From an uncultured Acidimicrobiales bacterium (lineage in GTDB: Bacteria > Actinomycetota > Acidimicrobiia > Acidimicrobiales > Poriferisodalaceae): DNA of 44,006 nucleotides. Location: positions 1-44,006 of the forward strand of contig CAJQGN010000099.1 of the NCBI GenBank assembly GCA_905477545.1, given 5' to 3'. Shown one piece after another: positions 1-44,006 of the stretch. Made by a program: the position numbers and the translations under genes. Under the pieces are notes generated by a model. That model searched no databases, had not been told where the DNA came from, and was given only the letters and a program-made list of their open reading frames with translations. Every line of letters starts with the position of its first letter. The first letter of the stretch is position 1.

Positions 1-489
1 GTTCCTGAGGAGAACTTATTCCTCCCACCATCCCAAGGGTTTGGCGCTGCGATGGAAGGAATAGACCTTGCGAGGGTCCTTGTGAGCGCCATGTCCTGCG
101 GGATGCTTCGGTCAGGTCTGGAGACCGCCGTAAACTACGTCCTAAACAGACAAGCGTTCGGCGGAAGACTTTCAGATCTACAAGGTATTAGATTCATGCT
201 CGGAGATGTTGCTACCGATCTTGAAGCCGCCACACTTTTGACCTACGAAGCGGCGAACATTATTGCTGCAGACGGCAACGCTAGCGTAGCCGCTGCGCAC
301 GCTAAAAAGTTTGTCACTCGCGTTACTGAGACGGGCTTGGCGCAGTGCATGCAAGTAATGGGAGCAAACGGTTCGTTGAGAGAACACTCGCTCTCGCGCC
401 ACTTGGCCGCTTCAAGACTGACTCACTATTTAGACGGGGCGACCGAAATTCAAAATGTAGTGATTACGAGAGATCTATTTTCAGAATAG
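1..489 (+). CDS. Acyl-CoA dehydrogenase, C-terminal part (5' end outside window)
   Basis: Frame is open from base 1 (VPEENLFLPPSQGFGAAMEGIDLARV...). RQAFGGRLSDLQGIRFMLGD and the terminal YLDGATEIQNVVITRDLF are typical of the acyl-CoA dehydrogenase C-terminal domain. Confidence 0.9.
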   Translation, partial: VPEENLFLPPSQGFGAAMEGIDLARVLVSAMSCGMLRSGLETAVNYVLNRQAFGGRLSDLQGIRFMLGDVATDLEAATLLTYEAANIIAADGNASVAAAHAKKFVTRVTETGLAQCMQVMGANGSLREHSLSRHLAASRLTHYLDGATEIQNVVITRDLFSE

Positions 490-508
490 CTATTACAACC
501 AAGGTGTT

Positions 509-1078
509 TCAGATAGAAGGGTTTTCAGAAAAGTCAGGTACCCCCTTATCAAGTTCAACACCTGCGGAGTTCAAAAATCCAGACACCATCCTGTAAAAAC
601 CTGCGGTCAATATAAGTTCAATTATTTCCGCATCATTCCAAGAATCTTTCAAGGCGAGCCATGTTTTGTCACTGACACAGTCATCCACGCATAGGTCATC
701 GACCATGTTAATGAGAGCCCCGTCAGCTTTGTCCCAAGCGTTCGCCCCGATGGGGCGCAGCAGAGCCACAATTTCTTGGTCGCTGAGTCCACATTTTTTT
801 CCGATTAAGGTGTGCTGCCCGAACTCGTATCTAGATGCACAGTTAGCCCCAACTCGTAAAATTACTATTTCGCGTTCACGTTGAGGAATCATTCCTTTGT
901 TTAAAATGAATCCACCTAAAAGATTAAATCTTTTTAAAAGCGCTGGATGTTTGGCTAACACACCAAAAATATTTGCCGGCTTTCCGTCTATAAGCAAAGT
1001 TTTTTCTAAAAGTCCACTTAATTCTTCGTCTGCCTCTGTAATCGGCGTAATCCTAAATGAACTCGGGCGATAGGTCAT
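509..1078 (-). CDS. Carboxymuconolactone decarboxylase (CMD)/AhpD-like family protein
   Basis: 189-aa ORF; NKGMIPQREREIVILRVGANCASRYEFGQHTLIGKKCGLSDQEI resembles the CMD family C...E...H motif. Confidence 0.85.
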   Translation of the reverse strand: MTYRPSSFRITPITEADEELSGLLEKTLLIDGKPANIFGVLAKHPALLKRFNLLGGFILNKGMIPQREREIVILRVGANCASRYEFGQHTLIGKKCGLSDQEIVALLRPIGANAWDKADGALINMVDDLCVDDCVSDKTWLALKDSWNDAEIIELILTAGFYRMVSGFLNSAGVELDKGVPDFSENPSI

Positions 1079-1137
1079 ATATCAGTATCGCGCGAACCTC
1101 ACTGAATTTCAGAGATTTGCGCTCTATCGTAATCTCT

Positions 1138-2403
1138 ATGTCTGAGATCAGAGCCGGTAGAAACGTCACAATCGAATCCGCTATAAGCTCAATTCCTGAT
1201 GGTGCCAGAATTTATCTGGCTCAAGGTTCAGGAACTCCTTTCAAGTTCCTAGAAGAACTTGATTCACGACGCCAAAACTTTCAAAGTCTCGAATTCGTTA
1301 GCGCATTTATGTTGGCTCAACCCGCGCCTCTTCAGCACCTCGGGGAGCCTTTTAGATGGCTATCGCTACAACCATCTCCTGCTTTTCGAGATGTCCTTGA
1401 AAACCCTTACTTTGATATAATTCCTGGCAGGTACTCTGACCTAAATGGTCTTTTTGATCCAGGCGCGCCCTTAGCTGCAGATGTGTTGGTTTGTCAGGTG
1501 AGCTCTCCTAGAGCAAACGGAAAGATGAGCCTCGGTACCGGGGTTGGAGGTCATATCTCACTCTTAAAAAAAGCGCCATTGGTAATTGGCCAAGTCAATC
1601 CACTTATGCCATATGTGCATGGAGAAGGAGAATGTCACCGTTCGAATTTTGACTTGTTGGTTGAGATTACAGAACCATTGAAAGAACTCGCACCCGCCAA
1701 AATTGACGCTACGTCGAAAGCTATAGCAAGTTATGTTGCTCCATACATTCGAGATAATTCGACTCTTCAGTTTGGCATCGGCGCAATACCTGATGCGGTG
1801 CTCTCAACTCTTGACCACCGCGCTGGGCTCGGTCTTCACGGTGGAATGATTAATGATGCGTGTATAGATTTAATTGAGTCTGGAGTAGTTGATAATCTCA
1901 ACAAAGGTTGTGATTTAGGGGTTTCTGTGGCAGCAGAGATTATGGGAACCCGGGACTTATATGACTGGGTAGATAATAATTCTCGAATTAGAATGGCTAA
2001 TGGATCTTGGACTCATGGACTTAAGGGTCTTGCTTCTGTAAAGAATTTTATTGCTCTTCAATCTACAGTTGAAGTTGCTTTAGATGGGTCGTGCAATAGC
2101 GAGTATGCCTCAGGGCGCTACATATCAGGTCCTGGCGGAGCACCAGATTTTGCATTCGGTGCATCAGTCGCCACTGGCGGTCGTTCAATTCTTGCTATGC
2201 CATCAACCGCGGCAAAAGGCAAAATTTCGCGAATCGTCACTAACTTTCAACCAGGTGCACCTACTACTCTGCCTTCCTATACCACAGATATTGTGGTTAC
2301 TGAATTCGGAGCAGTCGAGCTTCGCGGGAAGACTTTACGCGAGCGAGCAGAGCTACTTGTATCAATCGCTCATCCTGACTTTCACCATACTTTAACAATA
2401 TAA
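1138..2403 (+). CDS. Acetyl-CoA hydrolase/transferase family protein (4-hydroxybutyrate CoA-transferase-like)
   Basis: ORF 1057-2403. ATG at 1138 (MSEIRAGRNVTIESAISSIPDGARIYLAQGSGTP) is preferred because it avoids overlap with the divergent gene. LQFGIGAIPDAVLSTL, GLHGGMINDACIDLIESGVV and SGPGGAPDFAFGA are family-like segments. Confidence 0.85.
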   Translation: MSEIRAGRNVTIESAISSIPDGARIYLAQGSGTPFKFLEELDSRRQNFQSLEFVSAFMLAQPAPLQHLGEPFRWLSLQPSPAFRDVLENPYFDIIPGRYSDLNGLFDPGAPLAADVLVCQVSSPRANGKMSLGTGVGGHISLLKKAPLVIGQVNPLMPYVHGEGECHRSNFDLLVEITEPLKELAPAKIDATSKAIASYVAPYIRDNSTLQFGIGAIPDAVLSTLDHRAGLGLHGGMINDACIDLIESGVVDNLNKGCDLGVSVAAEIMGTRDLYDWVDNNSRIRMANGSWTHGLKGLASVKNFIALQSTVEVALDGSCNSEYASGRYISGPGGAPDFAFGASVATGGRSILAMPSTAAKGKISRIVTNFQPGAPTTLPSYTTDIVVTEFGAVELRGKTLRERAELLVSIAHPDFHHTLTI

Positions 2404-2419
2404 TTTACTGGCCAAAAAA

Positions 2420-3286
2420 TCAGAGACGACGGGAGGAGGCTTGTTGACCCGTCGAACCGTATGTTATGCCCACCATACGATGCAAATTACGAGAATTGTG
2501 GAAGCGCCCTTGGACACGAGGGCCTGCCGCCAACATTCCGCCGTCGACAATGTGTTCCTGGCCGCTCACGAACTGAGCCTCATCACTAGCTAAAAAAGTA
2601 GCCATGGAAGCTATGTCACTTCCTTCTCCTCTTTTCCTTAGTGGTTGAAGTTCTCTCACAACTTCTTCAGCTTGCTCTGGTTTTTCGCTATGCATAAGTG
2701 GCGTAAAAATTATTCCTGGGCAAATAGCATTTACTCGAATGTCATTAGCCGCTAACTCTACCGCGGTAGTTTTTGACAGATTAACAACCGCTGCCTTCGC
2801 AGCTGAATAAGCTTGAGGACCGGCACCGCCTCCCATTCCAGCTATTGAAGCTGTATTAATTATCGAACCCCCTTCATCTTGCGGAATCATCACCCGAGCA
2901 GCATGTTTAGTTCCTAGAAAAACAGACCTAACCAGAACCTTAAATGTTGTATCCCAGTCATCTACTTCGATCTCAGTAATAGGTCCAAACGCCCCGCCGA
3001 TGCCAGCATTATTAAACACAATGTCGAGACGTCCAAAGGATTCAATTGCTAAATCCGTCATCGCCGCTACATCGTCTTCTACCGAAACATCTGTTCGCGT
3101 AAATCTGACGTTCTCAGTATTTCCCGCATTTTTGAGTGCAGCCAAAAGTGCTCGTCCATTCTCAGCATTGAGATCCCCAACTATTACAGAAGCACCTTCT
3201 AACAAGAATCGTTCCACAGTGGCAAGCCCCATACCGCTAGCTCCACCAGTAACAATTGCTACTTTGCCAGTAAGTCGATCACCCAT
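2420..3286 (-). CDS. Short-chain dehydrogenase/reductase (SDR)
   Basis: TGGASGMGLATVERF (TGxxxGxG), NNAGIGG, YSAAKAA (YxxxK); 288 aa. Confidence 0.92.
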   Translation of the reverse strand: MGDRLTGKVAIVTGGASGMGLATVERFLLEGASVIVGDLNAENGRALLAALKNAGNTENVRFTRTDVSVEDDVAAMTDLAIESFGRLDIVFNNAGIGGAFGPITEIEVDDWDTTFKVLVRSVFLGTKHAARVMIPQDEGGSIINTASIAGMGGGAGPQAYSAAKAAVVNLSKTTAVELAANDIRVNAICPGIIFTPLMHSEKPEQAEEVVRELQPLRKRGEGSDIASMATFLASDEAQFVSGQEHIVDGGMLAAGPRVQGRFHNSRNLHRMVGITYGSTGQQASSRRL

Positions 3287-3380
3287 ATTTTTACCCCAGT
3301 CTTTTAAATTCGCTTAATTTAAGTCGTATTCTCACGCGTATTAAGGGCATCATACTTGCAATCCGAAGTACGGTCGACAA

Positions 3381-4148
3381 ATGGATCTTCAGCTATCTGG
3401 AAAACAAGCAGTAATAACAGGGGCATCTAAAGGAATTGGATTCGGTTGCGCTTTGTCTTTAGCCAAAGAAGGATGCGACGTTCACTTAGTTGCTCGCGAT
3501 ATGGATCTTCTTGATAAAAGCGCTAGCACAATCCGTGCGGCTAATCCGAATGCAATTGTCAAAGTTCATAGTTTTGACCTTTCAACTAGTGATAACCAGG
3601 TTGCTCTTATCGAAGCGACTGGAATACCTGACATATGGATTAATAATGCCGGAGCTATCCCAGGTGGGAACATTACCGATATCGACGACGAGACTTGGAG
3701 AGATGCCTGGGATCTAAAAGTTTTCGGCTATATCAACCTCTGCAGACAAGTCGTCCCAGCTATGGAGCTACGTGGAACCGGAGTTCTCCTCAACGTGATT
3801 GGTGCAGCCGCCGTTCGACCTCAACCTAGTTACATTGCGGGAGCAGTTGGCAACAGCGGACTTGTCGGCCTAACTACCGCTCTTGGTAGCCGAAGTATTC
3901 AACATGGGGTGCGAGTCCTTGCCGTAAATCCTGGGCTAATAGTTACTGACCGCATGGAAGATTTACTTCGTCAAACTGCAGAAGCTGACCTAGGTGACCC
4001 AAGTCGATGGGAAGAACTCATTCCGAGCGATCCCGCTCCGGGGACAATAGAACAATGTGCGGATGTGATTACTTTTCTTGTATCCCCTCGAGCAAGCCAC
4101 GTCAGTGGTGCCACATTAAATATTGATGGTGGAGCTTCAGCTCGATAG
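3381..4148 (+). CDS. SDR family oxidoreductase
   Basis: ITGASKGIGFGCALSLAKEG, INNAGAIPGG, C-terminal SGATLNIDGGAS; 255 aa. Confidence 0.9.
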   Translation: MDLQLSGKQAVITGASKGIGFGCALSLAKEGCDVHLVARDMDLLDKSASTIRAANPNAIVKVHSFDLSTSDNQVALIEATGIPDIWINNAGAIPGGNITDIDDETWRDAWDLKVFGYINLCRQVVPAMELRGTGVLLNVIGAAAVRPQPSYIAGAVGNSGLVGLTTALGSRSIQHGVRVLAVNPGLIVTDRMEDLLRQTAEADLGDPSRWEELIPSDPAPGTIEQCADVITFLVSPRASHVSGATLNIDGGASAR

Positions 4149-4211
4149 AGACGTCACAAGGGCTTTAAAGGTGCAACAATAACTTAGAAGCATCAAATCC
4201 GGGGAGACCAT

Positions 4212-5414
4212 ATGCCAACGACAATGCAGCTTAATGAATTACCTGACCAACCGATGCATGATGTGCACCGAATCGAGCACAATGGCGCAGTTGATGCAGA
4301 TGGTCACATTCTTGAGCCACCAGATCTTTGGGAAGAGTATTTAGAAAAGAAATACAAAAAGACCGCACTCAAAATTTGCCTTGATGAAAAGGGGCTCGAA
4401 GAGCTTGAGATCGGCGGCGAAAGAAGCAAGATGAGTCGACGCGGGTTTCCTGCGACTCTGGGAGCCATGGGCGCACCTGATCTCGCAGACATTCAGAACA
4501 ACCCCGATCGCAAGTACATGAATGAGTCTCCCTATGGGTCAATGGACCCATCGCAACGTCTAAAAGTACTTGATGCTGAGAACTTAGATGCTGCTATTTT
4601 GTATACAACAGTCGGCCTTTTGTGGGAAGCCGAATTAACCGACCCAGAGCTTAGCCAGGCCTATACAAGAGCATACAACCGTTGGATCGTTGACTTCTGT
4701 AAAGATGGGGAAGGGAGGCTTATCCCCGCCGCACACTTATCTCTATCAGATCCAGAAGCTGCAGCTCGCGAATTGAGACGCTCGGTCAACGATGGAGCCA
4801 AAGGCTGTTACGTTGCCCCATTCACGCATTCAGCAAAACCATTAGGCCATCCGGATAATCACATCGTTTTTCAGACTGCTCAAGAGCTCGGGGTTCCATT
4901 TGCGATCCACCCAACGTTCGAGCCCCAGTGGACTAAAGGTGGCCGAATGGGAACTTGGGAAAACGTCAAGCAACTCCGCTTGACTGCATCAGTTACTGCC
5001 TCCGATGGCGTCAGACACCAATTCACTACGCTTTTTGATTATGGCGTGTTCGACCTGTATCCCGAACTAAAAGTTCTGGTTTTGGAATCGGGCGGCGGTT
5101 GGATCGGATACTGGCTAGATCGAATAGATGCCGTTTACAGTCACACATTCATCGGCGGTCGGGTCCCCTTGCAAATGAAACCTAGTGAATACTTTATGCG
5201 TCAAATTTGGATTAGCTGTGACCCAGATGAGAGAACAATTCCAGCTCTAGCCGAGCGCTATGGATACGACAGATTCATCTGGGCTTCCGATTTCCCCCAT
5301 GCCGACCACACACCCGAATACGTGCATGATTTAAATGAACTGGTTTCAATGTTTCCCAAAGAACACCGCCGAGGGTTCATCGGCGATAATACTCGTAAAC
5401 TTTTCGACTTTTGA
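4212..5414 (+). CDS. Amidohydrolase (amidohydrolase_2-like) family protein
   Basis: AVDADGHILEPPDLWEEYL (DxDxH..EP.DLW), AIHPTFE, FIWASDFPHADHTPE; GGGGA SD immediately upstream of the ATG. Confidence 0.9.
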   Translation: MPTTMQLNELPDQPMHDVHRIEHNGAVDADGHILEPPDLWEEYLEKKYKKTALKICLDEKGLEELEIGGERSKMSRRGFPATLGAMGAPDLADIQNNPDRKYMNESPYGSMDPSQRLKVLDAENLDAAILYTTVGLLWEAELTDPELSQAYTRAYNRWIVDFCKDGEGRLIPAAHLSLSDPEAAARELRRSVNDGAKGCYVAPFTHSAKPLGHPDNHIVFQTAQELGVPFAIHPTFEPQWTKGGRMGTWENVKQLRLTASVTASDGVRHQFTTLFDYGVFDLYPELKVLVLESGGGWIGYWLDRIDAVYSHTFIGGRVPLQMKPSEYFMRQIWISCDPDERTIPALAERYGYDRFIWASDFPHADHTPEYVHDLNELVSMFPKEHRRGFIGDNTRKLFDF

Positions 5415-5515
5415 TAAACATCCACGATTCAATTTTGAATTTTTTGCAGGTAAGTTCATCAAAATTTGCTGAGCCGGGATAGTTTAAATTCGTTAGACCT
5501 TTCAAGTCTTTGCAT

Positions 5516-6316
5516 TCAACGCTTGTGAACTGGGCGCGGATCAGACAAGTGTCCCAGAGGCGACCGGGCGCGTAGTCCTCCGTCGACAACTATTGATTCA
5601 CCAGTAACGAAAGAAGATTCATCGCTAGCAAGCCAAACTGCTGTATTTGCTATCTCTTCCGGTTGCCCAAGACGCCCGATCGCGTGCGCATTGAGCTGAA
5701 CTTCAAGAACCCCTGGATTTTCCATCATTCTACTAACTGGCGGGGTCTCAATCGTTCCCGGACAAATAGCATTAACTCTGATGCCCTGAGACGCGTGATC
5801 AGTACTCATTGCTCTCGTCAAATTAATAACGGCCGCTTTGCTCGCTGCATACGAGACACTGCTTCCATCCCCGTGCATGCCTGATATCGAAGCAGTGTTA
5901 ATTACTGAGCCACCACCTCTTTTCAGCATTTCAGGAACAGCAAACTTCCCACCAAGAAAAACGGACCTCACGTTGACTGCCATAACCAAATCCCAATCGG
6001 CAACTTCCAGGTCCACTACGTTTCCAGGAAGCAGAGTTCCGGCGTTGTTATACATAACGTCCAGTCCACCGTACTCTTCCACGCACACCCTAATCAGAGA
6101 ACTCACTGAATCCGAGTCAGATACATCAACTTCGATTGCTATGGCATGGCCTCCGTTATCGTTAATTGAGGCGGCTACTTCCTCCGCTTTTCGCTTACGG
6201 ATATCGGCTACGACTACAGCAGCACCTTCGTCAGCGAACCTCTTTGCGCTAGCGGCTCCAATACCGGAGCCGCCTCCAGTGACTATTGAAATTTTATCCT
6301 TCAGTAACATACTCAT
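5516..6316 (-). CDS. SDR family oxidoreductase
   Basis: VTGGGSGIGAASAKRFADEGAAVVVADI, YNNAGTLLPG, YAASKAAVINLTRAM; 266 aa. Confidence 0.92.
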   Translation of the reverse strand: MSMLLKDKISIVTGGGSGIGAASAKRFADEGAAVVVADIRKRKAEEVAASINDNGGHAIAIEVDVSDSDSVSSLIRVCVEEYGGLDVMYNNAGTLLPGNVVDLEVADWDLVMAVNVRSVFLGGKFAVPEMLKRGGGSVINTASISGMHGDGSSVSYAASKAAVINLTRAMSTDHASQGIRVNAICPGTIETPPVSRMMENPGVLEVQLNAHAIGRLGQPEEIANTAVWLASDESSFVTGESIVVDGGLRARSPLGHLSDPRPVHKR

Positions 6317-6395
6317 CCCCTAATTCCCTACATAGAACAACCTACCGGAGCTATCGTTGTTTTTGAGAGCATCATCGAAGACGGAGATTAGATAC

Positions 6396-7280
6396 ATGGC
6401 AAGTGAAGCATTCCACAAAATTCGAGATCTCGTTGCTACTAAACCCATTCCTAGCGAGGTAAAAGCTAATCGAGCTTTCCTTGACGCAGGAGCTCGCCCG
6501 CTCGCAAAGGGAGTTAACGGCACGTTAATTAATGCCAATGAAGTGACGGCGGAGATGCAAATTCCTGAAGGAGCGGTGTCTGACGCAGTCATCCTCTATT
6601 TTCATGGCGGGGGGTATGTAGGCGGATCGATTGCTTCACACCGAAATCTGACTGGAAGTCTAGCTTTAGCTTCTAACTGTAAAGTTCTTTCAGTTGAGTA
6701 TCGATTAGCCCCTGAGAGTCCCCATCCGGCGGCCGTCGAAGATGCCATTAATTCGTACAAATGGCTGCTAAGCGAAGGCTACGATCCGAAGAAAATAGCT
6801 ATTTGTGGTGACTCTGCGGGAGGGGGCTTAGCTATCGCGGTTCAACTCAAGATCCGTGATGAAGGTCTACCGTTGCCTGCTGCATCAGCTCCGATCTCTC
6901 CTTGGATTGATATGGGCCTATCAGGAGACACCATGTCAACGCGCCAATCCAGAGACCCTTTGATTCGGCTTGACTTGATCCGTGAGTTCAAAAGCCAATT
7001 TCTTGGACCAAACAACAACTCCGACGATCCATATGCGTCGCCGCTTCAAGCCGACCTGTTTGGTCTACCGCCCATGCTCATCCATGTTGGAGATGATGAG
7101 ATGCTTCTTTCCGACAGCCAGCGGTTAGCTGAGAAAGCATCAGCGGCAGGAGTCTTAGTAACTCTTGAGGTATGGCCCGAGATGATTCATGTCTGGCATA
7201 CATTCGTCGGTTTGTTTCCAGAGGCTCAGGATGGAATCAACCGAATCGCAGAGTTTCTTTCTGCTCACCTAGAGATCTGA
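6396..7280 (+). CDS. Alpha/beta hydrolase (hormone-sensitive-lipase-like esterase)
   Basis: HGGGYVGGS oxyanion motif, GDSAGGGLA nucleophile elbow, HVWHTF catalytic His region. ATG at 6396 (MASEAFHK) preceded by GGAG; ORF extends to 6357. Confidence 0.9.
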   Translation: MASEAFHKIRDLVATKPIPSEVKANRAFLDAGARPLAKGVNGTLINANEVTAEMQIPEGAVSDAVILYFHGGGYVGGSIASHRNLTGSLALASNCKVLSVEYRLAPESPHPAAVEDAINSYKWLLSEGYDPKKIAICGDSAGGGLAIAVQLKIRDEGLPLPAASAPISPWIDMGLSGDTMSTRQSRDPLIRLDLIREFKSQFLGPNNNSDDPYASPLQADLFGLPPMLIHVGDDEMLLSDSQRLAEKASAAGVLVTLEVWPEMIHVWHTFVGLFPEAQDGINRIAEFLSAHLEI

Positions 7281-7284
7281 ATAG

Positions 7285-9579
7285 TTACTCTGGGGGCTTC
7301 GTGCGCAGAATTTTTTGGATAACCAACTCTTCGTACTCGGTCTCGCTTAGACCCGCTAGATCACAAGCCGCATAGTGGTTATGTTGACCCATGCTGGGAG
7401 CTGCTGAGCGCATAGTGGCCGGAGTTAGCGATAATCGGCAAGCAAACCGAGGCCAGAAATGACTTCCAGCTTGTGGATGGGCTAATTTACTAAAAAATTT
7501 ATTGAAGTCTAAATTTAGGTCTTCCATTACATTTGAGGCGTCATTCACAGCTCCAGCTGGCACCCCTAAACCCTGCAGTTTGAACATCATCTCCTGATCG
7601 TTGTGTCTACTAGTGAGATCTGAGATCTTCTTGTCAAGCTCATCGTGTCGATCCCAACGTTCATCTAGATCAAGATCTTCTAAGTCGTGCCAAGAGGCAT
7701 AGCTACAAAGCGCTCGCCAAGAGAAATCGTCTACGACCGAAATAGCTATCCACCTGTCGTCGCCTGAACATTTGTAAACGCCTTGCGGAGCTCTCCCAGG
7801 GCGTCTATTACCCCACCTTTTTTGCTCACCAAAAAACTGAGATGCTACTAAGTGATGTCCAATCATGTTGATTGCCGTTTCCATTTGGGCAACTTCTATG
7901 GTCTGACCTTGTATCTCAGTTTGTACTTTTCGGTCTAACAAACCAATTACCGCAGCTGCAGCAGCATGCATCCCGGCAATCGGGTCCGGCCATGCGATAC
8001 CATTTTTCCAGGGGCCCTCATCGAAATATCCGGTTAACGCTGTATGTCCAACATGGCCAGCGATTGTAGGACCATACGCAAGCCAATCGCGATTTGGTCC
8101 ATCGCGACCATACCCAGGCATCGTTACATAAACAAGGTCTGGGTTTACGCTATGCAAAAAATTTTCATCAAGTCCGAAAGCTGGCATAACTCGCGGCGCA
8201 TAGTTTTCAATTACAACATCTGATTTAGCGACAAGTTTGGTGAATAACTCACGGCCCTTTTCTTTGTCTATCTCGATAACGGCGGACAACTTATTATTAG
8301 CGTATTTGTTGTGAAACCCACTTCGATTCCAAGGTTCATCGCCAGCTTCATCATCTGGAAAAAAATGCGTATTTTGGACATAGGATTCTGGAACATTCAC
8401 AGGTGTCCTGGTCCATGGGACCTCCGCCATCAGAACTTCAGCCCCTAGGTCCGCTAGTATCCGGGCAGCAAGAGGGCCGGCCCAAACACGCGTCATGTCT
8501 AAAACTCGTATGCCCGTTAATGGCCCATGAGCCAAGTCTTCCAGGGGATCACAGCCATCACCGGATTTACTTAAAACTCTTTTGGGGGCTAACTCCCATT
8601 GATGCTTACTCATCCGGAAAGGCGCTCCAGGTAGGCTCAATCCCTTTCTTGGTTTAGTTTGCCAGAAGTCTCGCTCGGCAAGATGCTCGTCAGCTAAAAG
8701 ATCTTCCATCCCCGACACAGGAGCGACTGGAATGCGCAACGCTTGGAAAAGTTCAATTAACTCATGTCTCTTTTGCTGGAGTAGATAGGGTCTTAAAGCA
8801 CTATCTACTAGCTTCTGATCAGACATTAAGTCAACTATCGATGTAATACCCGATTCGTCAAGCAGTCCTGCAAGACCTGTGACTTCAAGCATTCTTTCCA
8901 TCTGATCAGTTTGCGAAACTGCTAGACCAATCCACCCATCGGAGCACTCATAGGCACCTATTGGAGTTCCAGGGCCGGCGTATCTATTTCCTAAGCGATT
9001 GAGAATACTGCCATTATGGGTATGCCTCAACAATGTAAACTGATGGAGTGCAGCTAGAACTTCTTGATGTGACGTCTCGACTACTTGACCGTGTCCTGTG
9101 CGAGACCGAACATACAATGCAGAAAGCGCTCCTATGAACCCTGTTATGCCCGAGGCTAAATGAACTAAGTCAGGTACTCCGTTTAGAGGCTCTCTTTTCG
9201 GATCACCAGTTAATCGAAGATGTCCACTGACGGCGGCGTCTACCAAATCGGTCGAACGCCAATTACGATATGGTCCCTCTATCCCAAACGGCGAAATTCT
9301 AAGAACAATTTGTCCGGGGTGGTGAGGCTGGAATGGAACTTCTATAGCATCAACAGACGAGGACTGGATAACGATATCAGCATCTGCTAGATGCTCTTTG
9401 TAATCGCTTTCTAAATGTTTAGAAATATCAAAGAAAGCTGCGACGGCAGGTTGGTTGTTACCATCAAGCAGTATTACTTCGCTTCCATAGTCCGCAAAAA
9501 GCTTTGCAGCGTAGGATCCAGCTAGTGAACCGCCCAGTTCCGTTACCTTCACCTCAGCTAATGCTCCAGCGACACTCAA
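7285..9579 (-). CDS. Two-domain (fused) CaiB/BaiF CoA-transferase
   Basis: 764 aa with two CaiB-like modules: N-terminal VTELGGSLAGSYAAKLFADYGSEVILLDG and second ATG-less start LTGIRVLDMTRVWAGPLAARILADLGAEVLMAE, YGRDGPNRDWLAYGPTIAGHVG. Confidence 0.88.
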   Translation of the reverse strand: MSVAGALAEVKVTELGGSLAGSYAAKLFADYGSEVILLDGNNQPAVAAFFDISKHLESDYKEHLADADIVIQSSSVDAIEVPFQPHHPGQIVLRISPFGIEGPYRNWRSTDLVDAAVSGHLRLTGDPKREPLNGVPDLVHLASGITGFIGALSALYVRSRTGHGQVVETSHQEVLAALHQFTLLRHTHNGSILNRLGNRYAGPGTPIGAYECSDGWIGLAVSQTDQMERMLEVTGLAGLLDESGITSIVDLMSDQKLVDSALRPYLLQQKRHELIELFQALRIPVAPVSGMEDLLADEHLAERDFWQTKPRKGLSLPGAPFRMSKHQWELAPKRVLSKSGDGCDPLEDLAHGPLTGIRVLDMTRVWAGPLAARILADLGAEVLMAEVPWTRTPVNVPESYVQNTHFFPDDEAGDEPWNRSGFHNKYANNKLSAVIEIDKEKGRELFTKLVAKSDVVIENYAPRVMPAFGLDENFLHSVNPDLVYVTMPGYGRDGPNRDWLAYGPTIAGHVGHTALTGYFDEGPWKNGIAWPDPIAGMHAAAAAVIGLLDRKVQTEIQGQTIEVAQMETAINMIGHHLVASQFFGEQKRWGNRRPGRAPQGVYKCSGDDRWIAISVVDDFSWRALCSYASWHDLEDLDLDERWDRHDELDKKISDLTSRHNDQEMMFKLQGLGVPAGAVNDASNVMEDLNLDFNKFFSKLAHPQAGSHFWPRFACRLSLTPATMRSAAPSMGQHNHYAACDLAGLSETEYEELVIQKILRTKPPE

Positions 9580-10772
9580 GGAATTACTCCTAAAGATTTA
9601 AGTTCTTCTATCTGATCCCATCCAATTCCAAGTTCCATTAGGACAAGTTCTGTGTCTTGTCCTAACTCCGGTGAAGCCGATGAAACAGTCCATTTAGTCT
9701 TCGAAAAGTCAATTGGTGTGGCGACCATCTCAACGGTTTGACCATCAGGAGTTGGGACTTCTATGAAACAACCAGCAGCTCTGGCCTGAGGATCATTCAA
9801 GACTTCAAGCGTTGACTGCACTGGAGCCCACCAAACATCATTCTGATCAAATATTTTTCCCCACTCCGACCTCGTTTTGCCGGACATCGCTTCATCAATT
9901 TTTCTAGTTAGAAATTCTGCATTTTCTAGTCTATTTTCGATAGTCGAAAACTTCGGTTCGTCGTACCAAACTTCTCTATCAAGCGCCTTCACGACTTGTG
10001 GCCAATGGCGGTCGCCTTCGAGCCCAAGCATCCACAGCCACTCCCCATCGGAACAGCAATAACAATTTATAAGTGGATTCGGTTGACGTAATCTACTTTT
10101 TGCCTCAGTGTCAACGCCCGTGACTGCCGTAACGTTGTGATCCCATCCCAACATGTATGTGCCTAATCGGATTAGGGAGGCTTCTACTAACTGACCTGAC
10201 CCACTTTTTTCTCTATGGAATAAGGCTGCCGATACACCGGCAGCTGCCGACATCCCAGTCATGTGGTCACCCATCCCACCTCGCTGAACCGGTGGTTCTG
10301 AACTACCTGAACTTAGAGCACTTGCAATTCCGGCTCGTGCCCAAAAAGCGCCTATGTCGTATGACTGCCTGTCAGTTTCAGATCCTCGCAACGAGAGCCC
10401 AGTCACGCTCGCGTAAACTAGCCTTGGATACTTAGTAGCAAGAGTTGGATAATCAAGTCCAAGACGTTCTAAACCACCAGGTCGAAAATTGGTAACGAAT
10501 ACGTCGGCTGAACCAAGGAGCGAATGCATGAGTTCCATGCCTCGAGGAGTTTGCAGATCTATGACGACACTTTTCTTTCCACGATTGTCCAGATCAAATG
10601 GCGGATTACCTTGATCCCCGTAGAGCCATTCCATCGACCGGAATGGGTCACCTGCATGCGGTTCAACTTTATATACTTCCGCTCCCCAATCAGCCAGAAT
10701 GCCTCCGCACGCTGGCCCCGCTACCCATAATCCTAATTCGACGACACGTACCCCCGTCATTGGCCCAGGCAT
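9576..10772 (-). CDS. CaiB/BaiF CoA-transferase
   Basis: MTGVRVVELGLWVAGPACGGILADWGAEVYKVEPHAGDPFRS, GMGDHMTGMSAAAGVSAALFHREKSGSGQ; 4-nt overlap with the downstream fused CaiB gene. Confidence 0.93.
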   Translation of the reverse strand: MPGPMTGVRVVELGLWVAGPACGGILADWGAEVYKVEPHAGDPFRSMEWLYGDQGNPPFDLDNRGKKSVVIDLQTPRGMELMHSLLGSADVFVTNFRPGGLERLGLDYPTLATKYPRLVYASVTGLSLRGSETDRQSYDIGAFWARAGIASALSSGSSEPPVQRGGMGDHMTGMSAAAGVSAALFHREKSGSGQLVEASLIRLGTYMLGWDHNVTAVTGVDTEAKSRLRQPNPLINCYCCSDGEWLWMLGLEGDRHWPQVVKALDREVWYDEPKFSTIENRLENAEFLTRKIDEAMSGKTRSEWGKIFDQNDVWWAPVQSTLEVLNDPQARAAGCFIEVPTPDGQTVEMVATPIDFSKTKWTVSSASPELGQDTELVLMELGIGWDQIEELKSLGVIP

Positions 10773-10785
10773 TACGCTACCTTCC

Positions 10786-12138
10786 TTAACATTTACCAGA
10801 TCGTACTAACAACGCTTGGTCGAGGCGACGGTATTTTACCTCATCATTCGAATCTGCGCCCACCAACAGGAATTCTGCTGAAAGTCCGAGAATATTCTCT
10901 TGGACTAATGAATGCCTTCTAGCTGTCTTCTCACTTACTGATTCGTCACCATTTAGGCTTCTTTCTGACGCTGCCTTAATCCACTCCTCGGGTTTACATG
11001 GAACAACTGGAGAATCCGATGAGAAGGTCACTTCCACATCACGTTCTATCAAACTACGGACCGGCCACAGCCACTTGTGTTCCACGCTTGTTAGCTGCTC
11101 TAAGTATTTTTGACCTCGATAAAGCATAAAAGAGGGCTGTGTCGACACGGCAATATTTAGTGTGCCCAATAAATCAAGCTGTTCAGGCATTGCTAGCGAA
11201 CAGTGCTCAATTCTGTCTTTCGCTAACTCCGGGGCCTGGCTATCCGCAAATGCTAAGAGAGCATCGTTCAACGTATCTATATCCATTGAGTGCACAGCTG
11301 TTGGGAATCCACAGATATGGGCTTGTTGAACTAAATGACTTATTGAAGTTTGACCCAAGATGTCAGGCATTACTTTTGCGTGCCCAACAGACAGATTCCT
11401 AAAACGTTTACCATAGAAGAGGCCGTCAAGATTTTCTGCGCCCACCATAGCTACAAGGCTTGGGCTGATCGCTGGATTAAAAAGAGTGTCTAGCAGTTCC
11501 AGTGAATCTATATTGTTTGTATGCGTAGCATCGGTTACCGAAACAACGCCGTCCGCTTCGCACTGCTGAAACATTTTACTCGCAGCGCTTTCAATCTTGT
11601 TCATCGAAAGTCGCGGGACCTTAGAAAGCAAGTCATGCCTCTCTACTAAGATTTCGCTTGAACTATTCGGTACCTTCAGATCCAAGAAAGCAGCCGAGTT
11701 AACAACAGCCACATGGCCAGTACGGTGGTGAAGAACGGTCGGTGTGTGCCCAGTTACTCGATCTAATTCTTCCCGGGTAGGATGACGCCGTTCACGAAGT
11801 AATGCGTCGTCATATCCCCAGGCTCTTAGCCATTCACCATCACTACTTTTCGCTTCATCTAGTGTTTGCATCAACTCCGGTATCGTCTCGCAGAAAGATA
11901 CATCCAACGAACAGAGGCTTGCCAGCACTGACATTACATGAATATGGTCATCTCTATACCCAGGTTGCACCCACTCATTTTCCCCCAATTTAATAGTAGG
12001 AATGTCAGCGGCAACAGTAACGTCCAAGGCTCTAGCGATACCATCAATCAAAAGAATATTTGATGCTTCAGAATTTTGATTACCAAATCTAGTTATCCGA
12101 CCCTCGATCAGGCACGGGCCCTTCAAATTAGATGCCAA
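10786..12138 (-). CDS. Amidohydrolase family protein (YtcJ-like)
   Basis: RDDHIHVMSVLA, LRAWGYDDALLRERRHPTREELDRVTGHTPTVLHHRTGHVAVVNSAA, TFSSDSPVVPCKP; overlaps the upstream acyl-CoA ligase by 11 nt. Confidence 0.85.
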   Translation of the reverse strand: MASNLKGPCLIEGRITRFGNQNSEASNILLIDGIARALDVTVAADIPTIKLGENEWVQPGYRDDHIHVMSVLASLCSLDVSFCETIPELMQTLDEAKSSDGEWLRAWGYDDALLRERRHPTREELDRVTGHTPTVLHHRTGHVAVVNSAAFLDLKVPNSSSEILVERHDLLSKVPRLSMNKIESAASKMFQQCEADGVVSVTDATHTNNIDSLELLDTLFNPAISPSLVAMVGAENLDGLFYGKRFRNLSVGHAKVMPDILGQTSISHLVQQAHICGFPTAVHSMDIDTLNDALLAFADSQAPELAKDRIEHCSLAMPEQLDLLGTLNIAVSTQPSFMLYRGQKYLEQLTSVEHKWLWPVRSLIERDVEVTFSSDSPVVPCKPEEWIKAASERSLNGDESVSEKTARRHSLVQENILGLSAEFLLVGADSNDEVKYRRLDQALLVRSGKC

Positions 12139-13699
12139 GTTCTTCCAACAGAGGTATTAAATCCTTGCGCAAAAGCTTACCCGTGGAAGTACGGGGTAAT
12201 TCATCCATTAAATGAATCGCTTCGGGTCTTTTAAATGGAGCTAACTTGCTTTTCGCGTAATCAACAAGTTCGGCTGCTGTTGTTCCACTGCCAGGCCGAA
12301 CAACGGCAGCGGCCACCACCCTCTCGCCCCATTCTTCGCTCGCAACACCTACGACAGCGCATTCTAGTACCGTAGCGTTTTCATATAGAACAGCTTCTAC
12401 CTCATCAGGAGAAACATTTTCACCTCCCCTGATGATCATGTCTCCAGTTCGACCACCTAAAAAGAGATAGTCATCAACATCTAAATACCCAAGGTCGCCA
12501 GTATGAACCCAACCCTCATTATCAACAGTAATTCGTGTTTTTTCTTCGTTGCCCCAGTATCCGTCCATGGCTCTAAACGTGCGCAACTGGACTTCTCCTA
12601 GAACTTCTAGTTCCACTGGGAGGCCAGCCTCATCTACTATTCTGACTTCGACGTCATCAAGGACTTTTCCAACTGAACTTAATCGTTTAAGTTTTAGAGC
12701 TTTCTCTGATTCGGTTCCGTCGACTCGATGATCATCTGGATCTAGTACCGCTACCGTCGAAGTAGTTTCGGTTTGTCCATAGGCTCCGGCAAATGAAACA
12801 TTTTCTGGAAAGACTGTAATAGCTCGGCGAATCACTGATGGTGGCATCGGAGCGGCACCATAGGTTATTGCGTCCATTCCTTCAAAAGCGGCCATGCTAA
12901 AGTTATCGGCTTCCATAACTCTCGCGAGCATAGTTGGAACCAGAAATGCATGAGTTACAGAATGCTTCTGAACCGTTTCAATCCATGCTGATGCTTCAAA
13001 CTGAGGGAGTAAAACAACAACTCGTCCGCTGTAGAGCGCATTCAGCATCGAAGTTACTCCTGCTATGTGGTACAGCGGCGCAGCTAGCGCCATCCGGCCC
13101 ATATCTTCACCCGATGCTGCATCATTTGAGCCCATTACGTATCCGGTGATAGCACCATTCGTTAATTTAACTCCTTTCGGCATCGACGTTGTTCCACTCG
13201 TATACAGCAGGGCACACAAACCATCAAAATCGACATCTTCCGGAACTGGCAGTTCAAAAGCACCATCTCGAGCTGCAACGTAAGATTCTGCAACGTCAAG
13301 CATAAATACGTGCTCGACGGTTGCTGGTCGATTATCGGCGACAAGCTGTGCATAGCGACTTTCAGTAAACAAGACTTTGACACCACTGTCGGCCATCAAA
13401 TGTGCAGCTTCCTCAGCTCCCGCTCTGAAGTTCATCGGAACGACGGTTGCTCCAACAAACGCTGCACCGAAGATAGCTTCGACGCAAGCAACACTGTTTG
13501 TTGCAAAGATTCCCACTCTGTCCCCTACCTCCACGCCTAGGGATGACAACATTCCAGCTACTTTGCTTGTGTTCTCCAGTAACTCTGCGTACGTAACTTG
13601 TCGGGCAACACCGCCGTCTGTCTCCGTCGAAGTGTCGATAAGAATTACTTGATCTCCAGCTATAGACGCCGGCATAAATAAGAGCATTCCTAAATTCAC
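12128..13699 (-). CDS. Acyl-CoA ligase / AMP-binding protein
   Basis: LLYTSGTTSMPKGVKLTNGA (P-loop), YGQTETT, HTGDLGYLD, RGGENVSPDEVEAVLYENATV, PRTSTGKLLRKDL. The ORF extends to 13915, but the GTG at 13699 (VNLGMLLFMPASIAGD) has a GGGGAG SD at ~5-nt spacing and removes overlap with the divergent gene. Confidence 0.9.
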   Translation of the reverse strand: MNLGMLLFMPASIAGDQVILIDTSTETDGGVARQVTYAELLENTSKVAGMLSSLGVEVGDRVGIFATNSVACVEAIFGAAFVGATVVPMNFRAGAEEAAHLMADSGVKVLFTESRYAQLVADNRPATVEHVFMLDVAESYVAARDGAFELPVPEDVDFDGLCALLYTSGTTSMPKGVKLTNGAITGYVMGSNDAASGEDMGRMALAAPLYHIAGVTSMLNALYSGRVVVLLPQFEASAWIETVQKHSVTHAFLVPTMLARVMEADNFSMAAFEGMDAITYGAAPMPPSVIRRAITVFPENVSFAGAYGQTETTSTVAVLDPDDHRVDGTESEKALKLKRLSSVGKVLDDVEVRIVDEAGLPVELEVLGEVQLRTFRAMDGYWGNEEKTRITVDNEGWVHTGDLGYLDVDDYLFLGGRTGDMIIRGGENVSPDEVEAVLYENATVLECAVVGVASEEWGERVVAAAVVRPGSGTTAAELVDYAKSKLAPFKRPEAIHLMDELPRTSTGKLLRKDLIPLLEELGI

Positions 13700-13801
13700 A
13701 TTAACTCCCCTGTACAGAATCCGAGATGATCCCGATAGCACACTAGGTGCCTTAAACAAATTATCCGACTCTCCTAGCGAATAGAAAGCTAGTCTGCCAT
13801 T

Positions 13802-14425
13802 ATGTCGAAGAATATTGAATTTTGGATAGACCCCCTCTGACCTTGGTGTTGGGTGACAGCCCGTTGGGTTGTCGAAGAAGTAGCTGAGAGAAGAGACCTC
13901 AGTATCACATGGCAACCAATAAGCTTATTATTCAAAAATAATCCGGCTGAGACCAGTTCTTACTATCAAAAATCAACAACGACTCATAAGATGCTCCGAG
14001 TAATGGAATCGGTGCGCTCAGTGGATGGCAATCAGGCTCTGTCGAGCCTTTACTGGGAGTTCGCTTCTCGAATCCATCATGACAAGGACCTAGATTTCGA
14101 TATTGCAGACGCACTGAGTGCTACTGAACTAGACCGATCCCACGCTAAGGCAGCAGATGAAGAACAGTGGGATTCTATTATTAGAGAACGCATGGACGCA
14201 GGCCTCGAGCTCGTCGGAGATGATGTCGGAACGCCAATAATCGCATGGAACAGATCCGACAAAACACGAATAGGTATCTTTGGGCCAGTAATAACTAGAG
14301 TTCCAAAAGGACCTGATGCTTTAAAGCTTTGGGATGCGATGGTTATGCTCGGTGACATCGATGGTTTCTGGGAGTTGAAGAAGACTCGTAATCAGAGTCC
14401 TGAGTTTGGAGAACGACCAAATTGA
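13802..14425 (+). CDS. Selenocysteine-containing DsbA-family protein, Rv2466c-like (mycothiol-dependent nitroreductase-like); in-frame UGA at 13838-13840 read as Sec
   Basis: Upstream in-frame reading: MSKNIEFWIDPL-U-PWCWVTARWVVEEVAERRDLSITW...; the UGA replaces the first Cys of a CPWC active site. The downstream protein matches the Rv2466c-like pattern (SRIHH, GDDVGTPII cis-Pro region, FGPVITRVPKGPDALKLWDAMV, FWELKKTR). A SECIS-like hairpin lies at 13855-13873. Predicted 207 aa with Sec at residue 13. The ORF track only shows 13853-14425. Confidence 0.9.
13855..13873 (+). promoter_or_regulatory. Putative bacterial SECIS element
   Basis: GACAGCCC-GUU-GGGUUGUC: 8 contiguous pairs (one G.U), extendable by U13854.G13874; loop GUU begins with G; 22 nt between the UGA and the loop. 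Confidence 0.82.
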
Positions 14426-15594
14426 CACTTGACATTTTTAACGAACTGAAAGTGATTGATACCGATAGCCACTGGTCCGAACCTTACGACCTCTGGACTA
14501 GCAGGGCTCCTGCTAAGTGGAAAGATCGAGTTCCGCAGATGGCCGAACGAGGAGGAAAGAGAAGATGGTGGTTCGACAAAGATATTCCCATCGGATTGCC
14601 GATTGCCTCTTCTGTTGTTGACACTGAAGGGCGAAAAATTACCGGTACCGCTTTCTTTGACATGGACAATGAGATGGTTCATAGAGCAAGCTTTGAACCG
14701 GAAGCTAGAACTGCGATGCTTGACGTTTTAGGTATCCACGCGCAGATAATGTATCCAAATGTTGCAGGTTTCGGGAATCAGAATTTCCTTAAATCTGCCG
14801 ACAATGAGCTGCGGCTTCTAAGTGTCTCAATATACAACGACGCTTTAGCTGAGTTCCAAGAAGACACTGGCCATCGCGTCTTTGGCATGGCTCTACTGCC
14901 CTGGTGGGATCTAGAAGCGTCAGTAGCAGAAGTCAAGCGAGCTCATAGTAATGGTTTACGAGGTATGGTCACCTGCGCCAACCCCGAGGAAGCGGGTATG
15001 CCTGATATGGCTACCTCCGACTGGAACCCAGTTTGGGAAGTATGTTCAGAATTAAAAATGCCGATAAATTTCCATATCGGTTCGTCTAAGGGGAATCTTG
15101 ATTTTTTTGGGAAGGCACCATGGCCTTCGTTCGGAGCAGAAAGAAAACTGGCCGTCGGATCTGCAAATTTATTTATGGGAAACGCACGAACGGTAGGTAA
15201 TTTAATATATTCGGGTGTTCCTGAACGCTTTCCTGAACTTAAATTTGTTTCAGTTGAAAGCGGTATCGGATGGTTACCATTTTTTCTTGAAGTTTTAGAT
15301 CATCAAATGTACGAAACGGCTCCAAACGAGTTGTCAGAACTTTCAATTCTGCCGTCTGAGTATTTTAAACGACAGTTTTACGGTTGCTTTTGGTTCGAAA
15401 AATCGACCATCAAACCAACAATAGATTTCTTGGGAAATCAGAGCGTAATGTTTGAAACGGACTTCCCTCATCCAACGTGCCTGTATCCCAGAGATGATGA
15501 TTCTCTGCACGCAGCTCTCGAGGGGTTAAGTGATAACGATATACAATCTATTTTTCAAGATAATGCTGCGAACCTATATAACATAGCCATTTAA
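14422..15594 (+). CDS. Amidohydrolase (amidohydrolase_2-like) family protein
   Basis: KVIDTDSHWSEPYDLWTSRAPAKWKDRVPQM, VMFETDFPHPTCLYP; TTG start in a TTGA overlap with the selenoprotein stop; GGAG at about 14408-14411. Confidence 0.88.
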   Translation: MTLDIFNELKVIDTDSHWSEPYDLWTSRAPAKWKDRVPQMAERGGKRRWWFDKDIPIGLPIASSVVDTEGRKITGTAFFDMDNEMVHRASFEPEARTAMLDVLGIHAQIMYPNVAGFGNQNFLKSADNELRLLSVSIYNDALAEFQEDTGHRVFGMALLPWWDLEASVAEVKRAHSNGLRGMVTCANPEEAGMPDMATSDWNPVWEVCSELKMPINFHIGSSKGNLDFFGKAPWPSFGAERKLAVGSANLFMGNARTVGNLIYSGVPERFPELKFVSVESGIGWLPFFLEVLDHQMYETAPNELSELSILPSEYFKRQFYGCFWFEKSTIKPTIDFLGNQSVMFETDFPHPTCLYPRDDDSLHAALEGLSDNDIQSIFQDNAANLYNIAI

Positions 15595-15703
15595 ACTGAA
15601 GATACTTTCCACGAAATATTGTGAGCTTCGCGCCCCTCATTTGACCGTGATTACAACAAAAAGTCGCCTTCTTCGGGACTGCCCACACATAAGTTAACTT
15701 TTT

Positions 15704-16411
15704 CTAGCCGATCTGGAGAGCCAAGCGTCTTTCCAATTCGAGGCCCTGCGCCAAGGACAAATCACCTGCACCACTTACACATCTTTTCAAACGGCTGGTG
15801 AGTGCCAAATCCATGAGCGCTATTCTTTCGGCACAATAAAGTCCATGTTTTTCAAGATTATCCGGCTCTACCACTTCAGAAACCACACCCAAGGATAACG
15901 CTTCATTAGCATCTATGTTTTTTGCAGTCAGAATCAGAGGCAGGGCCTTGTTTGCTCCGATCACTCGCGTAAGACTTTGGGTGCCTCCGGCGGCGGGCAA
16001 CATTCCTAGCTTAGTTTCGGGTAAACCAAGAACGGCATCAGACGCAGCTATTCGGATATCACATAATAACGCCATCTCTAGGCTGGAACCCATAGTAAAT
16101 CCATGGAGTAGAGCAACACTTGGGACTTCTAAACCTAGCAACAGATTCCATGGATCTCGTTCCCAACGAATTCGTCTGGCTTCAGAGATTGAATCAGCAC
16201 TACCAAACTCGGACAAATCAGCTCCTACCCCAAAATGTTTACCTTTACTGCGAAGCACAAAACACTTAATGTCTGGTATATCTCTGACCGCTCGAAAAAT
16301 TTCTATTAAGGAATCTCGCATTTCTAAATCATAAATATTTAATGGTGCGTGACTGATAGTTGCTACTGCTATGCCATTCTCATCGATAGATAACTCCACT
16401 CGTTCCTTCAT
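15704..16411 (-). CDS. Enoyl-CoA hydratase/isomerase family protein
   Basis: FVLRSKGKHFGVGADLSEFG, LLHGFTMGSSLEMALLCDIRIAASDAVLGLPETKLGMLPAAGGTQSLTRVIG; 235 aa. Confidence 0.92.
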   Translation of the reverse strand: MKERVELSIDENGIAVATISHAPLNIYDLEMRDSLIEIFRAVRDIPDIKCFVLRSKGKHFGVGADLSEFGSADSISEARRIRWERDPWNLLLGLEVPSVALLHGFTMGSSLEMALLCDIRIAASDAVLGLPETKLGMLPAAGGTQSLTRVIGANKALPLILTAKNIDANEALSLGVVSEVVEPDNLEKHGLYCAERIALMDLALTSRLKRCVSGAGDLSLAQGLELERRLALQIG

Positions 16412-17373
16412 TTGTTGACCAACGGAACTATAGATTCTTCCAGAGACACTTCTCTATGCTGATCAGCTTCATCTGCTAGTTGCGCAACCGCAATCAAACA
16501 TGCCGATAACCCTGCTATCGGGTCAGGGTATGAATACGCTGGCAAAGCAGGAATCGTTGATGTCCAACCTAAACCTGAAGCTGCATGGACTCCTGTTCCA
16601 TAAGCGACCCAACTCTCTTCCGGGGCACCTGCAGCAAAAGCATTAATAGAAAGCGACCGAACATTTTTGTTAATCAGTGTCAGCTGATCAGCCGTCAACC
16701 CCAGATTAAAGAGCGCTCGTCGTGACATCGACGAAACGACAAGGTCAGATGACTTTACCAGCTGTTCGAAGGCTGCCGATGTAACGCACTTCCTTAGATC
16801 TAAGTTCCAAATTTCTTTAGACTTATTGAGTTCTCGGAACATCGGAGCCTGACCGGTTCCATCATCACCATCACCAAACCTAAGTCCATCCGGGCGCACA
16901 TCAGACTCAATTTTGATTACGCGGGCACCAGCTCTACCAAGGAGTTCAGAGCATAGAGGTCCAGCCCACATAGATGTTAAATCAAGTATTTGTTTTCCCC
17001 TCAAATCGACTTTGCCAGAAATATTTCCAAGATCTAAAGGCTGCACTTTGCGAGCATCCTTACGATATGGAACGACTGGTAGCCGCCAATTTTGCGCTCG
17101 TTTCGCCAACGATTCCGGCTCGGGGTCTGATCCAGCAACACTTAGAAAAGATGTCCATGTCTCTAAATCATCTGGTCCAAGGTCGACACATAGATAACCC
17201 TCACTCCATTTAACTGGCCGCTCCGGACGAGAAGGATTTCCTACTAGAAGTTCGGGAAGATCAAGCCAAAATTCAGTATCACCGGCCACGGGAATTCTTA
17301 GACGAGAGTCTAGAGCCCTTCCAAGTTCTGCACCTAAGCTATGAAGACCTTCAGGGAGCCAACGTTTACTCAT
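16408..17373 (-). CDS. Atypical short CaiB/BaiF CoA-transferase-related protein
   Basis: KVDLRGKQILDLTSMWAGPLCSELLGRAGARVIKIES...YPDPIAGLSACLIAVAQL is CaiB-like but begins about 120 aa into the ORF; the usual C-terminal half is missing. 4-nt overlaps with ECH genes on both sides. Confidence 0.8.
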   Translation of the reverse strand: MSKRWLPEGLHSLGAELGRALDSRLRIPVAGDTEFWLDLPELLVGNPSRPERPVKWSEGYLCVDLGPDDLETWTSFLSVAGSDPEPESLAKRAQNWRLPVVPYRKDARKVQPLDLGNISGKVDLRGKQILDLTSMWAGPLCSELLGRAGARVIKIESDVRPDGLRFGDGDDGTGQAPMFRELNKSKEIWNLDLRKCVTSAAFEQLVKSSDLVVSSMSRRALFNLGLTADQLTLINKNVRSLSINAFAAGAPEESWVAYGTGVHAASGLGWTSTIPALPAYSYPDPIAGLSACLIAVAQLADEADQHREVSLEESIVPLVNK

Positions 17374-18107
17374 CTTCCGGAAAAGTCAGGGGGTCGTTTA
17401 GCAAAAAAAGAACGCAGGCCTTCATCTCGATCCTGAGTGGCAGCTAGCTGATGATTAAGGTCACCCTCCAGACGCAGCCCATCTCGCAGAGGGAGTTCAG
17501 TTCCTCTATGAACGGACTCTTTTGCCATAGCCAAAGCTATTGGGCCCTTATCAAGAAGAAGTGCTAACTGTTCCTTTAACGATTCTTCTGGTGTGTCTGT
17601 CAGTTCATGCAAGATTCCCCAAGAAATAGCTACATCACTGGAAATGTTTTTGCCAAGCAGAAGCATCATAGTTGCGCGACCAGTTCCAATAGCCCTTGGG
17701 AGTCGTTGAGTACCACCCCACATCGGAAGGATGCCCGCCCCTGGGTCAGCGAGTTCAAACGTAGAATTTCGCAGACCAACACGGATGTCACAACACAGGG
17801 CAATCTCTAGACCAACTGAGTAACACTTGCCGCTAAATAGCCCAATAACTGGCACTGGCACAGCTGCTAAGGCTGAAGCTGGGTCGGGGACTATTTTGTC
17901 TCGTCCCAAATCTTTTGCAGCACGTACACAGAAGTCAGTGCCCACCGAACTCACAACAACAATTTTGACGTCTCTGTCCTGAGCTATTTTGGAACAATGA
18001 TCAGAAAATTTAGAGGCCGTAGACCTAGTTAGCTCGCCGCCTGGAATGTCTAACCGGACTATGGCTCCATTTTCCAAACGCGTTACTTTTAAGTCGTCGG
18101 AGGTCAA
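17370..18107 (-). CDS. Enoyl-CoA hydratase/isomerase family protein
   Basis: VVSSVGTDFCVRAAKDLGRD, GLEIALCCDIRVGLRNSTFELADPGAGILPMWGGTQRLPRAIG; 245 aa. Confidence 0.9.
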   Translation of the reverse strand: MTSDDLKVTRLENGAIVRLDIPGGELTRSTASKFSDHCSKIAQDRDVKIVVVSSVGTDFCVRAAKDLGRDKIVPDPASALAAVPVPVIGLFSGKCYSVGLEIALCCDIRVGLRNSTFELADPGAGILPMWGGTQRLPRAIGTGRATMMLLLGKNISSDVAISWGILHELTDTPEESLKEQLALLLDKGPIALAMAKESVHRGTELPLRDGLRLEGDLNHQLAATQDRDEGLRSFFAKRPPDFSGR

Positions 18108-18130
18108 GGTCTATTCTTACTCAAACGGTA

Positions 18131-18373
18131 TCAATCCGCAGACTTTGTTTTCTTTGGCTCCTGCAGAGCCATATCTTTTCCGTTGCATTTAAGAGTTACA
18201 GCGCCCGGCTTAGTAACTAATACCTCAATCCCTGTTTCCTCGTCCTGATAGCGCTTCCCGACTTTTAGTCCCTCGCCACCTTCAGCATGAGTGATATCAC
18301 CTTCGCCACCTTTGGTAACGATTACCTGAATACCACCGTCAAAATCAAGACGGTCTCCCGCTTTTGTCGCCAC
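18131..18373 (-). CDS. Small protein (about 80 aa) with an internal tandem duplication, unknown function
   Basis: ORF 18131-18427. GTG at 18373 preceded by GGGG gives MATKAGDRLDFDGGIQVIVTKGGEGDITHAEGGEGLKVGKRYQDEETGIEVLVTKPGAVTLKCNGKDMALQEPKKTKSAD; the two halves share KxGxR...GIxVxVTKxG. Confidence 0.65.
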   Translation of the reverse strand: MATKAGDRLDFDGGIQVIVTKGGEGDITHAEGGEGLKVGKRYQDEETGIEVLVTKPGAVTLKCNGKDMALQEPKKTKSAD

Positions 18374-18459
18374 TGCGATTACCCCCTGGGTATCTAGTTC
18401 TGCTATTACGTTACAGGCCCAAACCAAAAAAAAATCTTCTTACACACGAGAAGTCATGG

Positions 18460-19587
18460 ATGAGTCACAATAGCGATATGGAAACAGCTCTCGTAATCGG
18501 CGGAACAGGCCCAACCGGTCCTCTTATCGTAAACGGACTTACTGAGCGTGGCTATAAAGTAACCATTCTGCACACTGGCCGACACGAAACTGATCTGATC
18601 GGCGATGAAGTAGAACATATTCACACAAACCCTTTTGACCGAAATGCCTCAGCTAAAGCAATTAAGACAAGAACGTTTGATCTTGGTGTCGTGATGTACG
18701 GTCGTTTGAGAGACTTGGTCGAGCTACTTGCAGGTAAAGTTGGCCACCTAGTTACGATTGGTGGTGTTGGGGTCTACCACGGGTTTGCCAATCCAGATGA
18801 CTTGTTCCCGGAAGGATTACCGGTCCCTAATCCATCCTCGGCTCAGCTGGTAGGAGATGATGAGCATTTTCACAAACTACGAAGAATTCGCGAGACAGAA
18901 GAGGCTGTCTTCGATATCCATCCAGAAGCAATTCATCTCCGGTATCCACAAATATATGGTCCTCGACAGATTCTTCCTAGAGAATGGCCGATTGTTCGCC
19001 GAGCGATCGATAAGAGGCCTACTCTCATAGTTCCCGATGGCGGATTAACGCTTAAAAGCCAAATGTGGATAGAGAATGCAGCTCATGCGGCATTACTCGC
19101 ATGCTCTCGTCCTAAATCTGCAGTCGGAAAAATTTATAATGTTTCAGATCAACAATTGTTATCCATAACTCAAATCGCTGAAATCGTTGCTAATGAGGTC
19201 GGGCATGAATGGGAACTAATTTCAATTCCCCACTATCTTGCTCCTTCCACGCGCCCAATGCTCACCAGTTGGTCGAACACGCATAGAGTCCTCGACATTG
19301 CACCCGCCGTTAGAGACTTAGGCTATTCAGATGTAAAGTCGCCGATTCAGGCATGGCGAGAAGCTACACGTTATCTCCTCGAAAACCCTCCTAGGAAAGG
19401 AGGCATCATTGAGCAACAATTAAACGACCCATTTGAATACGAAAGTGAAGATATTCAGATCGAGATTTTCAAAAAATATGCTTCAGAACTTCGAAAGGTC
19501 GGCTGGGTAAGCCCACCAGGATATAGTTCCGCATACGTTGGAAGGCATGAGAACCCCGCCACACGTATACCTTTAGCTGAGCTCTAG
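18460..19587 (+). CDS. NAD-dependent epimerase/dehydratase family protein (extended SDR-like)
   Basis: METALVIGGTGPTGPLIVNGLTERGYKVTILHTGRHE (Rossmann GGTGPTG), LRYPQIYGPRQ, GKIYNVSDQQLLSITQIAEIV. Start at 18460 or 18478 preferred over 18364. Confidence 0.85.
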   Translation: MSHNSDMETALVIGGTGPTGPLIVNGLTERGYKVTILHTGRHETDLIGDEVEHIHTNPFDRNASAKAIKTRTFDLGVVMYGRLRDLVELLAGKVGHLVTIGGVGVYHGFANPDDLFPEGLPVPNPSSAQLVGDDEHFHKLRRIRETEEAVFDIHPEAIHLRYPQIYGPRQILPREWPIVRRAIDKRPTLIVPDGGLTLKSQMWIENAAHAALLACSRPKSAVGKIYNVSDQQLLSITQIAEIVANEVGHEWELISIPHYLAPSTRPMLTSWSNTHRVLDIAPAVRDLGYSDVKSPIQAWREATRYLLENPPRKGGIIEQQLNDPFEYESEDIQIEIFKKYASELRKVGWVSPPGYSSAYVGRHENPATRIPLAEL

Positions 19588-21290
19588 CTTGCCAGCGGAC
19601 CCCGAAGCAAGGATCCCGGAGTCACACCTGTAGTTTCACCATTTTCAACAAGAATTTGACCGTTGACTATAGTCGCTGTTATGCCAACCGAACTCTGCCG
19701 GAGCCGTGCTGCGCCTGATGGCAAGTCATGGCGCAACTCAGGCAAGTTAGGGCTAATAATTTCTGAATCGAAAATATTAATATCTGCAGCTTTCCCTTCG
19801 GCCAATATTCCACGATCGTCAAAGCCCCAAGCTCGAGCTGGCACTACCGTCATCCGATGAATCGCTTCCTCTAGCGTAAAAGCTTTTTCGTTCCGGACCC
19901 AATGTCCAAGTAAATGAGTTTGAATCGAAGAGTCCATAATTTGCGTAACATGCGCTCCGCTGTCGCTAAACGTTGGGATAGCAAAAGGGTGTTTCATTAG
20001 ATCAAGGACTACCGATTGGTCCTGATTGGCAGCAGCCTGGATATAAAAAATATCTAAGTCATGCGACAATGCAACATCCAAAAAAATATCAATAGGTTTC
20101 TTATTCTCAGCTAGAGCGATTTCCGCTATCGACCGGTACGGCGGAAGCGCCGACTCCATCGGGTAGATGAATTCCCATTCCGGTTTGCGAGCTTCTGCAC
20201 CGATTGATCGTCCATAGTCTCCATGTTCAGCCTCAAATGTCAAGCTGGCGCGCATTTCAGGATCTCTCAACGCCAGTGCCTGATCTTCTAGCGTGGCTTT
20301 CCTGAGTTCTTCCCAGACAGGAAGCGAGTCAAAAGGAAGCTGCGTTGAAAATGATAGTAGTACGCCAAACTGGCGCGTATGCACCTGAGCCCAAGACCTT
20401 CCCCCTGTTGAATTTATTCTGTCTAAAAGCTCAACGACCGGTTTCCAACCTAAATCGCCTTTACCGGCAGCAAGCATCCCATAAGTTACTGGCACTCCAG
20501 TTCGAACAGCAAGTTCTGCCAAACGGCTGATATAAAGTTCGCGTTTCACCGGATCTTTAGAACGAAGATCATGATGGTGAGCTAGTTCAAAAATTCCAGT
20601 ACCCAATTTTCCCATCTCGGAGACTAATAGCTCTACTTCTGACCAATTCGCCATCCGACTTGCAACCGGGCGGTCATCAGAAGTCGCATGATTTACGGAA
20701 ACTGAGGTTGTAAAGCCCATAGCACCAGACTTCATTGCTGCACGAAGCTGCCCGACCATCAAGGCAAGATCATCTTCGTTCGCAGAGTCTTCGAAAGCTC
20801 TTTCGCCCATAGCCCATGTTCGCAATGCTGAATGACCGATATAGCCTGCGTAATTAATTCCTTTAGGTATTCTCTCCACAAAATTTAAATATTCTGGAAA
20901 AGTCTCCCAAGACCAGTCGATACCAGCAGCCATAGCTTCTGCAGATATATCTTCAGCCCTTTCAAGATTTCTAACTACAAGGTGCCGTTCGTCTGAGCGA
21001 ACTGGTGCGAGAGTAAATCCGCAATTTCCCATCACAGCAGTGGTTACACCATGAAAGCATGAACTCTCACCCATTGGGTCCCAAGCAATTTGTGCATCCA
21101 TATGGGTATGAACATCAACAAATCCTGGGCTAACTATTTGACCTTCAGCGTCAACTATACGTTTGGCTCTGCGGCCTCCTAGCAAACCTATTTCAGTGAT
21201 TATGCCGTCATCGACCATCACATCAGCGCGACGTCTTTCGCGGCCGGTGCCATCGATAAGTGTGCCCCCACGAATCAATAATTCGCTCAC
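19584..21290 (-). CDS. N-acyl-D-amino-acid deacylase-like amidohydrolase
   Basis: MSELLIRGGTLIDGTGRERRRADVMVDDGIITEIG, PGFVDVHTHMDAQIAWDP, GVTTAVMGNCGFTLAPVR, TFSDSGAHVTQIMD; 568 aa. Confidence 0.9.
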   Translation of the reverse strand: MSELLIRGGTLIDGTGRERRRADVMVDDGIITEIGLLGGRRAKRIVDAEGQIVSPGFVDVHTHMDAQIAWDPMGESSCFHGVTTAVMGNCGFTLAPVRSDERHLVVRNLERAEDISAEAMAAGIDWSWETFPEYLNFVERIPKGINYAGYIGHSALRTWAMGERAFEDSANEDDLALMVGQLRAAMKSGAMGFTTSVSVNHATSDDRPVASRMANWSEVELLVSEMGKLGTGIFELAHHHDLRSKDPVKRELYISRLAELAVRTGVPVTYGMLAAGKGDLGWKPVVELLDRINSTGGRSWAQVHTRQFGVLLSFSTQLPFDSLPVWEELRKATLEDQALALRDPEMRASLTFEAEHGDYGRSIGAEARKPEWEFIYPMESALPPYRSIAEIALAENKKPIDIFLDVALSHDLDIFYIQAAANQDQSVVLDLMKHPFAIPTFSDSGAHVTQIMDSSIQTHLLGHWVRNEKAFTLEEAIHRMTVVPARAWGFDDRGILAEGKAADINIFDSEIISPNLPELRHDLPSGAARLRQSSVGITATIVNGQILVENGETTGVTPGSLLRGPLAS

Positions 21291-21383
21291 TTCGCTTCCC
21301 CCTCAATTTTCAACTTGTTGAACGCTCCCACACGTTTCAGCCATAAGTGTAACTACCTCTATCTTAACCCTCTTCGGCACACA

Positions 21384-23771
21384 CTATTTCAAGATCCCTT
21401 CGTCAGCTAAAGCGGCAATATCCGCTTCGGACATTTCCAGCACCGTCGTGAGCACTTCGGTAGTGTGTTCGCCCAATAACGGAGCCGCACGCTGCACTCC
21501 GTTCGTCGCTGTATCCAACAGCCATGGCACACCAACATGACTTTTTTTGCCAACGGCAGAGTGAGGAAGCCGTTCGATAACCCCACGTGCATTGAGGTGC
21601 GGGTTTTGTTCCAAAGACTTGGCGTCAAGCGATGGCATAGCAGGGATACCAGCTGATTGCAGAAGCTCAGTAACATGCCATTGATCTTGAGTTAGTGTCC
21701 ATTCAGTTATCAAATCATCAATAGTCGCTTCATTCTCTTTACGCTGAGAGGCAGTGGAAAATATATTTTGATCTCTACCAAAATCAATAATCTCAGAGAG
21801 CTTTTGCCAGTCTCTATCCGTACGGCATGAGATCGCTACCCAACTGTCTTCACCTAGGCATCGATATAAGTTATGGGGTGACATTAATGGGTCACGATTA
21901 CCAATTCTCTTTGGTTCGTTTCCTGTAAGAAGCCATTCCATCCATCCTTCGTTCACACAAACTGTCGTTGCTTCCCATAAAGAGGTGTCAATGCTTTGCC
22001 CCTCGCCAGTTCGACGTCGCGCTGCGAGCGCAGCAACTATAGCGAAAGCCGTTGCGATACCTGAAGCCGGGTCTCCAAGAGCTACTCCCACTTCTTCTGG
22101 GTCACCTCCTTCGTATCCAGTAAGTGATGACAAGCCTGATAACGGTGCCGTAGTAGGTCCATATCCTATGTAGTTGCTGTAGGGACCTTCCTGCCCATAA
22201 CCACTAATCGTCGCTACGATCACGTCACTTCGTTCGGCTACCAAGTTGTCGTAACCCATGCCGAATCGATCCATTACCCCAGTCCCAAAGTTTGATAACA
22301 CAACATCACATTTAAGCGCAATATCTTTAGCAATCGATTTGCCCTTCTCAGTAGAGAGATCAATTCTGACGCTCTTTTTACCCTGTCCCCATTGGTTGAA
22401 ATACCCGTTTGTATCCGGTCCCTCTTTAGAATCAGTTGCGTGTAATGGCAAACGTCGCCCTAAATCTGGTGCCTCAACAGATTCAATTTTGATAACTTCA
22501 GCTCCTAAATGAGCTAGGTGAAGCCCACAGAATGGGCCGGCCCAGACCCATGAAAAGTCCGCTACTCGTATTCCTTCAAGAGGTCGCGTCGTTACAGCTT
22601 CAAGATCAACCTGACTAGTCGATCGCCTTGTTTTAAAACCAGCTGTCTGGTCTGCCCCTAATGCAGGAGCAGGGCATCGAATCGACCACCAAGGATTCTT
22701 ATACTTGCTTGGAGGTCCGGGAATTCTCAGAACTCCCATGTCGGGTTGCTCTAAGTCAACAATGAATTCACGATCATCAAGGTGCTGATCGGAAGCCATC
22801 TGAGCAATAGTGTTTACAGGCGCAAAAGCAACTCTATTAGCTTGGCCAAGATGGAAAAGGTCCGCAGTTTTTTGAGGAGCTATCCATTCCCCTAACCAAA
22901 GATGCAGAAGGTCGGCTGCATCTGATCTTCCCTGCTGAGTATCAAATATTTCCATGTCAGCCCACTCTGGATGTCCCATTATCTCTTTAAGTCGACGCCA
23001 TTGATCATCTTCAACACATACGACGAAGATACGGCCATCTTTCGTCGGCAGTATTTTCCATGGATTTAAAACTCTTGCTCCAATGCGCCCAGGTATCTGA
23101 CCAGTGTAGGTATACGTAATAAAGCCCGCTTCTAACATGCTGGCCACATAAGACATTCCAGCAAAATCTATATATTCACCAGTTCCAGTTCGTTGCGATT
23201 TGTCAACCGCTGCGAGTGCGACCGTCGCCGCCGCGAAGCCAATCTGAAAACCAGCTTGCTGTCCATGAGGTTTTAAGGGCGGCAAGTCGGGGCGATCAGA
23301 ACCTCCCGGGGTAAGCCATCCCCAGCCTCCTCCATGCATTATCTGAAGATCTTCTGCTTGATAGCCAGAGTATGGTCCGGAGCGCCCGAACGGTGTAACA
23401 GAGCACGTAACCATAGATGGGTACCGAGAACGAAGCGAGAGTTCTCCTAGACCAAGAGAATTTGCTAAATCCGGCGCCAAATCATGAATCAAAAGATCAG
23501 CATCAGCTAGCAGGCTATGTAATCTTTCCATCCCTGATTCAGTGCCTAAGTCGACTGAAACGCTGCGTTTATTAAAATTCAAAGCAACAAATAGACCGCT
23601 AGTGTTGATATCGAATTTACCGCTATAAGGACCTCTGTAGCGAGATTGATCTCCCGCCGGCGGTTCAAGTTTTATAACATCTGCTCCCAGGTCAGCGATG
23701 ATTCTGGCTGCCCACGGGACACCAACCATTTGACCAATCTCGACTACTTGAATTCCTTCTAAACCCCTCAT
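21384..23771 (-). CDS. Two-domain (fused) CaiB/BaiF CoA-transferase
   Basis: 795 aa; modules start MRGLEGIQVVEIGQMVGVPWAARIIADLGADVIKLEPP and PLEGIRVADFSWVWAGPFCGLHLAHLGAEVIKIES. Confidence 0.9.
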   Translation of the reverse strand: MRGLEGIQVVEIGQMVGVPWAARIIADLGADVIKLEPPAGDQSRYRGPYSGKFDINTSGLFVALNFNKRSVSVDLGTESGMERLHSLLADADLLIHDLAPDLANSLGLGELSLRSRYPSMVTCSVTPFGRSGPYSGYQAEDLQIMHGGGWGWLTPGGSDRPDLPPLKPHGQQAGFQIGFAAATVALAAVDKSQRTGTGEYIDFAGMSYVASMLEAGFITYTYTGQIPGRIGARVLNPWKILPTKDGRIFVVCVEDDQWRRLKEIMGHPEWADMEIFDTQQGRSDAADLLHLWLGEWIAPQKTADLFHLGQANRVAFAPVNTIAQMASDQHLDDREFIVDLEQPDMGVLRIPGPPSKYKNPWWSIRCPAPALGADQTAGFKTRRSTSQVDLEAVTTRPLEGIRVADFSWVWAGPFCGLHLAHLGAEVIKIESVEAPDLGRRLPLHATDSKEGPDTNGYFNQWGQGKKSVRIDLSTEKGKSIAKDIALKCDVVLSNFGTGVMDRFGMGYDNLVAERSDVIVATISGYGQEGPYSNYIGYGPTTAPLSGLSSLTGYEGGDPEEVGVALGDPASGIATAFAIVAALAARRRTGEGQSIDTSLWEATTVCVNEGWMEWLLTGNEPKRIGNRDPLMSPHNLYRCLGEDSWVAISCRTDRDWQKLSEIIDFGRDQNIFSTASQRKENEATIDDLITEWTLTQDQWHVTELLQSAGIPAMPSLDAKSLEQNPHLNARGVIERLPHSAVGKKSHVGVPWLLDTATNGVQRAAPLLGEHTTEVLTTVLEMSEADIAALADEGILK

Positions 23772-24021
23772 TTGCCCCTTAGCTCAATCGCTTAGCTCCA
23801 GATCAACTAAAATTTTTACCCTCGGCTGATCTGTTATTGAGAATACTTCTCAGTTGTCCAAATTCATCGACATTCTCCATAGTGGTAGCACTAAATTTTT
23901 CAAAGATTTTTAAGGACCAGTATTCACGTTACTTAAATTAGCTAATGAAGAAGAAGGAGCACACCTGCATCGCTGCACTAAGTTCTGGTCAAGAGTTCTT
24001 ACTCGTCCAGGAGGAATAGCA

Positions 24022-24846
24022 ATGGAATCGCGCAGCTATGAGGAAAGACACGCTGATGCTCTGGAGGTCTTCGATGGTTTCATGGCTGGCTCTGTCCCTG
24101 ATCCTGAGAGAGGGGCTCGAGCGATGCGTCGCCGACACGGAGCTTTAGGTAGTTTCGCTTTCGACGTAGTTATGGGTGATGTTTGGGCTCGCCCTCAACT
24201 AAGTCGGCGAGATCGTAGCCTTATAGTGATCAGTGTTTTAGCCACGATAGGGAGCACGGAAGAGCTCTCAGTTCATACAATGATTGGCTTGAACCATGGC
24301 GTACAACGAAGCGAAATTGAAGAAGTCTTACTCCATGTTGCAGCTTACGCAGGCTTTCCAATGGCTATGCAGGCAACCCGAGTAGTCGAAGAACGTTTCC
24401 GAATCATAGATGGTGTTGAGCGTCTGCCCGAACGGAAGCCGAGCGCGTCATTAGGTGATCAGGAACGACGTCTACGAGCCCATGACGTGCGTAAAACGCT
24501 TACGGACGGACGCTGCTCAGAAAATTTAGACGATGACTACAAAAATTTTGTAGATCATTTAGGAGAAGTCGGGGCTATTGCATATAACTGGGCTTTCGGA
24601 GATGTCTGGTCTCGCGATGAGCTTCCTAGACGAGATCGTAGTCTCGTGGTTGTTTCGATTCTGACAGTTCTGAGCCGGATTGATGAACTTGCATTTCATA
24701 TCCCAGCTGCTTTGAATCACGGGCTTTCACGAGTGGAAGTTGAGGAGATAATGGTTCAAATGACTATCTACGGTGGTGTGCCAAAGGCCGTTGAAGGGGT
24801 CCTGGCAATGAAGAAAGCCTATTCTAAAATTGATGCTCGGAGTTAA
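24022..24846 (+). CDS. Tandem CMD/AhpD-fold protein
   Basis: 274 aa with two CMD-like repeats (FDVVMGDVWARPQLSRRDRSLIVISVLATIGSTEELSVHTMIGLNHG and YNWAFGDVWSRDELPRRDRSLVVVSILTVLSRIDELAFHIPAALNHG); strong AGGAGG SD. Confidence 0.88.
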   Translation: MESRSYEERHADALEVFDGFMAGSVPDPERGARAMRRRHGALGSFAFDVVMGDVWARPQLSRRDRSLIVISVLATIGSTEELSVHTMIGLNHGVQRSEIEEVLLHVAAYAGFPMAMQATRVVEERFRIIDGVERLPERKPSASLGDQERRLRAHDVRKTLTDGRCSENLDDDYKNFVDHLGEVGAIAYNWAFGDVWSRDELPRRDRSLVVVSILTVLSRIDELAFHIPAALNHGLSRVEVEEIMVQMTIYGGVPKAVEGVLAMKKAYSKIDARS

Positions 24847-24856
24847 CTGGGCTTTT

Positions 24857-25639
24857 CTAGCTACTACCGAAACTACCAAATCGAGCTTTCGCCTCATCAC
24901 TTCTCATCGCTAGAGCAGAGGCATCTCCATCGAACTCTGATATGTCTCCAAGCCGACTGACTTGCGCGTAACCGCGCATCTGATACTTAGCCATATGAAC
25001 GGAAAGCGGAGGCAATGCTAGGCATCGCTTCACCCATTCGCTCACTAGTTCGTCAAGTAGATCTTCGTCTACAGCAACTTCATGAATTAATCCCCATTCC
25101 TTGGCCAACTCTCCATCTATACGTTCGGCTAACATGACCATCTGTCGAGCCCTAGATGCACCAACTTCGCTAATCAACCGAGGAGTAGCTCCCCACGGTA
25201 ACGGAACTCCCAGCTCCACCTCAGGAACATAAAAAGCGGTGTTAGCCGTTGCCAATCTGAAATCACAAGACGTAGAGAAGCAACAACCTCCGCCAACTGC
25301 GTGCCCATGGACTCGTGCGATCGTCACCACTTCGCAATCTTCGATAGCTCTTACTGCTCGCCGTCCAAGCTGACCTCTGTAACGAGCTTCAACGTCGTTA
25401 GATGCTGCCGTTGAAGTTTCTTTTCTGTCTGCGCCCGCACAAAATGACTTGCCTCGCCCTCCAAGGACAGCCACCCGAAACTCTGTTTGAGCATTAAGAG
25501 CCAGGAAAATATCGCCAACCTCTTTAATCATTTGCTGATTATGTGCGTTTCTTGACTCTGGGCGGTTGAGCCAGATTCGAAGGACTTCACCGTTAGGCTC
25601 GAATTCTAAGGTTTCATAATCTGTCAGGCGTAAGGACAT
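24857..25639 (-). CDS. Enoyl-CoA hydratase/isomerase family protein
   Basis: AVLGGRGKSFCAGADRKET, HAVGGGCCFSTSCDFRLATANTAFYVPEVELGVPLPWGATPRL; 260 aa. Confidence 0.92.
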   Translation of the reverse strand: MSLRLTDYETLEFEPNGEVLRIWLNRPESRNAHNQQMIKEVGDIFLALNAQTEFRVAVLGGRGKSFCAGADRKETSTAASNDVEARYRGQLGRRAVRAIEDCEVVTIARVHGHAVGGGCCFSTSCDFRLATANTAFYVPEVELGVPLPWGATPRLISEVGASRARQMVMLAERIDGELAKEWGLIHEVAVDEDLLDELVSEWVKRCLALPPLSVHMAKYQMRGYAQVSRLGDISEFDGDASALAMRSDEAKARFGSFGSS

Positions 25640-25687
25640 GGACCATATTCTGCCCGAAAAATTTTCTCATCACAGAAATAAACTCTT

Positions 25688-27133
25688 CTAACTTGAGCGA
25701 CGTCCTGTGAATATAGGAGCTATGTAGCCTAATGCTGCTATTGAGGCACCAAAGATAAACGTTGCACGAAGACGTCCAATAGATGGGTCGCTGCCAGCTA
25801 TGGCGAGCATTGATTGAATCCCCAAAATCATTCCAATAAACATAACCGTCTGGTTCATTCCATTGGCAATTCCCAAATCCTGATCCTCTACAGAATTCGC
25901 CACAAGTGTTTGATAGGCAGGTGTCCCGATCCCAGCAGAAACACCTGAAAGCATAAGACCAATCATCAATATTGCTAAGCCAACACCTCCTGGCTTGCTA
26001 CCTAGCGCGAAAGCTACCATGGATCCGATCATAGCTGTGGTTCCAAAATACATTGGCTTCTGTGCCCCAACGCGCGTGACCAGGTAACCGCCCATTGGAG
26101 AAGCCAGTGCGAAGACACCTGGACGCGGAACCATCAGCATTGCGGCGGCCCCCACGGAATAACCATAAGGACCCTGCAGCACGCCAGGAATTACTATGAA
26201 CGCACCCATATAAGCAAACTGGTTGCAAGCCGCCGAAAGAAGCGGAAGGGAAAAGCTTCGTTTCTGAAACAAGCGCATATCGAGCAATGGGCTTGCTATT
26301 TGCTTTTCCCAACGTACGAACACCCAGAACAGGACAAAACTTCCAACTAGCATCGCTAGCAAAGTAGGGTCGCTGGCGACTTGACGGTCGTTCCCGAGAA
26401 GCACGGGTACACGAGTGATTGCTAACAAAACCAATAGCGTTGCGATAGCAAGGAGGAAAGTTCCAAGCCAATCGATCTTCGCTCGTAACCCCTTCGGGAT
26501 GGGTTTCACCACTATCAAGGCTGCAAGCGCAGCGGCGGTGCTGATTGCCCCGAAAACCAGAAAAACTGCTCTCCACCCAAACAGATTTAAGAGCGGTCCT
26601 CCGGCGACGACTCCGATTGTTGGAGCTCCAGTCATGGCGAACTGAAACCAGCCAACTGCTTTTGCCCGTTCAGCAGAACCGAAAGCGTGCATCAACAGAG
26701 CTATCCCTGTTGGCATCATGAGCGCTCCGCTTAGCCCAAACAGAACGCGTATTAAAATAAACGTCCCGATACTCCAAACCCAGTAGGTAGCTACCATTGT
26801 GATTGTCATTCCAATCACGCCAATAAGGAATATGCGGCGATGGCCGTAGATATCTCCCAGTTTTCCACCTGCCGGAGTAGCAATTGCCATTGCCAACATG
26901 AGCCCAGTGAGGATCCACCCAGCATTTGTGACCGTAGTATCGAGGTCCTCAGCGATTGTCGGCAAAGCAGCGGTAACCAGCGTCATCAGCGAGCCGAAAC
27001 CCAAGACAGCAAAGGCTATTACCCAGAGAAGTTTCCGTCGATAAGTTAGTGATTGAGGAACAATACTCGGTGCACTATTAGCCGGATAAACCTGCCATAC
27101 CGTTGGAGCACAAATACCATTAGTGACAGTCAC
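25688..27133 (-). CDS. MFS transporter
   Basis: Multiple hydrophobic helices; GWILTGLMLAMAIATPAGGKLGDIYGHRRIFLIG (DHA-type MFS motif). Confidence 0.92.
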   Translation of the reverse strand: MTVTNGICAPTVWQVYPANSAPSIVPQSLTYRRKLLWVIAFAVLGFGSLMTLVTAALPTIAEDLDTTVTNAGWILTGLMLAMAIATPAGGKLGDIYGHRRIFLIGVIGMTITMVATYWVWSIGTFILIRVLFGLSGALMMPTGIALLMHAFGSAERAKAVGWFQFAMTGAPTIGVVAGGPLLNLFGWRAVFLVFGAISTAAALAALIVVKPIPKGLRAKIDWLGTFLLAIATLLVLLAITRVPVLLGNDRQVASDPTLLAMLVGSFVLFWVFVRWEKQIASPLLDMRLFQKRSFSLPLLSAACNQFAYMGAFIVIPGVLQGPYGYSVGAAAMLMVPRPGVFALASPMGGYLVTRVGAQKPMYFGTTAMIGSMVAFALGSKPGGVGLAILMIGLMLSGVSAGIGTPAYQTLVANSVEDQDLGIANGMNQTVMFIGMILGIQSMLAIAGSDPSIGRLRATFIFGASIAALGYIAPIFTGRRSS

Positions 27134-27221
27134 TGATTACATATCATACTGCTTTTTCTACCCTATTTTAGATTTTCAGACATTACGGGAATTTAAATTA
27201 CTCTTAATTTTTTGAAAAAAC

Positions 27222-28046
27222 TTATCGAGTCAATTCTTGGGTCTCAATCATGCTTTGATGCTGCCGCATGGTTACGGCAGCCATTTCTGGATGAGTAAGT
27301 ATCCAGAATTTAGAGTTCAGCACGGCGTCTAGAACCATGGGCCCTACTTCAGCTGGGTCCATACCTTCAGCTAACGTCCTGGTGAGGAAGTTCCAAAATT
27401 TGTCGCCCTGCTCAGAAGCAACATGGTTTGCGGCATCATCTTGTTCTCGATTTCGCTCACTATCAACAATGTTGGTATTGATTGGTCCTGGACAGAGCAC
27501 TGAGGCATGAACGTTTGAATTCTGCCAGCGTAAATCCCGTTCGAGCGAAGTCATCAACGCGACCACTCCATGTTTAGCTACGTTGTAGGCTCCGAGAGAC
27601 GCTCCCGCGTAAAGTCCAGCCATAGAGGCAGTCGAATTTATGTGGCCTTCGCCTTGTTTTTCCATGATCGGCAAAAAGGTTTCGACTCCATATATCGGCC
27701 CCCATAGATCGATGCCTAGAGTCCATTTCCAGTCCGCCATGGAAGTTCCACCGACTGGCGCTCCAAGTCCTACTCCTGCGTTATTGCATAGAACGTGCGC
27801 TGCACCGAAATGACTAAGTGTTCTATCGGCAAGGTTCTTAACTTCTTCTAGCTTCGAAACGTCGGTTAATACTCCTATGGCCTCATGTCCGCCGCTATTT
27901 AAGTCCCTAACTACCTCATCGAGTGGTTCAGCTTCAATATCGGCAAGAACAATCTTCATGCCCGCTCGAGCAAAGGTACTTGCCATAGCCAGTCCCATTC
28001 CGCTAGCTGCTCCCGTCACCACGGCGACCTTGCCTGCAACGTCCAT
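27222..28046 (-). CDS. SDR family oxidoreductase
   Basis: VTGAASGMGLAMASTFARAGMKIVLADIE, CNNAGVGLG, YNVAKHGVVALMTSLE; 274 aa. Confidence 0.92.
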   Translation of the reverse strand: MDVAGKVAVVTGAASGMGLAMASTFARAGMKIVLADIEAEPLDEVVRDLNSGGHEAIGVLTDVSKLEEVKNLADRTLSHFGAAHVLCNNAGVGLGAPVGGTSMADWKWTLGIDLWGPIYGVETFLPIMEKQGEGHINSTASMAGLYAGASLGAYNVAKHGVVALMTSLERDLRWQNSNVHASVLCPGPINTNIVDSERNREQDDAANHVASEQGDKFWNFLTRTLAEGMDPAEVGPMVLDAVLNSKFWILTHPEMAAVTMRQHQSMIETQELTR

Positions 28047-28070
28047 TAGTTATTCTCCCCAGAAATTTCC

Positions 28071-29162
28071 TTAGCCGAAATCTACGACTGTTCGGGCTCC
28101 CACTCGCTGTCGCATTTGCTCATATCCTTCATTGATTTGGTCAAGCTTAATGTGGCTGGAAATCATTTCGTCCAGCATTAAACGACCATCTAAATACATG
28201 TCGACGTATCTAGGCATATCCACTCGGAAAGAGTTTGATCCCATCATGGAGCCTTGTAGTCGCTTTTCCATCATGAAGACTTCGTGTCCTGGGATTTCAA
28301 TTTTTTCGCCAAGCGGCATCATTCCAACAATAACTGTTGTCCCGCCAACTTTAGATGCTGACCATGCTTGTTCACATGTAGCTTTGAGACCTATGCACTC
28401 GAATGCATAGTCGACTCCGCCGCCAGTCATTTCGTGGATAGTCATTACCGCGTCAGTCTCAGCGCCATTTACGGTGTCTGTAGCTCCCACTGCTCGAGCT
28501 GTCTCAAGTTTGTCATCAGTAACATCCACTGAAATTATTCTTCCGGCACCCGCAATTCTTGCTCCTTGGACAGCAGATAGTCCAATGCCGCCGGCACCAA
28601 AAACAGCTACCGTTGACCCCGGCTCGATTCGTGCTGTCTTGAACACAGCGCCGACACCGGTCGTCACGCCACAACCGATTAGTGCTGCGCGATCTAGCGG
28701 CATATCTGAACGGATTTTAACTACAGCGTTTTGATGAATTAGCATTTCTTCAGCGAATCCGCCGAGACGGGCAAATTGATCGACCGGTGTGCCATCCGGC
28801 TTACTCAGCCTTGGCGTAGCTCCCTTAGGGCGGGACACGGCACCATTATTTCGGCAGAGATTAGGTCGGCCAGTGAGACAAAGATTGCAATTTCCGCAGA
28901 ACACGGAGAGACAAGTAATTACATGGTCACCGGGTTTTACGTAAGAGACATCCTTACCTACAGCTTGGACTATTCCAGCGCTTTCATGTCCCATAACCGA
29001 GGGCACTGCCCCCGGCCAAGATGCATCCATAAAATGAAGGTCACTGTGACATAAACCAGCGTTCACTACCTGAACGAGAACTTCGTTGGCTTCGGGCTTA
29101 TCAATTGAAATATCTTCGATTACTAGATCGCCCGGTATTTGGTTAAGAACTGCAGCCTTCAT
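28071..29162 (-). CDS. Zn-dependent alcohol dehydrogenase (class III/NDMA-type-like)
   Basis: NAGLCHSDLHFMDASWPGAVPSVMGHESAGIV, CLSVFCGNCNLCLTGRPNLC structural Zn cysteines, VFGAGGIGLSAVQGARIAGA. Confidence 0.93.
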   Translation of the reverse strand: MKAAVLNQIPGDLVIEDISIDKPEANEVLVQVVNAGLCHSDLHFMDASWPGAVPSVMGHESAGIVQAVGKDVSYVKPGDHVITCLSVFCGNCNLCLTGRPNLCRNNGAVSRPKGATPRLSKPDGTPVDQFARLGGFAEEMLIHQNAVVKIRSDMPLDRAALIGCGVTTGVGAVFKTARIEPGSTVAVFGAGGIGLSAVQGARIAGAGRIISVDVTDDKLETARAVGATDTVNGAETDAVMTIHEMTGGGVDYAFECIGLKATCEQAWSASKVGGTTVIVGMMPLGEKIEIPGHEVFMMEKRLQGSMMGSNSFRVDMPRYVDMYLDGRLMLDEMISSHIKLDQINEGYEQMRQRVGARTVVDFG

Positions 29163-29177
29163 TGTTGGTATGCCCTC

Positions 29178-29284
29178 TCAAAAGTCTTCCTCTAAAGTCC
29201 AAAGCGTAGTCATTCCAGCCTGTCCTCGCAGCCTGTCTGCCATCTTTCTTTCGAAGAGAGCGACACCTGTTTCAACTTGCTCAT
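29178..29284 (-). pseudogene. Possible small ORF (about 35 aa) with a 1-nt frame disruption near its start
   Basis: Open frame ...DEQVETGVALFERKMADRLRGQAGMTTLWTLEEDF* ends 15 nt before the ADH start; the well-spaced ATG (AAAGG SD) at 29284 is one nucleotide out of frame. Confidence 0.35.
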
Positions 29285-29422
29285 CGTATACCTTTCAAAA
29301 AATGCGGCCACTTAGGTTTGATTTCGATTCACATATCTATCTCTTAGCCAAGAATTGAGTCGGGTTGTCTCTCTTGTCCGCATCTTCTGACATTATGACT
29401 TTTCAGAATATATGTAACTTGT

Positions 29423-30673
29423 CTAGACGCTGCGTCTCATTCTTAGGACTTCCGGATGACTGACTAGCCAAAGGATCATAAGGCAAAGACCGGTCGTTGA
29501 CATTACGGCTACCCCGGAACGGATACCTACTTGCTCCGAGATCTCACCCAAGGCGTATGCCCCGATAGGCAATGCTCCTATACCCGTGCTTAAGAGACCC
29601 ATTGCTCGGCCTCTCATTTTTTCATCGACGGCCACCAGGACAAGCGTTGATTGTGTTGCACCGAAGAAGCCACTTCCGCAAGTTGCCAAAAAGAGAGCAC
29701 CAGCAACCGCTAGCAATGAATTTCCTAGGGCAAATGGTATGAGCAGAACCATACCGAACATTGCCCCACAGACATACGAAAGCCCTCGACGTTCAGGCGA
29801 CCACCACCCCAGAATTGCCGAGCCGACCATCATCCCGAATCCAGACATAGAAGCTATTAAGCCAATCTCAGTTGGCGAAGCATTTAAATCTGCTCCGATT
29901 CTTTGCACAGCCGGAAAGTAAGCAAAGAAAAAAAAATTCGTTAAGACAGTAACGCCAATGATGCTTCTCAAGCCTCTGTTACTTTTAGCAAGCCCCACTG
30001 CTTCACGTAATTCAGCTAATGGAGATGGTCTCTCGATTTTAGAAACTATTGGCCGTAACTCTGCGTCAGGCATAAAGCCCAGAGATACGAGGCCTAACAG
30101 GAGGAAGAACGCAACCATCAGAAAAGCGGCACCGACGCCGAAGTTTTGGGCGACTACACCCCCAATTAAATTTCCGACTGCAGCACCAGAAGCTAAGGCA
30201 ATACTTTCAAAGGCCATAGCGCTATCTATATTATTTGGGCCTACAACATCCAACACTAAAGACCGGCGACTGGTCATATCTCCAACCCATCCAATTCCAG
30301 CAATTATCAGGAATGGATAAACCACCCAGAGGCGTAATTCACCTAGCATTTCGAGTCCACCAACTAGAATCACCGCAGGGATTAAAGCAAGCAGCTGCAT
30401 ACGGATGGTCGTAAGCCGGTTAAATCTATCCGCAATTACCCCTCCTACTACTCCACCTAGAAGCAGTGGCGCCCACATTGCTGTGCCTGTTAGCTGAACC
30501 ATTCTTGGAGAGTCGGTCAGTTCGTTAACATGGTAAGCGGCCAAAAAAGCTATGGCCCAACGACCCCAATGCCAACAGACACCAGTTATCCAAAGCGGCA
30601 GAAACCCGGGAACGTTAAACACAGTGCTTTTGCCACGGAATTTAGACATCCTCAGCATTCTAGAACCGATCAC
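29423..30673 (-). CDS. MFS transporter
   Basis: Multiple TM segments; PLLLGGVVGGVIADRFNRLTTIRMQ, GLLSTGIGALPIGAYALGEISEQVGIRSGVAV. Confidence 0.88.
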   Translation of the reverse strand: MIGSRMLRMSKFRGKSTVFNVPGFLPLWITGVCWHWGRWAIAFLAAYHVNELTDSPRMVQLTGTAMWAPLLLGGVVGGVIADRFNRLTTIRMQLLALIPAVILVGGLEMLGELRLWVVYPFLIIAGIGWVGDMTSRRSLVLDVVGPNNIDSAMAFESIALASGAAVGNLIGGVVAQNFGVGAAFLMVAFFLLLGLVSLGFMPDAELRPIVSKIERPSPLAELREAVGLAKSNRGLRSIIGVTVLTNFFFFAYFPAVQRIGADLNASPTEIGLIASMSGFGMMVGSAILGWWSPERRGLSYVCGAMFGMVLLIPFALGNSLLAVAGALFLATCGSGFFGATQSTLVLVAVDEKMRGRAMGLLSTGIGALPIGAYALGEISEQVGIRSGVAVMSTTGLCLMILWLVSHPEVLRMRRSV

Positions 30674-30832
30674 CAGATGGGGATCCTCGTCTTTGGTGTG
30701 ATTGTGCTCAACACGCGTGTGATCCCGCAGGTCCTCATAAAATAGTGTTCGATTCTGATGACAAACGGCAAAGATACGTTACTTGAATGTGGGTTTGGTT
30801 ATATCTTGCAGCAACTAACCAGTTGGAAACAA

Positions 30833-31888
30833 ATGACCTTAAAAGATTCATTAACCGTTTGCGTCATCCCAGGAGACGATGCTGCGCCTGAGGCGATGGC
30901 TGCAACTCTTCGAGTTCTCAAGTCTCTCGATGTCGCTATTAGCTGGGATTGTCTGCCGGAAGGTAGCGAATTATTAGAACTTGATTCAAATGACCGTGAG
31001 AAGTTTGTTATAGAACGAATAAATGCAGCGTCAACGGTCTTGTTTGGTGCTACGAACGGAGTGACTCCCGGAGCCCGTTACATGCGTTGGGGCAAATCAA
31101 CATACGCAAATGTTCGTCCGATTAAATGGCTTCCGGGCTTCAATAGCCCACTTCACTCACCAGCGGGGATTGACTATGTTATTGTCCGAGAAAATTTAGA
31201 GGACATGTATGTTGGCATCATGGGGCCTGCCTCAAAATTATTGGAGGCCAATCTAACAGACCCTCGGTCGCACGTTCCGGAAGATACAGCCGATGGTCGA
31301 TTTGCCGCCAAAATTATTACCCGTTCTGGCACCGAGCGAGTAACTCGTTTCGCCTGTGAGTTAGCTACGCAAAGACAAAACAAAATTACAGTATCTGCTA
31401 AAACTAATATGTTGCCAGCGACTGATAAATGGTTCTGTGAGATAGCCAAAGAGATCGTCCAGGAGTATCCACATTTGCATTACGAAGAATTTATTATCGA
31501 TGATTTAGCGCATCGTCTAGTTATGCGACCAGATGAACTTGACGTAGTTCTTCTGCCGAATTTGTATGGCGACATCCTGTCAGATCAAGGAGCTGGGACT
31601 ATCGGTGGTTTAGGTCTCGCTCCATCAGGTTGCTACGGAGCTGATTTCGCATATTTTGAGCCCGCTCATGGGACAGCTCCAGATATTTCTGGGCTCGGGG
31701 TAATAAACCCAACTGCAACTTTATTGTCAGCTACATTAATGTTCCGGCATTTAGGGCTTTTTTCAGCAGCCAATCGATTAGACAATGCAATCAGACGGGT
31801 TTATACAATTGGGAAAGAACTTACCCAAGATCAAGGTGGAGATAGCACCACCGAAGAGTTTGCGGATGCCGTGATAGGAGAACTGTGA
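30833..31888 (+). CDS. Isocitrate/isopropylmalate dehydrogenase family protein
   Basis: VCVIPGDDAAPEAM, VIVRENLEDMYVGIMG, LLPNLYGDILSDQGAGTIGGLGLAPSG, FEPAHGTAPDISGLGVINPTAT. ATG at 30833 preferred over 30758. Confidence 0.9.
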   Translation: MTLKDSLTVCVIPGDDAAPEAMAATLRVLKSLDVAISWDCLPEGSELLELDSNDREKFVIERINAASTVLFGATNGVTPGARYMRWGKSTYANVRPIKWLPGFNSPLHSPAGIDYVIVRENLEDMYVGIMGPASKLLEANLTDPRSHVPEDTADGRFAAKIITRSGTERVTRFACELATQRQNKITVSAKTNMLPATDKWFCEIAKEIVQEYPHLHYEEFIIDDLAHRLVMRPDELDVVLLPNLYGDILSDQGAGTIGGLGLAPSGCYGADFAYFEPAHGTAPDISGLGVINPTATLLSATLMFRHLGLFSAANRLDNAIRRVYTIGKELTQDQGGDSTTEEFADAVIGEL

Positions 31889-33000
31889 GTAACGAGAGCC
31901 ATTCACCTCGGGGTATACCCGATGATCGCCCATCTGCTGGGCAATCAGAGAAGCCTTTGTCATTCAAACTGAAAGAATTAAGACCATGGGGTATCGCTGC
32001 TTATATTGCGGCGGGTATGAGTTTAAGAGATGCTGAAACCGTCGTTGATAACCAGCTTTGGTCTGATACTCGCGGCGTCGACACTCATGGGTTTCAGAGA
32101 CTCAGTTGGTACATCGACTGGTTTCGCGATGGCTCTACAGATCCTAAAGCCCAGATGGAAATAATCCAGGAAACTCCTGCAGTGGTTGTAGCGGATGGGC
32201 ATCATGGTTTAGGTCAACTAGTGATCAGCAGATTCATGGAACACCTGATTGAAGTAGCTAAAACTAGCGGACTTGTAGCCGGTGTAATTCGCAACTCAAA
32301 TGACTGGGGTTGCGGAGCTAACTATCCATACAGTGCTGCTCAGGCAGGCTTTGTTTGTTATGGGACCACTACGAGTGTCCCGAATTTAGCTCCATTCGGA
32401 AGTCGTAGAAAACTTTTTGGTAATAACCCGATTGTTTGGACTTTTCCCCGGAGAGATGACGCTCCAATTGTTCTTGATATGGCGATGACCCCGGTTGCGC
32501 TCGGTAAGGTTCTCAGAGCTCGCGCCGAAGGAACTGAAATTCCCGAAGCCTGGGGATTTTTAGATAGAGATGGAAACCCTACGGTTAATCCAGACGTGGC
32601 AATGAAGGGTATAGTTCCGGCCATTGGAGGCTACAAAGGTATAGGAATGATAACTGCCTCGAATATTTTGGCGGGTATCTTGGCGGGTTCAAGCCACAGC
32701 GGAGATGTAGCTGTTGGCCACCGCGGACAATTTTTTCTGCTAATGGACCCAGCTATGTTCCGCGAGAAAGACAGCTACTTTAATGACATTGAAAATATGG
32801 TGGCTCAGATTCGAGCAGCTGGTGAGGAAGACAGTCTCCCCGGTCAACAAGTATTTCTACCAGGCGAAATAGAACAACAAACAATGGAGAGACATCGGGT
32901 CGAGGGTATTGTTTCCTACCCTGGATCAGTTGTTTCTTCATTGAATAAGGTCGGTATCACCTTAGGCGTTCCATTCAATTGCGAACCTATTTCTTCTTAG
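31885..33000 (+). CDS. Ldh family oxidoreductase (malate/L-lactate/sulfolactate dehydrogenase type 2-like)
   Basis: ADTRGVDTHGFQRL-like segment (WSDTRGVDTHGFQRLSWYIDWF), FGSRRKLFGNNPIVWTFPRRDDAPIVLDMAMT, GGYKGIGMITASNILAGIL; GTGA overlap with the upstream gene. Confidence 0.92.
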   Translation: MSNESHSPRGIPDDRPSAGQSEKPLSFKLKELRPWGIAAYIAAGMSLRDAETVVDNQLWSDTRGVDTHGFQRLSWYIDWFRDGSTDPKAQMEIIQETPAVVVADGHHGLGQLVISRFMEHLIEVAKTSGLVAGVIRNSNDWGCGANYPYSAAQAGFVCYGTTTSVPNLAPFGSRRKLFGNNPIVWTFPRRDDAPIVLDMAMTPVALGKVLRARAEGTEIPEAWGFLDRDGNPTVNPDVAMKGIVPAIGGYKGIGMITASNILAGILAGSSHSGDVAVGHRGQFFLLMDPAMFREKDSYFNDIENMVAQIRAAGEEDSLPGQQVFLPGEIEQQTMERHRVEGIVSYPGSVVSSLNKVGITLGVPFNCEPISS

Positions 33001-33015
33001 ATAACTTTTTCATAT

Positions 33016-34668
33016 TTATAGATGCTGATCTGATTTTTTTCTTTGGTGCGCTGGAAGCGGAAATTTGATCGGGGCTAGATAAGTCATATCAATATCTAAA
33101 AGAGTTGGGCCAGGATTTAAGATAGCCCGAGTAAAAGCCTTCTCAAATTCGTCTGTTCCGCGCACGTGTTCAGCTTTCACTCCCATACCTTCAGCTATTT
33201 TTACGAAGTCATTTTTTGGTAAATCGGTTCCATGCCGATGCCCATAAACCGAGTCCTGAATAATTCTCAGCACACCGTAGCCAGAGTCATTAAAAACGCA
33301 AATGGTTACTGGTATCTGATGTTCAGCGCAAGCGGCTAACTCGCCAATCGATAGCATTAATCCACCATCGCCTTGGATTATGACCGTTGGAGCATCTGAC
33401 CCAAGAGCGGCGCCGATTCCTAAGGGCAGACCCGGGCCGATAGCCGAACTTGCGGAACGAATAGACGTACGACTTTCAAGAACTGGAAGGAGCCGGTTGC
33501 CCCATGTGTAGTTTGGCACCGTTGAATCACGAACAATTCTTCCGTCGCGAGGAAGAATTGTTCGAATTATAGAAACAATGGCTGCATGGTCCGGGCCAAT
33601 CTCGGTAAGAAGCTCTTCCTGATCAGCCCTTTTCCGCTTTTTAAGACGTTCTAAAAACTGGTTATCTACGCTTGAGCTAGTCAGTCGTTCCGAAATGCCT
33701 TCAAGGCTTAAACGTGCATCCCCTACGATAGGCAGCGAAGATGAATAGTTACGGTTGATAACTCCAGCATCGGCGTCGATATGAATTAGGTGATCTGGTA
33801 GCGGAAGCGTCCACACTTTTGTCGCATAGTTTTGGAAACGAGTTCCAACGGCTAGGACCAGATCAGCTTCTTCAAAGGCCTCTGCCATAATGGGTCTGTC
33901 GGAACAGAATCCCAGGGACAACTCATGATCCTCAGCTATTGAGCCCCTCCCTTCTATCGTCGTCATGACTGGAGCACCGAGTATCTCGGCTAAAGCTGTC
34001 AGAGCCTTTGACCCATTTGCAATATTCACTCCACCACCCGCCCAAATTATTGGACGCTCTGCTTTCGAAAGTTGTCGAGCAGCTTCCTCAAGTAGGGATT
34101 CGTCGGGAACTAATGATGGAACTTCTCGAGTTCCCACTACTTCACAATCAACCATCTTATATTGCAAGTCAATTGGAATTTCGACTGCTCCCGGTTGGGG
34201 GCGACCGAAGCGGATGTCGTCAGCAACTCGCGCTATTTCTTTACTTATTTCCTCTCCATGACGGATAGACGAAACTTGCCGACAAATTGTTCGTAACATC
34301 TCGGCCTGCGTTTCGTGTTCATGCAAAAAGCCTTTTCCCTTGCCTCTAAAACGAGATTCGATCTGGCCTGTAATCATTAAAACTTTTGATGAAACAAATG
34401 CAGCTTCGTAAAGTCCCGCTACAGCGTTTACAGCACCCGGACCGGTTGAAGTCAAAACGACGCACAATTCTCCACTTGCTCGCGAGTATGCGTCGGCCGC
34501 ATGGGCTGCAGCCTGTTCATGTCGCACGTTGACTACCTTGATATCGTCTCTTAACGATAAAGCATCATAGATAGGCAAGTTATGGACACTCACGATGCCA
34601 AATACGTGACGTACACCAATTCTTGCGAGGGTTGCTGCAACGACTTCGCCGCCGGTCATTTGTGTCAT
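33016..34668 (-). CDS. Thiamine-pyrophosphate-binding enzyme (acetolactate synthase-like)
   Basis: RHEQAAAHAADAYSRASGELCVVLTSTGPGAVNAVAGLYEA, IQGDGGLMLSIGELAACAEHQIPVTICVFNDSGYG (TPP motif GDG..N). Confidence 0.92.
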   Translation of the reverse strand: MTQMTGGEVVAATLARIGVRHVFGIVSVHNLPIYDALSLRDDIKVVNVRHEQAAAHAADAYSRASGELCVVLTSTGPGAVNAVAGLYEAAFVSSKVLMITGQIESRFRGKGKGFLHEHETQAEMLRTICRQVSSIRHGEEISKEIARVADDIRFGRPQPGAVEIPIDLQYKMVDCEVVGTREVPSLVPDESLLEEAARQLSKAERPIIWAGGGVNIANGSKALTALAEILGAPVMTTIEGRGSIAEDHELSLGFCSDRPIMAEAFEEADLVLAVGTRFQNYATKVWTLPLPDHLIHIDADAGVINRNYSSSLPIVGDARLSLEGISERLTSSSVDNQFLERLKKRKRADQEELLTEIGPDHAAIVSIIRTILPRDGRIVRDSTVPNYTWGNRLLPVLESRTSIRSASSAIGPGLPLGIGAALGSDAPTVIIQGDGGLMLSIGELAACAEHQIPVTICVFNDSGYGVLRIIQDSVYGHRHGTDLPKNDFVKIAEGMGVKAEHVRGTDEFEKAFTRAILNPGPTLLDIDMTYLAPIKFPLPAHQRKKSDQHL

Positions 34669-34685
34669 GCAGAGAACTTAGCTCT

Positions 34686-36188
34686 TCACAGTTCCTTCAG
34701 CGCGGACGCAATTCCAGCCACTCGTTGTTTTGATTGAGTAATTTCGGGAGCTACTCCATACCAACAATGCGCGCTCACGAGAGTTCGACCATCGCCCATA
34801 ACTGCTAATTTGTCGTCGCTTAACAAGGCCGGGTGTTCCACTCCGCATGCATGAGAGAGCCGAAGTATCTCGTAACGCAGTCCAGTTACATAATTCGCTA
34901 AGCGAACTCCCTTATCGCTCGGGTCTAAACCTCTCTCCAGCCATCGTGACTGAGTTGCGACACCAGTTGGGCAGTGACCTGTGTGGCATTTTTGTGCTTG
35001 TATACAACCAATAGCCAACATTGCTTCGCGACCCACGTTTACAATGTCCACTCCAAGAGCTAGGGCCTCAGCGGCTTCTGCCGGTAATCCCAATTTTCCC
35101 GAACCAACAAAAACTATATGGTCGCTCAAACCAACTTTTGCAAACGCATTGATAACAAGTGGAAATGCATACCAAAATGGAAGCGAAACGTGATCAGAAA
35201 AAACTAATGGGGCTGCTCCAGTTCCACCTTCGCTGCCATCTACCGTTACAAAATCCGGACCTTTTTGAGTTTTGGCCATATAGGAAGCGAGGTCACTCCA
35301 AAATTTTTCATTTCCTACCGCTGATTTGATACCGACGGGAAGCCCTGTCTTCTCAGCGATTAGCTCTACAAACTCTACAAGCCCTTCGATGTCAGAGAAA
35401 ACTGTGTGGGCATTAGGGCTGGCCACATCCCTGTTAACGGGCACACCTCTTGCCTTGGCGATTTCTTTAGTGACTTTTGCCGCAGGAAGAAGTCCACCGA
35501 TACCGGGTTTAGCTCCCTGACTCAATTTGATTTCTATAGCTCTAACCGGCGCTTTCTCTATAGTTTCCATTAGTGCATCAATAGAAAAATTCCCATCTGG
35601 GTCCCGGCTACCGAAATACCCGGTACCAATTTGATATATGAGATCTCCACCATGGATGTGATGTTCCGAGATTCCACCTTCGCCAGTATTGTGCAGGCAC
35701 TTGCTTAGCTTGGCCCCTCTATTTAACGCACTGATTGCCGCACCTGATAATGAGCCAAAGCTCATTGCAGAGATATTTATAACCGACGCAGGTCTAAAAG
35801 ATTGAGGACGGTTTCGCCAGCCACCAAGAATCTTCCCGCAGGGCACTGGTGCATCATCAGACGATTTTCTTTTGAGTGGGAAGGGTGCGTTCCGGAAAAT
35901 TATGCGACCAGATTTATGTAAATCGTCATCGGTTCCGAACCCAAAGTATGAGTTTTCTTTTTTGGCTGTCGCATAGACCCAACGTCGCTGGTCCCGGCTA
36001 AACGGCCGTTCTTCATCGTTGTCAGCAACAATATACTGACGTAGCTCCGGACCAATTTTTTCGATTAGAAATCGAAAATGTCCGATCACAGGGAAATTTC
36101 TAAGAATTGAATGACGGCGCTGAATTAAGTCATATATAGCAAGCATCACAACGAGGGCGCCCACTACCGCTAGAACTACTCCAACCAT
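34686..36188 (-). CDS. FMN-binding glutamate synthase family protein (GltB domain 2-like)
   Basis: N-terminal TM, RPASVINISAMSFGSLSGAAISALNRGAKLSKCLHNTGEGGISEHH, VTVDGSEGGTGAAPLVFSDHV, CHTGHCPTGVATQ; 500 aa. Confidence 0.93.
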   Translation of the reverse strand: MVGVVLAVVGALVVMLAIYDLIQRRHSILRNFPVIGHFRFLIEKIGPELRQYIVADNDEERPFSRDQRRWVYATAKKENSYFGFGTDDDLHKSGRIIFRNAPFPLKRKSSDDAPVPCGKILGGWRNRPQSFRPASVINISAMSFGSLSGAAISALNRGAKLSKCLHNTGEGGISEHHIHGGDLIYQIGTGYFGSRDPDGNFSIDALMETIEKAPVRAIEIKLSQGAKPGIGGLLPAAKVTKEIAKARGVPVNRDVASPNAHTVFSDIEGLVEFVELIAEKTGLPVGIKSAVGNEKFWSDLASYMAKTQKGPDFVTVDGSEGGTGAAPLVFSDHVSLPFWYAFPLVINAFAKVGLSDHIVFVGSGKLGLPAEAAEALALGVDIVNVGREAMLAIGCIQAQKCHTGHCPTGVATQSRWLERGLDPSDKGVRLANYVTGLRYEILRLSHACGVEHPALLSDDKLAVMGDGRTLVSAHCWYGVAPEITQSKQRVAGIASALKEL

Positions 36189-36219
36189 GGTCTACGGCTC
36201 CTCTTTCTCGAACGGCGCT

Positions 36220-37143
36220 TCAAGTTGAGTTTGCTCCACAAATAACTAATGCAACGTTTTCTCGCTCGCTTATTCGGACATTACCAGAGCGCAATGCTGC
36301 AACGCCCAATGCTGCTGCGGGTTCTACTTCGATACCATGCACTTTTCTAAGAACTGCTTGAGCGTTAATTACATCATTGTCTCGGATTAGAACGCTCTCA
36401 GCAGCCACGGAAGTTAGCGCTTCCCACCCACGGGTACCGATACGGCGAGCCCCCAAGGCGTCTGCCGCTATACCAGAAACATCTATGTCTGTAGGTCTTG
36501 ATAGTTTTTTTGCGGCAGCGTAAGTACCGGTACCTTCAGTTTCGACGACAATCAGCCTTTTGCGAGTCCCCCACCATGAAGCGAGGCCACCAGATAGTCC
36601 TCCTCCTCCACAAGCAACTACCACGGTGGTCACTTCCGGGCATTGACTATCTAACTCTAAACCGATCGTTCCGGCGCCGTCTAACACCTCAGCTTGGTCA
36701 TAAGCGTGAACAATAGTCATTGTTCGCTTGGCTGCATAAGTAACTGAAGCTTCGAAGGCTTCAGCATAACTTTCACCGGTTTGATGAATTATCGCTCCAT
36801 GTTGTTCTAATTTTTTTATTTTCGACTCAGAAGTGATAGTCGGAACAAAAATGTTTGCGACATGCCCTAGCTCCTTAGCAGCCCATGCCACTGCAATTCC
36901 ATGGTTGCCTCCTGAAGCCGCAAGGACTCCATCGACACCCACATTTAGTTTCATGAGTGAATACAACGCTCCACGTGCTTTGAAAGAGCCACTATGTTGA
37001 AGATGTTCAAGTTTCAGAATGACCGGGTGGCCGATTCCAATGTCATCTTTAGCGATTTTTAAAATCGGTGTGCGGAGGATTCGGTTAGTAATTACTTTGT
37101 TAGCTAACTTGATTCTTTCTTGAGCATTTACTGGAGGCTCCAT
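36220..37143 (-). CDS. PLP-dependent threonine/serine dehydratase-like protein
   Basis: LKLEHLQHSGSFKARGALYSL (PLP Lys SxKxRGA), ASGGNHGIAVAWAAKELG, VACGGGGLSGGLASW; ATG at 37143 overlaps the hpaB-like stop by 1 nt. Confidence 0.92.
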   Translation of the reverse strand: MEPPVNAQERIKLANKVITNRILRTPILKIAKDDIGIGHPVILKLEHLQHSGSFKARGALYSLMKLNVGVDGVLAASGGNHGIAVAWAAKELGHVANIFVPTITSESKIKKLEQHGAIIHQTGESYAEAFEASVTYAAKRTMTIVHAYDQAEVLDGAGTIGLELDSQCPEVTTVVVACGGGGLSGGLASWWGTRKRLIVVETEGTGTYAAAKKLSRPTDIDVSGIAADALGARRIGTRGWEALTSVAAESVLIRDNDVINAQAVLRKVHGIEVEPAAALGVAALRSGNVRISERENVALVICGANST

Positions 37144-38603
37144 CAAGCGTTCGGCTCACCATCATTGGCTATAAACGCGTTTATCCTGTCTACGTATGGC
37201 TGACGGTCATAGATACCATAAAGTGCTTGTTTCATTCGAACAGGGTCGCCAAAGAAAAATTGTTCATAAAGACCTTGCCTTCCCCCGAAACTGGAAAGGC
37301 TCATATCCCATGCCAAACGAAACAATTTGAGTCGTTCGTCTGAATCTCCATTTTTACCTTGCAAAAACTTTTTTATATCGGCGCTGCCCTCACCCAGGCG
37401 ATCTGCTTCAGTCGGAATCATAATTAATCCGCTAGATGAACAAAGTTGAAGAATTTCAATCAGCCTTCGGTGCACCGCTGGGTAATAATTACGTGCAGCA
37501 TCCAACGGGCCGCGTCCAGGCGTCATGACCCCATAGCGGTTTAATGAAGCAGTTTCTTCTGAGGCTATTTTCAATGCTTTCATAATTTCGAGAGTGACAA
37601 TTACTTCAGCAACCATTTCTTGCACATGCGGATAGTCGCTTGTCCCGATCATATTTATGACAGATTGCAAAGTTCCCAGGATTGCTTCGGTTTTCGCAAT
37701 TTTAAGATTCACGACTTGGTGAGCCATGTGTAAAACAGCGCCCGTTTGGCCGTACGCCTGATTTGCCAAATCGACATCGTCGATTAAGAACACTCTCTCC
37801 CACGGGACCAGCACATCATCAAAAATGACTAGTGCATCCATCTCATCAAATCGAGAACCTAGCGGGTGATCTGCATGACTTCGACCTAAATCCAAGGGCT
37901 CCCGACACTGGAATCGCAAACCTTCGGCAGTGTTCGGTACCGAGAAACCCAACGCGTATGGCTTTAGGTCCGAGCCTCCCTTCAATACCGTAGAGGGGAA
38001 AATTAGTATTTCGTCTGAAAGAGGAAGAGTGGCTAACATCCGAGCGCCGCGCACTATTATTCCTGATGAGGTTTCTTTCACTACGCCGAGAGCGATGTAG
38101 GGGTCGTCAAACTCGTTTACTTGCTTAGATTTATCAATCTGAGGACTCGTTAAGGCGTGAGTGAGAGTTAAATCATTTTCTCTCACGTACTCAAAGTAGT
38201 TCGCTATATTCTCCCCAAATCTAGGTTGTATTTGAGCGAAGTACTCACCGGCAGTTCCAGCTGCCATCACGTTCACATTCATATAATCTGGAGTTCTGCC
38301 CATGTGGCCCAACGAGGCATCTGCCCAGACCTTGTGCATCTCAGATCGTCTACATAAATCCTCTTTGCTTTTTGGTATTACAAAACTACGTCCTACCAAA
38401 TCTCCTGAGGTTGGACTAGTCACTGTCATTTTTTCCACTAATTCAGGAGAATGCTGCATGTCGTACAAAGCAGCGAGGCTATTCACAGCATTTCGAGTGC
38501 TTGGGTGAGTTGTTGGGTCGGTAACGCGTTCTCCATTGATCCAGAGATTCGGAGGGTTTTCACGAAACCGCTGCAGTACTTGCTTCCCGGTTCGTGCTGC
38601 CAT
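37143..38603 (-). CDS. hpaB: 4-hydroxyphenylacetate 3-monooxygenase oxygenase component-like (HpaB family)
   Basis: 486 aa; [93 protein letters not shown] typical of the HpaB/PheA flavin monooxygenase family. Confidence 0.88.
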
Positions 38604-38849
38604 CTACAACTTCCATTCTAGGAAAATCCCACATACTTTTATCCGATGATTGGACTGTCGGAACATTAATCGGTTACGGCTGATTCTAATCGATCCAGAC
38701 GCTAGACAGAGAACTAAGAGCGTTGTCTTTAGTCGCCCGGTTCCCAAGCTTGCGATGTTTGCTGCATCTCATTTGTTTAGCCGGTCTAATTTTTGGCAAC
38801 GGTTCAGCAATACTGACTAAGACGAGCTAAATAAACCTAAGCTTGGCCT

Positions 38850-39806
38850 ATGTCGACCGGGTCAGTTTCTGAAACTTTCATCGCGCTACCAGAGGCAGGA
38901 GAGTCTCCAAAGTGCTCTGAATTCAGCAAGTCGATCTGTGAAGATCCAGGAGGAACTGCATTCGCAGCTGCAGCAGTAATCCTTATAGAGATTCCGCTTC
39001 CATGGCCTAAACCTATTTTTGAACACAGTCTTCTTGCTAACTGGAGTTCCGAATCAGATTTTTGGATTGGTAAATCCAGGGTTTTAGCGGCCGTGCCTAA
39101 AACCAATTCTGAGAACATTCACGTCACTATTTTCGAACGGACTCTTAATGGGGCTAACACATTCAAGCTCAGTTTTGCTTCTGGCGATGAACTGAATGAC
39201 TTTCAACAATATCTGATGAGTCATCATCCCGCCGAGATGCCCGGCGTTCAGAAAGTTAAAGACGACTCTTTCCGCTCTGTTCTTGTATGCACCCAAGGGA
39301 GTCATGACATTTGTTGTGGTAGCTACGGGACTCGCTTTGCAGAAGAGGTCGAACAAAACATCAACGGAGTAGATGTCTATCGGGTAAGCCATACAGGAGG
39401 CCACCGGTTCGCTCCAACTGCCATGACCTTGCCTGACGGACGGATGTGGGCGGGTTTGAATATTGGTGTTCTGGAATCGATTATAGAATCATCGGGCAAC
39501 GCACTCGATTTTAATGCCCATTGCAGGGGATGGTGGGGCGCATCTCCTGGGCCAGAGCAAATTGCAGAGCGAGCGGTTCTAACTCGAGTTGGTTGGGCTC
39601 TTAACGATTTGCCTAGAAACATTATGGTTAGAGAAGTGCCCGGTGGTTGGGTTGCTGAAGTTGGTGTCACAGGTAAAATTTGGGAGGTGAAAATTAAAAG
39701 AAGACGAGTGGTTCCTAGTATTTCGTGTCGATCAAGTGGGGGCCTACCCACTAAACTTCACACACAATATTTAGTAACTTCAGTGGATGAAAAATTTGCT
39801 AAGTAA
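38850..39806 (+). CDS. Sucrase/ferredoxin-like (thioredoxin-fold Fe-S) family protein
   Basis: VLVCTQGSHDICCGSYGTRFAEEVE, YRVSHTGGHRFAPTAMTLPDGRMWAGL; 318 aa. Confidence 0.82.
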   Translation: MSTGSVSETFIALPEAGESPKCSEFSKSICEDPGGTAFAAAAVILIEIPLPWPKPIFEHSLLANWSSESDFWIGKSRVLAAVPKTNSENIHVTIFERTLNGANTFKLSFASGDELNDFQQYLMSHHPAEMPGVQKVKDDSFRSVLVCTQGSHDICCGSYGTRFAEEVEQNINGVDVYRVSHTGGHRFAPTAMTLPDGRMWAGLNIGVLESIIESSGNALDFNAHCRGWWGASPGPEQIAERAVLTRVGWALNDLPRNIMVREVPGGWVAEVGVTGKIWEVKIKRRRVVPSISCRSSGGLPTKLHTQYLVTSVDEKFAK

Positions 39807-40611
39807 ATGAAAAATCGATTGTTCCTAATTCATTGTAATCAACTGAAAACTCGTCATTCGGCCGACAGTCTACTGGCCTCGTAAAAGAGCCACTGAGGAT
39901 AATCTCGCCAGGTTCGAGTGCGATGCCGTATTTAAAATATTGACGAGCTAACCATGCCACGCCATTCGCTGGGTGGCCCAAAACAGCAGCAGCTACCCCG
40001 GACTCTTCAATCACTCCGTTGCGGCTGCAAAGTGCTGCGACCCATCGAAGATCAATATCGTGAGGAGACACTCTCACATCGCCAAGAATCACACCTGCAT
40101 CTGCAGCGTTATCAGAAATTGTGTCTTTCACGGTTCTGGTAGCTCCTGTAACAGGATGCCGTCTATACGAACGCGCATCTATAAGCTCGATCGCTGGCAC
40201 CAACGACTCTGTTGCGGCCATCACATCATCAGTTGTTACGTGCTCCCCACTCAGACGATCACCGATAATAAAAGCTAGTTCAACTTCTATCTTCGGATCA
40301 CAGTAGGTACTCGCAACTAATTGACAACCTGACTCGTGAAACATGTAGTCAAGTAGATACCCAAAATCTGGTTCATCGATATTCATTGACATTTGCATAG
40401 CTCTTGATGTCAGACCAATTTTATGTCCTACTAACTCAGCTCCTCGCGATAGCTCAAGATTCATCCATGCTTTTTGAATCGCGTACGCGTCTTCAATGGT
40501 CATTTCTGGATGTTCTACAGTGACAGGATCAATTTGTCGAGCTGACTCGCGCGCCATCTCATGGCGTTTTGCTTGCACCTCAATCTCATAATCGCTCAAG
40601 GTACGATTCAC
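39799..40611 (-). CDS. hpaH: 2-oxo-hepta-3-ene-1,7-dioate hydratase-like (FAH/MhpD superfamily)
   Basis: [97 protein letters not shown]. Confidence 0.9.
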
Positions 40612-42134
40612 CTTTGACCACCTAGCGTCGCAATAGTATGAGTGTCATAGGCAACCGCAACATTTTTTGTTTCCATATAAAAATCAAAACTGTAGTCGCC
40701 TCCATCTCGACCAACACCAGACTTCTTTGAGCCTCCAAACGGCGTCGGAAGATGTCGAACGTTCTGCGAGTTCACCCACACCATTCCAACTTCTAAATCG
40801 CGCGCTAAACGGTGAGCTCTGCCAGTGTCGCCTGTCCAAATGTAACCCGCTAAGCCGAACTCGACATTATTAGCAATCTCGATGGCTTGTCTTTCGGTTT
40901 CGAAAGATATCACTGTCAGAACCGGACCAAAAATCTCTTCATTCGAGATACGCATCGTTTCATCTGCTCCAACAAAGACAGCCGGATTCACGTAATTAGA
41001 TTGAGCACTGAACTCAGAAGCCGCCTGGATCACCGTCGCACCTTCACTAACCCCTATTGCCAAATATGACCGCACTTTCTCACAATGAAGCGGGTGAATC
41101 AGCGGACCAATTTCGACATCGGGATTCAACGGGTCACCGACCCGAAGAGCACGAACTCGCTCTTCTAAACGCGCAACAAATTCATCATGGATACTGCTCT
41201 GCACAAGAAGGCGACTGCTTGAGGTACATCGTTCTCCGTTTAGGCTAAAAATCATAAATATTACAGCATCCAAAGCTCTCTCAAGGTTTGCGTCATCGAA
41301 CACGAGCACAGGATTTTTCCCACCGAGCTCGAAGTGGACCCGCTTCAAACTTGGCGCTCCTTGTGCCTGGATTAGCGAACCAGTTCTTGATTCTCCCACA
41401 AAAGCCACCGCCTTAATGCCTTCGCTTTCCGTTAACGCTCTACCAGTCTGCTCCCCAACTCCATTTACTAAATTAAACACGCCAGATGGAACACCTGCCT
41501 CGAAAGCTATTTCAGCTAAGATCGCTGCCGAACACGGACTCCACTCCGCCGGTTTATGAACAACTGTGCACCCTGCCGCCAGAGCCGGAGCAATTTTCCA
41601 AGTAGATAACATAAACGGAGTATTCCAAGGCGTGATCACTCCAACTGGCCCGATCGGCTGACGGATCGAATAGTTGAGATGATCTTTCGTAGGCATGGAC
41701 TTCCCATCGGCAGACCCTGGTGCCGCATCAGCAAAAAATCTAAAGTTTTCTGCGCCTCTCATAGCTGCAGAACTCATAAACCGGATGGGTTGACCGGTAT
41801 CCGCTGTTTCTACAGCAGCTATCTCACTTGCTCGCTCAACAATAAGGTCAGCAACTTTATGAAGAATTTTTTTGCGTTCTTGTCCCGGCATGTTTGCCCA
41901 TTCAGGAAAAGCCGCTGACGAGGATTTGACTGCCGCTTCGATATCTTGTTCATCACCAGAAGCAACAACTCCTATCACTGAACCATCAATGGGAGAAACA
42001 TTTTCTAGAACGCTCTGCGATATGCTTTTCACCCACTCACCACCGATGAAGTGAGACAAAGGTTCTTCACTAAATCGCCGCAGCGCTCGATTAGCCGTGG
42101 CCTTAACTTCTTCATATGTCTGTGTCGTGGTCAT
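40608..42134 (-). CDS. hpaE: Aldehyde dehydrogenase, probable 5-carboxymethyl-2-hydroxymuconate-semialdehyde dehydrogenase
   Basis: FELGGKNPVLVFDDANLERALDAVIFMIFSLNGERCTSSSRLLVQ (ALDH catalytic Glu/Cys), HLPTPFGGSKKSGVGRDGGDYSFDFYMETKNVAV; 4-nt overlaps with the hpaH- and hpaF-like genes. Confidence 0.88.
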   Translation of the reverse strand: MTTTQTYEEVKATANRALRRFSEEPLSHFIGGEWVKSISQSVLENVSPIDGSVIGVVASGDEQDIEAAVKSSSAAFPEWANMPGQERKKILHKVADLIVERASEIAAVETADTGQPIRFMSSAAMRGAENFRFFADAAPGSADGKSMPTKDHLNYSIRQPIGPVGVITPWNTPFMLSTWKIAPALAAGCTVVHKPAEWSPCSAAILAEIAFEAGVPSGVFNLVNGVGEQTGRALTESEGIKAVAFVGESRTGSLIQAQGAPSLKRVHFELGGKNPVLVFDDANLERALDAVIFMIFSLNGERCTSSSRLLVQSSIHDEFVARLEERVRALRVGDPLNPDVEIGPLIHPLHCEKVRSYLAIGVSEGATVIQAASEFSAQSNYVNPAVFVGADETMRISNEEIFGPVLTVISFETERQAIEIANNVEFGLAGYIWTGDTGRAHRLARDLEVGMVWVNSQNVRHLPTPFGGSKKSGVGRDGGDYSFDFYMETKNVAVAYDTHTIATLGGQR

Positions 42135-42517
42135 AGCTTCTCCATATACGAACGAACCCCGTTCTCGTTTATTCTGAGCTTTGAGTCAATGCCTTGCACC
42201 TCAACACTCAAAGCGATAGGTATTTCAGTTTCTAAATCGCTCAGAACGCCCCGGCAGGCGTCAGTCACTAAGTCACGGACCTCTATCATCGGCCCATCTC
42301 CTCGATCCGCATTCAGACGAACCAGAATCGCAATAAAGATGTGGCGAGAGTTTCCATCTGCTATCAAATAATTCTCTCTGCGCTCTGCGCGCGTTCTCAA
42401 TCCCGCTAGCGGAATAGTCGGATGTGTTAGGGCCGCCTGATGGATGGACCTAAGTAGCTGATCAATGGCTAGGCAATCTTCTAAGTTCGATGAATATTCA
42501 ACAATTATGTGTGGCAT
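42131..42517 (-). CDS. hpaF: 5-carboxymethyl-2-hydroxymuconate delta-isomerase-like (tautomerase superfamily)
   Basis: ATG at 42517 (MPHIIVEYSSNLEDCLAIDQLLRSIHQAAL...) with AGGAG SD; Pro-1 N-terminus fits the tautomerase superfamily. The ORF track start (42688) is too long. Confidence 0.87.
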   Translation of the reverse strand: MPHIIVEYSSNLEDCLAIDQLLRSIHQAALTHPTIPLAGLRTRAERRENYLIADGNSRHIFIAILVRLNADRGDGPMIEVRDLVTDACRGVLSDLETEIPIALSVEVQGIDSKLRINENGVRSYMEKL

Positions 42518-42584
42518 GCCAGCTCCTGGTTTAATCAGAGTGTAGAACGTGTCATCGAGATAAGAACATGGGGGAAATCTATAT

Positions 42585-43442
42585 ATGCGCCTTCTCAGCT
42601 TCTCACACCAAGGTCGTGAATCGTTTGGTGTCTTGTCTAAAGACGGAAACGGAATAGTCGATCTGAGGCAAATATTCCCAGACGTCAAAGATATAAGCGA
42701 TTTGCTTCATCAGGAACGACTAAGCGAGGTCGAAAAATTCGCGTCAGCTAAAGTTGAATACCTTGATACTTCAGAAGTACGATTTCTACGTACTATCCCA
42801 AAACCAGGAAAAATAATTTGTATCGGTGTTAACTATGGAGGACGTAACAACGAGTACAAGGATACAAATGAATCAAAAAATCCGAGTGTCTTTGTAAGAT
42901 TTCCGGCCTCGCTCACAGGACACTTACAACCTCTTATTCGCCCTCCTGAAAGTAACCAGCTTGACTACGAAGGAGAGATCGTAGTCGTAATGGGAAAGGG
43001 GGGTCGGCGGATCTCACGAGATACTGCCCGACAGCACATTGCAGGTCTGACGTTAGGAAATGAGGGCACTATTCGAGATTGGGTCCGCCACGCTAAGTTC
43101 AATGTGACCCAAGGTAAAAACTGGGAGAATTCTGGATCCATGGGACCCTACCTCGTCACCCTTGACGAAATTCCAGATTTCGACGAGTTGGTCCTTACGA
43201 CACGAGTAAACGGAAAAATCCGCCAATCGGACACCCACGCAAATATGGCTTACCCCATTGATTTTCTGATCTCGTACCTATCAACGTTTATAACCCTGGA
43301 GCCCGGAGATGTTATCTACACAGGCACCCCTACTGGAGCAGGAGCGCGTTTCGATCCACCTATATGGTTAGAACCAGGAGACATAATAGAGGTAGAGGCA
43401 AATGCAATTGGACTACTTATCAATAGCGTCGAAGATGAATAG
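42585..43442 (+). CDS. Fumarylacetoacetate hydrolase family protein
   Basis: ICIGVNYGGRNNE, NQLDYEGEIVVVMGKGGRRISRDTARQHIAGLTLGNEGTIRDW, DTHANMAYPIDFLISYLSTFITLEPGDVIYTGTPTGAGARFDPPIWLEPGDIIEVE. Confidence 0.93.
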   Translation: MRLLSFSHQGRESFGVLSKDGNGIVDLRQIFPDVKDISDLLHQERLSEVEKFASAKVEYLDTSEVRFLRTIPKPGKIICIGVNYGGRNNEYKDTNESKNPSVFVRFPASLTGHLQPLIRPPESNQLDYEGEIVVVMGKGGRRISRDTARQHIAGLTLGNEGTIRDWVRHAKFNVTQGKNWENSGSMGPYLVTLDEIPDFDELVLTTRVNGKIRQSDTHANMAYPIDFLISYLSTFITLEPGDVIYTGTPTGAGARFDPPIWLEPGDIIEVEANAIGLLINSVEDE

Positions 43443-43689
43443 TGCTAACCGAATCGAGTGAGGATCACCTGCACAACTCAAAGAAGTGTTTTAACAAGGT
43501 CTTACTTCCAAATCGTTATTATTTGATTTGTTAGCTCCATCTAATACTCATCTATAAGTTGGTCCTACCGGAAAACCCTTCAATGATGCGATACCAGTTA
43601 TTTTTCATCAATTCATTGAGTCTTCAAATCTCACAGCACCCAGCAAATAAAACAACTATCTTTTTACCGTCACTACTAGGAGATAAACA

Positions 43690-44006
43690 ATGGTCGCACC
43701 ACTAGACGGAATTCGAGTGATCGAGTTCGCTAACTTCGCTGCAGCACCATCAGCAACTGCGATTATGGCAGACCTTGGAGCAGAAGTAATCAAGGTTGAA
43801 ACAATCGGAGGGGACCCAATACGTGGTCTGATGAAGCAGGCAAAGGTCGCTGAAGGCGAACACAATCCGGACTACCCCTTTCAATTCATTAACCGAGGCA
43901 AAAAAGGTATCGAGCTGAACCTGGCAACTGATAAAGGCGCCGAGATCGCTAGGGACTTAATCGCAAAATCAGATGTAGTGGTGATGAACTTACTGCCAGA
44001 ACGTAG
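43690..44006 (+). CDS. CaiB/BaiF CoA-transferase, N-terminal part (3' end outside window)
   Basis: MVAPLDGIRVIEFANFAAAPSATAIMADLGAEVIKVETIGGDPIRG...NRGKKGIELNLATDKG; AGGAG SD at 43678-43682; runs off the window. Confidence 0.9.
   Translation, partial: MVAPLDGIRVIEFANFAAAPSATAIMADLGAEVIKVETIGGDPIRGLMKQAKVAEGEHNPDYPFQFINRGKKGIELNLATDKGAEIARDLIAKSDVVVMNLLPER

Follow-up and report, generated by a model that had tools for sequence, protein, structure and literature searches.

The window, a 44,006-nt stretch of DNA from an uncultured member of the Acidimicrobiia, contains on its forward strand a reading frame with a single internal stop, a TGA that is directly followed by CCT TGG TGT (Table 1). 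Reading this TGA as U gives a protein of 207 residues that begins with MSKNIEFWIDPLUPWCWVTARW...; the 190-aa ORF called mechanically in the same frame lacks the first strand and the active site. The ATG, the internal TGA, the three codons after it and the GTG of the shorter ORF were all confirmed in the sequence as the original prediction had described them. With C written in place of U, the read-through protein matched PF22234 (Rv2466c-like) over the complete profile (positions 1-180 of 180, E 2.1e-42, 145.8 bits vs a gathering cut-off of 27), and PF01323 (DSBA) was matched as well. Solved chains of the Rv2466c family (4zil, 4nxi, 4wkw and 5xur) aligned with E values of ~1e-39 over residues ~5-203 and thus across U13, and the TGA fell on the first Cys of their DPLCPWCW motif. 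The active site of the read-through protein is DPLUPWCW, in which U replaces the first Cys of DPxCPWCW and the resolving Cys is present. The family match and these alignments bear out the claim that the only stop sits on the catalytic Cys of an Rv2466c-like protein, and Cys homologues, the solved structures among them, align at U13 as anticipated. A search of NCBIfam gave nothing above the family cut-offs for the read-through protein, indicating that NCBIfam has no selenoprotein model for a Sec-containing Rv2466c-like family. An AlphaFold2 model calculated from a two-row alignment had a mean pLDDT of 42 and was set aside.

Table 1. Features at the predicted selenoprotein locus (positions in the window).
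Feature	Position	Strand	Evidence
Predicted selenoprotein gene, Sec-containing Rv2466c-like DsbA-fold oxidoreductase, 207 aa	13802..14425	+	ATG start, stop TGA 14423-14425; PF22234, solved chains, 77 TGA-bearing copies
In-frame UGA, predicted Sec13, nucleophilic Cys position (Cys19 of Rv2466c)	13838..13840	+	TGA in 77/77 UGA-type copies
Resolving Cys16 of the UPWC motif (Cys22 of Rv2466c)	13847..13849	+	C in 77/77 Sec copies
Mechanically called 190-aa ORF, GTG start spurious and overlapping the hairpin start	13853..14425	+	Codon is GTA or CAG in relatives, frame intact
Bacterial SECIS-type hairpin, 8-bp stem 13854-13861 / 13867-13874, loop CGUUG 13862-13866	13854..13874	+	Pairing, covariation, bSECIS rules
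Amidohydro_2 gene, called TTG start overlapping the stop of the selenoprotein gene	14422..15594	+	PF04909, E 1.6e-23

Homologues were searched first in 61 relatives and then in two larger samples, one from the class (395 genomes) and one from the phylum (396 genomes). Among the 146 sequences classified, 80 had TGA at the codon in question, and after two duplicate loci and a distant sequence (L064) were set aside, 77 remained as the main family. All of these copies, which are distributed across the Acidimicrobiia, carry TGA at the Sec13 codon (77/77, with 0 TAA and 0 TAG), read U-P-W-C and contain one internal stop apiece; in the nearest Cys orthologues, this position is occupied by TGC or TGT. 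An in-frame stop within an otherwise intact gene could in principle mark a pseudogene or a sequencing error, the TGA having arisen by nonsense mutation or by faulty base calling. Against this stand the recurrence of the same stop codon as the single internal stop in 77 copies, which represent many families within the class, and the purifying selection on both sides of it. The TGA at the equivalent codon of a congeneric MAG (L049, Acidimicrobiaceae, 93% identical) also makes a base-calling error very unlikely, and we assign a vanishingly small probability to this explanation. The earlier judgement that recoding is likelier than pseudogenization stands on these observations together with the hairpin and the selenocysteine machinery described below. 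In the phylum sample (E 1e-36), TGA at the Sec13 codon was present only in copies from Acidimicrobiia. A few other matches from this sample list a TGA, and in the one that was read (L123) it falls outside the Sec13 codon. A scan of genome contigs with a single protein found one relative. A long open frame in genome G042, considered as a fusion with another enzyme, was rejected as it merely runs antisense to the adjacent gene.

The codons upstream of the UGA show a pN/pS of 0.17, with the D and P of the active-site region invariant and F and W nearly so, indicating that they are translated. This conservation conflicts with translation from GTG 13853, by which a 190-aa protein would be made and the upstream frame would remain untranslated. 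Such a start corresponds to the mechanical ORF call, and the GTG is kept in 75 of the 77 copies. However, the exceptions are GTA, where the pairing partner changes to T and forms an A-U pair, and CAG, where a G-C pair is formed, so that uncommon start codons appear while the pairing is retained. The product would also lack the catalytic motif, and we consider a start at this GTG very improbable.

The pairing in question belongs to a hairpin 21 nt past the UGA, UGACAGCC-CGUUG-GGUUGUCG, with a folding energy of -12.5 kcal/mol, in which a possible ninth pair (C13862-G13866) would shrink the loop to GUU. Published rules for bacterial SECIS elements specify a stem of 4-16 bp, a distance of 16-37 nt from the UGA, an energy of -7.5 kcal/mol or lower and a loop with G[G/U] (PMC13188914); 77/77 Sec copies conform to them vs 5/62 Cys homologues. 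All eight pairs are formed in 76/77 Sec copies and mostly two to five in the Cys homologues. Among 45 distinct sequences, 99.7% of the hairpin cells are paired and nine cells are altered on both sides, a value reached by none of 500 shuffles, and sliding the partner strand destroyed the signal. The double-sided changes comprise one pair that occurs as G-C, A-U and U-A and another that switches from G-C to A-U. Because the strong conservation of the peptide VTARWVV also constrains much of the stem, most of the covariation comes from one or two pairs. In the codons that form the stem, synonymous divergence amounts to 0.15 (+5 to +7) and 0.21 (+10 to +11), vs 0.78 in the upstream and 0.70 in the downstream flank. 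In the 77 copies, the loop Arg codon is always CGT, CGG or AGG, although these genes otherwise encode Arg most often by CGC, and this restriction matches the G[G/U] loop rule. For the window alone, folding compared with shuffles gave a modest z of -1.92 and 7% of synonymous-codon shuffles attained eight pairs, so the case for the hairpin is carried by the comparative evidence. A search of the window against Rfam at the gathering cut-off produced no match. The hairpin that had been claimed after the UGA is thus present, with covariation above all shuffles and slid controls, and the UGA homologues with a conserved, covarying hairpin that had been expected were found in large number.

The genome of the host (2.58 Mb in 300 contigs, 93% complete) contains all four components that the original prediction had proposed to look for. 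A tRNA-Sec scored 65.5 bits, above the Rfam cut-off, with the anticodon TCA according to ARAGORN; selA (396 bits) and selB (274 bits) directly adjoin each other on one contig, and selD scored 355 bits. The latter gene has an in-frame TGA of its own at GAGUACK (L018:471-1532, host contig C176), which we take to be the catalytic position of SelD, so that the host SelD is itself a predicted selenoprotein, bringing the number of such genes in the host genome to two or more. In the class sample, selA was detected in 42/44 genomes with the UGA gene vs 215/351 others (Fisher p 1e-6, a value that is not corrected for kinship); the two genomes with the UGA gene in which selA was not detected are both draft MAGs, with a completeness of 68% (G393) and 96% (G341). 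The machinery also bears on the view that the UGA is decoded as Cys or Trp, by suppression or by an altered code in this lineage, as UGA is reassigned in some bacteria. A tRNA-Sec with a UCA anticodon and selA, selB and selD are present, whereas a changed code is contradicted by the gene itself and many of its relatives, which terminate with TGA. The SECIS-type hairpin, kept in the UGA copies and mostly missing from the Cys copies, is a further argument against such a reading, to which we attach very little probability.

From these comparisons we regard it as nearly certain that UGA 13838 is recoded to selenocysteine in an Rv2466c-like protein. The frame very probably encodes an Rv2466c-type thiol-disulfide reductase with a Sec nucleophile, in which decoding of the UGA would be directed by SelB and the hairpin. 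The sequences directly support the conserved UGA, the hairpin, the fold family and the machinery, from which we infer the following course of events. SelA and selenophosphate derived from SelD would give rise to Sec-tRNA-Sec, which SelB would bring to the UGA after recognising the hairpin, and the ribosome would insert Sec and continue to the terminal TGA. In the enzyme, which is probably cytosolic, Sec13 would attack a disulfide, a mixed disulfide or another reducible electrophile as substrate, Cys16 would resolve the bond formed with Sec13, and the enzyme would be regenerated by a low-molecular-weight thiol, probably mycothiol.

In Rv2466c (Mrx2), Cys19 is the nucleophile and Cys22 the resolving residue; mycothiol serves as the reductant of the protein, which gives protection from oxidative stress (PMC11841060; PMC8280269). 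By analogy, Sec13 is the putative attacking residue and Cys16 the putative resolving residue of the protein described here. Rv2466c is a mycothiol-dependent reductase and nitroreductase of Mycobacterium tuberculosis and belongs to PF22234; the resemblance consists of the full-length family match, the DPLxPWCW motif, the resolving Cys and the GTP (cis-Pro) region. In contrast to Rv2466c, the protein from the Acidimicrobiia has Sec in place of the Cys19 nucleophile, and its use of mycothiol is presumed from the relationship. Mycothiol synthesis in the host is plausible, with an MshC-like protein of 410 bits (curated cut-off 485) and an MshA-like protein of 368 bits (curated cut-off 462.5, next hit 90 bits), both scores lying under the curated cut-offs and well over those of the respective runner-up hits. 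The second MshC hit, with 275 bits, is taken to be an ordinary cysteinyl-tRNA synthetase. The MshC hits of the host lie on contigs C105 (L179) and C124, and several relatives contain a second MshC-like copy. TGAs in MshC-like copies of some relatives were considered as additional Sec codons; in L174, the one copy with a clear reading, the TGA proved to be the ordinary stop codon. NCgl2339 and NCgl2478 of Corynebacterium glutamicum, members of the DsbA-Mrx1 cluster with a CPFC motif, are likewise reductases in which one residue acts as the nucleophile and another resolves, and NCgl2478 is reduced via the mycothiol pathway (PMC8280269). Unlike the Sec13 protein, both are Cys enzymes, and we liken them to it by their description.

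In a tree of 116 rows built with a quick method, a single clade (SH-aLRT 99) of 58 U and 6 C rows unites the main UGA copies, and five changes between the U and C states are needed on the tree when the distant L064 is counted. The simplest reading is one gain of Sec followed by several replacements by Cys, with the qualification that the number of changes by itself cannot separate gain from loss. L103 (contig C1 of genome G086), a Cys orthologue placed within the Sec clade, has a perfect SECIS-type hairpin, which fits a change from Sec to Cys and is likely a fossil of it. The nested Cys copies, one of them with an intact leftover hairpin, offer a good naturally occurring set in which catalysis by Sec and by Cys can be compared. 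The distant L064 (contig C126 of genome G040, which bears selA) is a second UGA-bearing Rv2466c-like protein with the motif DPLUPWCY and TGA at the Sec13 codon. It is 28% identical, lies far outside the main clade, has no clean hairpin at the equivalent place and possibly represents a second, independent Sec lineage. The host and some relatives additionally contain a Cys paralogue with the motif DPxCPFAW, which lacks the resolving Cys (L057, host contig C101), and similar loci are L056 and L059.

The statement that DsbA-like selenoproteins with a UxxC motif had been seen in metagenome surveys proved correct. They were reported from the Sargasso Sea in 2005 (PMC1088965) and as 'DsbA 1/2/3' from the GOS data in 2008 (PMC2398784), and a review from 2026 lists a DsbA-like form 1 (UxxC) and a form 2 (DxxUP) (PMC13188914). 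As the class of DsbA-like UxxC selenoproteins was already on record, this type of protein is not as novel as the original prediction had hoped. The survey proteins, compared here by their description only, share with the present protein the DsbA superfamily, in most cases a Sec nucleophile in UxxC, and they come from marine samples; they differ in being filed under PF01323 or COG2761, with no assignment to Rv2466c in the text. The Sec-containing Rv2466c-like family may lie inside these lumped DsbA families, which are known to us by description, and the 'DxxUP' form 2 might be a Sec version of the DPxCPFAW paralogue. Our literature search brought up no report of a Sec-containing Rv2466c, and nothing relevant on selenoproteins or selenocysteine in Acidimicrobiia, judged by titles and abstracts. 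We file the family as a Sec subfamily of Rv2466c-like proteins that extends across the Acidimicrobiia, within the known DsbA-like selenoprotein kind. More tentatively, and with somewhat less than even confidence, we consider that it is an unnamed class-wide subfamily and the first Sec form of the mycothiol-dependent reductase Rv2466c/Mrx2, gained in Acidimicrobiia and several times replaced by Cys. If true, this would join selenocysteine chemistry to mycothiol redox metabolism. The predicted selenoprotein family itself links selenium use in Acidimicrobiia with a redox enzyme whose Cys relative shields M. tuberculosis against oxidative stress and acts as an activator of nitro prodrugs. Because a plain ORF call truncates the gene and drops the active site, members of the family are easily missed or misannotated in Acidimicrobiia genomes.

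The Amidohydro_2 gene that follows the selenoprotein gene adjoins it in 26 loci, which belong to the host's own family, and in none of the loci tested from the wider class. The two genes are possibly co-transcribed, and the neighbour has no part in recoding. Genes for CoA-transferases, an acyl-CoA ligase and enoyl-CoA hydratases surround the locus and suggest a catabolic setting that does not pinpoint the substrate. Positions 4212-17400 and 21384-43442 of the window form a dense catabolic region with CoA-transferases of family III, enoyl-CoA hydratases and two Amidohydro_2 proteins. A protein with two CMD (carboxymuconolactone decarboxylase) stretches, whose called sequence is devoid of a CxxC motif, is encoded at 24022-24846, and an HpaB-type hydroxylase lies within the catabolic region at 37143-38603.
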